Source of the DNA: Chlorobiaceae bacterium
Lineage (GTDB): Bacteria > Bacteroidota > Chlorobiia > Chlorobiales > Chlorobiaceae
DNA: 49,798 bases
Assembly: GCA_013335405.1 (NCBI GenBank)
Contig: JAAXVR010000022.1
Coordinates: forward strand, 1-49,798
Reading direction: 5' to 3'
Positions 1-49,798 of the stretch are shown here, piece by piece (position 1 is the stretch's first letter; each line of letters begins with the position of its first letter). The translations under genes were made by a program, and so were the position numbers. The notes under the pieces are model-generated. The model was given only the letters and a program-made list of their open reading frames with translations. It was not told the origin of the DNA and did no database searches.

Positions 1-2468
1 TCCGTTTTGTACTTTCGGCTTTCTGCCTCGTGGCCCTGCTGGTCCCTCTGCCCTCCTACGGGGCCGATACCGGTACAGTCAGGGGAAAGATCACCGACAA
101 GTCTGACGGAGAAGGCGTCTATGGAGCCTCAGTAGTCGTAGCCGGCACAACCATCGGCACGGCAACCGACATGAACGGCAACTTCACCCTCCAGAACGTT
201 CCCGCGAAATCCCAGAAAATCACGATCTCCCTCGTCGGATACACTCCCGCGAACCAGATCGTGAACGTAAGCTCCGGCCAGACCTCGACGATCAACCTCT
301 CCCTCGGACAAACCACCATCATGGCTTCGGAAGTCGTGGTCGGTGCCGCCCTCTACAAGCAGGACAGGCTTGACGTTCCAACGACGACAAACGTCGTATC
401 CGCGGAGACAATCAAACGCGAGCCCAGTCCTTCGCTCGACAAATCACTCGAGACGGTACCGGGTGTGAACATCAACCGTTCATCCGGCTACAGTGCCTCC
501 ACCGTCCAGATCCGCGGTTCGAACACCTTCCAGGGAGGCGGCATCGGTACCCGTGTTGCCGCATTCTACGATGGTATTCCACTCAGCACACCTGAAACGG
601 GTGGAATCGTCTGGACCAATATCAATATGAACTCCGCGAACAAGATCGAGGTTGTCAAAGGAGCCTCGACCACACTCTACGGTTCGGGTGCAATGGGAGG
701 TGTTGTCAATGTTTTCGGTTACCTCCCGGAAAAATTCGAAGTCAGAGCAGGCGTCAGTGGCGGTTTTTACGATGCGCCTCCGTCCAGCGACAAGAGTGTC
801 TATCGCGATGGGTACACCCCTTGGTTCTGGAACACCTATGTCGGTCTCGGGGACAAGAAAGGAAAATTCAGTTATAACCTGCTTTACACTCACAGCGAAG
901 ACGATGGCTATCGCAAAAACTCGCAAACGCTGTTGAACGACGTTAAGCTTAAAGCACGGTACGACATCAATGCAAAGCAGTACCTGCAACTCTCGGCGTC
1001 ATACAGTGAAACCGAAGCAGGTTATGTCAGCACCTGGCCATATGACATGTCAGCTTCTTTTGTTGGATTCCCAGTTGTTCCACCAAGTGTAATTTATACC
1101 CCATATCCTGAAAGAGCTTACGATCTCGCAAACTGGGTATATGAAGACGATATCGTTACTCGCAGGGATGTTCTTGCCGGGCTTAACTATGTCAATATGA
1201 TAAGCGATAAGTTAACGTTTGACGCAAGGCTGTATTATACTTACAACAAGTACAGAATTGATTACAATCCGACTGATGCATTGCAACAATATGGTTTCAC
1301 TTTTTCAACTCCTTTTGGGCCATATAGTTTTCTCGTATACGACAGAGAATCTGGCGAATTCAATGAGAACCGTTCAAGCAGATATGGCGCGGGTTTAAAA
1401 TTTGACTGGAGAGCTCTTGACAATCATCGCCTGCTTTTCGGTATCGACGGAAATATTGTCAATGTTGAATCGACTCAATACACCGCAACGATGCCAGTCC
1501 CTGGTCAACTTGGTGATATTCAGGAAAAAAACATCGCTGCTTTTCTTCAGGACGAATGGAAGCTGTCAGACAAATTGACCGCACTGTTGTCTTTACGGTA
1601 TGACTGGAGTGGTATCGATGCAGATGCAGTTTCATATTTTAATTATGTCACTCATGCTCCTGTTTACGGAGTACCTATCGAAAATCAATCGGTTGATGCC
1701 TTCAGCCCACGTATCGCCCTTAACTGGAAAGCCATGGACGATATGAGTTTCCGTGCATCCTGGGGCAAGAGCTTCCGTGCTCCGACTATCTCAGAGCGAT
1801 TTGTCCGTGACGCAGGTCTGTTTATGGGCAACCCGAATCCGGCTCTTGACAAGGAAACCATGACCGGGTATGAGATCGGTATGTTCAAACAGTTCGGAGA
1901 CAAGGTCTCTCTCGATATCGCAGCATATCTGAACGATTACGACAACCTGATTGAATCGAGGAACATCAATCCAATGGGTTTCCCCATCATTTTCAATTAC
2001 CGCAACATTGCAAAAGCACGTATCTGGGGCATCGAGACAAGCCTCAATGTCAGGCCAAGCAATTACTGGAACATCAGCCTTGGCTATGCCTACATGAATG
2101 CGAAAGACAAAACGGGTGATGCCGCCGCTCTCGCAGGCAACCAGAACCCTGACCCTGAATGGCTTGCTTACCGCCCTGAGCACACAGGATCACTCAGCGT
2201 AACCTATAAGCCAATAACAAAACTGTCACTGAACGTGACTGGGCGCTATGTCGGCAAATACAAGGCAGTCAGCACCTACCCCAATCCTGAGGGGTTGAAC
2301 TATCCCGGCGATTTCGTAGTGTTCAATACAGGGCTGAAATATCAGGCCTCCGAAAACATCGGCTTGAACTTCCTCTGCAAGAACATCTTCAACGTGCAGT
2401 ACGAGGAAGCGGAATGGTACCGCGCACCAGGACGCAATTTCATCCTTGGCGTGGATTTCCTATTCTGA
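1..2468 (+). CDS. TonB-dependent outer-membrane receptor (5' end cut by window)
   Basis: The reading frame is open from base 3, so the true start lies upstream of the window. The first codons encode a hydrophobic signal-peptide core ending near PSYGA, and the GTG at 30 is therefore internal to the signal peptide. After it come a carboxypeptidase-regulatory-like beta-sandwich (about residues 15-100 counted from base 30), a plug domain (about 110-230, with VQIRGS and [21 protein letters not shown]), and a 22-strand barrel ending in the aromatic C-terminus FLF typical of BAM substrates. Proteins of this family import siderophores, cobalamin or other large ligands using TonB energy; the ligand cannot be read from the sequence. 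The next gene is a magnesium-chelatase H subunit, but a strong terminator separates them. The middle of the barrel is clearly more AT-rich than the two ends. Confidence 0.93.
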
Positions 2469-2504
2469 CATGAGTCGGACGTAGAACATCAGCAACACCA
2501 AAGC

Positions 2505-2533
2505 CGGCCTCCGCAAGGGGGCCGTTTTTTTTT
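2505..2533 (+). terminator. Rho-independent terminator of the TonB receptor
   Basis: An 8-bp stem, CGGCCTCC paired with GGGGGCCG (one G-T wobble), closes a GCAA tetraloop and is followed directly by nine T residues. It lies 36 bases after the receptor stop codon and should separate this transcript from the chelatase gene. Confidence 0.9.
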
Positions 2534-2803
2534 GCAATGCCGATACCTGTCATTGCACAGGCTCTTGACCAGGTAAGGTCAACTGATGAAAGCACTGCAA
2601 GTTAAAACGCATGAGCCCGGCTTGACCATGTCGCTCGGCAAAATCTATGTGCAGGCAGAGAATGGAAATCAGCAGGAACAGCTCTGGCGGTAACCGGGTA
2701 CCAGAGCAAATTAAATAGTGCCCCCGCTGGCAATCGTCACGGGATTTTATTACATTTTGCATTCCCGTTTCTACCATCAACCGCACACCACTCAGTATTA
2801 TCT
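2534..2803 (+). other. 270-bp intergenic leader upstream of bchH
   Basis: I see no credible gene here. There is a small hairpin early on (CCTGT/ACAGG) and a clearer inverted repeat, GCTCTGG at 2681-2687 with CCAGAGC at 2701-2707; its 13-base loop contains a nested CGG-TAA-CCG. TTACATTTTG near 2750 resembles a Bacteroidetes-type -7 box with one extra base, but no matching -33 element is visible. The promoter for bchH must lie in this stretch because a strong terminator precedes it. I found no cobalamin-riboswitch core. No clear Shine-Dalgarno sequence precedes the ATG at 2804. Confidence 0.4.
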
Positions 2804-5800
2804 ATGCACGATAAAATCAGAATCGCCGCTATTGTCGGGATGGAACAATGCAACCAGAGGGTATGGCGCGAAGTGACGGATAAAATATCCGCTCATGCCG
2901 AGCTCACCCAATGGACCGATCAGGACCTCGAGCATCAGAACCCCGCAGCCGCGGAAGCGATCCACAATGCGGACTGCGTCTTTACCACCCTGATCCAGTT
3001 CAAGCAGCAGGCCGACTGGATGAAGGAGCAACTCCAGCAATCGAAGGTCAAGGTGATCTTCGCCTACGAATCGATGCCGGAAGTGATGCAGATGACAAAA
3101 ATCGGCAATTATGTCGTGGCCGGCGACGGAAGCGGCATGCCCGATATCGTGAAGAAAGTTGCGAAAATGCTCGTGAAAGGGCGGGACGAGGATGCGCTGT
3201 ACGGTTACATGAAACTTCTGAAGATCATGCGCACCATGCTGCCGCTGATCCCGAAGAAGGCGAAGGATTTCAGGAACTGGATGCAGGTCTACACCTACTG
3301 GATGCATCCGACCACCGACAACCTGGCCGCGATGTTCAACTACATCATGGCCGAGTACTTCGAAATAGGGGTCAAAGCCGAAAAGGTGCAGGAGGTTCCG
3401 ACCATGGGCTTCTACCACCCCGATGCTCCGGAATACCAGAAGGATCTGCACCACTACGAAAAATGGCTCCACAAGCGCGATAAAAATGCATCGAAGAAAC
3501 GCAATATCGCCATGCTCTTTTTCCGCAAACACCTCCTGCAGGAAAAGGAATATATCGACAACACCATCCGCGCCATCGAGGCTAAGGGACTGAATCCCCT
3601 GCCGGTTTTCGTGATGGGTGTCGAAGGACACGTTGCCGCGAGGGAGTGGTTCACGCACTCGAACGTCGATATGCTTGTCAACATGATGGGCTTCGGCTTC
3701 GTCGGAGGTCCTGCCGGTGCCACCACACCGGGCGCTTCGGCCGCCGCCCGCGACGAGATCCTCGGCAAGATCAACGCACCCTACGTGGTTTCGCAGCCTC
3801 TTTTCATACAGGATTTCAATTCGTGGAAGTCGCAGGGCGTCGTGCCCCTGCAGTCGGCCATGACCTACTCGCTGCCCGAGATGGACGGCGCAGTCTGCCC
3901 GGTCGTGCTCGGCGCCATCAGGGATGGACGCCTGCAAACCGTTCCCGACCGACTCGAAAGGCTCTCGGGAATCGCCAAAAAGTTTTCCGACCTTCGTCAC
4001 CTCCCGAACAGGGATAAAAAAATTGCCCTCGTCGTCTACGACTATCCGCCGGGCATGGGCAAAAAGGCCAGTGCCGCCCTGCTCGACGTACCGAAAAGCA
4101 TCTACAATATCCTGCTCTCGCTGCGCGCCGAAGGGTACAGCACGGGCGAGCTTCCGGAATCTCCCGAAGCCCTGCTCGCCATGCTCGACAATGCAACCGA
4201 TTTCGAGATACAGGCCCATGAACAGGAGTGTTTCTCCCTCACCCGCGAGCAGTATAACTCGATAACAAGCGTACGCGAACGCGAACGCATCGAAGCGCGC
4301 TGGGGCGGCTTCCCCGGCGAAGTCGCACCGGTCAAGCCGGACAACTGCTTCATCGGCGGAATCACGCTCGGCAACATCTTCATCGGCGTCCAGCCGCGAC
4401 TCGGCATCCAGGGCGACCCGATGCGCCTGCTCTTCGACAAGGAAAACACACCGCACCACCAGTATATCGGCTTTTACCGCTGGATCAGCCGCATTTTCAA
4501 CGCCAGCGCCATGGTGCATGTCGGCATGCACGGCACAGTCGAATGGATGCCCGGCCTCCAGCTCGGCGTTACCGGCGACTGCTGGTCGGACGCGCTGCTC
4601 GGCGAGGTGCCGCATTTCTACATCTACCCGGTCAACAACCCGAGCGAAGCCAACATCGCCAAGCGCCGCGGCTACGCCACCATGATTTCGCACAACATCC
4701 CTCCGCTCGCCCGCGCAGGTCTCTACAAGGAGCTTCCGGCGTTCAAGGAGATGCTGAACGACTACCGCGAGCGCGGACTCGAGAAAATCGTGGACATCGA
4801 GACCGAGGAAGTCATCATCAACAAAGCGCAGCAGCTCAACCTCACCGACGACTGCCCGCGCATCGAGGGCGAGACCTTCCAGAACTACATCAGCCGCCTC
4901 TACACCTACCTCATGGAGCTCGAGGGACGCCTGATCTCCAACTCGCTGCACGTGTTCGGCGAAACGCCGAAACTCGATACCCAGGTCACCACCATCACCG
5001 AATACCTGAAAGTGCGCGGCAACGAGAAATCGCTGCCCTCGATCATCATGCAGGCAACCGGCAACAGCGCCTCCTACGGCGACTACGCCGCTCTCGCGAC
5101 CCGTGCCCGCAAGGGTGAACCGAAGGCCATGAAAGCACGCGAGGAGATCGACGAACACACCAGGGTTTTCATCGAAGGGACCATCTTCGGCAACAATAAC
5201 CCCGCTGCCCTGTTCAACCAGATTGCCGGAGGGACGAAACCTTCGCAGGAAATGACCGAGGCCATCAACGCCGCCCTGCAGGACGGGCTCGCCCTGAAAC
5301 ACGCACTGCAGGACAACCGCCAGGAAATGCAGAGCTTCCTTCGCGCCCTTAAGGGAGAATACATACCATCCGGCGCAGGCGGTGACCTGGTACGCGACGG
5401 CGCAGGCATACTGCCGACCGGCCGCAACATCCACGCCATCGATCCGTGGCGCATTCCATCGGAACTGGCGTTCAAGAGAGGCAAACAGATCGCCGACACC
5501 ATCATCAGGCGCCACCTCGAAGAGAACAACGGCCAGTACCCCGAAACCATCGCCCAGGTACTCTGGGGCCTCGACACCATCAAGAGCAAAGGCGAGGCCG
5601 TCGCGGTCATCATCAGCCTCGTCGGCGCTGAACCCGCTTACGACGCCCAGGGCAAGATCAGCCATTACGGCCTGATCCCTCTCGAAAAGCTCGGACGCCC
5701 GCGTATCGACGTACTCATCCAGATCAGCTCGATCTTCCGCGACACCTTCGGAGTGCTTGTCGATCATCTCGACAAACTGGTCAAGGACGCTGCGAAAGCC

Positions 5801-6607
5801 ATCGAACCGCACGAAATGAACCACATCCGCAAGCATGTCGATGCGGCCATCGCCGAAGGCAGGGATTTCGAAAGCGCCACATCGCGTCTCTTCACCCAGG
5901 CGCCGGGAGCTTACGGTTCCCAGGTCGAGGAGCTGGTCGAGGATTCCGCATGGGAATCCGAGGAGGACCTCGACAACATGTTCATCAAGCGCACCGGCTT
6001 CGCCTATGGCGGCAACCGCTACGGCGACCAGCAGACCGACATCCTGAAAGGACTTCTCAGCACGGTGGACCGTGTCGTTCAGCAGGTCGACTCGGCCGAG
6101 TTCGGCATCTCGGACATCGACCGTTACTTCTCCTCATCGGGTGCCCTGCAGCTCTCGGCACGACGTCGCAACCCGAAAGGCGACAACGTCAAGCTGAACT
6201 ATGTGGAAACCTTCACCGCCGACGTCAAGGTCGACGATGCCGACAAGGCGCTCAAGGTGGAGTTCCGCAGCAAACTGCTCAACCCGAAATGGTTCGAGAC
6301 CATGCTCGAACAGGGTCACAGCGGCGCAACCGAAATCAGCAACCGCTTCACCTATATGCTCGGTTGGGACGCGGTCACCAAGGGCGTCGACGACTGGGTA
6401 TACAAGGAAGCCGCCGAGACCTATGCCATGGATCCGAAAATGCGCGAGCGCCTCATGAAGGTGAACCCGAAAGCCTTCAAGAACATTGTCGGCAGGATGC
6501 TCGAAGCGAGCGGCCGCGGCATGTGGAACGCCGACCCGGACATGATAGAGAAACTCCAGGAGATCTATTCCGACCTCGAAGATCGCCTCGAAGGTATTGA
6601 ATTGTAG
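2804..6607 (+). CDS. bchH: Magnesium chelatase subunit H (BchH/BchS/BchT family)
   Basis: This is the large porphyrin-binding subunit of magnesium chelatase, which inserts Mg2+ into protoporphyrin IX with the BchI/BchD ATPase partners, the first committed step to bacteriochlorophyll. The length (1267 residues) and collinear sequence fit the BchH/ChlH family: an N-terminal DUF3479-like domain (about residues 5-165) followed by the CobN/Mg-chelatase domain. The family signature around the conserved histidine is HVGMHGTVEWMPG at about residues 572-584. The usual BchH form as I recall it is GTHGSLEF, so this paralogue is somewhat CobN-like at that point. Green sulfur bacteria carry three H-subunit paralogues (bchH, bchS, bchT), and I cannot say which this is. 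No bchI or bchD is in the window. The stop codon is followed at once by the G-rich heptad element. Confidence 0.93.
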   Translation: MHDKIRIAAIVGMEQCNQRVWREVTDKISAHAELTQWTDQDLEHQNPAAAEAIHNADCVFTTLIQFKQQADWMKEQLQQSKVKVIFAYESMPEVMQMTKIGNYVVAGDGSGMPDIVKKVAKMLVKGRDEDALYGYMKLLKIMRTMLPLIPKKAKDFRNWMQVYTYWMHPTTDNLAAMFNYIMAEYFEIGVKAEKVQEVPTMGFYHPDAPEYQKDLHHYEKWLHKRDKNASKKRNIAMLFFRKHLLQEKEYIDNTIRAIEAKGLNPLPVFVMGVEGHVAAREWFTHSNVDMLVNMMGFGFVGGPAGATTPGASAAARDEILGKINAPYVVSQPLFIQDFNSWKSQGVVPLQSAMTYSLPEMDGAVCPVVLGAIRDGRLQTVPDRLERLSGIAKKFSDLRHLPNRDKKIALVVYDYPPGMGKKASAALLDVPKSIYNILLSLRAEGYSTGELPESPEALLAMLDNATDFEIQAHEQECFSLTREQYNSITSVRERERIEARWGGFPGEVAPVKPDNCFIGGITLGNIFIGVQPRLGIQGDPMRLLFDKENTPHHQYIGFYRWISRIFNASAMVHVGMHGTVEWMPGLQLGVTGDCWSDALLGEVPHFYIYPVNNPSEANIAKRRGYATMISHNIPPLARAGLYKELPAFKEMLNDYRERGLEKIVDIETEEVIINKAQQLNLTDDCPRIEGETFQNYISRLYTYLMELEGRLISNSLHVFGETPKLDTQVTTITEYLKVRGNEKSLPSIIMQATGNSASYGDYAALATRARKGEPKAMKAREEIDEHTRVFIEGTIFGNNNPAALFNQIAGGTKPSQEMTEAINAALQDGLALKHALQDNRQEMQSFLRALKGEYIPSGAGGDLVRDGAGILPTGRNIHAIDPWRIPSELAFKRGKQIADTIIRRHLEENNGQYPETIAQVLWGLDTIKSKGEAVAVIISLVGAEPAYDAQGKISHYGLIPLEKLGRPRIDVLIQISSIFRDTFGVLVDHLDKLVKDAAKAIEPHEMNHIRKHVDAAIAEGRDFESATSRLFTQAPGAYGSQVEELVEDSAWESEEDLDNMFIKRTGFAYGGNRYGDQQTDILKGLLSTVDRVVQQVDSAEFGISDIDRYFSSSGALQLSARRRNPKGDNVKLNYVETFTADVKVDDADKALKVEFRSKLLNPKWFETMLEQGHSGATEISNRFTYMLGWDAVTKGVDDWVYKEAAETYAMDPKMRERLMKVNPKAFKNIVGRMLEASGRGMWNADPDMIEKLQEIYSDLEDRLEGIEL

Positions 6608-6786
6608 ATGGGGTCTGGGATCTGGGGACTGAGGTCTGGGGACTGGGGTCTGGAAAGTGGGATGTGGGAAGTTTTAAGCTCCGTAGGAGCTGTTTTTGGG
6701 AACCGGGATATGGATAGTGGGATTTGGAAATTCCTGCTTTGAACTTTCAAGCCCCCACTTCCCGGTCCTCAACCCTCAGTCCTCAC
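6608..6786 (+). repeat. Heptad-based dispersed element, copy 1 (between convergent genes)
   Basis: Starting at the base after the bchH stop (ATGGGG) the sequence reads as consecutive 7-mers: GGGTCTG, GGATCTG, GGGACTG, AGGTCTG, GGGACTG, GGGTCTG, GAAAGTG, GGATGTG, then GGAAG. A hairpin follows (AGCTCC-GTA-GGAGCT, then GTTTTT), with more degenerate heptads (GGATATG, GATAGTG, GGATTTG). The far end, 6751-6786, carries inverted heptads, G-rich on the minus strand, which overlap the last codons of the convergent OGT gene. The hairpin plus T5 may serve as a terminator for bchH. The order of parts matches the second copy at 26728-27120. Confidence 0.8.
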
Positions 6787-8970
6787 AAAAATATGATCCG
6801 GTGTCAGACCGGCATGGTAGCGCTCATAAATTTGTGTATAGGCCTGTTCGATATGCCTGGTAAAGCGCTCTGTATCGAAAAGGGGCGCTATCAGCCTGTT
6901 ACATTCGAGCTTCTCTTTGATCGCAGTCAATGTTCCCGGGAACAAAGCAAGCTCCACGGCAAGGGCTTCATACTCTTCCTGAGAATGTGTAATAAGCTCC
7001 GGCAACCGTATGGCAGAAAGTACGCTGGCTGCTACCCTGCTCGCAAAAGATTCACCGGTCCGGGTCAATACCGGCAATCCCGCCCACAAGGCATCGCATG
7101 CGGTCGTATGCGCGTTATAGGGAAGAGTATCGAGAAACAGATCAGCAAGACGGTGCCTCGCAAGATGTTCGTCAACTTTCATGCGTTTGGCGAATACAAG
7201 GCGGTCTGCATCAATTCCTCTCTTGACAGCCTCCTTCCGAAGATTGACGGTTGCATATTCATTATCCTCCAAGAGCCAGAGAATGCTCCCTTTGACCTTC
7301 TTCAAAATCCTCATCCAGCTGTCAAATACAGGTGGTAATATTTTATGATTATTGTTGAAACAGCAGAAGACAAATCCTGTTTCCGGTAGCCCGAATTCCT
7401 TCCTTGAAAATACTTTTCCGGATATTTCCCGTTTTCTGTCATTGACCATATAGGTATCAGGCAGATAAATAACTTTTTCGGTGTAAGCATACCTGCTTTC
7501 TTCCGGTATGAGAAGCGGGTCGGCGATAATGTAATCGATATATCTTGCGCCCATGGTTCCGGGATAACCCATATAGCTGACTTGTACCGGAGCTGTATAC
7601 AATGCAAATATACCAGTACGACAAAATCTGGTATAACCTCCAAGATCAATCGCGATATCGATGCCGAGCTTTCTGGACAATTCCGCCACCTCGACATCAG
7701 ACATAGTGCGGATATCGATAAAACGGTCAAATGCAGCGGATACTCTGATTCTCATTTCATCATTGGTATCTGGACCAAATGCAAAAGCAGTTATTTCGAA
7801 ACGTTCCCTGTCGTGTGATTCGAACATGCCGGCCAATAACATAGAAAGTGGGTGATTACGAAAATCCGCAGAATAGTATCCTATGTTGATTTTTTTTTGG
7901 CGTTTTGCCTTTTTTATCGCCGGCAGGAGAACTGTATCAGGGTCAACTTTCTTTGAATTTATTTCTGCTACTTTTTTCTGATAGGTGATTGAATCATAAA
8001 ATGCAAGGAAACAAAAAGGATCAACGGATTTATCAAATTTTTCAATATCGTCAAGAATTGCCTTCACTGATGCCTCGATGTTGATCCATTCACAAATCTT
8101 CATCCTGGCAATAAGCAGATTACCGATAATACCTTCATAATCGGGCTTAACAGCAAACACGTTTTCATATCTTTTTATAGCTTCAACATATCGTTTCAAT
8201 TCCTGCAGGCAATTGCCGGAATTATTCAATGCCTCTGCATAATCATACCTGAGAGTAATTGCCTTCTCATAACTTGAATTCGCTTCTTCATAACGGTGCA
8301 TTTTTAAATACGTATTACCCTGATTGTTATATGCTTCAGGATAATCCCGGATATATAAAAACGCTTTGCTGTAGCTTTCCAGAGATTCGTCATAACGGCA
8401 AAGCTCCCGGAGCGCGTTACCCCGGTTGTTGTATGCCTCTGCGTAATCGACCTTCAGGGATATCGCTTTATTATAACTCGAAAACGCTTCCTCATACCGC
8501 TTCAGATTCTGCAACACCACCCCTTTATTGTTGTATATCACTGCGTTGCGCGGATTCAGGAGAACAGCCCGATCATAACTGGCAAGGGCTTCTTCATACC
8601 GCTTGAGTTCCTGCAAGGCAACACCGCGGTTTGTATACGTTTCTGCATTCCCCGGTCTGACGGATAACGAAAGATCATAACTTGCGAGTGCCTCCTCATA
8701 ACGCTTAAGCTCCTTGAGCACGTTCCCCCGATTGTTCAGCGTCTCTGGATGCCGGGAATTCAGTTTATGCGCCCTTTCGAACAGAATGAGGGCTTCATCA
8801 TATTTCTTCTGCTGTGCAGCAGCGGTCGCCAGAAGGAAAATCGCATCAAAATTGGCTGGCTGCAGACGAAGAACAGCTTTATAGAGCGCTTCTGCCTGAA
8901 GCAGCTTCCCTTGCTGGTGAAGAATCAGGGCGGATTGTAGTTGTAACGCCGGATCTTTCATTGTTTTCAA
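6769..8970 (-). CDS. TPR-repeat protein with O-GlcNAc transferase (SPINDLY/GT41) domain
   Basis: The N-terminal half (about residues 10-310) is an array of 34-residue tetratricopeptide repeats with recurring ALxxY and AEAYNNRGN motifs. They are so regular that the DNA itself repeats every 102 bases. The C-terminal part (about 345-715) is a glycosyltransferase family 41 domain. It has SADFRNHPLS (the HPxS histidine near residue 373 matches the UDP-sugar-site histidine of eukaryotic OGT), GYPGTMGARYIDY, FCCFNNNHKI (the conserved lysine near 541) and LFLDTLPYNAHTTACDALWAGLPVLT. It probably transfers a sugar to protein Ser/Thr or to a glycan in the cytoplasm; the substrate is unknown. GC is about 38-40% in two sampled 60-base lines, against about 58% in bchH, which suggests acquisition. 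The final codons and stop lie in the heptad element. An alternative start is the ATG at 8961. Confidence 0.88.
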   Translation of the reverse strand: MKTMKDPALQLQSALILHQQGKLLQAEALYKAVLRLQPANFDAIFLLATAAAQQKKYDEALILFERAHKLNSRHPETLNNRGNVLKELKRYEEALASYDLSLSVRPGNAETYTNRGVALQELKRYEEALASYDRAVLLNPRNAVIYNNKGVVLQNLKRYEEAFSSYNKAISLKVDYAEAYNNRGNALRELCRYDESLESYSKAFLYIRDYPEAYNNQGNTYLKMHRYEEANSSYEKAITLRYDYAEALNNSGNCLQELKRYVEAIKRYENVFAVKPDYEGIIGNLLIARMKICEWINIEASVKAILDDIEKFDKSVDPFCFLAFYDSITYQKKVAEINSKKVDPDTVLLPAIKKAKRQKKINIGYYSADFRNHPLSMLLAGMFESHDRERFEITAFAFGPDTNDEMRIRVSAAFDRFIDIRTMSDVEVAELSRKLGIDIAIDLGGYTRFCRTGIFALYTAPVQVSYMGYPGTMGARYIDYIIADPLLIPEESRYAYTEKVIYLPDTYMVNDRKREISGKVFSRKEFGLPETGFVFCCFNNNHKILPPVFDSWMRILKKVKGSILWLLEDNEYATVNLRKEAVKRGIDADRLVFAKRMKVDEHLARHRLADLFLDTLPYNAHTTACDALWAGLPVLTRTGESFASRVAASVLSAIRLPELITHSQEEYEALAVELALFPGTLTAIKEKLECNRLIAPLFDTERFTRHIEQAYTQIYERYHAGLTPDHIFVRTEG

Positions 8971-9200
8971 CTGGTATGTCTATTTCGAACGGTAAAAAGA
9001 AAAAGCAATATTGTATCACCCGGTTTATCATCGATGATGACTGGAAAAAACACACTGGCAATATACGAAATATCAGAGATGCCGACGGTAAGGTGGCGGA
9101 GCTGGAAGGAGTGGTATGTTCAAGACTGCAAAGGTCAATATGCTCTTTCAGAATGATGATACCGCGATGACAAAAGAGGAATAAATCACCATCCCCATAC

Positions 9201-9231
9201 AAAAATGCCCGAGGTTTCAGCCTCGGGCATT
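9201..9231 (-). terminator. Rho-independent terminator of sucD
   Basis: An 11-bp perfect stem, AATGCCCGAGG with CCTCGGGCATT and a 6-base loop, is followed on the minus strand by a T run (AAAAA at 9201-9205 on the plus strand). It lies about 35 bases beyond the sucD stop. The remaining 230 bases up to the OGT start (8971-9200) show no gene. Confidence 0.9.
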
Positions 9232-9266
9232 CTGCATTTCCAAGAAAACGGACAGCTGTTGATAAA

Positions 9267-10166
9267 TCAACGCCCAAGTGCCTTGAGCATGGCTTCGCCA
9301 AGATCGGCAGGGCTCTCGACGACATGGATGCCTGCTGCTTCCATAACCCTGATTTTATCTTCCGCAGTACCTTTTCCGCCGGACACGATAGCGCCGGCAT
9401 GACCCATCCTGCGGCCCGGAGGTGCCGTTCTCCCGGCAATGAAACCGACAACCGGTTTGCGGAAATGCTCCCTGATATACTCGGCAGCTTCTTCCTCAGC
9501 GCTTCCCCCGATTTCGCCGATCATGATAAGGCCTTCGGTTTCATCATCTTCTGCGAACAGTTTGATTGCGTCGATAAACCGGGTGCCGATGATCGGATCG
9601 CCGCCGATACCGATGCAGGTGGACTGACCAAGCCCGACATTGGTGAGCTGATGCACGGCTTCGTAGGTGAGGGTTCCGCTGCGTGAAACAACCCCGATCG
9701 AGCCTTTTTTATGGATAAAGCCGGGCATGATGCCGATTTTCGCTTCCCCGGGAGTGATGACGCCCGGACAGTTGGGACCGACAAGGACCGCACCCTTCGC
9801 TTTTACGAACGCATACGCTTTCATCATGTCGTTTACAGGGATACCTTCCGTGATGCAGATAATCACTTTCAGGCCTGCATCTGCAGCTTCCATGACGGCA
9901 TCTGCCGCAAAAGCCGCAGGTACGAAAATAACCGTGGCATTTGCTTCCGCTTTTTCGACGGCGTCCTTTACGGTATTGAAAAGAGGGACCGGACGGCAGA
10001 ATTTGTCCCTGTCGTTGCCATGGTAGAGGTTGCCTCCCTTTCCAGGCGTTACTCCTGCCACTACATTCGTGCCGTACTCGAGAATCTGGGAGGTGTGGAA
10101 GGTGCCTTCCGAACCGGTGATCCCCTGAACGAGCAGACGGGTGTTCCTGTCGACTAAAACGCTCAT
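9267..10166 (-). CDS. sucD: Succinyl-CoA ligase (ADP-forming) alpha subunit
   Basis: The alpha subunit binds CoA and carries the phosphohistidine of succinyl-CoA synthetase. In green sulfur bacteria the enzyme runs towards succinyl-CoA in the reductive TCA cycle of CO2 fixation. The 299-residue protein has the usual length. It shows the CoA-binding start ([19 protein letters not shown]), the VGPNCPG motif, and the active-site histidine (about residue 256) in [14 protein letters not shown]. The beta subunit SucC is not adjacent. gatA lies 43 bases upstream on the same strand, so the two may share a transcript ending at the terminator at 9201-9231. Confidence 0.97.
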
Positions 10167-10209
10167 AAAGAAAGCTGAATTATATGGTTATAAAAATATC
10201 TCCGTTCTC

Positions 10210-11637
10210 TCAGGCCTGACGCTGGATTTTTCCGGCGATACCGAGCAGCTTGCCCTCCTCGAAAAAATTACAGACAAGGTGCATGCCGACCGGAAGTCCG
10301 AGGGAATCGAGGCCGACAGGAACGCTCACCGCAGGCATGCCGACAATGCTCGCCGGGACGGTGAACACATCGGCGAGGTACATCTCGAGCGGGTCACCGG
10401 TCTTGTCGCCTATTCCGAACGGAGGAAAGGGAGAGGTGGGGCCGGCGATCACATCGACTTTTTCGAGCGCCTCACGGTATCTGTCCTGAAACACCCTCCG
10501 GACCTGCTGCGCCTTCTTGTAGTAGGTATCATAGTACCCTGCTGAAAGGACATACGTGCCGAGCATGATCCTGCGCTTCACTTCCCTGCCGAACCCTTCG
10601 GTCCTCGAATTTACGTACATCGATGACAGGTCTGTGGAATCAGAAGCCCTGAAACCGTACCGCGCACCATCGAAACGGGCGAGGTTCGACGACGCTTCCG
10701 CGGTGACGAGAATATAATAGGCCGCTATGGCATAATCGCTTTCAGGCAGTGTGACATCGACCAGTTCCGCCCCTTTCTCCCGAAGTTCCTGAAGCTTCCC
10801 CATGACGATACCGGAAACGTCGGAATTGAGGTTTTCCGGAAAAAAAGCTTTCGGCACGCCGATTTTCAGACCTTCGACCCGGACGTCCTCCATCTGCTTG
10901 GCGTAATCCGGAACATCGCGCCTGGAGCAGGTTGCGTCATGTGTATCCCTGCCGGCCATCACCCCGAGAACGAGCGCGGCATCACCGGTATTGCGGGCGA
11001 GCACGCCTATCTGATCGAACGAAGAGGCAAAAGCCACGAGCCCGAAGCGGGATATTCTCCCGTAAGTCGGTTTCAGGCCTACGATATCACAGAAACCTGC
11101 CGGCTGTCGAACAGAACCACCGGTGTCGGAACCGAGGGCGACAAGGCAGAGGCCGTTTGCGACGGCAGCCGCAGAACCGCCGGAACTTCCTCCGGGCACC
11201 CTTTTTTTATCGAAAGGATTCGGAACCGTTCCGAACGCAGAATTTTCATTCGAACTGCCCATGGCAAACTCGTCCATGTTGGTCTTGCCAAGGAAAAGGG
11301 CATCCTCCGCTTCGAGCCTCGAAACGGCAGTGGCATCGTAAACACTTTCATAGCCGGAGAGTATTTTCGAAGCACAGGTAAGCCGGGCTCCTTTCATGGC
11401 AATGTTGTCCTTGATAGCCATCGGCAACCCGTACAATTTTCCGGGCTGAGCGCCATCGGCGAGTTTTCTGTCGAGGGTCCTCGCCCTGTCGAGGACTTCG
11501 TCCTGAAAAACCGTTATAAATATATTGTCATCGCTATGGGCTTCGATACGCCCGAGGTAATGGCGAGCCACTTCTTCACAGGTTATTTCCCGGGAAAGAA
11601 GCTTTGAACGCAGTTCTTCGTAACTACTTGAATGCAC
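10210..11637 (-). CDS. gatA: Asp-tRNA(Asn)/Glu-tRNA(Gln) amidotransferase subunit A
   Basis: GatA is the glutaminase subunit of GatCAB, which amidates misacylated Glu-tRNA(Gln) and/or Asp-tRNA(Asn). The amidase-signature triad is intact: Lys76 (MAIKDN), Ser151 (GGSSGGS) and Ser175 ([11 protein letters not shown]). Their spacing of 75 and 24 residues equals that of the well-studied GatA triad (Lys79/Ser154/Ser178). At 475 residues the length is normal. The start is a GTG preceded closely by AAAGGAA; no other start fits the N-terminal helix. gatB and gatC are not in the window. Confidence 0.96.
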
Positions 11638-11834
11638 TTCCTTTGTGGATTATTTTATAGAGAAGAAAGCCCGGGGCAGGTATTGCCGTTGATGCAGGGT
11701 TTCCGTTCCGTCCAATGTTTGTATAATAAGAAATAACTGCATATTATTCAATTTGACATGTTTTCACTGGCGAGGGATTCACGTAAGGGATTTTCGTTGC
11801 CGGCTGTCCGGCTGTAACGACGCAACAAGGATTT

Positions 11835-12683
11835 ATGGCACTCATAAGACAAATGGATTTTGCATCGACGTTCAAATCCCACTGGTTTTCCTCGGACCCT
11901 GACGTTGCCGATAAAAAAATACAGAGCGATCTTAAATCTTCGTGCGAGATTCCGACCCATCTTGCCGTCATAATGGATGGAAACGGAAGATGGGCGAGGA
12001 TGAAAGGAAAAACACGAATAGAAGGGCATATTGCCGGAGTCGATTCGGTAAGGGATATCGTCGAGGCCTGCGCCGAACTCGGCGTACAATGCCTGACCCT
12101 TTTCACCTTCTCGACGGAAAACTGGAAACGCCCCGAAAAAGAAGTTTCCGCCCTGATGCAGCTCCTTGTCAAGGTCATTGGAAGGGAAACCCGTGAACTG
12201 CATGACAACAACATCCGCTTCAACGTGATCGGCAATATGGACCTCCTTCCCGAAAAGGTCCGCACTGTCCTGAAAGGAACCATAGAACTCACGAAAAACA
12301 ACAGCAAGCTCGTCCTCAATATTGCCCTCAGTTACAGCGGAAAATGGGATATCGTTCAGGCATGCAGGGCCATAGCGCACGAAGTCAGTGCAGGACGCAT
12401 CGAGCCCGACTCGATCGACGATCAGCTTTTCAATTCGTTCCTTTCCACTGCATCCATGCCGGACCCGGAACTTCTGATCCGTACGAGCGGCGAGTTCAGG
12501 ATAAGCAATTTCATGCTTTGGCAGAGCGCCTATACCGAGATTTATGTAACCAACACCTACTGGCCTGATTTCAGGCGCGCCCAGTTATATGAAGCCATAA
12601 GGGAGTACCAGAACCGGGAACGCAGGTTCGGGCAGACCAGTGAACAGATTCAAAACAAAACGATTGCAGCCGGCAAGCATTAA
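11835..12683 (+). CDS. uppS: Isoprenyl transferase (undecaprenyl diphosphate synthase)
   Basis: A cis-prenyltransferase that extends farnesyl diphosphate to the C55 lipid carrier used for peptidoglycan and LPS sugars. Family motifs are present: HLAVIMDGNGRWA (catalytic Asp48), a TLFTFSTENWKRP loop, and the C-terminal MPDPELLIRTSGEFRISNF. The 282-residue length includes an N-terminal extension of about 20 residues compared with the E. coli enzyme. The ATG at 11835 has AAGGA just upstream; the ATG at 11853 is an alternative. bamA follows after only a short gap, so they are probably co-transcribed as an envelope-biogenesis pair, as in many bacteria. Confidence 0.96.
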   Translation: MALIRQMDFASTFKSHWFSSDPDVADKKIQSDLKSSCEIPTHLAVIMDGNGRWARMKGKTRIEGHIAGVDSVRDIVEACAELGVQCLTLFTFSTENWKRPEKEVSALMQLLVKVIGRETRELHDNNIRFNVIGNMDLLPEKVRTVLKGTIELTKNNSKLVLNIALSYSGKWDIVQACRAIAHEVSAGRIEPDSIDDQLFNSFLSTASMPDPELLIRTSGEFRISNFMLWQSAYTEIYVTNTYWPDFRRAQLYEAIREYQNRERRFGQTSEQIQNKTIAAGKH

Positions 12684-12706
12684 CCCGATTGACACCTGAA
12701 ACTTCC

Positions 12707-15208
12707 ATGAAAAAATCACTTAAACTGCTCCCCTTACTTCTGGTTGCCCTCGCACTGAACCCTGAAGGAAACAGCGCTGAAGCGAAAAAGCTTCCGTCAG
12801 GAAAAAAAGTTCAGACCGGACAGACTTCGGCATCAATTCCCGAGACGATGAAGGAATTGTATACCATCCGGGAAATATCGTTCATCGGGCTGGAATCAGT
12901 CAACGAGCAGGAACTCATCGGAAGCCTGCCTCTCAAGTCCATGAGCCGCATTGCAATTCCCGGCCTTGAACTGACCAATGCACTGCAGTATCTCTGGCAG
13001 CTGCAGCTTTTCAGCGACATCAAGGTCGAAAAGACCGATCTCGGCCAGAAAAGTATCGCCCTGAAATTCATCGTCACCGAACTGCCGGTGCTTGACGAGG
13101 TCACTTTCAAGGGAAACCGAAAGTTCAAGAATGACGAGCTGAAGCGAATTGCTGCGCTTGTTACCGGCAAAAAGGTTGTTGAGCAGGAACTCCTGACTGC
13201 GGCCAACAAAATTGAAAAACATTACGCCACGAAAGGCTACCTGACCGCCGGCGCCGAGTTCCAGCTGAAGGAGCTTGGCCGGAATCATGTGAGCGTAGCT
13301 TTCACCATCACCGAAGGCACGAAAGTGGCGATCGAAAAAATAAACTTTCACGGCAATACCGCATTCAAACCGGGCAAGCTCAGGGGGGTGCTGAAGGAAA
13401 CACACCAGAACTCATGGTGGCGCAAGATTTTCGGCGCACCGAAGCTCGACAAGGACAAGTTCGAAGAGGACAAGAACAATATTGTCGAATATTACAGGAA
13501 CAACGGATACCGTGACGCTAAAGTGCTGCGTGACGAGCTTAATTTCACCCGTGATCGTAAAGGCCTCATCCTCGACATCTATCTGGAGGAAGGAACCAAA
13601 TACCATATCGGAAACATCACCTGGTCCGGAAATACCAAGGATTTCGCCACGACAGCCATCCTCGGAAAGACATTCAGGATAAAAAAAGGCGATCTCTACA
13701 ATGCGAAACTGATTCAGGATCGGCTCAACTATTCCCAGGACAACACCGATGTCAGCTCATTGTACCTCGACAGGGGCTACCTTTCCTTCAAGACATCGAT
13801 AGACGAAGTGGTTTCAGCTCCCGGTACCGTCGACCTTGCCGTGTCCATCAGGGAGGGAGAGCCCTACGAAATCAATAAGGTGAGTATCACAGGCAACACG
13901 AAAACAAAAGACCACGTCGTCAGGCGTGAACTCTATTCCATCCCCGGCGACACGTTCAGCCGCAAGAACGTCGTCCGCAGCATCAGGGAAATCAGTATGC
14001 TCAACTATTTCGATCCATCGAAAATAGAGCCCGACATCGAACCGAACCCCGAGAACAACACCGTCAATGTCATCTACAACGTAGCGGAAAAACAGAGCGA
14101 CACGTTCAACGCTTCGGTAGGCTACAGTTCCAACGGATTTACCGGAGCACTCGGCGTAACATTCAACAATTTCTCCCTCGAGGATATCTTCAACCGCAGC
14201 GCCTACAAACCGCTTCCTCACGGCGACGGACAGAAGCTCGGCTTCCAGTGGCAGTTCGGCAGCAACAGCTATCGTACGCTTTCACTCTCTTTCACCGAAC
14301 CCTGGGCTTTCGGAAGCCCCACAACCCTCGGATTCTCTGCATTCAAGACCCACATGGCCTATGACTACACGGATGACACCCTGGACAACCCGACCGATAT
14401 CGACCAGTACGGCGCAACGCTTTCCGTCGGAAGAAGACTGACCTGGCCCGACAACTACTTCACGATCGGCTGGAAACTGAAATATCTGCATACGAAGGGA
14501 GGGTTCCTGACCTTTATCGAGGAGCTCCCCGACGCTCCGGAAGAGGCTGATGAAGTTTCGATTTCCCAGACCATACGCCGTAACAGCATCGACAACCCCA
14601 TTTTTCCGAGAAGGGGCAGCAACAACTGGATAACCGCTCAGCTTGCGGGCGGACCGCTTCCCGGCTCGGTGGATTTCTATAAATTTACCGCCGGGTCGAC
14701 CTGGTACTTCCCGATCACCAGAAAACTGGTACTCAACCTCTCGACCCAGCACGGGTACCTTTCGACCTTCAACGAAAACGATTATATACCCTATACTGAA
14801 TATTTCTACATGGGAGGAAGCGGCATGTCTTCCCTGCCAACCGTTCCGCTGCGCGGTTACGACGACAGAAGCCTGGGCGTGAAACTCGATCCCGACAATG
14901 AGGATTCAACGCTCTACGCCGGGAAGGTTTACTCCAAGTTCACTTCCGAACTTCGTTATCCATTGACCATGTCCCAGTCGGTAAGCATCTACGGCCTGGT
15001 ATTCGCCGAAGCCGGCGGTCTTTGGGAAAATGCCGAATCGGTAAACTTCGGGGAACTGAAAAAATCCGCCGGTGTCGGTCTGCGCCTCTATCTGCCCATT
15101 ATCGGCCAGATCGGGTTCGATTACGGCTACGGATTTGATGCCGTGCCCAGATACCCGGATGAAAAAGGAGGCTGGAAATTCCTGTTCACCTTCGGCACGC
15201 AGGAGTAA
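12707..15208 (+). CDS. bamA: Outer-membrane protein assembly factor BamA
   Basis: BamA is the Omp85 insertase that folds beta-barrel proteins into the outer membrane. The frame can be extended to a TTG at 12689, but the ATG at 12707 begins a standard signal peptide (MKKSLKLLPLLLVALAL...), so I use it; the product is 833 residues. About 400 residues of POTRA repeats follow, including the phrases VTFKGNRKFKNDELK, INFHGNTAFKPGKL and VSITGNTKTKDHVV, and then the 16-strand barrel. The conserved loop-6 motif is present as VPLRGYDDRSLG. It sits directly after uppS, and skp and lptC occur elsewhere in the window. Confidence 0.96.
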   Translation: MKKSLKLLPLLLVALALNPEGNSAEAKKLPSGKKVQTGQTSASIPETMKELYTIREISFIGLESVNEQELIGSLPLKSMSRIAIPGLELTNALQYLWQLQLFSDIKVEKTDLGQKSIALKFIVTELPVLDEVTFKGNRKFKNDELKRIAALVTGKKVVEQELLTAANKIEKHYATKGYLTAGAEFQLKELGRNHVSVAFTITEGTKVAIEKINFHGNTAFKPGKLRGVLKETHQNSWWRKIFGAPKLDKDKFEEDKNNIVEYYRNNGYRDAKVLRDELNFTRDRKGLILDIYLEEGTKYHIGNITWSGNTKDFATTAILGKTFRIKKGDLYNAKLIQDRLNYSQDNTDVSSLYLDRGYLSFKTSIDEVVSAPGTVDLAVSIREGEPYEINKVSITGNTKTKDHVVRRELYSIPGDTFSRKNVVRSIREISMLNYFDPSKIEPDIEPNPENNTVNVIYNVAEKQSDTFNASVGYSSNGFTGALGVTFNNFSLEDIFNRSAYKPLPHGDGQKLGFQWQFGSNSYRTLSLSFTEPWAFGSPTTLGFSAFKTHMAYDYTDDTLDNPTDIDQYGATLSVGRRLTWPDNYFTIGWKLKYLHTKGGFLTFIEELPDAPEEADEVSISQTIRRNSIDNPIFPRRGSNNWITAQLAGGPLPGSVDFYKFTAGSTWYFPITRKLVLNLSTQHGYLSTFNENDYIPYTEYFYMGGSGMSSLPTVPLRGYDDRSLGVKLDPDNEDSTLYAGKVYSKFTSELRYPLTMSQSVSIYGLVFAEAGGLWENAESVNFGELKKSAGVGLRLYLPIIGQIGFDYGYGFDAVPRYPDEKGGWKFLFTFGTQE

Positions 15209-15246
15209 GTAATCCCGACTGTTCTGTCTTATTTTAGCGGTTAACT

Positions 15247-15278
15247 GTTGGAATACATATTTCTTTGTTCTATCTTTG
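15247..15278 (+). promoter_or_regulatory. Bacteroidetes-type promoter of the outer-membrane protein gene
   Basis: GTTG (TTG at 15248-15250), a 20-base spacer, and TATCTTTG at 15271-15278 give a full match to the Bacteroidetes -33/-7 consensus (TTTG or TTG, about 19-21 bases, TAnnTTTG). The -7 box is 66 bases before the start codon and nothing like an E. coli -35/-10 pair is needed. The gene behind it has a strong Shine-Dalgarno sequence and probably high expression. Confidence 0.65.
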
Positions 15279-15344
15279 GGAGAATCGTCTTACTCGTTTT
15301 GTTTTTTGTATTCACACACACCCTCAAATTATTTGGAGGAAACA

Positions 15345-16058
15345 ATGAAAAAAACTCTCTCACTTCTCGCAGTTCTGGCTGTTGCTGGCGTCGCGAGCAC
15401 TCCTGTCTCTGCTGAAGCCTCTACCCGTTACGTAAGCGCATTGGCTGGAGTTACCTGGTACAATGATGCTGAAGCAAGCCTGATCTTAACCTCTCCGGAT
15501 GTTCCTTTCCTCACATCACCGATGATTGCTCTGCCTATGGATTCCGGATTTACCGGTGTTGCCGCTCTTGGTTGCGATTACGGCGATTTCAGGGTTGAAG
15601 CTGAACTCGGCTACCAGAGAAACAGCTTTGAAAATTCTTTAGCTGGTACAGTAATCTATGACGAAGGAGAAGACTTTGCAGGAATCTCTTCCTTTGACAG
15701 TCATGTCGATATTTATTCGATGATGGCCAACGGCTTCTATGACATTCCTGTCGGCGGTGGTGTTGAGCTTTATGCCATGGCTGGTGTCGGTATTGCTCAG
15801 GTAAATATCAATGCTGAAGCAACTATTGATTATGATATTTCCTATTCATCAGGATCGGTTACCCTTGCAGTAGACACGCACGAGACAACTCTCGCATACC
15901 AGCTCGGTGCCGGTATCTCGATCCCGGTCAGCAAAGGTGTCAAGCTTGATGCACGGTATCGTTACTTTGCAACGACCGATTTCAATCTGAACGCTCTTGT
16001 TAACGTTGAAGATCTCTCCAGCCACAGCGCGCTGGTCGGTCTCAGGGTCGACCTGTAA
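15345..16058 (+). CDS. Outer-membrane beta-barrel protein (porin/OmpA-like, 8 strands)
   Basis: A 237-residue secreted protein. The frame extends up to 15276, but the ATG at 15345 is preceded by GGAGGA with ideal spacing and begins a clear signal peptide (MKKTLSLLAVLAVAGVAST..., cleavage near VSA-EAS). The mature part alternates polar and apolar residues in short amphipathic strands (RYVSALAGVTWY, FRVEAELGYQR, VELYAMAGVGIAQVNI, KLDARYRYFAT) and ends HSALVGLRVDL, as in small OmpA/OmpX-like barrels. There is no peptidoglycan-binding domain. Its specific role is unknown. It has its own promoter and terminator and is monocistronic. Confidence 0.85.
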   Translation: MKKTLSLLAVLAVAGVASTPVSAEASTRYVSALAGVTWYNDAEASLILTSPDVPFLTSPMIALPMDSGFTGVAALGCDYGDFRVEAELGYQRNSFENSLAGTVIYDEGEDFAGISSFDSHVDIYSMMANGFYDIPVGGGVELYAMAGVGIAQVNINAEATIDYDISYSSGSVTLAVDTHETTLAYQLGAGISIPVSKGVKLDARYRYFATTDFNLNALVNVEDLSSHSALVGLRVDL

Positions 16059-16080
16059 GACTTTGACAGATTGACGCAGA

Positions 16081-16108
16081 AAAGGAGGCTTCGGCCTCCT
16101 TTTTTTTT
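16081..16108 (+). terminator. Rho-independent terminator, possibly bidirectional
   Basis: AAAGGAGGC - TTCG - GCCTCCTTT is a perfect stem with a stable UUCG-type tetraloop, followed by eight or nine T residues on the plus strand. It lies 22 bases after the barrel-protein stop. The A run on the other side could let it also end the convergent BFN gene. Confidence 0.92.
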
Positions 16109-16139
16109 CTCTGTTTTTTCTCTCCTGAAAAAAAGCTGC

Positions 16140-16739
16140 TCACGAGCTGCTTTTCAGACGGGAAATCTCGTCCCTCAGCCTGGCGGCTTCTTCGTAATTT
16201 TCGTTGCTGATGGCTTCGTTCAGGGCCGTCTGCAGTTCTTCAAGCCTGTTTTCGGAAGTGACCGGAAGCGCGATCTGTTCCTCAGCTTCTGGGGTGACCT
16301 CCTCTTCCCCTTCCTCTCCGTCCTCTTTCTGCTCTTCTCGTATCCCTGCTTCGTTCATGATCTCTTCCGTGACGAAAAGCGGGGCGTTGAACCGTACGGC
16401 AATCGCAATGGCATCGCTTGGCCGGGCATCGATTTCATGCACCTCGCCGTTGGCTTCGCAGACTACCTTCGCATAGAAGGTCTCATTGTGCAGTTCGTCG
16501 ATGATGACTTCGTTGACATGCAGGTTGAAAACATCCGCGATGTTCTTGAAAAGATCATGGGTGAATGGACGCGGAGGCTTGATGTTTTCAAGCTTGAGAG
16601 CTATGGCCTGTGCTTCGAAACCGCCGATGATGATGGGAAGCTTTCGCTTTCCTTCAAGCTCGTAGAGAATGAGGGCATATGCCCCGTTGGTATGGGGGCT
16701 TGTCGAAAGTCCCAGAATATCGACCTGGAGTTTACGCAT
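16140..16739 (-). CDS. Bifunctional nuclease (BFN/DUF151) family protein with C-terminal UVR motif
   Basis: Residues 1-130 match the bifunctional-nuclease domain: VDILGLSTSPHTNGAYALIL, KLPIIIGGFEAQAIAL, RPFTHDLFKNIADVF and EIDARPSDAIAIAVRFNAPLFV. An acidic linker rich in Glu (about 135-160) follows, and then a UVR motif (NEAISNENYEEAARLRDEISRLK), as seen in UvrB/UvrC and Clp regulators. The 199-residue length fits BFN-UVR proteins of Bacteroidetes/Chlorobi. Nuclease activity is known for some plant and archaeal relatives but its role in bacteria is unclear. The gene is convergent with the barrel protein. Confidence 0.85.
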   Translation of the reverse strand: MRKLQVDILGLSTSPHTNGAYALILYELEGKRKLPIIIGGFEAQAIALKLENIKPPRPFTHDLFKNIADVFNLHVNEVIIDELHNETFYAKVVCEANGEVHEIDARPSDAIAIAVRFNAPLFVTEEIMNEAGIREEQKEDGEEGEEEVTPEAEEQIALPVTSENRLEELQTALNEAISNENYEEAARLRDEISRLKSSS

Positions 16740-16821
16740 CGTCTGAATAAATTTGCATTGCAGCCGGCAGGTGGCTGCATTTATAAAATCCCACTACCTT
16801 TAAACAGAAATGTACCGTTAA

Positions 16822-17808
16822 TCATTTCTTCTTCAAAAAATCCCGCACTTCTTCTATGAAGCCGGGAATAACAGCATGCACATCGCCGACGATACCGAAA
16901 TCGGCGGTATCGAATATCGGGGCGTGCCTGTCGCTGTTGATGGCAACGATGGTACCTGCACGGCCGATCCCGGCAAGGTGCTGCACTGAACCGGAGATAC
17001 CGCAGGCAAGATAGAGCAGAGGCGCAACGGATTTGCCCGTCTGTCCTACCTGCTCGGCATGAGGCCGCCAACCCTCGTCAACCACTGCCCTGCTTGCGCC
17101 TACCGAGCCTCCGAGCAGCCCGGCAAGCTCTTCGAGCATTGCGAATCCTTCCCGGCTCCCGATTCCCCTTCCTCCCGCGACGATAATACCTGCTTCAGCC
17201 ACATCACGCATTCCTGTCGTCATGGCAATTTTCTGCACCGCAGCTGAAGGGCGGGAAATAGCCTGACAATAATCATCGAAAGGAGAAATGACGATGGTTC
17301 CTGCCTTGAGGACAGTTGAAAACGGTTCCGGGGAAGAGAAGAGTGTGAAAATCCTTTTTTCAAGCTGCGCCGTAAAGGAGGCAATGCAGGAACCAGCATA
17401 AACGGAACGGCTGCAGCTTCCGGAGCGTTCATCAACGAATCGGGCGCATCCCGAAAGCAGCGAAGCCTCGAGTCGGATTGAAAGTTTCGGGGCAAGGTCC
17501 CTGGAAAGTGCCGTATCGGCAAAAAAGAGCGTTGAACACTCTTCCTTGCGGAACACATCCGAAACAATCCGGGCGTAGCGTTCAGAATCGTACAACAGAA
17601 AATCGGGGGCAGTTGCATGGAAAAGCCTGCCGCTACCGTAAAGTTCGTTTTCTGAAGTCTGTGTATCGGCTGGCCCCAGGATCACGCCGCAAACAGGAAT
17701 CGATGGCTCCTCGTCGGCAGCGAGTGCCTGGACCCGGTTCCAGGTTTCAAGCGAGCTCTTTCTGAGAAGCCCTTCCCGCTGTTCAAGAAAAACAAGGTAC
17801 CCGCTCAT
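16822..17808 (-). CDS. etfA: Electron transfer flavoprotein alpha subunit
   Basis: EtfA holds the FAD of the ETF heterodimer, which passes electrons between flavin dehydrogenases and a quinone or bifurcating partner. The C-terminal domain is typical: GGRGIGSREGF, then VGQTGKSVAP, ACGISGSVQHLAG, AINSDRHAPIFDTADFGIVGD. The N-terminal domain is divergent. At 328 residues the length is normal. GGAGG lies a few bases before the ATG, and etfB ends 24 bases upstream, so the two form an operon. No acyl-CoA dehydrogenase or ETF:quinone oxidoreductase is nearby, so the partner is not known. Confidence 0.93.
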   Translation of the reverse strand: MSGYLVFLEQREGLLRKSSLETWNRVQALAADEEPSIPVCGVILGPADTQTSENELYGSGRLFHATAPDFLLYDSERYARIVSDVFRKEECSTLFFADTALSRDLAPKLSIRLEASLLSGCARFVDERSGSCSRSVYAGSCIASFTAQLEKRIFTLFSSPEPFSTVLKAGTIVISPFDDYCQAISRPSAAVQKIAMTTGMRDVAEAGIIVAGGRGIGSREGFAMLEELAGLLGGSVGASRAVVDEGWRPHAEQVGQTGKSVAPLLYLACGISGSVQHLAGIGRAGTIVAINSDRHAPIFDTADFGIVGDVHAVIPGFIEEVRDFLKKK

Positions 17809-17832
17809 TGGCGCCTCCTGTCCACTACCGGT

Positions 17833-18579
17833 TCAGAACAATTTTCTCTCATTCGTGAGGACCCCGAGGAGTTCTTTTTCATCTCGAAGAAAACGGCATT
17901 CTTTTTTCCTGACAACGGCCGCCATACCGTTCAGTCTGACATACGGCTTCTCGGGACATTCGACCGAATAAAGCTCGATCGACTTTTTTCTCGCATCCAT
18001 GACCGCTTTGATACTTGCGTTGCGGGGTGTGTTGATCCCTTTTTCGATGCTGAACAGAACCGGAGGCCTTACGCTGCAGTATTCAACCCCGTTCTCGATT
18101 TCCCTCTCCAGGTCGAAACCATCATCAGTTTCCTTCAGGGATGAAACTCCGCTCACGGAAGCGATACCGAGAAGCTCGGCGAGCATCAGCGGAACCTGTG
18201 CGCTCTGGAAATCGGTGGAGTGTTTACCGGCAAACAGAAGCTCCGGAAGAACATCTCCGTAATAACCGGCAATTGCCCGGGAGAGCATCGTAGCTGTCTG
18301 GTAAGGGTCCGGTACGCCTTCGGCAGGAACAAGCACCGCGTTGTCGGCTCCTCGTGCCAGGACCTTGCGAAGCTGTTCCTTCGCCGATGCCGGGGCTATG
18401 GTGAAAACCGTCACCAACCCCTCCCCTCGACGCTCCCGGAAGCTGACTGCTTCCTCGAGGGCATACTCGTCGTAGGGATTCATGACAAGGTTGAGCCTTG
18501 ACTGATCGACAACGCCATCGTCAATATCGATCACCGATGCTGTATCGGGCACAAAACAGACCGTAACGGCTATGTTCAT
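17833..18579 (-). CDS. etfB: Electron transfer flavoprotein beta subunit
   Basis: EtfB carries the AMP or second nucleotide site and the docking surface of ETF. The frame is open up to 18615, but family proteins begin at MNIAVTVCFVPDT, the ATG at 18577-18579, which I use; the product is 248 residues. Recognisable segments are MNPYDEYALEEAV, VTVFTIAPASAKEQLRKVLARGADNAVLV, LLFAGKHSTDFQSAQVPLMLAELLG and PPVLFSIEKGINTPRNASIKAVMDARKK. It lies directly upstream of etfA. A cluster of palindromic repeats fills the region upstream. Confidence 0.92.
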   Translation of the reverse strand: MNIAVTVCFVPDTASVIDIDDGVVDQSRLNLVMNPYDEYALEEAVSFRERRGEGLVTVFTIAPASAKEQLRKVLARGADNAVLVPAEGVPDPYQTATMLSRAIAGYYGDVLPELLFAGKHSTDFQSAQVPLMLAELLGIASVSGVSSLKETDDGFDLEREIENGVEYCSVRPPVLFSIEKGINTPRNASIKAVMDARKKSIELYSVECPEKPYVRLNGMAAVVRKKECRFLRDEKELLGVLTNERKLF

Positions 18580-18864
18580 CTGGCTGTCATGGTTATTACT
18601 CCCTGCTCTTTTCAACCTGTCTTTTCACGTCACGCTGACTTTTCTTGTCATTCTGAGCGGAGCGAAGAATCCATTTCTTTCGGCTTTTGCAGGAAAGATG
18701 GATCCTTCACTTTGCGTTGCTTCGTTCAGGATGACACCTGTGTTTCAGAGCAAACGCCTTGCTTTTGTCATACCGCCTTTTCTCGTCATTCTGACTTTCT
18801 CCGCCATTCACTCTTTTTCCTGTCATTCTGAGCATAGCGAAGAACCCATACAGTCGACAAGGCG
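18580..18864. repeat. Cluster of REP-like palindromic repeat units
   Basis: This stretch without a gene contains several copies of one motif. Unit A at 18647-18672 begins GTCATTCTGAGCGGAGCG. Unit D at 18821-18846 is a direct copy with a few changes, and 18784-18795 is a truncated copy. Unit B at 18700-18735 is an inverted, slightly longer copy (reverse complement begins GTCATCCTGAACGAAGC). A and B with the sequence between them (ATCCAT...ATGGAT) can fold into one long imperfect hairpin of about 90 bases. Motifs like this (GTCATTCTGAGCGAAGCGAAGAATC) are familiar as dispersed intergenic repeats in many genomes. The promoter of etfB must lie in or next to it. Confidence 0.75.
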
Positions 18865-18895
18865 AAAAAAAAGCCGCTCGTAAGCGGCTTTTTCT
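18865..18895 (-). terminator. Rho-independent terminator after tRNA-Leu
   Basis: AAGCCGCT - CGTA - AGCGGCTT is a perfect 8-bp stem with an A run on the left (T run for the minus strand) and TTTTTCTCTTTT on the right. It is placed 9 bases beyond the 3' end of tRNA-Leu and should end the tRNA transcript; it could work in both directions. Confidence 0.88.
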
Positions 18896-18903
18896 CTTTT
18901 ATG

Positions 18904-18985
18904 TGCCCGAGAGGAGATTCGAACTCCTACACCTTTCGGCGCCACCCCCTCAAGATGGTGTGTCTACCAGTTTCACCACTCGGGC
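18904..18985 (-). tRNA. tRNA-Leu (anticodon GAG)
   Basis: The minus strand folds as a class II tRNA. The acceptor stem is GCCCGAG/CTCGGGC with discriminator A, and the anticodon stem is CCATC/GGTGG around the loop TTGAGGG (anticodon GAG, Leu codons CUU/CUC). A variable arm and a T arm with GTTCGAATC are present. The 3' CCA is not encoded. tRNA-Lys lies 27 bases upstream. Confidence 0.95.
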
Positions 18986-19012
18986 TTGCACAGAGGATTA
19001 TGTATAATCCGG

Positions 19013-19085
19013 TGAGAATAGAAGGACTCGAACCTTCGACCCTCTGCTTAAAAGGCAGATGCTCTACCGACTGAGCTATATTCTC
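19013..19085 (-). tRNA. tRNA-Lys (anticodon TTT)
   Basis: The minus strand gives the acceptor stem GAGAATA/TATTCTC with discriminator A, a D arm GCTCAGTCGGTAGAGC, the anticodon stem TCTGC/GCAGA with loop CTTTTAA (anticodon TTT), and the T arm GAAGG-TTCGAGT-CCTTC. CCA is not encoded. It is transcribed with tRNA-Leu, and perhaps with the mini-protein gene upstream. Confidence 0.95.
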
Positions 19086-19120
19086 AACCAATGACCAGGG
19101 TACAGGAACGCAACCGGAAC

Positions 19121-19228
19121 TTACTTGTTCTGGTATCTCTGACGCTTCTTGTGCCGGTTCTTACGGCGCGCCTTCTTGCGTTTGTGTACCGCCATCTTGT
19201 GACGTTTTCTCTTTTTTCCGCAGGGCAT
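19121..19228 (-). CDS. 35-residue basic mini-protein (AURKAIP1/COX24-domain, mS38/bS22-like)
   Basis: A short frame encodes MPCGKKRKRHKMAVHKRKKA and ends RRKNRHKKRQRYQNK; more than half of the residues are Lys, Arg or His. It matches the tiny proteins of Bacteroidetes/Chlorobi with the pattern M-P-x-G-K-K-R-K-R-H-K-x-A-x-H-K-R-K-K, annotated as AURKAIP1/COX24-domain proteins. Related domains in mitochondria (mS38) and mycobacteria (bS22) are small-subunit ribosomal proteins, so a ribosomal role is likely by inference. It lies between rho and two tRNA genes on the same strand. No strong Shine-Dalgarno sequence is visible. Confidence 0.8.
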   Translation of the reverse strand: MPCGKKRKRHKMAVHKRKKARRKNRHKKRQRYQNK

Positions 19229-19350
19229 GGATTGAATATATTTCCGCTTGTTTTAAAGGCTGATAATATAGGAAGTTTTTTAAAAACCACAAACACAAAT
19301 TCTCCGGAACCACATAATTCCCGGATTACGTAAGGTCCGGAGGGCTATAA

Positions 19351-20640
19351 TCAGGCATTCATGTATTTGAAAAACTCCCTGTTGTCCTTTGTGTCGGCCA
19401 TCTTTTCCCTCATGAACTCCATGCATTCGATTGGGTTCTTGTCGGCAAGGTATTTGCGAAGCAGCCATGTCCTCGAAAGCTCTTCCTGCGAGAAAAGCAG
19501 CTCTTCCTTGCGGGTGCCTGACTTGAGGATATCGATCGAGGGGAAGATCCTCCGCTCCGAAAGCCTGCGGTCGAGAACGAGTTCCATGTTGCCGGTACCC
19601 TTGAACTCTTCGAAAATAACGTCGTCCATACGCGAACCGGTATCGACCAGCGCCGTCGCTATGATGGTGAGGCTTCCGCCTTCCTCGATATTGCGGGCAG
19701 CGCCGAAAAACCTTTTCGGCTTGGTAAGCGCATTTGCATCGATACCACCGGACAATATTTTTCCCGAATGGGGGATGATGGTGTTGTGCGCACGGGCAAG
19801 CCTGGTGATGGAGTCGAGAAGGACGACGACATCCCGACCCACCTCGACAAGGCGTTTCGCCTTTTCGAGAACCATGTCCGCAACGAGAACATGCCTTTCC
19901 GGGTCTTCGTCAAATGTGGAGCTCACGACTTCCGCTTCAACGCTTCTCGCCATGTCGGTCACCTCTTCAGGACGTTCGTCAATAAGGAGAACAATCAGAA
20001 AGACTTCGGGATGGTTCTTGATGATGGCGTTCGCAATCATCTGAAGAAGCATGGTCTTGCCTGTTTTGGGCTGGGCGACGATAAGACCCCTCTGTCCTTT
20101 TCCGACAGGAGTGAATATATCCATGATGCGGCCGCAGAATTCAGACTGCCTGGTCTCGAGCTTGATGCGTTCGCGGGGAAAAAGAGGAGTGAGGTTCTCG
20201 AAATAGGGACGCTCACGGGTAATTTCAGGATCGTTGCCGTCGATGGTATTGATCTTCAGAAGGGCGAAAAACCGCTCGCCTTCCTTCGGGGCCCTGACCT
20301 GCCCGGAAACCGTATCGCCGGTGCGCATGTTGAAACGCTTGATCTGCGAGGGGGATACATAGATATCATCCGGGGAAGAAAGATAGTTGTAGTTGGCGGA
20401 ACGCAGAAAGCCATAGCCTTCGGGAATAACCTGCAGCACACCGGTATTGACCATGACCGTCGCATTTTCGGTGTCGGCGTTTTTCTGGGACTGGGCCTCG
20501 ATGATCTTGAAAATCAGCTCTTCCTTGCGCAGCCCTGCAGCCGTGACGCCGATCTCTTTTGCAAGTGCATGAAGCTCATGAACCTTCTTTTTCTGGAGCA
20601 TGTTGATGTCCAGACCTTTAAAAACCGAATTGTTCGACAT
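19351..20640 (-). CDS. rho: Transcription termination factor Rho
   Basis: Rho is the hexameric RNA helicase that ends untranslated or non-coding transcripts. The 429-residue protein has the N-terminal Rho_N helix domain (about 10-50), the RNA-binding cold-shock-like domain (about 60-135, [24 protein letters not shown]) and the RecA-like ATPase. The Walker A motif is AQPKTGKTM, Walker B is [16 protein letters not shown], and the Q/R-loop region [21 protein letters not shown] is present. It lacks the large insert seen in some Bacteroidetes Rho proteins. A 301-base leader precedes it. Confidence 0.98.
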
Positions 20641-20941
20641 GGTATTGATTTTTCAACGCTTGTTAGTAAAAAACGGGATCAGTGCATGGGGCCGGAAAAC
20701 AGGCAGGCCTTGGTTCATGATTTCAGAACGTTTTGGCGGTATTGTTTGCGGACATTACCATTGATGCTTTGCTGTGTAACATGAAAGCAGGAGAAAGAAG
20801 ATAAAAGGGGAAGTCTTTCCAATATCAGAAACTGGGATAAGCAAAAACATGGATTATCGTTCGGGGAAGAGCCCCCGAAATTCCGGACAGTCATGTGAGA
20901 TTTTTTAAATATACGTTATTTCCCGGAAAAAGCGCCATATG
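20641..20941 (-). other. 301-bp intergenic region upstream of rho
   Basis: There is no credible gene between folC and rho. A hairpin, TTCGGGG (20860-20866) with CCCCGAA (20873-20879), follows folC by about 60 bases. It lacks a T run, so it is a weak terminator candidate. I see no full TAnnTTTG promoter match. A long leader in front of rho would allow feedback on its own synthesis, as is known in other bacteria, but nothing in the sequence proves it. Confidence 0.4.
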
Positions 20942-22219
20942 TCATTCCGCTTTAGGGATCGTGCGAAGAATATCGCCAGCCAGGTAAAATGAACCGGTCA
21001 CCAGCAAAAGATCGTCATCGCCTGCTTTATCCATAAGATAACTGAGCCCCTCCTGCGAATGCCCGAAATGGACAGCATCGAACCCCTCGCTTCTGCATAT
21101 CATTGCAAGCTCTTCGGCTCCAAGGCTTCGTTCCGAGGGAATGGAAACGGTGACGAAAGTTCCACCGAGCCTTCCAAGCTCACGGACTATCGACCGGGCA
21201 TCCTTGTCGGAAGCAAGTCCAAGCAGTATGGAGACCGATCGGTATGATGAAAGGAATTCCTGCAGCGTATCGACCGTACAGCGCATCCCTTCCGGGTTGT
21301 GCGACACATCGAGGTAGAGCGATGGTTTCGATCCGATTTTCTCGAGCCTTGCCCTGTATCCGGTATCAAGCATCCTTTCCAGGCCGAAGCGGATTTGTTT
21401 TTCGGGAATACCGGCATCTTCGGCGACCATCACCGCAAGCGTGATGCTGGAAGCATGGAACGATCCGGTCAGCGGCACGGTCAATGCCGGGTAATCTCTG
21501 CCTGCGGTCCTGATATCAATGACGAGAGAACCTTCCCCTGAGGAATCGATATTCCACACGGCATCTTTTCCCGAAACGAAAACCGGTGCGCTGCACGACA
21601 GTGCCTCTTTCTCTATCGGCATGAATGCAAGCGGATCCTGTACTGCCGTAAAAACGCGGTTTCCCCGTTTGATGATGCCGGCCTTCTCGGCTGCTATAGA
21701 AGGTATCCCGGATCCAAGCCAGCCGGTATGGTCGAGACTGATGCCGGTTATCACCGCGTAATCCGACCGGACGACATTTGTCGCATCGAGACGCCCTCCC
21801 ATGCCGGTTTCGATGACTGATACCTCGGCCTCCTCTTCGGCAAACCAGGCAAACGCTATTGCTGTCGTCGCTTCGAAAAAGGTGAAATGAATTTCCCTGA
21901 ATGCTTTTTTCAGGCACGAACAGTAGTCGGCAACCTTGTCCTGCGGTATCCGCTTCCCGTCAATCCGTATCCTTTCAGTGAAATCGACAAGGTGTGGTGA
22001 AGTATACAGGGCGGTTTTCCGGCCCGAGGCCTGGAAAACGGAGGCAATGGCTGCCGCTGTCGTTCCTTTGCCGTTCGTGCCGGCAATATGGATGACCTTG
22101 CCGAGCCGCAAGTGAGGCGAACCGAGAACATCCATAAGCTCAAGCACGCGATCGAGGCCCGGCTTTATGCCGAACCTGTGCAGGGGAAAAAGAAAATCCA
22201 GAGCGTCCCGGTAGGTCAC
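20942..22219 (-). CDS. folC: Folylpolyglutamate synthase / dihydrofolate synthase
   Basis: FolC adds glutamate to dihydropteroate or to folates in the cytoplasm. The 425-residue protein is a Mur-ligase-like ATPase with the P-loop HIAGTNGKGTTAAAIASVF near residue 45, the VIETGMGGRLDATNVV motif, TGISLDHTGWLG, and the C-terminal domain with SIPSERSLGAEELA. The start is a GTG, because an in-frame stop lies six codons upstream and no ATG is available. ruvA ends 15 bases upstream, so these are probably co-transcribed. Confidence 0.96.
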   Translation of the reverse strand: MTYRDALDFLFPLHRFGIKPGLDRVLELMDVLGSPHLRLGKVIHIAGTNGKGTTAAAIASVFQASGRKTALYTSPHLVDFTERIRIDGKRIPQDKVADYCSCLKKAFREIHFTFFEATTAIAFAWFAEEEAEVSVIETGMGGRLDATNVVRSDYAVITGISLDHTGWLGSGIPSIAAEKAGIIKRGNRVFTAVQDPLAFMPIEKEALSCSAPVFVSGKDAVWNIDSSGEGSLVIDIRTAGRDYPALTVPLTGSFHASSITLAVMVAEDAGIPEKQIRFGLERMLDTGYRARLEKIGSKPSLYLDVSHNPEGMRCTVDTLQEFLSSYRSVSILLGLASDKDARSIVRELGRLGGTFVTVSIPSERSLGAEELAMICRSEGFDAVHFGHSQEGLSYLMDKAGDDDLLLVTGSFYLAGDILRTIPKAE

Positions 22220-22234
22220 CTGTTCAATTGAAGC

Positions 22235-22837
22235 TTATGCATTGTGAATGGAAGCAAGGGCGTATTTGATAATCTCTTCGACATTGAGCCCCGCATGCTG
22301 TTCGAGGATCGAAGCCACGGCTTTCTGAACTGCCGTTCTCGGAAAGCCGAGCGTAACAAGAGCGTTGACGGCATCGTCGCGGAGCTGCGGAGCATGGGCG
22401 GCACCGGAAGCAGCAATGCCGGAAACAGGTGAGAGTTTGAGTATCTTGTCGCGAAGTTCGAGAATGATCCTCGCTGCGGTTTTCTTCCCGACACCGGTGA
22501 TTCCGTAGAGCCGCTCGGGTGAATTGGCGAGGATTGCCTCGTGAACCTCCTGGACTTCGAGTCCCGAAAGTACGGCAAGCGCGAGGCGTGGACCGACGCC
22601 CGAGGTAAGCAGGAGAAGCCTGAAAAGCTGCCGTTCTTCTTCGGTTGAAAAGCCGTAAAGCTGAAACGCATCCTCCCTTACGGCAAGATGCGAAAAAAGC
22701 AGCACTTCGCTGCCCGGTTCCGGAAGACGGCGCCGGGTGGATGCGGAAATCATGAGCCGGTAACCGATACCGGATACTTCCAACAGAGCTTCTTCAGGCA
22801 GGACCGAGACCAGCCTTCCTCGAAAATATGCAAACAT
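22235..22837 (-). CDS. ruvA: Holliday junction branch-migration protein RuvA
   Basis: RuvA binds the four-way junction and loads the RuvB motor. The 200-residue length is standard. Domain I (1-64) is an OB fold ([28 protein letters not shown]). Domain II holds two helix-hairpin-helix motifs ([19 protein letters not shown] and [22 protein letters not shown]). Domain III (about 150-200) is the RuvB-binding region ([21 protein letters not shown]). ruvB and ruvC are not adjacent. Confidence 0.98.
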
Positions 22838-22850
22838 GAGAGCCGATATG

Positions 22851-22889
22851 GATACAAAACCAGGGAAAAAACGTTCCGGGTTTTGTATC
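22851..22889. repeat. 11-bp perfect inverted repeat between ruvA and rpsT
   Basis: GATACAAAACC (22851-22861) and GGTTTTGTATC (22879-22889) are exact complements separated by 17 bases. There is no T run after it on either strand, and it lies 14 bases upstream of the ruvA start on the minus strand. It could be an operator-like site or a structured leader for ruvA, or the remnant of an rpsT terminator. Confidence 0.5.
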
Positions 22890-22938
22890 GGAGAATGTGA
22901 ATCAGTGAACGAACAGTGTAACGTGTCCGCGGAAACTG

Positions 22939-23211
22939 TCAGTCTTTCGAGTAGCTGTTGAGCAAGCGGGTCAGCTGCGACTTCTTGCGTGATGCCTTGT
23001 TTGCATGAATGTAGTTCTTGACACCGAGGCGGTCGAGCTTCTGCACTGCCGAACGGTATGCGACTTCGACTTCCGACTTGTCAGCGCGGTTGTCGATGAG
23101 TTTCTGCATGTTCTTCACAAGAACCTTGAGCTCTTTTTTCCTCGACCTGTTCCTGGCATTCCTTCTTTCCGACTGCCGCAGTCTTTTTTCAGCGGATTTG
23201 TGTAAAGGCAT
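22939..23211 (-). CDS. rpsT: 30S ribosomal protein S20
   Basis: A 90-residue, Lys/Arg-rich, all-helical protein that binds 16S rRNA. It begins [29 protein letters not shown] and contains the helix [21 protein letters not shown], both typical of S20. The length is normal. The 235-base gap to the divergent phosphomutase gene (23212-23446) must hold promoters for both; I see no clear consensus there and no other gene. Confidence 0.97.
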
Positions 23212-23446
23212 AGACGCTTCTTATTTGGATAAGTAATGATAAAATTCACAAGTCAATTCCTGACTTCATATCAAAAGGTCTAAAATATACAAGAACAGAC
23301 CGAGAAATCAAAAACATGAACCTGAAAATCATGAAAATGGCATTGCATAGCTTCCCGGCCCGATTGATGGCATCGGAAATGACATTCTCCCGATTTTCCT
23401 TATATTCGGGGCAGCATTACTCCGCAACATTTGAAACCGATCGGTT

Positions 23447-24859
23447 ATGAGCCTGATGATAAGCGTTTCCGGTATAAGGGGCATTGTCGGCGAGAGCCTT
23501 ACCCCCATCAACCTCACTGCATTTGCCACGGCTTTCGCCTCCTGGGTCATTCGCAGAAAAACCGGTAACGGAGAACGGAAACCGAAAATCGTTCTCGGCA
23601 GGGATACCAGGCCGACAGGCAAAGTGATCGGCGATCTTGTCTCGAGCACACTTGTCTTGTGCGGATGCGACGTTGTCGATCTCGGCGTTGCGACTACCCC
23701 GACCGTCGAAATTGCCGTGCCGGAAGAAGAGGCCGACGGAGGACTGATCATTACTGCATCACATAACCCGATAGCCTGGAATGCGCTCAAGATGCTCAAC
23801 GAAAAAGGTGAATTCCTCAATGCGGAGGAAGTTGCGGAGCTTCTTGCAATTGCCGGCAACGAGGCATTCCGGTTCGCTGCATGGAACGAAACCGGCACCA
23901 CGACCACTACCTCTGAATATGACGATCTCCATATTGAAAAGATACTGAAGCTTTCCTGTATCGATACCGGTGCCATCGCCGGAGAAAAATTCAGGGTTCT
24001 GGTCGATGCTGTGGAAGGTGCGGGATATTCGATCGTACCGAAGCTGTGCCGCAAGCTCGGCATTGCGGAGGTTACTGAAGTGGCCTGCAGCGGAAGCGGC
24101 ATCTTTCCCCGGAATCCCGAGCCGGTCGAGGAGAACCTTCAAGGCACCATCGCCGCGCTCAGGCAGAGCGGCTGCGACTTCGCGCTCGTCGTAGATCCGG
24201 ATGTGGACCGGCTGGCAGTGATCTGCGAGGACGGCACCCTTTTCGGTGAAGAGTACACCCTCGTAACCTGCGCCGACTATTATCTCCGACACCACCGGGG
24301 ACCGGTTGCGAACAACCTCTCGAGCAGCCGGGCGCTTCGCGACATCGCTATGAAACATGACGTGGCATGTTTCAGCGCAAAAGTGGGCGAGGTGAACGTG
24401 ACTGAACTCATGAAAGAAACCGGTGCGGTAATCGGAGGAGAAGGAAACGGAGGCGTCATTCTCCCTGAACTTCATTACGGCCGCGATGCCCTTGTTGCCA
24501 TAGCGCTCTTTTTGCAGGCATTCACCCTCTGGCGCATGGAACACCCGGAAGGGACGCTCTCACGCTTCAGGAAAGAGTTCCCGGACTATTGCATGTCGAA
24601 GCAGAAAATCACGCTCGACGAGAAAGGCCGTGCGGCGCTTGGCGAAATTTTCGCATCCATTGCCGCATCCGGCAGCGACGCGGAAATAAACAGGCTGGAC
24701 GGCCTTAAACTGGACTTCAGCAAGAGCTGGGTTCACCTGCGTCCGTCAAACACTGAACCGATCGTGAGGATATATGCCGAAGCCCCGACGAAAGACGAGG
24801 CTGATGAGCTGGCATACAGGCTGAAGAAGGAAATCGAACAAAAAGCGGCCGCTCTCTGA
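23447..24859 (+). CDS. Phosphohexomutase (phosphoglucosamine/phosphomannomutase family)
   Basis: An alpha-D-phosphohexomutase of 470 residues. It has the start [16 protein letters not shown], the phosphoserine loop [18 protein letters not shown] (Ser near residue 105), the metal loop [11 protein letters not shown] (about 249-259), the sugar-binding GGEGNGGVI, and the C-terminal phosphate-binding [15 protein letters not shown] (about 430). This type can be GlmM (glucosamine-6-P to -1-P) or a phosphomanno/phosphoglucomutase. The GEGNGGVI form and the presence of a GlmU-like enzyme at 33479 make a sugar-nucleotide role likely, but the substrate is uncertain. The MsbA-like exporter starts 37 bases downstream, probably in the same operon. 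Confidence 0.9.
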
Positions 24860-24896
24860 GCGACCGGCTGCCAGAAACTGCCGATAAAGGGATCGA

Positions 24897-26723
24897 ATGA
24901 GCAAAGGCCCGGGGAACACAAGCTTCACGACACAGCAGGACGACACCCTCCAGAAAAGGAAAACAGGATCGATAGACCGCTACATCGTCTCGAGGCTCCT
25001 GAAATACGTCAAACCATACAAAGGCCTTGTCGCAGCGGCTGTGCTCATTACCATCGCGGGTTCTTTCCTCGGCCCGCTGAGGCCCTACCTCACGAAAATC
25101 GCTGTGGACGACAGTATGGCCCGCCACGATATCCAGGGATTGGGTACGATAAGCCTGGTGCTGGCCGGTGTGATTTTCCTCGACGGTCTCAAACAGTATA
25201 TCGTGACCTGGCTGACATCGATTATCGGTCAGAAAGCCGTGTTCGATCTGCGCATGGACATTTTCACCCACCTGCAGAAACTGCCTGCGAGATTTTTCGA
25301 CCGCAATCCGATAGGCAGGCTCATCACCCGTACGACCAATGACGTGGAATCGCTCAACGAAATGCTTTCGAGCGGTATCATCACGGTCCTCGGCGATATC
25401 CTGCAACTTTTCTTCATCGTCGTTCTGATGCTCTGGATCGACTGGCAGCTCACCCTCATCGTCCTCTCGATCCTGCCGCTCATGATTCTGGCGACCATCA
25501 CGTTCAAGAACCGGGTAAGGCTGGCGTTCCTCGATGTCCGGACACACCTTGCCAGGATGAACACCTTCTTCCAGGAGCATATCGCCGGCATGGCCATTGT
25601 GCAGCTCTTCAACCGGGCAAATCGCGAGGCGGAGAACTATGCCGCTATAAATGCAGACTTCAGGAACGCCAACATCAGGACCGTCCTCTATTTTTCTGTC
25701 TATTACCCGCTCATTGAAGTTCTCAGCTCGGTAGCGGCAGGCCTCGTGATCTGGTACAGCGGAGTCAGGATCCTGAAAGCAGATCTCACGGTCGGCACAG
25801 TCATCTCCTTCATCCAGTACATCTGGCTCTTTTTCCGGCCCCTGCAGCACCTGTCCGACAGGTTCAACGTCATCCAGACTGCCATCACGAGCTCCGACCG
25901 CATCATCAAACTGCTCGACGAAAAGGAAGGCATCGAGACCCGCACGGACCTCAAGGCCCCTGTTTCGTTCAGGGAAAGCATCAGTTTCGAAAATGTCTGG
26001 TTCGCTTACGACGGCGACAACTGGGTATTGAAAGACATCTCGTTCGAAATAAAGCGCGGTGAAAAAATCGCTATCGTCGGTGCTACCGGAAGCGGCAAAA
26101 CCACCATCATTAACATCCTTTCGAAGCTCTATCCTTTCACGAAAGGTTCAGTAACCATCGACGGTGCCCCTCTCGAGGAGATCGAAGAGCATGCCTTGCG
26201 CAGGATGGTCGGTGTTGTCATGCAGGATGTCTTTCTCTTTTCGGGAAGCATCCGTGAAAACCTCGCATTCGGCAACCCCGGAGTTTCCGAGGATAGCATA
26301 CGGCAGGCCGCCGCAATCGTCGGAGCTGACCGATTCATCAGCCGGCTGCCCGGCGGCTACGACTACCGGGTGCTCGAAAACGGTACGGGGCTGTCGTCAG
26401 GGCAGAAACAGCTGATTGCCTTCGTGCGTGCACTACTCTACAATCCGCAGATACTCGTGCTCGACGAAGCGACAAGCTCTGTCGATACCGAAACCGAAAC
26501 CCTGATCGATTCCGCCACAGCACATCTCATGAGCGGCCGCACGTCGATCATCATCGCCCACCGTCTTTCGACCGTACAGAAAGCGGACCGTATCATCGTA
26601 CTGCACAAAGGTGTGATAAGGGAAACCGGCAGCCACCAGGAACTGCTCGCGCAAAAAGGGCTCTACTACAAGCTCTATCTCCTGCAGCACCCCGAACAGG
26701 AGTTAAGAAAAAGAGTCCTGTGA
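24897..26723 (+). CDS. ABC exporter, fused permease and ATPase (MsbA-like)
   Basis: A 608-residue half-transporter that would work as a homodimer in the inner membrane to export lipid A, another lipid or a drug. The N-terminal region (about 25-330) has six membrane helices, with the exporter motifs FDLRMDIFTHLQKLPARFFDRNPIGRLITRTTNDVE. The nucleotide-binding domain has Walker A GATGSGKTT (about 395-403), a Q-loop VVMQDVFLFSGSIRENL, the signature LSSGQ (about 499), Walker B ILVLDEATSSVD and the H-loop IIAHRLSTVQ. The signature is LSSGQ rather than LSGGQ. The second heptad element starts four bases after its stop codon. Confidence 0.92.
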   Translation: MSKGPGNTSFTTQQDDTLQKRKTGSIDRYIVSRLLKYVKPYKGLVAAAVLITIAGSFLGPLRPYLTKIAVDDSMARHDIQGLGTISLVLAGVIFLDGLKQYIVTWLTSIIGQKAVFDLRMDIFTHLQKLPARFFDRNPIGRLITRTTNDVESLNEMLSSGIITVLGDILQLFFIVVLMLWIDWQLTLIVLSILPLMILATITFKNRVRLAFLDVRTHLARMNTFFQEHIAGMAIVQLFNRANREAENYAAINADFRNANIRTVLYFSVYYPLIEVLSSVAAGLVIWYSGVRILKADLTVGTVISFIQYIWLFFRPLQHLSDRFNVIQTAITSSDRIIKLLDEKEGIETRTDLKAPVSFRESISFENVWFAYDGDNWVLKDISFEIKRGEKIAIVGATGSGKTTIINILSKLYPFTKGSVTIDGAPLEEIEEHALRRMVGVVMQDVFLFSGSIRENLAFGNPGVSEDSIRQAAAIVGADRFISRLPGGYDYRVLENGTGLSSGQKQLIAFVRALLYNPQILVLDEATSSVDTETETLIDSATAHLMSGRTSIIIAHRLSTVQKADRIIVLHKGVIRETGSHQELLAQKGLYYKLYLLQHPEQELRKRVL

Positions 26724-26727
26724 CACT

Positions 26728-27120
<393 letters not shown>

Positions 27121-27125
27121 CGCTC

Positions 27126-28394
27126 CTAAAGACTGCTGTCCCTGAGCACCCCTACCGGCTCGAGTCTTGCAGCTCTTGCGGAAGGAAGAATGGCCGCAAG
27201 AGTGCTGATCATCACCGTCACGCCAATCACAAGCAAAAAGTAAACCGGGTTGTAGGACATGCTGAAACCGGTTTTTGTAAGCGGTCCCTGTGAGCTTTCG
27301 ATCGGCAGGTTCACGAAAAGAGTGATCGAACCGATTGCCATGACACCTCCGATAAGCGCTCCGCCGAGTCCTACCATGAAACCTTCGAGAACGAAGAGGC
27401 CGATGATACGCCGGGAGGAGAACCCGAAGGACTTCATGATGGCGATATCCCGGCTTTTCTCGAAAACTGTTGTGACAAGGATATTGGCCACTCCGAAGCC
27501 GGAAACCACTCCGACGAAAGCGACCAGGGAAAAAACGATGTAGCCTATTCGGGCAAACAGCGAAAGAATGCTTTCATTTTCTTCCTGCCACGTCACACAA
27601 CGGTACCCGGTGACATGCTCAAGCTCTTTTGCCAGGGAGGAGTTGTCAAGAGGATTTATCACTTTCAACGAGATTCCGGAAACCTTGTTCGGCGGCAGTT
27701 CCTCGATCATCTGTGCGAGTTTCAGCGATACGAATACACTCTGGTCTACTGCGTTGACACCGGAAAAAAAGATACCGGCCACCTTGCATTGCCTGCTTTT
27801 TCCCGTCGAAGAAATCACGGTGACCTCGTCATTGAGGTCAAGGCTCATCTCTTTTGCGATCGTTCGCCCCACAAGAAGTGCGTTCGGGTTTTTCTCGAAC
27901 ATGGCAATGTCGCCCCGGACGAGTTTTTTTCTGATACCGCTGATCGCATCCTCCCTCTCGATAAGGATTCCTTTGAGCAACAGGGGCTGGTTCCGGCTGC
28001 CTTTGACGGCCATGACCTGGGATTCGACATAGGGAGATGAGGCGACAACCTGTTTCCTGTATTCCGGAGAACTGAACATGCCCATTATCTGACGGTAATT
28101 CTGGACTTCCTCGCGTTCCTGCTTTTTAATGTTGTTTTCGACAAAGGCGACAGCTGCCGGATTATCCGCAGCCACAACGTTGACGGGAATGGGGTTTGTC
28201 TTTTCTCCCTTGATCCTGATGTGCGGAGCGACGTTGACGATGGTTTCGATAAAGGAATCGAGCAGACCGCGGGTAAGCGAATTGGTGGTAATCAGCACCA
28301 TCGTGCTGACCGCGACTCCCAGTACGGTGGTCAACGTCTGACGGCGCCGTCCGAGCAGATGGCGAACTGCTATATTGAATAACGTTTTCAGCAT
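27126..28394 (-). CDS. ABC transporter permease, FtsX/LolC/MacB type
   Basis: A 422-residue inner-membrane protein. One helix lies at about 20-40, a large periplasmic MacB-type domain at about 45-270, and three helices at the C-terminus (about 285-415, in the FtsX fold: [52 protein letters not shown]). The [13 protein letters not shown] motif is the coupling helix that meets a LolD/MacB-type ATPase. Such proteins release lipoproteins or move substrates mechanically. No cognate ATPase or lipoprotein gene is adjacent, so the complex it belongs to is open. Its stop is followed after five bases by the heptad element. Confidence 0.88.
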
Positions 28395-28425
28395 GTTGCT
28401 TTCGAATACGGCTGACCGGGCAATG

Positions 28426-28455
28426 TTGTGGTATATTTTTATTAAGTTATATTTT
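28426..28455 (+). promoter_or_regulatory. Bacteroidetes-type promoter of the fni operon
   Basis: TTG (28426-28428), a 19-base spacer and TATATTTT (28448-28455) match the TTG/TAnnTTTG consensus except for the last base. The box lies 47 bases before the fni start, in the divergent gap with the permease gene. Confidence 0.5.
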
Positions 28456-28502
28456 TAACCTCAAGTATCATAAATCCTTCAGGACAAACATATCCCGGCT
28501 GC

Positions 28503-29576
28503 ATGACCCAGAATACGGACAACACGACGACCGAACGCAAGCACAGCCATGTAGAGATATGCCTGCACAACGACATCACCTTTTGCGGTAAAACCACAGG
28601 CTTCGAGCATTACGAGTTCGAACACGACGCTGTTCCTGAAATTTCATTTTCCGAAATCGATCTTTCAGCGACGTTTCTCGGAAAGAAAACCGGTGCTCCG
28701 CTGATGATCTCGTCGATGACCGGCGGTTACAGCCGGGCCTCGCTACTGAACCGCGGTCTGGCCGAAGCTGCGGAGCACTTCCATATACCCCTCGGCGTTG
28801 GAAGCATGAGGCAGGCGCTTGAAAACGCCTCATACCGTGAAAGTTTCGCCGTTGTCAGAAAATTCGCTCCATCGGTACAGATCTTCGCCAACATCGGAGC
28901 TCCTGAAGTAGCCAAAGGCCTCTCAAGAGAGGAGCTCGACATCATGCTCGATCTTCTGGAGGCTGACGGGCTCATCGTGCACCTGAACCCTGCACAGGAA
29001 CTGTTCCAGCCTGAGGGGAACACCGATTTCCGGCATGTTCTCGATCGTCTCGCCAGGATAACCTCCACCATTACCGTACCGGTCATTGCCAAAGAGGTCG
29101 GTTGCGGCATTTCCCGCTCCGCCGCCCGCCGGCTTGTCGAGGCCGGGGTCAAAGTCATCGATGTTGCAGGCGCCGGAGGCATAAGCTGGCAGAAAGTTGA
29201 AGAGGTACGGTATACAAGGCAGTTCGGCCATGACCGCCGTTTCAGCCTCAAAGCGCTCGATGAACTCCTTGACTGGGGAATCCCGACCTCGGACTGCCTC
29301 CTTTCGCTCCGCGAGCTTAAAACCGAGATGAAGGAACGGTATGATTTTGAAATCATCTCATCAGGAGGCATCTCCAGCGGCATCGATATCGCAAAATCGC
29401 TGGCAATGGGCGCACAGATCGCCGCGTCCGCAGGAGAGCTTCTCAAGGCCCTCCATGCAGAAACCATCATGGAGACCATCGAAACCTGGCTGAACGATCT
29501 CAGGGCCGTCATGTTCCTGTGCGGTGCCGCAACAACCGATCAGCTCAGGAACAAAAGACTTATCAATAAACATTGA
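28503..29576 (+). CDS. fni: Isopentenyl-diphosphate delta-isomerase, type II (FMN)
   Basis: The FMN- and NADPH-dependent enzyme interconverts IPP and DMAPP, balancing isoprenoid precursors. The 357-residue protein has [10 protein letters not shown] near the N-terminus, [52 protein letters not shown] and the FMN phosphate site [18 protein letters not shown]. It is unrelated in fold to the Nudix-type IDI. The stop overlaps a possible TTG start of the next gene, a prenyl diphosphate synthase, so this is an isoprenoid operon feeding pigment tails, quinones and UppS. Confidence 0.96.
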
Positions 29577-29587
29577 CTGATTTCAGT

Positions 29588-30586
29588 ATGAGCATACTTA
29601 TAACGCAGGAGCTGGTCGACCAGAAATACCGTCTTTACCATGAGAGGATAAATGCGGCACTCAATACCTGTTTCAGTACCCAAAAACCTGATACCCTTTA
29701 TGAACCGGCACGGTACATCCTTGAAGGAAAAGGCAAGAGAATCCGCCCTTTTCTTACGCTTCTTGGTTCGGAAGCGGTTTCCGGTTCTTCCGAAAATGCC
29801 CTCAATGTAGCGCTTGCCGTTGAAATCCTCCATAATTTCACCCTGATCCATGACGACATCATGGATCAGGCTGAGCTGCGTCACGGAAGACCGACCGTGC
29901 ACAGGGAATGGAACGTCAACACCGCCATCCTCACGGGTGACGTCATGATCGCCTTTGCCTATGAACTTGCCCTGAGGGCAGAGGGTACGAGACACAAGGA
30001 GCTCATCCACATTCTCAATCACGCGAACATCACTATCTGCGAAGGGCAGGCGCTCGATATGGAACTCGAAAAAAAATGGGACGCCACGATCGACGATTAC
30101 CTCGACATGATCGCAAAAAAAACGGGACGCCTTATTTCAGCAGCTCTTGAAGCGGGTGGTGTTGCAGGCAACGGCACTCCACTTCAGCTCCAGAGCCTCG
30201 TCACCTTCGGAGATAAAATCGGCAGAGCTTTCCAGATCCAGGATGACTATCTCGACATCATGGCGGCTGACGGCAAATCAGGCAAAATGGCAGGGGGAGA
30301 CATCATCAACGGGAAAAAAACATACCTCCTGCTCCGCTCCCTGGAGCTCACAACAGGCAGAGACCATGAACTTCTTCAATCGATCATAACCAACAAGGGA
30401 ACCTCGCCTGAGAAAGTGGCCGAAGTGAAGGCAATCTTTGAACGGTGCGGCATCCTCGAAGAGACCGCAGACCTGATAAACCGCACGACAGAAGAAGCGC
30501 TCGACGCGCTTGATGCGCTTCCGTATCCCGAAGGCCGGGAATACCTCAGAGGATACGCCAACATCCTTATGAAAAGAGATTTTTGA
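29588..30586 (+). CDS. Polyprenyl (probably geranylgeranyl/farnesyl) diphosphate synthase
   Basis: A trans-prenyltransferase that condenses IPP onto allylic diphosphates. It has the first Asp-rich motif LIHDDIMD and the second DDYLDIM, plus GKGKRIRPFL and GRPTVHREW. The frame can start from a TTG at 29573 that overlaps the fni stop, but the ATG at 29588 is the better start (332 residues). A Phe lies five residues before the first Asp motif; by the known chain-length rule a bulky residue there favours short products (C15-C20), which suits farnesyl and geranylgeranyl tails of bacteriochlorophylls. This product assignment is inference. Confidence 0.9.
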   Translation: MSILITQELVDQKYRLYHERINAALNTCFSTQKPDTLYEPARYILEGKGKRIRPFLTLLGSEAVSGSSENALNVALAVEILHNFTLIHDDIMDQAELRHGRPTVHREWNVNTAILTGDVMIAFAYELALRAEGTRHKELIHILNHANITICEGQALDMELEKKWDATIDDYLDMIAKKTGRLISAALEAGGVAGNGTPLQLQSLVTFGDKIGRAFQIQDDYLDIMAADGKSGKMAGGDIINGKKTYLLLRSLELTTGRDHELLQSIITNKGTSPEKVAEVKAIFERCGILEETADLINRTTEEALDALDALPYPEGREYLRGYANILMKRDF

Positions 30587-30601
30587 TCTTCAGACCGCTG
30601 C

Positions 30602-31729
30602 ATGGAAAAAAAACTGCCGCTTCTTCTCCTCTCCCTCATTCCCGGCATCGGGCCGGCAAGGATAAAAGCGGTAGTTTCCCGATATCCGGATCTCAGGGAA
30701 CTTGGTCGGGCCGGCATCGTTGATTTCATGGCCATTCCCGGGATCGGGGAACCTCTTGCAAAGCTGATCCATGGTTTTCTCCGCAATGTTTCAAAGCGTA
30801 GTGAGGCTGAAAAATCTGCAGAAGCCCAGCTTGAAAAACTGCTCCGCTGCAATGGCTCCCTTGTAACGCTCCTTGACGAGGAATATCCCCGGCTGCTCAG
30901 GGAAATCGACGATCCTCCCCCATACCTCTTTGTCAGGGGAACGTTACCATCCTCGCCATATTTCTCGATAGTCGGAACAAGAAAAGCATCGCCATACGGC
31001 AAACAATGCACTGCAATGTTCTCGAGGGAACTCGTCTCATGCGGTTTTACCATCTCCAGCGGAATGGCGTACGGGATAGACATGGCTGCCCATCATGCCG
31101 CACTTGAAAACGGAGGTACTACCGTTGCGGTTCTTGCCGGCGGTATCGACAACATCTATACCGATCCGAAAGGCAGGCTCTGGCCCAGGATCGTGGAAAA
31201 CGGGGCTCTGATATCCGAAGAATGGATCGGGTCCGCACTCTCTCCCGCGAAATTTCCCAAACGGAACCGGATCATTTCGGGTCTGTCGGCCGGTACGCTG
31301 GTCGTGGAATCCGATCTGAACGGAGGGTCGCTTATCACTGCTTCGATCGCACTCGAACAGAACAGGGAAGTGTTTGCCGTTCCGGGCAGCATTTTTTCTC
31401 CCCAGTCGAAGGGAACGAACAGACTCGTTCAGCAGAGCCAGGCAAAAGCCGTCATGGGTATCGGAGACATCCTCGATGAACTCGGTATTTTCTGTGATGC
31501 CTCGTCACAGAATAATTCCAGCGGAGAAAACGAACTCCCGTATATCCGGCTCGACGAGCAGGAACAATCGATCATCGGAAAAATCGGAAAAGATCCTCTC
31601 CATATCGACCTTCTCGCAGCACGGACCGGCATCGGTATCGAAACCCTGCTCGTCCTGTTGTTCGAACTTGAAATGAAAAATGCAGTCCAGCAGCTTCCGG
31701 GACAGCTGTTCAGGAAAAGGTGCCGGTAA
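30602..31729 (+). CDS. dprA: DNA-processing protein DprA (Smf)
   Basis: DprA binds incoming single-stranded DNA during transformation and loads RecA. The 375-residue protein has N-terminal helix-hairpin-helix motifs (SLIPGIGPARIKAV and MAIPGIGEPLAKLI). A Rossmann-like core (about 100-310) contains SIVGTRKASPYGKQ, SGMAYGIDMAAHHAAL, VAVLAGGIDNIYTDP, FPKRNRIISGLS and VVESDLNGGSLITASIALEQNREVFAVPGSI. A C-terminal winged-helix domain starts at about 315. It starts 16 bases after the prenyl synthase stop. Other competence genes are not in the window. Confidence 0.95.
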   Translation: MEKKLPLLLLSLIPGIGPARIKAVVSRYPDLRELGRAGIVDFMAIPGIGEPLAKLIHGFLRNVSKRSEAEKSAEAQLEKLLRCNGSLVTLLDEEYPRLLREIDDPPPYLFVRGTLPSSPYFSIVGTRKASPYGKQCTAMFSRELVSCGFTISSGMAYGIDMAAHHAALENGGTTVAVLAGGIDNIYTDPKGRLWPRIVENGALISEEWIGSALSPAKFPKRNRIISGLSAGTLVVESDLNGGSLITASIALEQNREVFAVPGSIFSPQSKGTNRLVQQSQAKAVMGIGDILDELGIFCDASSQNNSSGENELPYIRLDEQEQSIIGKIGKDPLHIDLLAARTGIGIETLLVLLFELEMKNAVQQLPGQLFRKRCR

Positions 31730-31935
31730 GGTTGTTCTGTGCTCACCCGTTCTTGCCGATGAATCCGACCAAAGGCATCCCTCTGATTTTTTCCTGCGAT
31801 CTCGGGCACAGTAACCGCTTATGCTTTTTATGATTTTTTTCGATGGGAATTATTACTTTAGGCTGTATAATTATAACCGGGGAAATAATGTTCCCTGATC
31901 GGCTTTTTTCCGGATAACCCAAAACAACGAGATAG

Positions 31936-32484
31936 ATGAACTATTCCAAAAGATTTGTGAACGCGTCACGCCGAACAGCCATGGCTCTTGCGATGAGCTT
32001 CGTACTTGCAGCCCCCCAGACCTTTGCAGCCCAGAGCAGTGAAAAGGTCGGTGTTGTCGATTCCGGCAAAATTCTGGAGCGCCTGCCTGAAACAAAACAG
32101 GCTGAAGCCGGCATGAAAGCTTTCGTCGGCCCCCTGCAGCAGGAACTCGAGCGGATGCAGCAGAATTACCAGAAGGCCGTGCTCGCTTACCGTCAGCAGG
32201 CTGGATCGATGACCAAACCGGCAAGGGATCAGAAAGAGAAAGAGCTTACCCTTCAGGGACAGGCAATCGAAAAGTACCAGCAGGAGAAATTCGGCCGCGG
32301 CGGAGTTGTTGACAGGAAACAGCAGGAGCTCCTCAGCCCGATCCGCCAGAAAGTGCTGAGCTCCATTGAATCCATGGCCCAGAAGGAAGGCTACGGAATG
32401 ATTATTGAGAAGAATGTTTCCCTCTTTGTCACTCCTGAACTGGATCTCACCTTCAAGGTCATGAACCAGTTGAATATCAAGTAA
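31936..32484 (+). CDS. Periplasmic chaperone of the Skp/OmpH family
   Basis: Skp carries unfolded outer-membrane proteins to BamA across the periplasm. The 182-residue protein starts with a signal peptide (MNYSKRFVNASRRTAMALAM..., cleavage near AQTFAA). A short strand KVGVVDSGKILERLPETKQAE and a long charged coiled coil (about 55-145) follow, and then the return strand GYGMIIEKNVSLFVTPELDLTFKVMNQL. This arrangement is typical of OmpH-like proteins. The following lptC-like gene begins 14 bases later, in an envelope-assembly operon. Confidence 0.9.
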   Translation: MNYSKRFVNASRRTAMALAMSFVLAAPQTFAAQSSEKVGVVDSGKILERLPETKQAEAGMKAFVGPLQQELERMQQNYQKAVLAYRQQAGSMTKPARDQKEKELTLQGQAIEKYQQEKFGRGGVVDRKQQELLSPIRQKVLSSIESMAQKEGYGMIIEKNVSLFVTPELDLTFKVMNQLNIK

Positions 32485-32497
32485 CAGGCCAGCTGTT

Positions 32498-33046
32498 TTG
32501 AAAAGACTTGCCTCTTTTATTCTGTGTCTCATCATGGCTGCAGCGGCAGGATGCGGCGATCCACCAAAGGGTCGCCGTTCTCCTGATAAGACGATCTTTG
32601 AAACCGGCAATCCCGTGCAGGAAATCTGGGCAATCAGGCTTGTGCTGACGAAGTCCGGAGTGAAACGTGTCAGGATTGAGGCCGGGCATGGATCTGAATA
32701 TAAAACCGCTGATGGGGTGGAGCACCTTCTTGACAGCGGTATAAAAGCGACGTTCTTTGACGGCAATGGCACCCTGACAACGACAGTGACCGCCGCTAAA
32801 GCGAAGGTTCATGAAAATCATGATATCGAAATAGTTGGAAACGTTACCCTTGTTTCAAGGGGAAACACTGTCATGAGAACCGATTATGCCCGCTGGACAG
32901 CAAAAGACAGCATGATCCGTTCAGGCAGTCCGGTTTCCATAAGCAGACCCGGTGAAATCATCCGGGGACGGGGCTTTGAAACCGATCAGGCATTGACGAG
33001 GTATCGGATTTTCCAGGGAAGCGGAGAAGCAGTCATCAATAAATAA
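32498..33046 (+). CDS. lptC: LPS export protein LptC-like lipoprotein
   Basis: A 182-residue protein with a lipoprotein signal sequence ([20 protein letters not shown], Cys19 as the acylation site). Its beta-jellyroll fits the LptC/DUF1239 pattern ([63 protein letters not shown]). LptC is the periplasmic link that takes LPS from LptB2FG to LptA. The start is a TTG. E. coli LptC has a membrane anchor helix instead of a lipid anchor; lipidated versions are usual in the Bacteroidetes/Chlorobi group. Confidence 0.85.
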
Positions 33047-33062
33047 TGAAGTATATCGTTTC

Positions 33063-33449
33063 ATGAAATTACATGTATTGAAGTCGAAAATCCACAACGC
33101 CATCGTAACAAGCGGTGATCTCGAATATGAAGGCAGCATCACCATCGATTGCGAACTTCTCGAACTTGCGGATATGATCCCGAATGAAAAGGTGCTCGTC
33201 GTCAACAACAACAATGGGGAGCGATTCGAAACCTACATTATCAGGGGAGCTCACGGATCAAGGGAAATCCAGCTCAACGGTGCAGCTGCAAGGTGCGCAC
33301 TACCGGGCGATGAAATCATCATCATGACCTTCGCCCTGCTGGATGATGCCGAAGCGCGTACCTTCAAACCGATGGTATTGATCGTCGACCGAAAAAACAA
33401 CCCGAAACGGCGGCACCGCATCGGCGAGGAAAACGAATCCCTCTCCTGA
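33063..33449 (+). CDS. panD: Aspartate 1-decarboxylase
   Basis: PanD makes beta-alanine for pantothenate and CoA. The proenzyme cleaves itself between Gly24 and Ser25 to create a pyruvoyl cofactor; the site is present as [10 protein letters not shown]. Other conserved parts are [33 protein letters not shown] and the C-terminal basic tail. The length is 128 residues, normal for the family. It lies between lptC and the GlmU-like gene with short gaps, so it is probably part of the same transcript, although the pathway is unrelated. Confidence 0.97.
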
Positions 33450-33478
33450 ACAACCCCCGAAAAGCTGAACATTCCTCT

Positions 33479-34228
33479 ATGGCACTCGCAGTTATCATCA
33501 TGGCCGCCGGCAAAGGCACAAGGATGAAATCGGACCTTCCCAAAGTCCTTCACCAGGCAAACGGTCGGCCGCTGGTTGACTATGTCATCGACACGGCGCT
33601 TGCGCTCGAACCCTGGAAAACCATACTTGTCGTTGGCCACCTCGCCGAACTGGTAAGGCAGGCTACCGTTCAATACACGGTAACAACTGTCCTGCAGGAA
33701 CCGCAGCTCGGTACGGGCCACGCCGTCATGCAGGCTGAACATGAGCTTCGTGATTTCCATGGCGATGTGCTCATTCTGTCAGGGGACGCGCCTCTGGTGA
33801 GAACAGAAACTCTCCATGAGCTCATTGCGCTCCACCGCACCCGGAAAGCTGCTGCGACAGTCCTGACAGCAGAGCTTGCAGACCCGACAGGATATGGCCG
33901 AATCGTCAGGAAAAAAGATGACGGGAATGTGCTCGGAATCGTCGAGCAGAAAGACGGCTCGGAAGAGGAACTGCAGATAAGGGAAATAAATTCAGGCGTC
34001 TATGTCTTCGATGCACGGATGCTTTTCAGGGCGCTTGATCAGGTAAACACGAACAATGCACAGAACGAATACTACCTGACTGATGTTTTCGGCATCTGTT
34101 TCCGGAAAGGACTGAAAGTCTGCGCTTTCAAAACCGGCAATCCGGAAGAGATTCTCGGCATCAATACCCCTGATCAGCTCAGGGAAGCAGAAAGAGAACT
34201 ATTCAGAAGAGGTGAGGAACCTGCCTGA
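33479..34228 (+). CDS. Stand-alone GlmU-type nucleotidyltransferase (UDP-GlcNAc pyrophosphorylase-like)
   Basis: A 249-residue enzyme that matches only the N-terminal uridylyltransferase half of GlmU. It has the signature IIMAAGKGTRMKSDLPKVLH, PQLGTGHAVMQAEHEL, LSGDAPLVRTETL, DPTGYGRIVRK, INSGVYVFDARMLF and NAQNEYYLTDVF. The C-terminal left-handed beta-helix acetyltransferase domain (about 200 residues) is missing and no frame in the following DNA encodes it. It would make UDP-GlcNAc or a related NDP-sugar, with the acetyl step done elsewhere. It is convergent with the VOC gene, with only 12 bases between the stops. Confidence 0.92.
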   Translation: MALAVIIMAAGKGTRMKSDLPKVLHQANGRPLVDYVIDTALALEPWKTILVVGHLAELVRQATVQYTVTTVLQEPQLGTGHAVMQAEHELRDFHGDVLILSGDAPLVRTETLHELIALHRTRKAAATVLTAELADPTGYGRIVRKKDDGNVLGIVEQKDGSEEELQIREINSGVYVFDARMLFRALDQVNTNNAQNEYYLTDVFGICFRKGLKVCAFKTGNPEEILGINTPDQLREAERELFRRGEEPA

Positions 34229-34240
34229 TCTCCTGTCTTC

Positions 34241-34735
34241 CTATTTCCTTGAACGACGAGGTTTTGTGAGAGAAGCGTCTTCACCGGTTTTTTGCCTTGA
34301 ACCCGTAGCGAGTTCACCCGGTGAAGACGCGTCAATATCCTGGTTTTCCTTGCGGATTCCGGTTTCATGCATCGAGTAGAACTCGATGAGGTTTCCATCC
34401 GGATCCATCACGAAGAAAGCCCTGCCTTCCCTTCGGTGCGCCGGACGGGTCACGAAATGAACTCCCCTGCTGTCCAGGTACTCCGCCGCTTCATCGACTT
34501 CGGCATCCGAAGAGAGCCTGAACCCGAAATGATCTACCCTGATATCCCTTGCTTCCGGTGACCCTGGTGTTTCAGCCTTGACAAGCACCAGCATGTCCGA
34601 ACTGACACGAAGATAGGATATGTTGGCACCAACCCTGTGATCGATCTTCAACCCCAGGATAGTGGCATAAAAGTCTTCGGCCAGTCGAAGATCGTTTACC
34701 CTGAGGGTAATCTGATTAATCCCCGTCAGTTTCAT
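34241..34735 (-). CDS. VOC-superfamily (glyoxalase/dioxygenase-like) protein
   Basis: A vicinal-oxygen-chelate fold protein of 164 residues. The core (about 1-125) has INQITLRVNDLRLAEDFYATILGLKI, VDHFGFRLSSDAEVDEAAEYL and FFVMDPDGNLIEFYSM. Metal-ligand candidates are Gln7, His80 and the final Glu, as in glyoxalase-type proteins. A polar tail of about 40 residues follows. The frame is open to 34867, but the fold begins at the ATG at 34733-34735. That start lies inside the end of rpoZ (20-base overlap), suggesting translational coupling. The substrate is unknown. Confidence 0.8.
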   Translation of the reverse strand: MKLTGINQITLRVNDLRLAEDFYATILGLKIDHRVGANISYLRVSSDMLVLVKAETPGSPEARDIRVDHFGFRLSSDAEVDEAAEYLDSRGVHFVTRPAHRREGRAFFVMDPDGNLIEFYSMHETGIRKENQDIDASSPGELATGSRQKTGEDASLTKPRRSRK

Positions 34736-35069
34736 CTTCTTCCTCTGGTTGAACGATCTTCTTCTCTGCTGTCTTTTCGAGTGTATAATCATACTTGTGC
34801 TCGAAATATTCGGCGACTGCCCGGTGTGAAGCTTTTTCACTGCTCTCGAACTCGAGACTGATCGCAATCTGTTCGGGAAATATCTTGTCGGATTCCGACT
34901 CGCTGCTTGGATTGCGGATCATTTCCTTGTATGGCAGAAGCCTCTCTTCAAGCATGGCCCGCTCTTCGTCGTGAATTTTCTTCGCTTTTTTTGAAATGGC
35001 GACCACTGTTTCGTACAGATTCGAGTGTGTGCTTCTCAACTTGTTCAGATCGACTGGTTTGACCGACAT
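34716..35069 (-). CDS. rpoZ: RNA polymerase omega subunit (RpoZ/Rpb6 family)
   Basis: A small acidic 117-residue protein with an N-terminal helical segment (VDLNKLRSTHSNLYETVVAISKKAKKIHDEER) and a polar tail ending in a run of Glu and Asp. It resembles the divergent omega proteins of Bacteroidetes/Chlorobi, which help RNA polymerase assembly. The placement directly after gmk repeats the gmk-rpoZ order of many bacteria and supports the call. The ATG at 35067-35069 is preferred over the GTG just before it. Identification rests partly on context. Confidence 0.75.
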   Translation of the reverse strand: MSVKPVDLNKLRSTHSNLYETVVAISKKAKKIHDEERAMLEERLLPYKEMIRNPSSESESDKIFPEQIAISLEFESSEKASHRAVAEYFEHKYDYTLEKTAEKKIVQPEEEDETDGD

Positions 35070-35081
35070 CACATACCGTAT

Positions 35082-35666
35082 TTATGTTGTTGAAATAAAA
35101 TCGCGGATCAGAACCGTAAGGGCGTCAGCGGCCTGATCGAGGTTATCGTTTACCACCGTTGCATCAAATTTTTCCGCAAATCCGAGCTCGAACAGCGCTC
35201 GTTCGAGGCGGGCCTTCAACTGCTCCGGGTTTTCGCTTTCACGGCTTTTGAGCCTCTGTTCCAGCACATCCAAGTCCGGCGGCTTGATAAACACAAGCAG
35301 TGCTTCCCGTCCGAACAGTTTTTTAAGGTTCAGAGCGCCTTTGACATCGAGATCGAAAAGGATGCTTTTGCCGGCAGCTATGATTTCCTCTGTTTTATCG
35401 AGCAGTGTCCCATAATGGTTCCCGAAAAAATATTCGTGTTCGATGAACCCGTCGTTGCTGATTTTTTCCTCGAACTCGTCCCGGGAAAGAAAATAATAGT
35501 TCACCCCGTCTTTTTCACCCTCCCTCTGCTTGCGGGTCGTTGCAGAAACGGAAAAGACAATACCCGGGATGCGTTCGAGCACTATTTTCGCAAGAGTGGA
35601 TTTCCCCGTGCCCGAGGGTGCTGAAAAAACAACGAGCTTTCCCTTTTTTACAGCATTTCCGGCCAT
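35082..35666 (-). CDS. gmk: Guanylate kinase
   Basis: Converts GMP and ATP to GDP and ADP. The 194-residue protein has the P-loop FSAPSGTGKSTLAKIVLE, the GMP-binding region VSATTRKQREGEKDGVNYYFLSRDEFE, EYFFGNHYGT, FDLDVKGALNLK and the lid region ERLKSRESENPEQLKARL. The length is normal. yicC ends four bases upstream and rpoZ follows 12 bases downstream, giving the common yicC-gmk-rpoZ cluster. Confidence 0.97.
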   Translation of the reverse strand: MAGNAVKKGKLVVFSAPSGTGKSTLAKIVLERIPGIVFSVSATTRKQREGEKDGVNYYFLSRDEFEEKISNDGFIEHEYFFGNHYGTLLDKTEEIIAAGKSILFDLDVKGALNLKKLFGREALLVFIKPPDLDVLEQRLKSRESENPEQLKARLERALFELGFAEKFDATVVNDNLDQAADALTVLIRDFISTT

Positions 35667-35670
35667 GCCC

Positions 35671-36558
35671 TTATTCGATATTTTGGAGTTGCTCCCTTAT
35701 TTTTTCAAGCTCTTCCTTGACATGAACAATCTTCTGGGAAATTTCCGCATTCTGGGATTTCGATGCGATGGTATTGGCTTCGCGAAGCTGTTCCTGCAGG
35801 AGGAAGTTCAGTTTCCTTCCGGTACCGGCATCGTCGTTGTTCAGTTCATCGATAAAAAACTTGTTGTGGCTCGCGAAACGGGTCAACTCCTCGGTAATAT
35901 CAAGCTTGTCGGCCGCAAGCACCAGCTCCATCTCGAGTCGGTCGCGGCTGTAGGTGATCTCCTTTCCTGCAACGGCTTCGACTTTTGCCGCAAGCCGTTT
36001 GCGGATCGCATCGAGGTTGTCGGCGGCCAGCGTTTTTATAAGCGCAAGCGTATTTTCTATTTCGGCTATTCTTCCTGTGAAATCAAGGGAGAGTTCCTCC
36101 CCTTCGCGCCGACGCATCGCCTTGAGGCGATCGACCGACTCCCGGAGAAGGTTCCTGACCAACGGCCAGAGCACGTCGATATTGTCAAGGGTGGTCGCGC
36201 CGTTATCGAGGATTTCTGGAAAACGGAGAAGATGCTCGAGGCCGACCGGCTGCAAAATACCTGCTTCCCTCGACAGTTCATCGAGAAGGATACGGTAGGC
36301 TTTTGCCTTCGAAGCGTTGACACTCACCGGAATCGGCTGCTCTTCATCAAGCTGAAGCTGGACGAAGGCGGATATCTTCCCCCTCTGGAACTGCGAGCGG
36401 ATTATTTCACGGACTTCGAGCTCATAGGAAAGCAGCTGTCTGGGAAGCTTCACACTGATTTCAGCAAAGCGGTTGTTCACCGAACGGAGCTCGACCAGGG
36501 CCTTCACTCCTCCTTCGACTGATTCCGCACTGCCGTACCCGGTCATACTTTCCAGCAT
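35671..36558 (-). CDS. YicC family protein (endoribonuclease-like)
   Basis: A 295-residue protein with the family start MTGYGSAE, then VELRSVNNRFAEISVKLPRQL, and the C-terminal DUF1732 part with RFASHNKFFIDELNNDDAGTGRKLNFLLQEQLREANTIASKSQNAEISQ. YicC-type proteins have been linked to RNA cleavage in E. coli; the physiological role is not settled. Here it is the first gene of yicC-gmk-rpoZ, and rpsO lies 88 bases upstream. Confidence 0.93.
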   Translation of the reverse strand: MLESMTGYGSAESVEGGVKALVELRSVNNRFAEISVKLPRQLLSYELEVREIIRSQFQRGKISAFVQLQLDEEQPIPVSVNASKAKAYRILLDELSREAGILQPVGLEHLLRFPEILDNGATTLDNIDVLWPLVRNLLRESVDRLKAMRRREGEELSLDFTGRIAEIENTLALIKTLAADNLDAIRKRLAAKVEAVAGKEITYSRDRLEMELVLAADKLDITEELTRFASHNKFFIDELNNDDAGTGRKLNFLLQEQLREANTIASKSQNAEISQKIVHVKEELEKIREQLQNIE

Positions 36559-36646
36559 CCTGATCTCCCGCTGCGTTCGTAGTTAAAAAGAGTGACTGCA
36601 GAGCAGTGGCCCTGCAGTGACAAGGCAACCAATTCAGGACCTCCCT

Positions 36647-36916
36647 TTACTTGCGGAGATCAAGATCGGCGATAAGCTTGCGGTAGCGGTCGATATCGAC
36701 ATTCTTCAGGTAGTTCAGCAGCTTTTTACGCTTGGCTACCAGCATGAGCAGGCCCCTGCGGGAGTGCTTGTCCTTCGGATGAAGCTGCAGATGTCCGGTG
36801 AGATCGGTGATCCTCCGACTGTAAAGGGCAACCTGAACCTCGGATTTCCCGGTATTTTTTTCGGAACCGCCGAACTGCCCGATAACCTGCGCTTTATCTT
36901 CTTTTGTCAGACTCAT
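36647..36916 (-). CDS. rpsO: 30S ribosomal protein S15
   Basis: An 89-residue 16S rRNA-binding protein with MSLTKEDKAQVIGQFG, NTGKSEVQVALYSRRITDLTGHLQLHPKDKHSRRGLLMLVAKRKKLLNYLK and the end YRKLIADLDLRK, all typical. It comes at the end of the nusA-infB-rbfA-truB-ribF cluster as in many bacteria. After it an imperfect hairpin (ACTGCAG at 36595 with CTGCAGT at 36612) followed by TTTTT on the minus strand may end part of the transcripts before yicC. Confidence 0.98.
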   Translation of the reverse strand: MSLTKEDKAQVIGQFGGSEKNTGKSEVQVALYSRRITDLTGHLQLHPKDKHSRRGLLMLVAKRKKLLNYLKNVDIDRYRKLIADLDLRK

Positions 36917-36964
36917 ATCTCTTCGTTTGTTTTGTTAAATCGCTTGACCTGTAATATAGCATTA

Positions 36965-37927
36965 TTAGCAATACGACTCCACCGTTTTTTTATCTTTTTC
37001 GAGCTGCACTCTCAATTCTTCAAGAGAAGCAAATCTGCGTTCCTCCCGTATGAAGCTGTCCAGCGAAAACAGCATGGCATTCCCGTAAAGGGAACCGTTG
37101 TAATCGAGAATATGGGCTTCTATGGACCTCGGGCCATCAGCAGATATCGTAGGCCTGAAACCGATATTCAGCATCGCCTTCATTGAAATGCCCGAAATCG
37201 TCGTTCGGGCTGCATATACACCGGATTTCGGCAGAAGCTTGTCCGGGTCGGCAAGTTCGATGTTCACCGTGGGAAAACCGAGCAAACGGCCCCGTTTGTC
37301 GCCATGAACTACCCTGCCGCTCAGCATGTATGCGGAGCCGAGCAGTGCGTTGGCTTCTGCGATCATACCCGATTCGAGCAGCTTCCTTATCCTCGTGCTT
37401 GATATATGTTCTCCGGCGATACGTACCTCGTCGATCACCTCGACCTGGAACCCGAGTTCTCCGCCAAGTGCTGAAAGCGTCTTGCCGCTGCCGCTGCGCC
37501 GGTTCCCGAAACCATGGTCGTAGCCGACCACGACGTTCCTTGCACCGAGTATCCCGAAGAGAACATGCCTGATGAAATCTTCCGAACTTCGGGCAGCGAA
37601 CTCCCTGGTAAAACGCACAATGAAAAGAAGGTCCACATCAAGAGAGGAGAGAAGTCCGATTTTTTCCTCAAGTGAACAGAGAAGACCGAAAGAGGCTTCC
37701 TCTTCGGACTTCAGTACCTTCCTCGGATGGGGTTCGAAAGTAACGACGACACTCCTCAGGGAACGCTCCCGAGCAATCGAGAGCATTTTTGCAATAATCC
37801 TCCGGTGACCAAGATGGATACCGTCGAACGAACCGACCGTCACGGCAGAGGGCGAAGGAAGCAAATCCGCTGCAGTCCCTGTTCCGTAACTGCATATCCG
37901 ATTATTGACGTACTCGACTATAACCAT
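36965..37927 (-). CDS. ribF: Bifunctional riboflavin kinase / FAD synthetase
   Basis: RibF phosphorylates riboflavin to FMN and adenylates FMN to FAD. The 320-residue protein has the N-terminal nucleotidyltransferase domain (AVTVGSFDGIHLGHRRII, about 28-45; ISSTRIRKLLESG near 195) and the C-terminal flavokinase domain (GRVVHGDKRGRLLGFPTVNIEL, about 205-226; GVYAARTTI). The lengths of both domains are normal. It sits between truB and rpsO, a common order. Confidence 0.96.
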   Translation of the reverse strand: MVIVEYVNNRICSYGTGTAADLLPSPSAVTVGSFDGIHLGHRRIIAKMLSIARERSLRSVVVTFEPHPRKVLKSEEEASFGLLCSLEEKIGLLSSLDVDLLFIVRFTREFAARSSEDFIRHVLFGILGARNVVVGYDHGFGNRRSGSGKTLSALGGELGFQVEVIDEVRIAGEHISSTRIRKLLESGMIAEANALLGSAYMLSGRVVHGDKRGRLLGFPTVNIELADPDKLLPKSGVYAARTTISGISMKAMLNIGFRPTISADGPRSIEAHILDYNGSLYGNAMLFSLDSFIREERRFASLEELRVQLEKDKKTVESYC

Positions 37928-37935
37928 GCAGTTCC

Positions 37936-38679
37936 TTATTCTTCAGCAGGTGAAACCGATGCCCGGGAGAGTATTCCTTCAATAGTTTCGGTGAGGGATT
38001 TTGCCGAGTTCAGGGAATACGGACCGATGGAAAGCCTCCGCAGGCTTTGAAGATAAGCCCCAACGCCGAGCGACTGACCGAACTCGTGCGCTATGACCCT
38101 GATATAGGCACCTTTTGAAACATGGAGCACAAAATGAACCAGGGGAAGCTCAATACGGGTAACCTCGAAACGATAGACGACAATCTCTTTTGCTTTCCTT
38201 TCCCTGATGACCTCTCCTTTCCGGGCATGCTCGTAGAGACGTTTACCGTTATGCCTTGCTGCGGAATACATCGGCGGCTGCTGCTGGCGCATCCCGATGA
38301 AAGACGATGCAGCAGCAAGTATGCCGGTTTCGGAAAGATGGCCTACCGGACAATGGCCGTACTCGCTTGTTTCGGTATCATGGCTGTCGGTCATGACCCC
38401 AAGCTTGATGGTGCCGTCATATACCTTGTCGAGGATCTCGAGATCAGGGATCGTCTTTGTCTTACGGCCGGAAGCGAGAAGCAGGAGACCGGTGGCTTTT
38501 GGATCCAGCGTGCCGCTATGGCCGACTTTCCGTTTCAGCCCGCTTCGTTTGTACGTATTTCTGACTTTTGCCACGACATCGAACGAAGTCCAGTCCAGTG
38601 GCTTGTCGATCAGGAGATAATCACCGTCGTCCGTCACCTGCCCGACACCATGCATCGCATCGATTTCCGTTTTCTGCAT
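37936..38679 (-). CDS. truB: tRNA pseudouridine(55) synthase
   Basis: Makes the pseudouridine at position 55 in the T loop of tRNAs. The 247-residue protein has DKPLDWTSFDVVAKVR, the catalytic-Asp motif VGHSGTLDPKATGLL, the YDGTIKLGVMTDSHD region, QQQPPMYSAARHNGKRLYEHARKG and SKGAYIRVIAHEFGQSLGVGAYL. It lacks a C-terminal PUA domain, like short TruB forms. rbfA ends 12 bases upstream. Confidence 0.96.
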   Translation of the reverse strand: MQKTEIDAMHGVGQVTDDGDYLLIDKPLDWTSFDVVAKVRNTYKRSGLKRKVGHSGTLDPKATGLLLLASGRKTKTIPDLEILDKVYDGTIKLGVMTDSHDTETSEYGHCPVGHLSETGILAAASSFIGMRQQQPPMYSAARHNGKRLYEHARKGEVIRERKAKEIVVYRFEVTRIELPLVHFVLHVSKGAYIRVIAHEFGQSLGVGAYLQSLRRLSIGPYSLNSAKSLTETIEGILSRASVSPAEE

Positions 38680-38691
38680 GTTGATCCCCGG

Positions 38692-39057
38692 TCAAGCGTT
38701 GTCAACGGGGCCTTTTCCTTTGCGGACCTCACTGAGGAGCTGCTCTATCCTGCTTGCCTGTTCGTAGAGGTGGTCTTCATAAAATTCGAGTTCGGGAATG
38801 CGCCTGAACTGGTGCCTTATCCTCGACGAAAGGATCATCCTTATGCTTTTTGTTTCCTCGCGAAGATAATCCATAGCCGATGCCTGCTCCTTCGATGTAC
38901 CGATGATGGAAACATAAATACGGGCTATCCCGAGGTCCGCCGTGACTTTGACATCCACGACGGTGACGATGGGACCGCTTCTGGGAAGTTTTTTTTCAAG
39001 AATGGATCCAAGCTCCTGCTGGAGCAGCGATGCAACTTTATCTGTTCTTATCGACAT
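38692..39057 (-). CDS. rbfA: Ribosome-binding factor A
   Basis: RbfA is a KH-like factor that helps mature the 30S subunit. The 121-residue protein has RTDKVASLLQQELGSIL, VTVVDVKVTADLGIARIYVSIIG, and the end-of-domain SSRIRHQFRRIPELEFYEDHLYEQASRIEQLL. The order infB-rbfA-truB is the usual one, with an 18-base gap after infB. Confidence 0.96.
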   Translation of the reverse strand: MSIRTDKVASLLQQELGSILEKKLPRSGPIVTVVDVKVTADLGIARIYVSIIGTSKEQASAMDYLREETKSIRMILSSRIRHQFRRIPELEFYEDHLYEQASRIEQLLSEVRKGKGPVDNA

Positions 39058-39075
39058 ACGTTCAAAAACCTGCGG

Positions 39076-41820
39076 TCACAGTTTCCTTTTTTTCTCGACG
39101 ATCCTGTATGCTTCCACAAGATCACCGACCTTGATATCATCAAAATTCCTTATGCTCATGCCGCACTCGTAGCCGGCATCGACCTCCTTGACATCATCCT
39201 TGAAACGCCTGAGCGCTTCGAGAAGCCCGTCATAAATCTGTATGCCGTCGCGAAGCAGCCTGACTTTCGCGTCACGCTGGATCTTGCCTTCGAGCACATA
39301 GCAGCCTGCAACGTTGCCGACTTTAGGCACCCTGAAGATCTGGCGGATTTCGAGTGTACCGAGGCTCTCTTCATGAAGTTCGGGAGACAGCATCCCTTCG
39401 AGAGCTTTTTCGACATCCTCAAGGACATGGTAGATGACGCTGTAGAACCTGAGGTCAAGATCCTCCTTTTCGGCAAGCTTTTTCGCGTTCATGTTCGGCC
39501 TGACCCTGAAGCCGATGATGATGGCGTCGGAAGCCGCAGCAAGCAGCACGTCGGTTTCGGTAATCTGGCCGACCCCCTGGTGAATGATCATAACCTTGAC
39601 TTCCTCATTCTGGATTTTCATGAGGCCGTCGGCAAGCGCCTGGATCGAGCCGTCGGTGTCAGCCTTGATGATGACTCGCAGCTCTTTCATGAGGCCTTCC
39701 TTGATCTGGCGCGAAATACTGTCGAGCTTGACCCTGGTGCTGCGGCGGAAATCATGCTCGCGGCGGATGATCTGGCGCTTCTGCGCAAGATCCCTCGCCT
39801 CCCTGTCAGACTCCATTACGGTAAGAGCATCACCCGATTGGGGCAGCTCTTCGAAACCAAGTACCCTGACCGGTTGTGATGGTCCTGCGAACAAGATCCT
39901 CTTGCCCCTTTCGTCCATCAGTGCCCGGACCTTTCCCATGGTATTTCCTGCCACGAATGGATCGCCGACCTTGAGCAGACCACGCTGCACAAGTACCGTC
40001 GAGATGACGCCCTTGCCCTTGTCCAGCTCCGATTCGACAATGATGCCGCTTGCATTGACCTCGCCGGAATAGTTGCCCCTGAGCTCGCGAAGTTCAGCCT
40101 CGGTCAGAACTTTTTCCATCAGTTCCACAATACCGAGTCCTTTCTTTGCCGAGATCTCCTGGCACTGGTATTCGCCACCCCACTCCTCGACAAGTACGCC
40201 CGCTTCGGAAAGCTGGGTTTTGATCTTCTCGGGATTGGCTTCAGGCTTGTCTATTTTGTTGATAGCCACGACGATCGGAACACCGGCGGCCTTGGCATGA
40301 TTGATAGCTTCTATGGTCTGCGGCATGACGCTGTCATCGGCAGCGACGACAAGGATCACGATATCGGTCACCTGGGCACCTCTTGCACGCATAGCGGTAA
40401 AGGCTTCATGGCCCGGAGTATCGAGGAAGGTAATTTTCCTGTTGCCTTCGACCGTGACTTCATAGGCGCCGATATGCTGGGTAATACCGCCTGACTCGCC
40501 TGCGACCACCTTGCTGTTGCGGATATAGTCGAGCAGTGATGTCTTGCCGTGGTCGACGTGACCCATAATGGTGACAACAGGTGGACGGGTTTTCAGATCC
40601 TCTTCCTCATCCTCTTCCACTGATACGGCCGTCGCCTCGACTTCCGATACAAATTCGGCAACAAGGCCGAATTCGAGCGCGATCAATTCAATAGATTCCC
40701 TGTCGAGCCTCTGGTTGATGGTGACAAACTTGCCGAGTGAAAAACATTTCTGGATGATTTCCTTGGCGGTAATTCCCATAAGCTCCGCGAGTTCATGCGG
40801 TGAAGCATATTCGGTAACCCTGATGACCCTCTGCTGCGATTCGCGGAAGGCTTCAGCCTCTTCGAGCTCACGCTCCCTGTCCATCCTGCGGAGCCTGCGG
40901 AATTTCTGCCGGGAACCGGAACCGCCCGCTTCTTCCATCCCGCTGATCGTCGAACGGATGTTTGCCGATATGACCTTGTCGTCAACCTCCGGCTTCTTTT
41001 TCTTCTTGCCTTTTTTCTTTTTCAGACCGGCACTTTCATCAACGACGGTTTTAGGCTTTTCCTCGGCGACAACCGGCTTGACCGGCTTCTTTTTAACACC
41101 CGACTTGTCTTCAACGCGTTCTTCGGCCCCGGCTTTCGGTTCGAACTCGTCCTTGAGAGCATCTGCCTGCTCCTTGAAGTTCTTTTTACGATTCTTCCTG
41201 TTCCTGTCGGACTCCAGATTGCGACCGGCCTGCATGTCGAGCGTACCAAGTACGGTGAGACCTCCGATATTCTTCGGTATGTCATAGGAAAGCAACTGCT
41301 CGTTCGGCTGCGGTTCCTCCTTTTCCTGTTTCACTTCAGGCTCGGGAGAAACTTCTACGGCATGCATCTCTTCAGGATGCAGCGTTTCGACGGCAACAGC
41401 CGGTTCGACTTCCGGAATCACCGTCAGGAGCTCCGGTTCGGCTTCAGCTTCAACTTCAACAGGAACATGCGGAACAGGTTCTTTTTTCAGCTCGTGAACA
41501 ATTGTCACCACAGGCGCGGCAGGCGCAAGATGTTCGCTGAGCTGTTTTTCTTTTTCATACGTTTTCCGCGACTGCTCTTCGAGCCTCGTCAGTCGCAACT
41601 GCTTTTCAGCCCTGATTTTCTTTGTTTCGTCGACCATTTTCTTTTCGTCACTGAAATGGGCGAAAATTATGTCGCGGATTTCTTCGAGCACCATTGAGGA
41701 GGTTGAGGCCACCTTGCCGCCTTCCTGCTTGACAAAAAGTAATACTTCCTGCGGACTCACCTGGAGTTCTCTTGCTATGTCACTTATGCGATATTTCTTT
41801 TCCGTGTCCTCGACGGCCAT
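39076..41820 (-). CDS. infB: Translation initiation factor IF-2
   Basis: The GTPase brings fMet-tRNA to the 30S subunit. The frame runs up to 41868, but the ATG at 41818-41820 has GAGGAGG before it and begins [31 protein letters not shown], the IF2_N domain, so I use it (914 residues). A long charged linker (about 90-320) rich in Glu/Pro, with a Lys-rich tract ([10 protein letters not shown]), precedes a second IF2_N segment. The G domain follows with [34 protein letters not shown] and [10 protein letters not shown], then domains II-IV with [21 protein letters not shown]-like C2 features. It follows nusA by 44 bases. Confidence 0.97.
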
Positions 41821-41864
41821 TACTTCCTCCTCTGGATTATAACTCTTTACTCTGTATCCGAAGC

Positions 41865-43427
41865 TCACTCGTTCTCCGGTGTTCCGGTTTCAGCCGATGC
41901 CGGTTCATCATTTCCCTGCATGTCGGTCTCCTGGCTGATATCCAGCAGATCCGATTCAGTAAACTGTTCCTTGACGGTTTTGAATATGTTTTCGGCAATC
42001 TTGTGCCAGTAGCGCTTCTCGTCGTCGGTAACCTTGCGTTCCCTGGGCTTGATCGGCGGTTTGCGGCTTTTTGTGAACATCAGCGGTTCTTCAGGCTTTA
42101 CCGGACCGACAAGAGCCTGCTCTATATCGTCCACCCCCGCTTTCACAACTTTCTTCGCCGTATCGAGGCCGGCATCAAGGAGCTGGTAGATCATGTCGTC
42201 TCCGAACTCCTCACGGAACTCGATGATGTCGATATCCGTCGGATCTTCCATCGATTTGTCGATCACATCCCGATACACATCAATTTCGTATCCGGTCAGC
42301 TTTTCAGCCAGGTGGATGTTGTTGCCGTTCTTGCCTATCGCATACTTGATCTGGTCAGGTTTGAGCATCACCCTCGCCTTGCGGGTTTTCATGTCGGCAT
42401 GGATCGTAAGAGGATCGATTTTTGCCGGTTGCAAAGCCCTTGAAATGTAGATCTGGGGTTCGTCGGCATAGTAGATCACATCGATATTCTCGTTGTTCAG
42501 TTCCTTGACGATGCTCTGGATGCGTTTGCCGCGGTAACCGACCGTCGCACCGACGGGATCGATCCTTGCGCTGGTTGACTCTACAGAAACCTTGGCACGC
42601 TCGCCCGGTACCCGGGCAATGGCCTTGATGACAATCAGGCCGTCGAGGATTTCCGGCACCTCGTGTTCGAAAAGCTTGTAGAGGAACCTGTCATCTACGC
42701 GCGAAACAATAACCTTCATGCCCCCGTCGGGCTTTTCACGTTCGACAACCGATCCGTCGTCAAGTTTGAGCTTCACTTTCTCGCGTTCGATGCGCTTGAC
42801 ATAGAGTTTCATCCTTGGAGTACGACGCGGATTGTCCTTTTTCATCATCTCCGATTTTGGAAGTACCAGCTCGACCCGATGATCCCTGGAGGTGTTGTAG
42901 GTGAAAATCACCTCGTTCGAGCGTATCTGGTAGACTTCGCCGGCTACGACTTCGCCGACTTTCTCGAGGCACTCTTCATAAACGACCTGGCGTTCCAGAT
43001 CACGCACTTTTTTCTGGACTGACTGCTTGATGATCTGTATCGATTTGCGGGTCAGGAATTCATCCAGCTTGATCGGGCCTTCTTCGTAGTAGTCGCCGAC
43101 CTCGAGCGAGTCGTCTATTTTCCTGACATCCTCGATGCTGATCTCGATGGCCGGTATATCGATTTCATCGACGATCTTTTTCAGGATATAGACCTCGAAA
43201 TCACCCCTTTCGGGATTGATGAAGATGTTGGCCTCGACTTCAGGATCGTAGTCTTTGCGGAGCTGCTTCTGGATGATATCCTTGAGCAGGTCGGCAATGT
43301 CCATCTTAACCGCCGCGCTTTCCGTGCGTTTGTCGAGAAAGATTTTCGACTGCTCGATCTCACCGAAAGCGGTGGCAATCTGGGACCTCCTGTCCTGAAC
43401 CTCGTCTTTTATCTGCTTTCTGACCAT
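41865..43427 (-). CDS. nusA: Transcription elongation/termination factor NusA
   Basis: NusA binds RNA polymerase and RNA, and affects pausing, termination and antitermination. The 520-residue protein has the N-terminal polymerase-binding domain (with INPERGDFEVYILKKIV), an S1 domain (about 150-220), two KH domains (KAIARVPGERAKVSVES...DPVGATVGYRGKRIQSIVKELNNENIDVI and VMLKPDQIKYAIGKNGNNIHLAEKLTGYEIDV) and a short acidic tail. The tail lacks the E. coli-type AR repeats, as in most bacteria. It is the second gene of rimP-nusA-infB. Confidence 0.97.
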   Translation of the reverse strand: MVRKQIKDEVQDRRSQIATAFGEIEQSKIFLDKRTESAAVKMDIADLLKDIIQKQLRKDYDPEVEANIFINPERGDFEVYILKKIVDEIDIPAIEISIEDVRKIDDSLEVGDYYEEGPIKLDEFLTRKSIQIIKQSVQKKVRDLERQVVYEECLEKVGEVVAGEVYQIRSNEVIFTYNTSRDHRVELVLPKSEMMKKDNPRRTPRMKLYVKRIEREKVKLKLDDGSVVEREKPDGGMKVIVSRVDDRFLYKLFEHEVPEILDGLIVIKAIARVPGERAKVSVESTSARIDPVGATVGYRGKRIQSIVKELNNENIDVIYYADEPQIYISRALQPAKIDPLTIHADMKTRKARVMLKPDQIKYAIGKNGNNIHLAEKLTGYEIDVYRDVIDKSMEDPTDIDIIEFREEFGDDMIYQLLDAGLDTAKKVVKAGVDDIEQALVGPVKPEEPLMFTKSRKPPIKPRERKVTDDEKRYWHKIAENIFKTVKEQFTESDLLDISQETDMQGNDEPASAETGTPENE

Positions 43428-43482
43428 CTCTGCGTTATTGTGCTTTTAAATGAAAATTCCCTCATGCCTGAACAATGAAACC

Positions 43483-43989
43483 CTACAACACCGCTTCAGG
43501 TACCGCCCGGACTATCCTGTCGAGATAGAGCGTCAACGGCTGTTTTTCAGTCTTGCGACCTCCTGCCTTTTTTTGTATCGGAAAAAGCGTAATGCTGGGC
43601 CTTTCGTCATCCTGGAACCGTACTTCGGCGAGGTGGCCGAAGATCTCCTTCTCTGTACCTGCCTCGTCGGCATAGGTAATCCTCAATGGCTTGCCTGTAT
43701 GCCTGATGTACTGTCTCGCGAGCTTCAAAGGCTCCCCGAGGCCCGGGGAAGAAACCATCAGTTCGAAATCATCACCGGTTTCAGCAAGCAGATCCGCGTC
43801 GCTTTCAAGCAGTTCCCTCAGTCTGCGGCTGAACCTGGCACATTCAGCAATACGTATGCCGGAATCCGTATCGAGGATTATCTCTATTTTAGGACCGCGC
43901 TTCGGTCCTTTGAGCCTGAACTCGACAAGGTAGATCCCCTGCAACTCTTCGATAACCTGGAGCACATAGTGCCCGATGCGTTCCTGCAT
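43483..43989 (-). CDS. rimP: Ribosome maturation factor RimP
   Basis: RimP assists 30S subunit assembly. The protein from the ATG at 43987-43989 is 168 residues (MQERIGHYVLQVIEEL...). The frame also allows a TTG five codons earlier. Conserved parts are GIYLVEFRLKG, KIEIILDTDSGIRIAECARFSRRLRELLE, YELMVSSPGLGEPLKL-like (here DDFELMVSSPGLGEPLK) and a C-terminal SH3-like segment. It is the first gene of the cluster, as in E. coli, and is preceded by a terminator-like hairpin. Confidence 0.93.
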   Translation of the reverse strand: MQERIGHYVLQVIEELQGIYLVEFRLKGPKRGPKIEIILDTDSGIRIAECARFSRRLRELLESDADLLAETGDDFELMVSSPGLGEPLKLARQYIRHTGKPLRITYADEAGTEKEIFGHLAEVRFQDDERPSITLFPIQKKAGGRKTEKQPLTLYLDRIVRAVPEAVL

Positions 43990-44020
43990 GAATACCCCGA
44001 ACAATCTTTACACGGAAAAC

Positions 44021-44043
44021 AAAAAAGTGGGGCGACCCCACTT
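44021..44043 (-). terminator. Terminator-like hairpin upstream of rimP (possible attenuator)
   Basis: AAGTGGGG - TCG - CCCCACTT on the minus strand is a perfect 8-bp stem with a 3-base loop and a T6 run overlapping its end. Its end is only 31 bases before the rimP ATG, which leaves little room for a separate promoter. It may end the transcript of the upstream small membrane protein gene or act as an attenuator in the rimP-nusA-infB leader. Confidence 0.85.
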
Positions 44044-44081
44044 CAGAATAAATAATGCCGCTTGCCGCCAAATCAAGGTAA

Positions 44082-44112
44082 CAAATGTACAAAAAATATT
44101 TCAATAGTAAAA
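44082..44112 (-). promoter_or_regulatory. Candidate Bacteroidetes-type promoter of rimP-nusA-infB
   Basis: On the minus strand TACATTTG (44089-44082) fits TAnnTTTG exactly. TTTT (44112-44109) lies 19 bases upstream, a weak match to the -33 TTTG. Transcripts starting here would have a leader of roughly 85 bases that contains the hairpin at 44021-44043. Confidence 0.4.
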
Positions 44113-44116
44113 GACG

Positions 44117-44329
44117 TCACCCTTCATCCCGTTCAGGCCCGGAAAGACGGCTGTCAAGCTCTTCGTAATCAGCCTCCTCAACCATCCTGCCTCCGGAGAA
44201 GCGGGACGGGTCTGGTCCTGAGTCCCGTTTCGATCGGCCGCTGGTAAAAAAAACCCTGACGCCCAGTATCCGCAGCACGAGCCGGAACGCAAGGAACAGC
44301 ACGATAAACAGAAGAAAGAATTTCAGCAT
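44117..44329 (-). CDS. Small single-pass membrane protein, unknown function
   Basis: The 70-residue product begins MLKFFLLFIVLFLAFRLVLRI, one strongly hydrophobic helix. A Lys/Arg/Ser-rich stretch follows, then an acidic end (MVEEADYEELDSRLSG). The ATG at 44327-44329 starts exactly at the helix; an ATG at 44380 in the same frame would add 17 residues. I do not recognise it. Proteins of this form (N-terminal anchor, short acidic tail) are common hypotheticals in Bacteroidetes/Chlorobi. It lies between the glutaredoxin-like gene and rimP, all on the same strand. Confidence 0.6.
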   Translation of the reverse strand: MLKFFLLFIVLFLAFRLVLRILGVRVFFTSGRSKRDSGPDPSRFSGGRMVEEADYEELDSRLSGPERDEG

Positions 44330-44404
44330 GAGTTGAAAAGGTTTCTTGAAAATGCCATGTCCGCAGACAATCTCATTCATCCATCAGGAACAGGCAACGG
44401 CTTT

Positions 44405-44650
44405 TCAGGACAACAGCTCCCTGAACCGCCGCTCATTGATGCGATATCTGAATGCCTGGACACCGTCAACGAAGATGACCGGTATTACGGTGCCGAACCG
44501 CTCGAGCAGTTCGGGATTGTCGGTAATGTCTTTTTTCTCAAGGTCGAAAGACACCGATACTGCCACCTTTTCAATCACCGCCATTGCCTCGTCGCACAGG
44601 CAACACTCCTTTTTTCCGTAAAGTGTCACGGTATGACGTTGTGCGCTCAT
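44405..44650 (-). CDS. Glutaredoxin-like protein with CxxC motif
   Basis: An 81-residue thioredoxin-fold protein: TVTLYGKKECCLCDEAMAVIEKV (CCLC, redox pair Cys-x-x-Cys), the cis-Pro turn TVIPVIFVDGVQAF and a final helix INERRFRELL. It belongs to the short glutaredoxin/DUF836 type. The ATG at 44648-44650 has GGGGGAG 11 bases upstream; a GTG four codons earlier overlaps the hisS stop. Function is probably thiol-disulfide exchange; the partner is unknown. Confidence 0.8.
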   Translation of the reverse strand: MSAQRHTVTLYGKKECCLCDEAMAVIEKVAVSVSFDLEKKDITDNPELLERFGTVIPVIFVDGVQAFRYRINERRFRELLS

Positions 44651-44658
44651 TTTTCCGG

Positions 44659-45939
44659 TCACTCCCCCGATGCGGGTTCATGGAGAATTTCAATCAGTCT
44701 GTCAAGCGGAAGGGTCGATTGTTCCGACGTAACGAGATTTTTCAGGGTGTACTGTCCCGTTGCAACTTCGTTTTCACCGATGAACAGGGCAAAGGAACAA
44801 CGGAGGCGGTTCGCTTCCCTCATCTGTGATTTCATGCTTCTCCCTGCAAGGTCCGCTTCAGTCCGAATACCGGATTTACGCAGCCTGAAGGTGACCTGCA
44901 TGGCAACGTCGGTATACTCCTGCTGCTGCAGTACAACGTAAACGAGCGGCGCCTGCAGTTTCAGCGCAGTAAAAAGACCCTGTTTTTCCATCGTCATGAG
45001 CAGACGTTCCATACCGACTGCAAATCCTGCGGCAGGAATATCCGAGGAACTGCCAAGCTCCCTGGCCAGGCCATCGTACCGCCCCCCCCCTCCCACGGCA
45101 TCCTGGGCGCCCAGTTCGGTTCCGGTAACCTCGAATGCGGTGTAACAGTAGTAATCGAGGCCCCTTACAAGCCTATGGTCGATATCGAAGGCAATTCCCC
45201 TTTCGGAAAGGTAAAAGAGTACTTTATCGAAATCATCGAGGGCTTCCGTATCGAGATAGTCATAAAGTTTCGGCGCACCCGAAACAATCTCCTGCAGGTC
45301 AGGGTTCTTGGAATCGAGAATCCTGAGCGGATTCTTTTCGAGCCTTTCGAGCGAAGGGGTATCGAGCTTCTGGCGATACGGGCTGAAATAAGCCTGCAAC
45401 GCTTCGCGGTATCGAAGCCGGTCATGAGTGCCTCCGAGGGAATTGATCCGCAGACGGAGACCCCGGAGACCGAGTGAATCGAAAACCTGCATCATGAACG
45501 TAATGACTTCTGCCACAGCGGCAGGAGAGGAAACTCCGAGCAATTCGGCACCGAACTGGGAAAACTGCCGTTGCCTTCCCGCCTGAGGTCTTTCCTTTCG
45601 GAACAGTTCGCTTATGTAATAGAGCTTCTGCACCGGAGCGGTACCGAGAATGTTCTTCTGCAGCGCAGCCCTCATGACTCCTGCGGTCATTTCGGGACGC
45701 AGTGTTATCGATCGGCCGTTCGGGTCTGGCTGGAATGAGAACATCTCCTTGCCGACAATGTCGGTCGTCGAACCGATCCCTCTCTGGAAAAGTTCGGTGT
45801 ATTCGAAAACAGGTGTCCTTATTTCGTTGAATCCGTAAAGAGCGGCAAGAGCGTGCACAACGCCTTCGACATGTTTCCACCTGGCGGCTTCCTCGGGGAA
45901 AATATCCCGTGCGCCCTTGACTGCCTGATACTGCGGCAT
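44659..45939 (-). CDS. hisS: Histidyl-tRNA synthetase
   Basis: A class II synthetase of 426 residues from the ATG at 45937-45939 ([21 protein letters not shown]); the frame runs on to 46002 but family proteins start here. Motif 1 and 2 regions ([27 protein letters not shown] and [24 protein letters not shown]), the histidine-specific [15 protein letters not shown] and motif 3 [14 protein letters not shown]...[12 protein letters not shown] are all present, and the anticodon-binding domain follows. The PTS IIA gene lies 34 bases upstream. Confidence 0.97.
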
Positions 45940-45973
45940 ATTGAAAATGATCCCTGCTGGTAGTATGGAGAAA

Positions 45974-46444
45974 TTAAATTGCCGGCAAATCTTTTTCCTC
46001 ATGCCGGAAAAGTTCGAGAACTTCCCTGGCTGACGTGGAAAGAATCAGCCTGTTCCGGACCTCGTCCCTGCCTGCAAGCCGTGTTATACGGCCAAGGAGC
46101 TTCAGATGTTCGGTAAGCATTGTTTCGGGAGTCGCAAGAAAAAAAACGATCCTGACGGGAAGGTTGTCGATAGCATCGAAATTGATATCGTCCCTGAGCG
46201 TGGCAAAAGCGAGGACAGGTTCGCTGACAGCTTCGGTTTTCGCATGGGGAAGGGCAATCTGTTTTCCGATGCCGGTTGACATTTCATGTTCACGCTTGAG
46301 GACATCCTCTTTCAGCTGACCGATGTTCCTGACAGCAGGATGATCTGCGACGATAGAGAGCATTTTTTCTATCACCTGGCTTTTCGAAGTCAGATCAAGG
46401 TCAAGAACGATCGTATTCTCGGAAAGGAGACCTTCAATTTTCAT
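45974..46444 (-). CDS. PTS IIA-domain protein (PtsN/fructose IIA type)
   Basis: A 156-residue protein with the mannitol/fructose IIA fold. It has [24 protein letters not shown], whose His in LPHAKT is the phosphorylation site, and [21 protein letters not shown]. In many bacteria such proteins are regulators (EIIA-Ntr) rather than sugar transporters. No IIB, IIC, HPr or EI gene is in the window, so a regulatory role is likelier. It lies between cdsA and hisS on the same strand. Confidence 0.88.
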
Positions 46445-46572
46445 ATCGTCAACCTCTTGCCTTTTCTCCTGTTGTCTGCAGAAGAGAGTTCGCTGTAACT
46501 GGACTGAACCGATAATATATATAAAACTTTTCCATCCTTAAGGACAAACCGGCAATGCTTGCCGCACGAGTT

Positions 46573-47394
46573 TCAAAGCCTGAAGGTTATGAAATAGATG
46601 AACGGTGAAACGAACATGATGGTGTCGAACCGGTCAAGTACCCCTCCGTGCCCGGGTATCAGCGCCGAAGAGTCTTTTACGCCGGCATCCCTTTTGAACA
46701 TCGATTCTATGAGATCTCCGGCCGGGCTCGACAGACCGATAAGCAGTCCGGTAAGGATGGCTGTTTTCAGGGGAAGCTGCGGCATGGCGCTGCTGAACAG
46801 GTATGAAGCCGCAAGGCTCCCGGCAAGACCGAAAATGAACCCCTCCCATGTTTTATGCGGGCTCAGCCGTTCGAAAAGCCTGCGATGGATGAATTTCCCT
46901 CCGAGCGTGCTGCCCCCGAAGTAGGCGCATATGTCCGCAGACCAGACGCAGAGAAACATGAGGAACACCATGATCCGCCCGGAGTCATCAGGAGCGTCGA
47001 GGCGCAGCCTCAGGAGGGAACCGAACGAAAGGTTGACATAGAGCAGCCCCGGCAGAAGCGAACCAAGATTGAGAAGCGGAGAGCCGTCCTTCAGAAAAAG
47101 TTCTATAACGAGCAGCGCGATCAGGACCGCGAGCAGCAGTTCCCATACCTCGGCGAAATGGAGGTAGAAATCCAGCTGAAGAGCGAGGGTGATCAGAAGA
47201 ACAAGCCAAAGGGGAGGGGGGCTTGCCTTGTGGAGCGCCAGCCGGTGATACTCGAACGTCGCAACGAGGGAGAGTATCAGGAAAAAACCGAAAAACAGGT
47301 ACTCTCCTGCCTGAATCAGCCACAAGAGAAAGGGAATGCCGACAATGGCGACCAGAACCCTCTGCAACAAGTTAACACTCAGCAATTTAGCCAT
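46573..47394 (-). CDS. cdsA: Phosphatidate cytidylyltransferase
   Basis: CdsA makes CDP-diacylglycerol from phosphatidic acid and CTP, the branch point of phospholipid synthesis. The 273-residue membrane protein has about eight hydrophobic helices. Its complete family signature is near the C-terminus: SMFKRDAGVKDSSALIPGHG followed by GVLDRFD. CPBP lies just upstream. The 128-base gap to the PTS gene shows no feature. Confidence 0.96.
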   Translation of the reverse strand: MAKLLSVNLLQRVLVAIVGIPFLLWLIQAGEYLFFGFFLILSLVATFEYHRLALHKASPPPLWLVLLITLALQLDFYLHFAEVWELLLAVLIALLVIELFLKDGSPLLNLGSLLPGLLYVNLSFGSLLRLRLDAPDDSGRIMVFLMFLCVWSADICAYFGGSTLGGKFIHRRLFERLSPHKTWEGFIFGLAGSLAASYLFSSAMPQLPLKTAILTGLLIGLSSPAGDLIESMFKRDAGVKDSSALIPGHGGVLDRFDTIMFVSPFIYFITFRL

Positions 47395-47414
47395 ATATCA
47401 GTAGTTACCCTGCA

Positions 47415-48377
47415 TTACTTTCTGTTTTCTCCGTGTTCCGCTCCGCTTGCTGAACAGATACCTGAAAAGCGCCTGACAACAAGAGTGAAAAGCACCATGC
47501 TCACGACAACCAGAAGCCACCACCATGGCGAATAAACCACGCGCTCCGGGTGCGGAACACCGACAGAGGCATTGCTGCCGGTAAATAACAGCACGAGCAA
47601 CGCTGCCAGGTTGTTCACGAAATGCACGAATACGGAAACAGCAAGATTACCGGATACAGCGTAAATATAGCCAATAAACCACCCAAGCAAAGCAAGAGGA
47701 AGAAGATTGGCCGGACTCAGATGGAAGAACGCAAAAGCAAAACCCGTCAATACGACCGCATTGCCCGGAGAAACCGATCTTGTGTAATTTTTCTGGATGT
47801 ACCCGCGGAACAGCAGTTCTTCGCAGAAAGCGGGAAGAAGGGCGAGAACAAGGAGAACTGCGAAAAAACCGGGAAGGTCCCGTACCCTTGCAAGTTCCTT
47901 GATGAACGCATCCATCTGCTGCTGCTGACGCACCACCTCGGCTCCCGCTTTACCGAGCGCAGGCCACAGGTAAAGTTCCTCAAGAGAGGTGATGGTGTGG
48001 AGCAGCGGCTGAAGAAGAAAAATGCCGGCAACGGCAAGGAAAAGCGCCCGTGAATCAGGAACTTCCCCGATGCCCAGAAACGCGAGGCTCTCTCCGGAAA
48101 AGGGGTTGCCGGTGCGAGTATGGAAAGCGGCAAGGAAAAGTACCGGAAGTGCCAGAAGCAGCAACTGTGCCGTTCCCTGACTGAAAAGGATTTCAGGGAA
48201 CATCGTTCTGACCGATTCCGGCGTGAAAATCGCAGCGGTATCGACGCCGCTTTTGCCGAGCAGAAACAGCAGCACCTGACCGGAAAGCAGGTAGAGCACC
48301 ATCATCACAGCGAGGATGATCGTATTGATTATGAACGATGGCCGTTTTCCGGCAAAAGGATCGTACGTGGTCAGCAT
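47415..48377 (-). CDS. CPBP-family intramembrane metalloprotease
   Basis: A 320-residue membrane protein with about eight helices and the CPBP (Rce1/Abi) motifs: EELLFRGYIQ (EExxxR), FAFFHLSPANLLPL (FxxxH) and VHFVNNLAALLV (HxxxN). Relatives process prenylated proteins in eukaryotes. In bacteria the substrates are mostly unknown, though some act in stress or bacteriocin immunity. It precedes cdsA by 20 bases and is probably co-transcribed; nothing nearby names its target. Confidence 0.9.
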   Translation of the reverse strand: MLTTYDPFAGKRPSFIINTIILAVMMVLYLLSGQVLLFLLGKSGVDTAAIFTPESVRTMFPEILFSQGTAQLLLLALPVLFLAAFHTRTGNPFSGESLAFLGIGEVPDSRALFLAVAGIFLLQPLLHTITSLEELYLWPALGKAGAEVVRQQQQMDAFIKELARVRDLPGFFAVLLVLALLPAFCEELLFRGYIQKNYTRSVSPGNAVVLTGFAFAFFHLSPANLLPLALLGWFIGYIYAVSGNLAVSVFVHFVNNLAALLVLLFTGSNASVGVPHPERVVYSPWWWLLVVVSMVLFTLVVRRFSGICSASGAEHGENRK

Positions 48378-48620
48378 TGAATTCTGTATTTACGAAGCGT
48401 TACCGTGAGTCATCCGGAATTTGATACCTTGCCTTTCATAAGCCCCTCAGGGGCATGTCACGGGAAACCGGAATAAAAAAGGGACCGTGTTTCCGTTAAA
48501 ATCCCGGAGAATCTATCTTTATTGATCATACCAAAGTGAAGTGAACTGCTCGCCGCGTCAATAAACACAGACAGATGAAACACAAGCAATAACGAATTTA
48601 CCTGCCTGCAAATAAAAGCC
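48378..48620. other. Divergent intergenic region with a small GC-rich hairpin
   Basis: This 243-base gap lies between the divergent CPBP and glycosyltransferase genes. GCCCC-TCA-GGGGC (48442-48454) forms a tight hairpin, with ATGTC after it. TATCTTTA near 48515 resembles a -7 box (one mismatch) for the glycosyltransferase. I see no gene. Confidence 0.4.
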
Positions 48621-49598
48621 ATGAAAAAACAGGAATTTACCGGCAGTATTCACTGCCAGCCGAAAAGCATTGTGCTTCTTGCCAGGGAACGCTACGGAGA
48701 CGCAATACTGATGACCCCGCTCATAAAAGCTCTTCGGCACGAATATCCGGAAATTTCGATTTACATCATCGCATTCACCCGTATCATTTTCGATTTTTTC
48801 AGTACAGATGCCAATATCACAGCGGTTTATCATGCAAAAAAAAAACCGGGGAGATATTTTTCGGAAGTGCTCCTGAAAAAATTCGACATCCTGTTCAATC
48901 CAAAAAACCATCCATCGAAAAGTTTTTATCTCCAGTCACGCTTCATCCGCGCCAGGTACAAAGTCGGGCATCGCAATACGAACCATGACGATCTCTACGA
49001 TTACCTCATCGACCTTGCCCCCGGTACCCATGAATCACTGAGGAACCTCTCCCTTCTGACCGCGCTCGGCAAAACTCCAGCAAAGGAGTATCGGCCTTAT
49101 ATTCCGGAAATGCCACTTTCCGATGAAGCGAAGCTGTTCATTGACAAACTGCCAACAGATTATTGTACAGGAATTAATATCAGTGCGGGTGCACCGGGCG
49201 GGCACAGAACAGTTGAACAGTGGTCGGATCTTGTCAGGAATTTCCCGGACGAAAAGTTTATTGTGTTTTCCGGGATGGCAGATATCGGGGAAAAAAGGGC
49301 TCTCGAGAAACTGCATGAAAACATCCAGCCCTCCCCAGCCACGAAAAATCTCTACGAAGTGTGGAAAATCGTTCAAAAGCTCAAGCTTCTGGTCACTCCC
49401 GACACCTCCCTCGTTCATGTCGCATCCTGTTCGGACACACCACTGGTTGCCATGTACCGGTATAATCCTGCGGACAGCATCGAGTTCTCTCCCCTGAGTA
49501 CGTATCGGGAAGTCCTTGTATCACCAGCAACGGATATTTCGGCTATCGAAAATACTCTTGTTTCTTCGGCACTTGGCAGGATGATTGAATTACTTTGA
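48621..49598 (+). CDS. Glycosyltransferase family 9 (heptosyltransferase-like)
   Basis: A 325-residue cytoplasmic enzyme of the WaaF/WaaC fold, which adds heptose or a related sugar to the LPS core. The N-terminal domain has SIVLLARERYGDAILMTPLIKALRHEYPEISIYII. The C-terminal nucleotide-sugar domain has NISAGAPGGHRTVEQWSDLV, KLLVTPDTSLVHVASCSDTPLVAMY and a short ending. The loop FDILFNPKNHPSKSFYLQSRFIRARYKVGH matches family members. A second GT9 gene lies convergent just beyond, suggesting an LPS-core or surface-glycan locus. Confidence 0.9.
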   Translation: MKKQEFTGSIHCQPKSIVLLARERYGDAILMTPLIKALRHEYPEISIYIIAFTRIIFDFFSTDANITAVYHAKKKPGRYFSEVLLKKFDILFNPKNHPSKSFYLQSRFIRARYKVGHRNTNHDDLYDYLIDLAPGTHESLRNLSLLTALGKTPAKEYRPYIPEMPLSDEAKLFIDKLPTDYCTGINISAGAPGGHRTVEQWSDLVRNFPDEKFIVFSGMADIGEKRALEKLHENIQPSPATKNLYEVWKIVQKLKLLVTPDTSLVHVASCSDTPLVAMYRYNPADSIEFSPLSTYREVLVSPATDISAIENTLVSSALGRMIELL

Positions 49599-49641
49599 AC
49601 ATTTTTTCGTGTCCAGCTAAGACTGCTGGCATAATGAACTT

Positions 49642-49798
49642 TCACTTGACTTCACAAATTCTTTCCATCGACTCTGCCACGGCATTCGGCATTATGTTTT
49701 CGAGACACTTGTAGTGCCTGTATCTGCAAACGCGATCGAAACAGGGTGCACAGGGCTCAGGAACGTTCATCGCAAGGCTTCGCTTCCCGAGAGGACGG
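49642..49798 (-). CDS. Glycosyltransferase family 9, C-terminal end only (cut by window)
   Basis: The minus strand from the right edge to the TGA at 49642-49644 reads RPLGKRSLAMNVPEPCAPCF, DRVCRYRHYKCLENIMPNAV and AESMERICEVK. The spaced cysteines (C-x-P-C, then C, then C) followed by an I-x-P-x-x-V helix are the usual C-terminus of heptosyltransferase-type GT9 enzymes. The gene continues beyond the window. It converges on the GT9 gene at 48621-49598 with 43 bases between stops, where CCAGC/GCTGG (49614-49630) could form a weak hairpin. Confidence 0.75.
   Translation of the reverse strand, partial: RPLGKRSLAMNVPEPCAPCFDRVCRYRHYKCLENIMPNAVAESMERICEVK

Follow-up and report, generated by a model that had tools for sequence, protein, structure and literature searches.

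The closest described counterpart of the element reported here is the general rimP-leader of Naville and Gautheret (2010; PMC2965389, Figure 2b legend), whose paper ranked rimP first among the genes with leader terminators. The passages of that paper on this leader place a hairpin with a G-rich 5′ arm, a C-rich 3′ arm and a T-stretch 4 to 130 nt upstream of rimP in rimP-nusA-infB operons, describe a general form without a visible antiterminator, and favour NusA as the effector, with feedback by RimP also considered. According to a 2025 review (PMC12288461), NusA from B. subtilis is autoregulated through NusA-stimulated termination in its own leader, and E. coli NusA is reported to take part in the control of its own synthesis (PMC6511841). 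For Chlorobi or Bacteroidota, we found no report of a rimP leader among the matches listed (judged by title and the start of the abstract), the general paper apart, and no start-site papers on Chlorobi among the matches listed; the main text of a B. thetaiotaomicron transcriptome paper (PMC7366714) mentions neither rimP nor nusA. Chlorobi may nevertheless already figure in the species lists of PMC2965389.

The locus described here lies in a stretch of 49,798 nucleotides from a Chlorobiaceae bacterium, which we call the window. On its minus strand, the order is hisS, a glutaredoxin-like gene, a gene for a small protein of 87 amino acids, 127 bases, and then rimP, nusA and infB, with the following features:

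44117 to 44380, minus strand: upstream small protein of 87 amino acids, no Pfam match, ending 4 bases before the -35 region
44107 to 44112, minus strand: predicted -35 region TTTTAC, with a 17-nt spacer to the -10 hexamer
44084 to 44089, minus strand: -10 hexamer TACATT, within the TAnnTTTG box TACATTTG (44089-44082)
44045 to 44077, minus strand: leader between the predicted start (about 44076) and the hairpin, poorly conserved class-wide
44024 to 44044, minus strand: predicted terminator-like hairpin GAAGTGGGG-TCG-CCCCACTTT, with a 9-bp stem and a 3-base loop
44016 to 44026, minus strand: U-tract T6-G-T4, TTTTTTGTTTT (T6 at 44026-44021, G at 44020, T4 at 44019-44016)
43483 to 43989, minus strand: rimP, first gene of the operon, matching RimP_N (PF02576, E 1.4e-11)
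41865 to 43427, minus strand: nusA, second gene of the operon, with KH_5 and NusA_N matches (Pfam)
39076 to 41868, minus strand: infB (IF2), named from its translation alone in the list of open reading frames

The small protein at 44117-44380 has a hydrophobic start and, by tblastn, is also encoded upstream of rimP in 39 of 76 relatives. At gathering scores, Rfam returned two tRNAs only for the whole window, a search of RimP against plasmids gave no match, and neither did a 16S search in five genomes.

We propose, with a probability of about 0.65, that these parts form a transcription attenuator in the 5′ leader of rimP-nusA-infB that is subject to feedback by NusA, while the attenuator layout by itself is very probable. 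RNA polymerase would start near 44076 from a sigma70-type promoter and make a leader of about 55 to 60 nt. At the GUGGGG/CCCCAC hairpin and its U6-G-U4 tract, either the RNA would be released or the polymerase would continue into the operon, and NusA, the product of the second gene, would increase the fraction that stops. High NusA would thus lead to less NusA, RimP and IF2 being made, and scarce NusA would let more polymerases pass, with no alternative RNA structure required. An initial annotation, made from the DNA alone, had suggested a possible attenuator at this place, and the order of the parts, their conservation and their attachment to rimP support that layout well.

The same annotation described a hairpin with a T6 run 31 bases before rimP, and the sequence confirms it as a 9-bp stem followed by T6-G-T4, the rimP ATG (43989) lying 31 bases past the T6 run. 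Although its stem has the most pairs among the 11 terminator-like sites found in 42000-49798, that number of sites is no excess over shuffles (mean 9.3). Folded alone, the hairpin reaches -12.6 kcal/mol, and none of 200 shuffles fold as well, whereas neither the 64-nt leader (25 of 200 shuffles equally good) nor the 92-nt stretch up to the ATG (99 of 200) is unusually stable. Allowing at most one mismatch and keeping the spacing fixed, GTGGGNNNNNCCCACTTTTT has a single occurrence in the 2.47-Mb genome, which is the one at rimP.

Conservation in Chlorobi was followed through a NusA scan that gave 78 loci, 76 of them with rimP; the two in which no rimP was found (L018 and L063) were dropped before all counts. 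The strict finder reported the hairpin and tract in 75 of the 76 rimP-bearing loci, and also in the window. In the 76th (L073), an imperfect GTGGG...CCCGC-T10 can be seen by eye further upstream if an over-long start is allowed for, and it was left out of the alignment, so that the 76 aligned loci discussed below are the 75 strict relatives and the window. Thus, the conservation of hairpin and promoter before rimP in relatives, which the initial annotation had named as its own test, was observed. The stem, GTGGGG/CCCCAC with T6 after it in the window, is short and hardly varies among Chlorobi. A hairpin-anchored information profile, for which 48 of 52 dereplicated loci were kept (L070 to L072 and L074 left out), is high in the tract and beside the stem; most of the leader stays under 0.5 bit.

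The tract reads T6-8, G, T in all 76 aligned loci. In the same genome, 13 of 19 other intergenic terminator-like hairpin readings have a first T-run of six or fewer, being interrupted as early or earlier, and none carries T6-8-GTT; this background is small (19 readings from 290 kb, with four hairpins read on both strands), and the window hairpin is absent from it, probably masked by an open reading frame on the opposite strand. Given this background, we regard the invariant G as a mark of the lineage. The proposal that the U-tract is suboptimal and hence NusA-dependent was dropped, as the rimP tract is not weaker than those of the other hairpins in the genome. The first of the two hairpins in the E. 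coli leader sequence ends in TTTTTTGTT, which resembles the Chlorobi tract, but this likeness may be a coincidence.

Upstream of the hairpin, TACATT, TATATT, TATAAT or TATACT was found in all 76 aligned loci, 33 to 47 nt before the hairpin in 71 of them; this set of four hexamers, which was picked after inspecting the sequences, was present in 537 of 3800 shuffles. With the 17-nt spacer, TT at -23/-22 occurs in 74 of the 76. The initial annotation had placed a TAnnTTTG promoter about 40 bases before the hairpin, and a site is indeed there, with TACATTTG 37 bases before the stem. As a conserved form, however, TAnnTTTG did not hold, since only 5 of the 76 loci, the window included, have it exactly, and the promoter is therefore better termed sigma70-like. 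A consensus promoter scan did not include the site among the 4 that it listed. The expectation of a leader RNA of about 70 bases also has to be revised, as the predicted terminated RNA, counted from the putative start, would be about 55 to 60 nt. In the promoter profile of 52 dereplicated loci, we also observed a T-run in the spacer that abuts the -10 hexamer (44090-44097 in the window), in which six positions each carry T in 43 to 49 of the 52 loci.

Between promoter and hairpin, there is no sign of a conserved antiterminator or switch structure in the Chlorobi rimP leader. Pairing of the 5′ arm with the leader was 0.45 vs 0.44 for shuffled leaders, being higher in 26 of 52 loci, and the leader folds more weakly than its own shuffles (-4.4 vs -5.2 kcal/mol). 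As for a leader peptide, the window has a single TTG-started frame, and inspection by eye shows that many relatives close it with ATT-TGA or ATT-TAA.

Compared with the general rimP-leader as set out in PMC2965389, the window hairpin lies within the published distance, with 31 nt from T6 to the ATG, has the G-rich 5′ arm, the C-rich 3′ arm and the T-stretch, and likewise lacks a visible antiterminator. Against the GGGc(...)gCCC given there, the window has the GGG and the CCC but G...C in place of the lower-case c...g, its core being GGGG...CCCC, and in one family of the wider sample (f18), 6 of 6 genomes show GGGC...GCCC. What sets Chlorobi apart from that description is the T6-8-G-T tract and a conserved promoter-like site about 40 nt upstream. 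The Rfam model RF01770 (rimP) is absent from the 4 matches obtained up to E 10 for 43950-44150, and none of its 23 weak matches in the genome falls at the rimP hairpin; the four matches around the hairpin were set aside as unrelated low scorers. Judged by sequence features, the Chlorobi leader would thus be the general rimP-leader attenuator of Naville and Gautheret (2010) and not RF01770. The B. subtilis nusA leader shares a terminator in the 5′ leader, although PMC2965389 gives its length as 180 nt vs about 90 nt in the window. The E. coli metY-rimP-nusA-infB leader (PMC6511841) shares terminators before rimP (t1 and t2) but, unlike the Chlorobi leader, is described as having a tRNA gene, several promoters and two terminators; the NusA control reported there is that of E. 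coli.

By analogy with these systems, feedback by NusA would be the likeliest mechanism in Chlorobi. It is also conceivable that the attenuator is set by another effector, be it NusG, RimP, a ribosomal protein, Rho-linked events or the state of translation, given that the sequence by itself names none. Distal interruptions of the U-tract are frequent in NusG-dependent terminators of B. subtilis (PMC8060035), and feedback by RimP was among the options weighed in PMC2965389. We nevertheless consider such an effector unlikely, because control of the rimP-nusA-infB operon by NusA has been reported in both B. subtilis (PMC12288461) and E. coli (PMC6511841), in the accounts cited above, and because no conserved switch structure was seen. 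The one genome in the wider sample with no detectable RimP (G109) had no hairpin that we could find before nusA, a lone case that control by RimP would also explain.

A simpler reading, offered by the initial annotation as well, is that the hairpin ends the upstream small-protein transcript. In its full form, it would be a plain terminator of the hisS-glutaredoxin-small protein transcript, with rimP transcribed from some other site and a promoter-like box that is due to chance. Part of this stands, as the hairpin sits after the small gene, and transcripts coming in from upstream would stop there too; the silence of the consensus promoter scan at this site also speaks for it. What it leaves unexplained is that, in three loci (L070, L071 and L072), the nearest clear upstream gene is divergent from rimP (a radical-SAM protein in one and an Rrf2 regulator in two), yet the promoter and the hairpin are kept, from which we conclude that the hairpin goes with rimP. 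Chance also fits poorly with a -10 hexamer in 76 of 76 loci vs 537 of 3800 shuffles. Furthermore, only 31 nt separate the tract from the ATG, which, as far as the layout allows us to infer, leaves no room for another promoter, so that the rimP mRNA would have to read through the hairpin. We therefore find a plain terminator quite improbable, although the hairpin can serve both as the end of the upstream transcript and as the rimP leader. A free-standing gene for a trans-acting small RNA (promoter, about 55 nt and terminator), with rimP reached by leak-through, would agree with promoter and terminator being the best conserved parts, but it is very hard to credit when the RNA body itself shows little class-wide conservation (mostly below 0.5 bit) and the unit precedes rimP in the 76 Chlorobi loci that carry this gene.

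The proposed attenuator was also followed outside Chlorobi. A search for RimP in 118 genomes of the phylum, which we take to be Bacteroidota, gave a match in 117; 90 RimP-bearing genomes lie outside Chlorobiaceae, and the upstream stretch of 80 of these was taken, so that every genus is represented at least once. L090, which is among the 80, and L072 probably stem from a single record, and the gene starts, assigned by rule, are wrong in some rows. Within 150 nt before rimP, the strict finder reported a hairpin in 51 of the 80 genomes, while shuffles averaged 1.7 of 80. A relaxed fold-based finder that allows mismatches reported 68 of 80, with 3 of 80 in controls further upstream and 40 of 400 in shuffles, and the union of the two finders, a figure that has no null of its own, puts a hairpin before rimP in 75 of 80. 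Among the remaining five, hairpins appear in G064 and G085 when the start is placed further in, and G017 and G076 have, by eye, a hairpin with a short T-run; in G111, none was seen before rimP. In 40 of the 51 strict genomes, the 150 nt preceding the hairpin contain a -10-like box, a count that likewise comes with no null. NusA_N was found in 118 of 118 genomes and adjoins RimP by eye, save for a contig break in G066. As a separate observation, NusA_N was matched only from profile position 14-19 in 30 of 30 Chlorobiales genomes and from 1-2 in the other 88 (split in G004), and judged from these matches, Chlorobiales NusA has a head whose start is unlike that in the other sampled genomes.

The stems of the 51 strict hairpins are alike within most families and different between families, with a 5′ arm that is G-rich in 30, C-rich in 18 and even in 3. 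Across the phylum, stems include GTGGGG/CCCCAC, GAGGGGAC/GTCCCCTC and the arm-swapped TCGCCCC/GGGGCGA. Given these shifts, including the swap of G-rich and C-rich arms, phylum-wide recognition of one stem sequence is unlikely. In L098, L104 and L112 (family f9), L095 (f7), L101 (f12) and others, the C-rich arm precedes the G-rich one, opposite to the order in the published motif. Some genomes carry a tandem pair of terminator-like hairpins before rimP (L094, L163 and L164 in f6, L184 in f27), an arrangement that has been reported for Gammaproteobacteria. It is tempting, but at present rather doubtful, to suppose that the attenuator before rimP-nusA-infB goes back to the ancestor of the phylum as a whole, that its sensor would read shape and not sequence, with one locked stem per family while the hairpin, the U-run and the place before rimP are kept, and that the U6-8-G-U of Chlorobi would be a release site tuned to respond to NusA, and perhaps to NusG.

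This kind of attenuator has been known since 2010, and the present analysis is of value for extending it firmly and for the swapped stems. Limitation of its own operon by NusA, a control already known but little tested, would be extended to green sulfur bacteria and, by sequence, across the phylum. In the account of PMC2965389, the GGGc...gCCC motif suggested sequence recognition by NusA; the stem changes from family to family, with arms swapped in some, and this natural variation could serve to tell whether NusA reads the sequence or only the shape of the hairpin and the U-tract.
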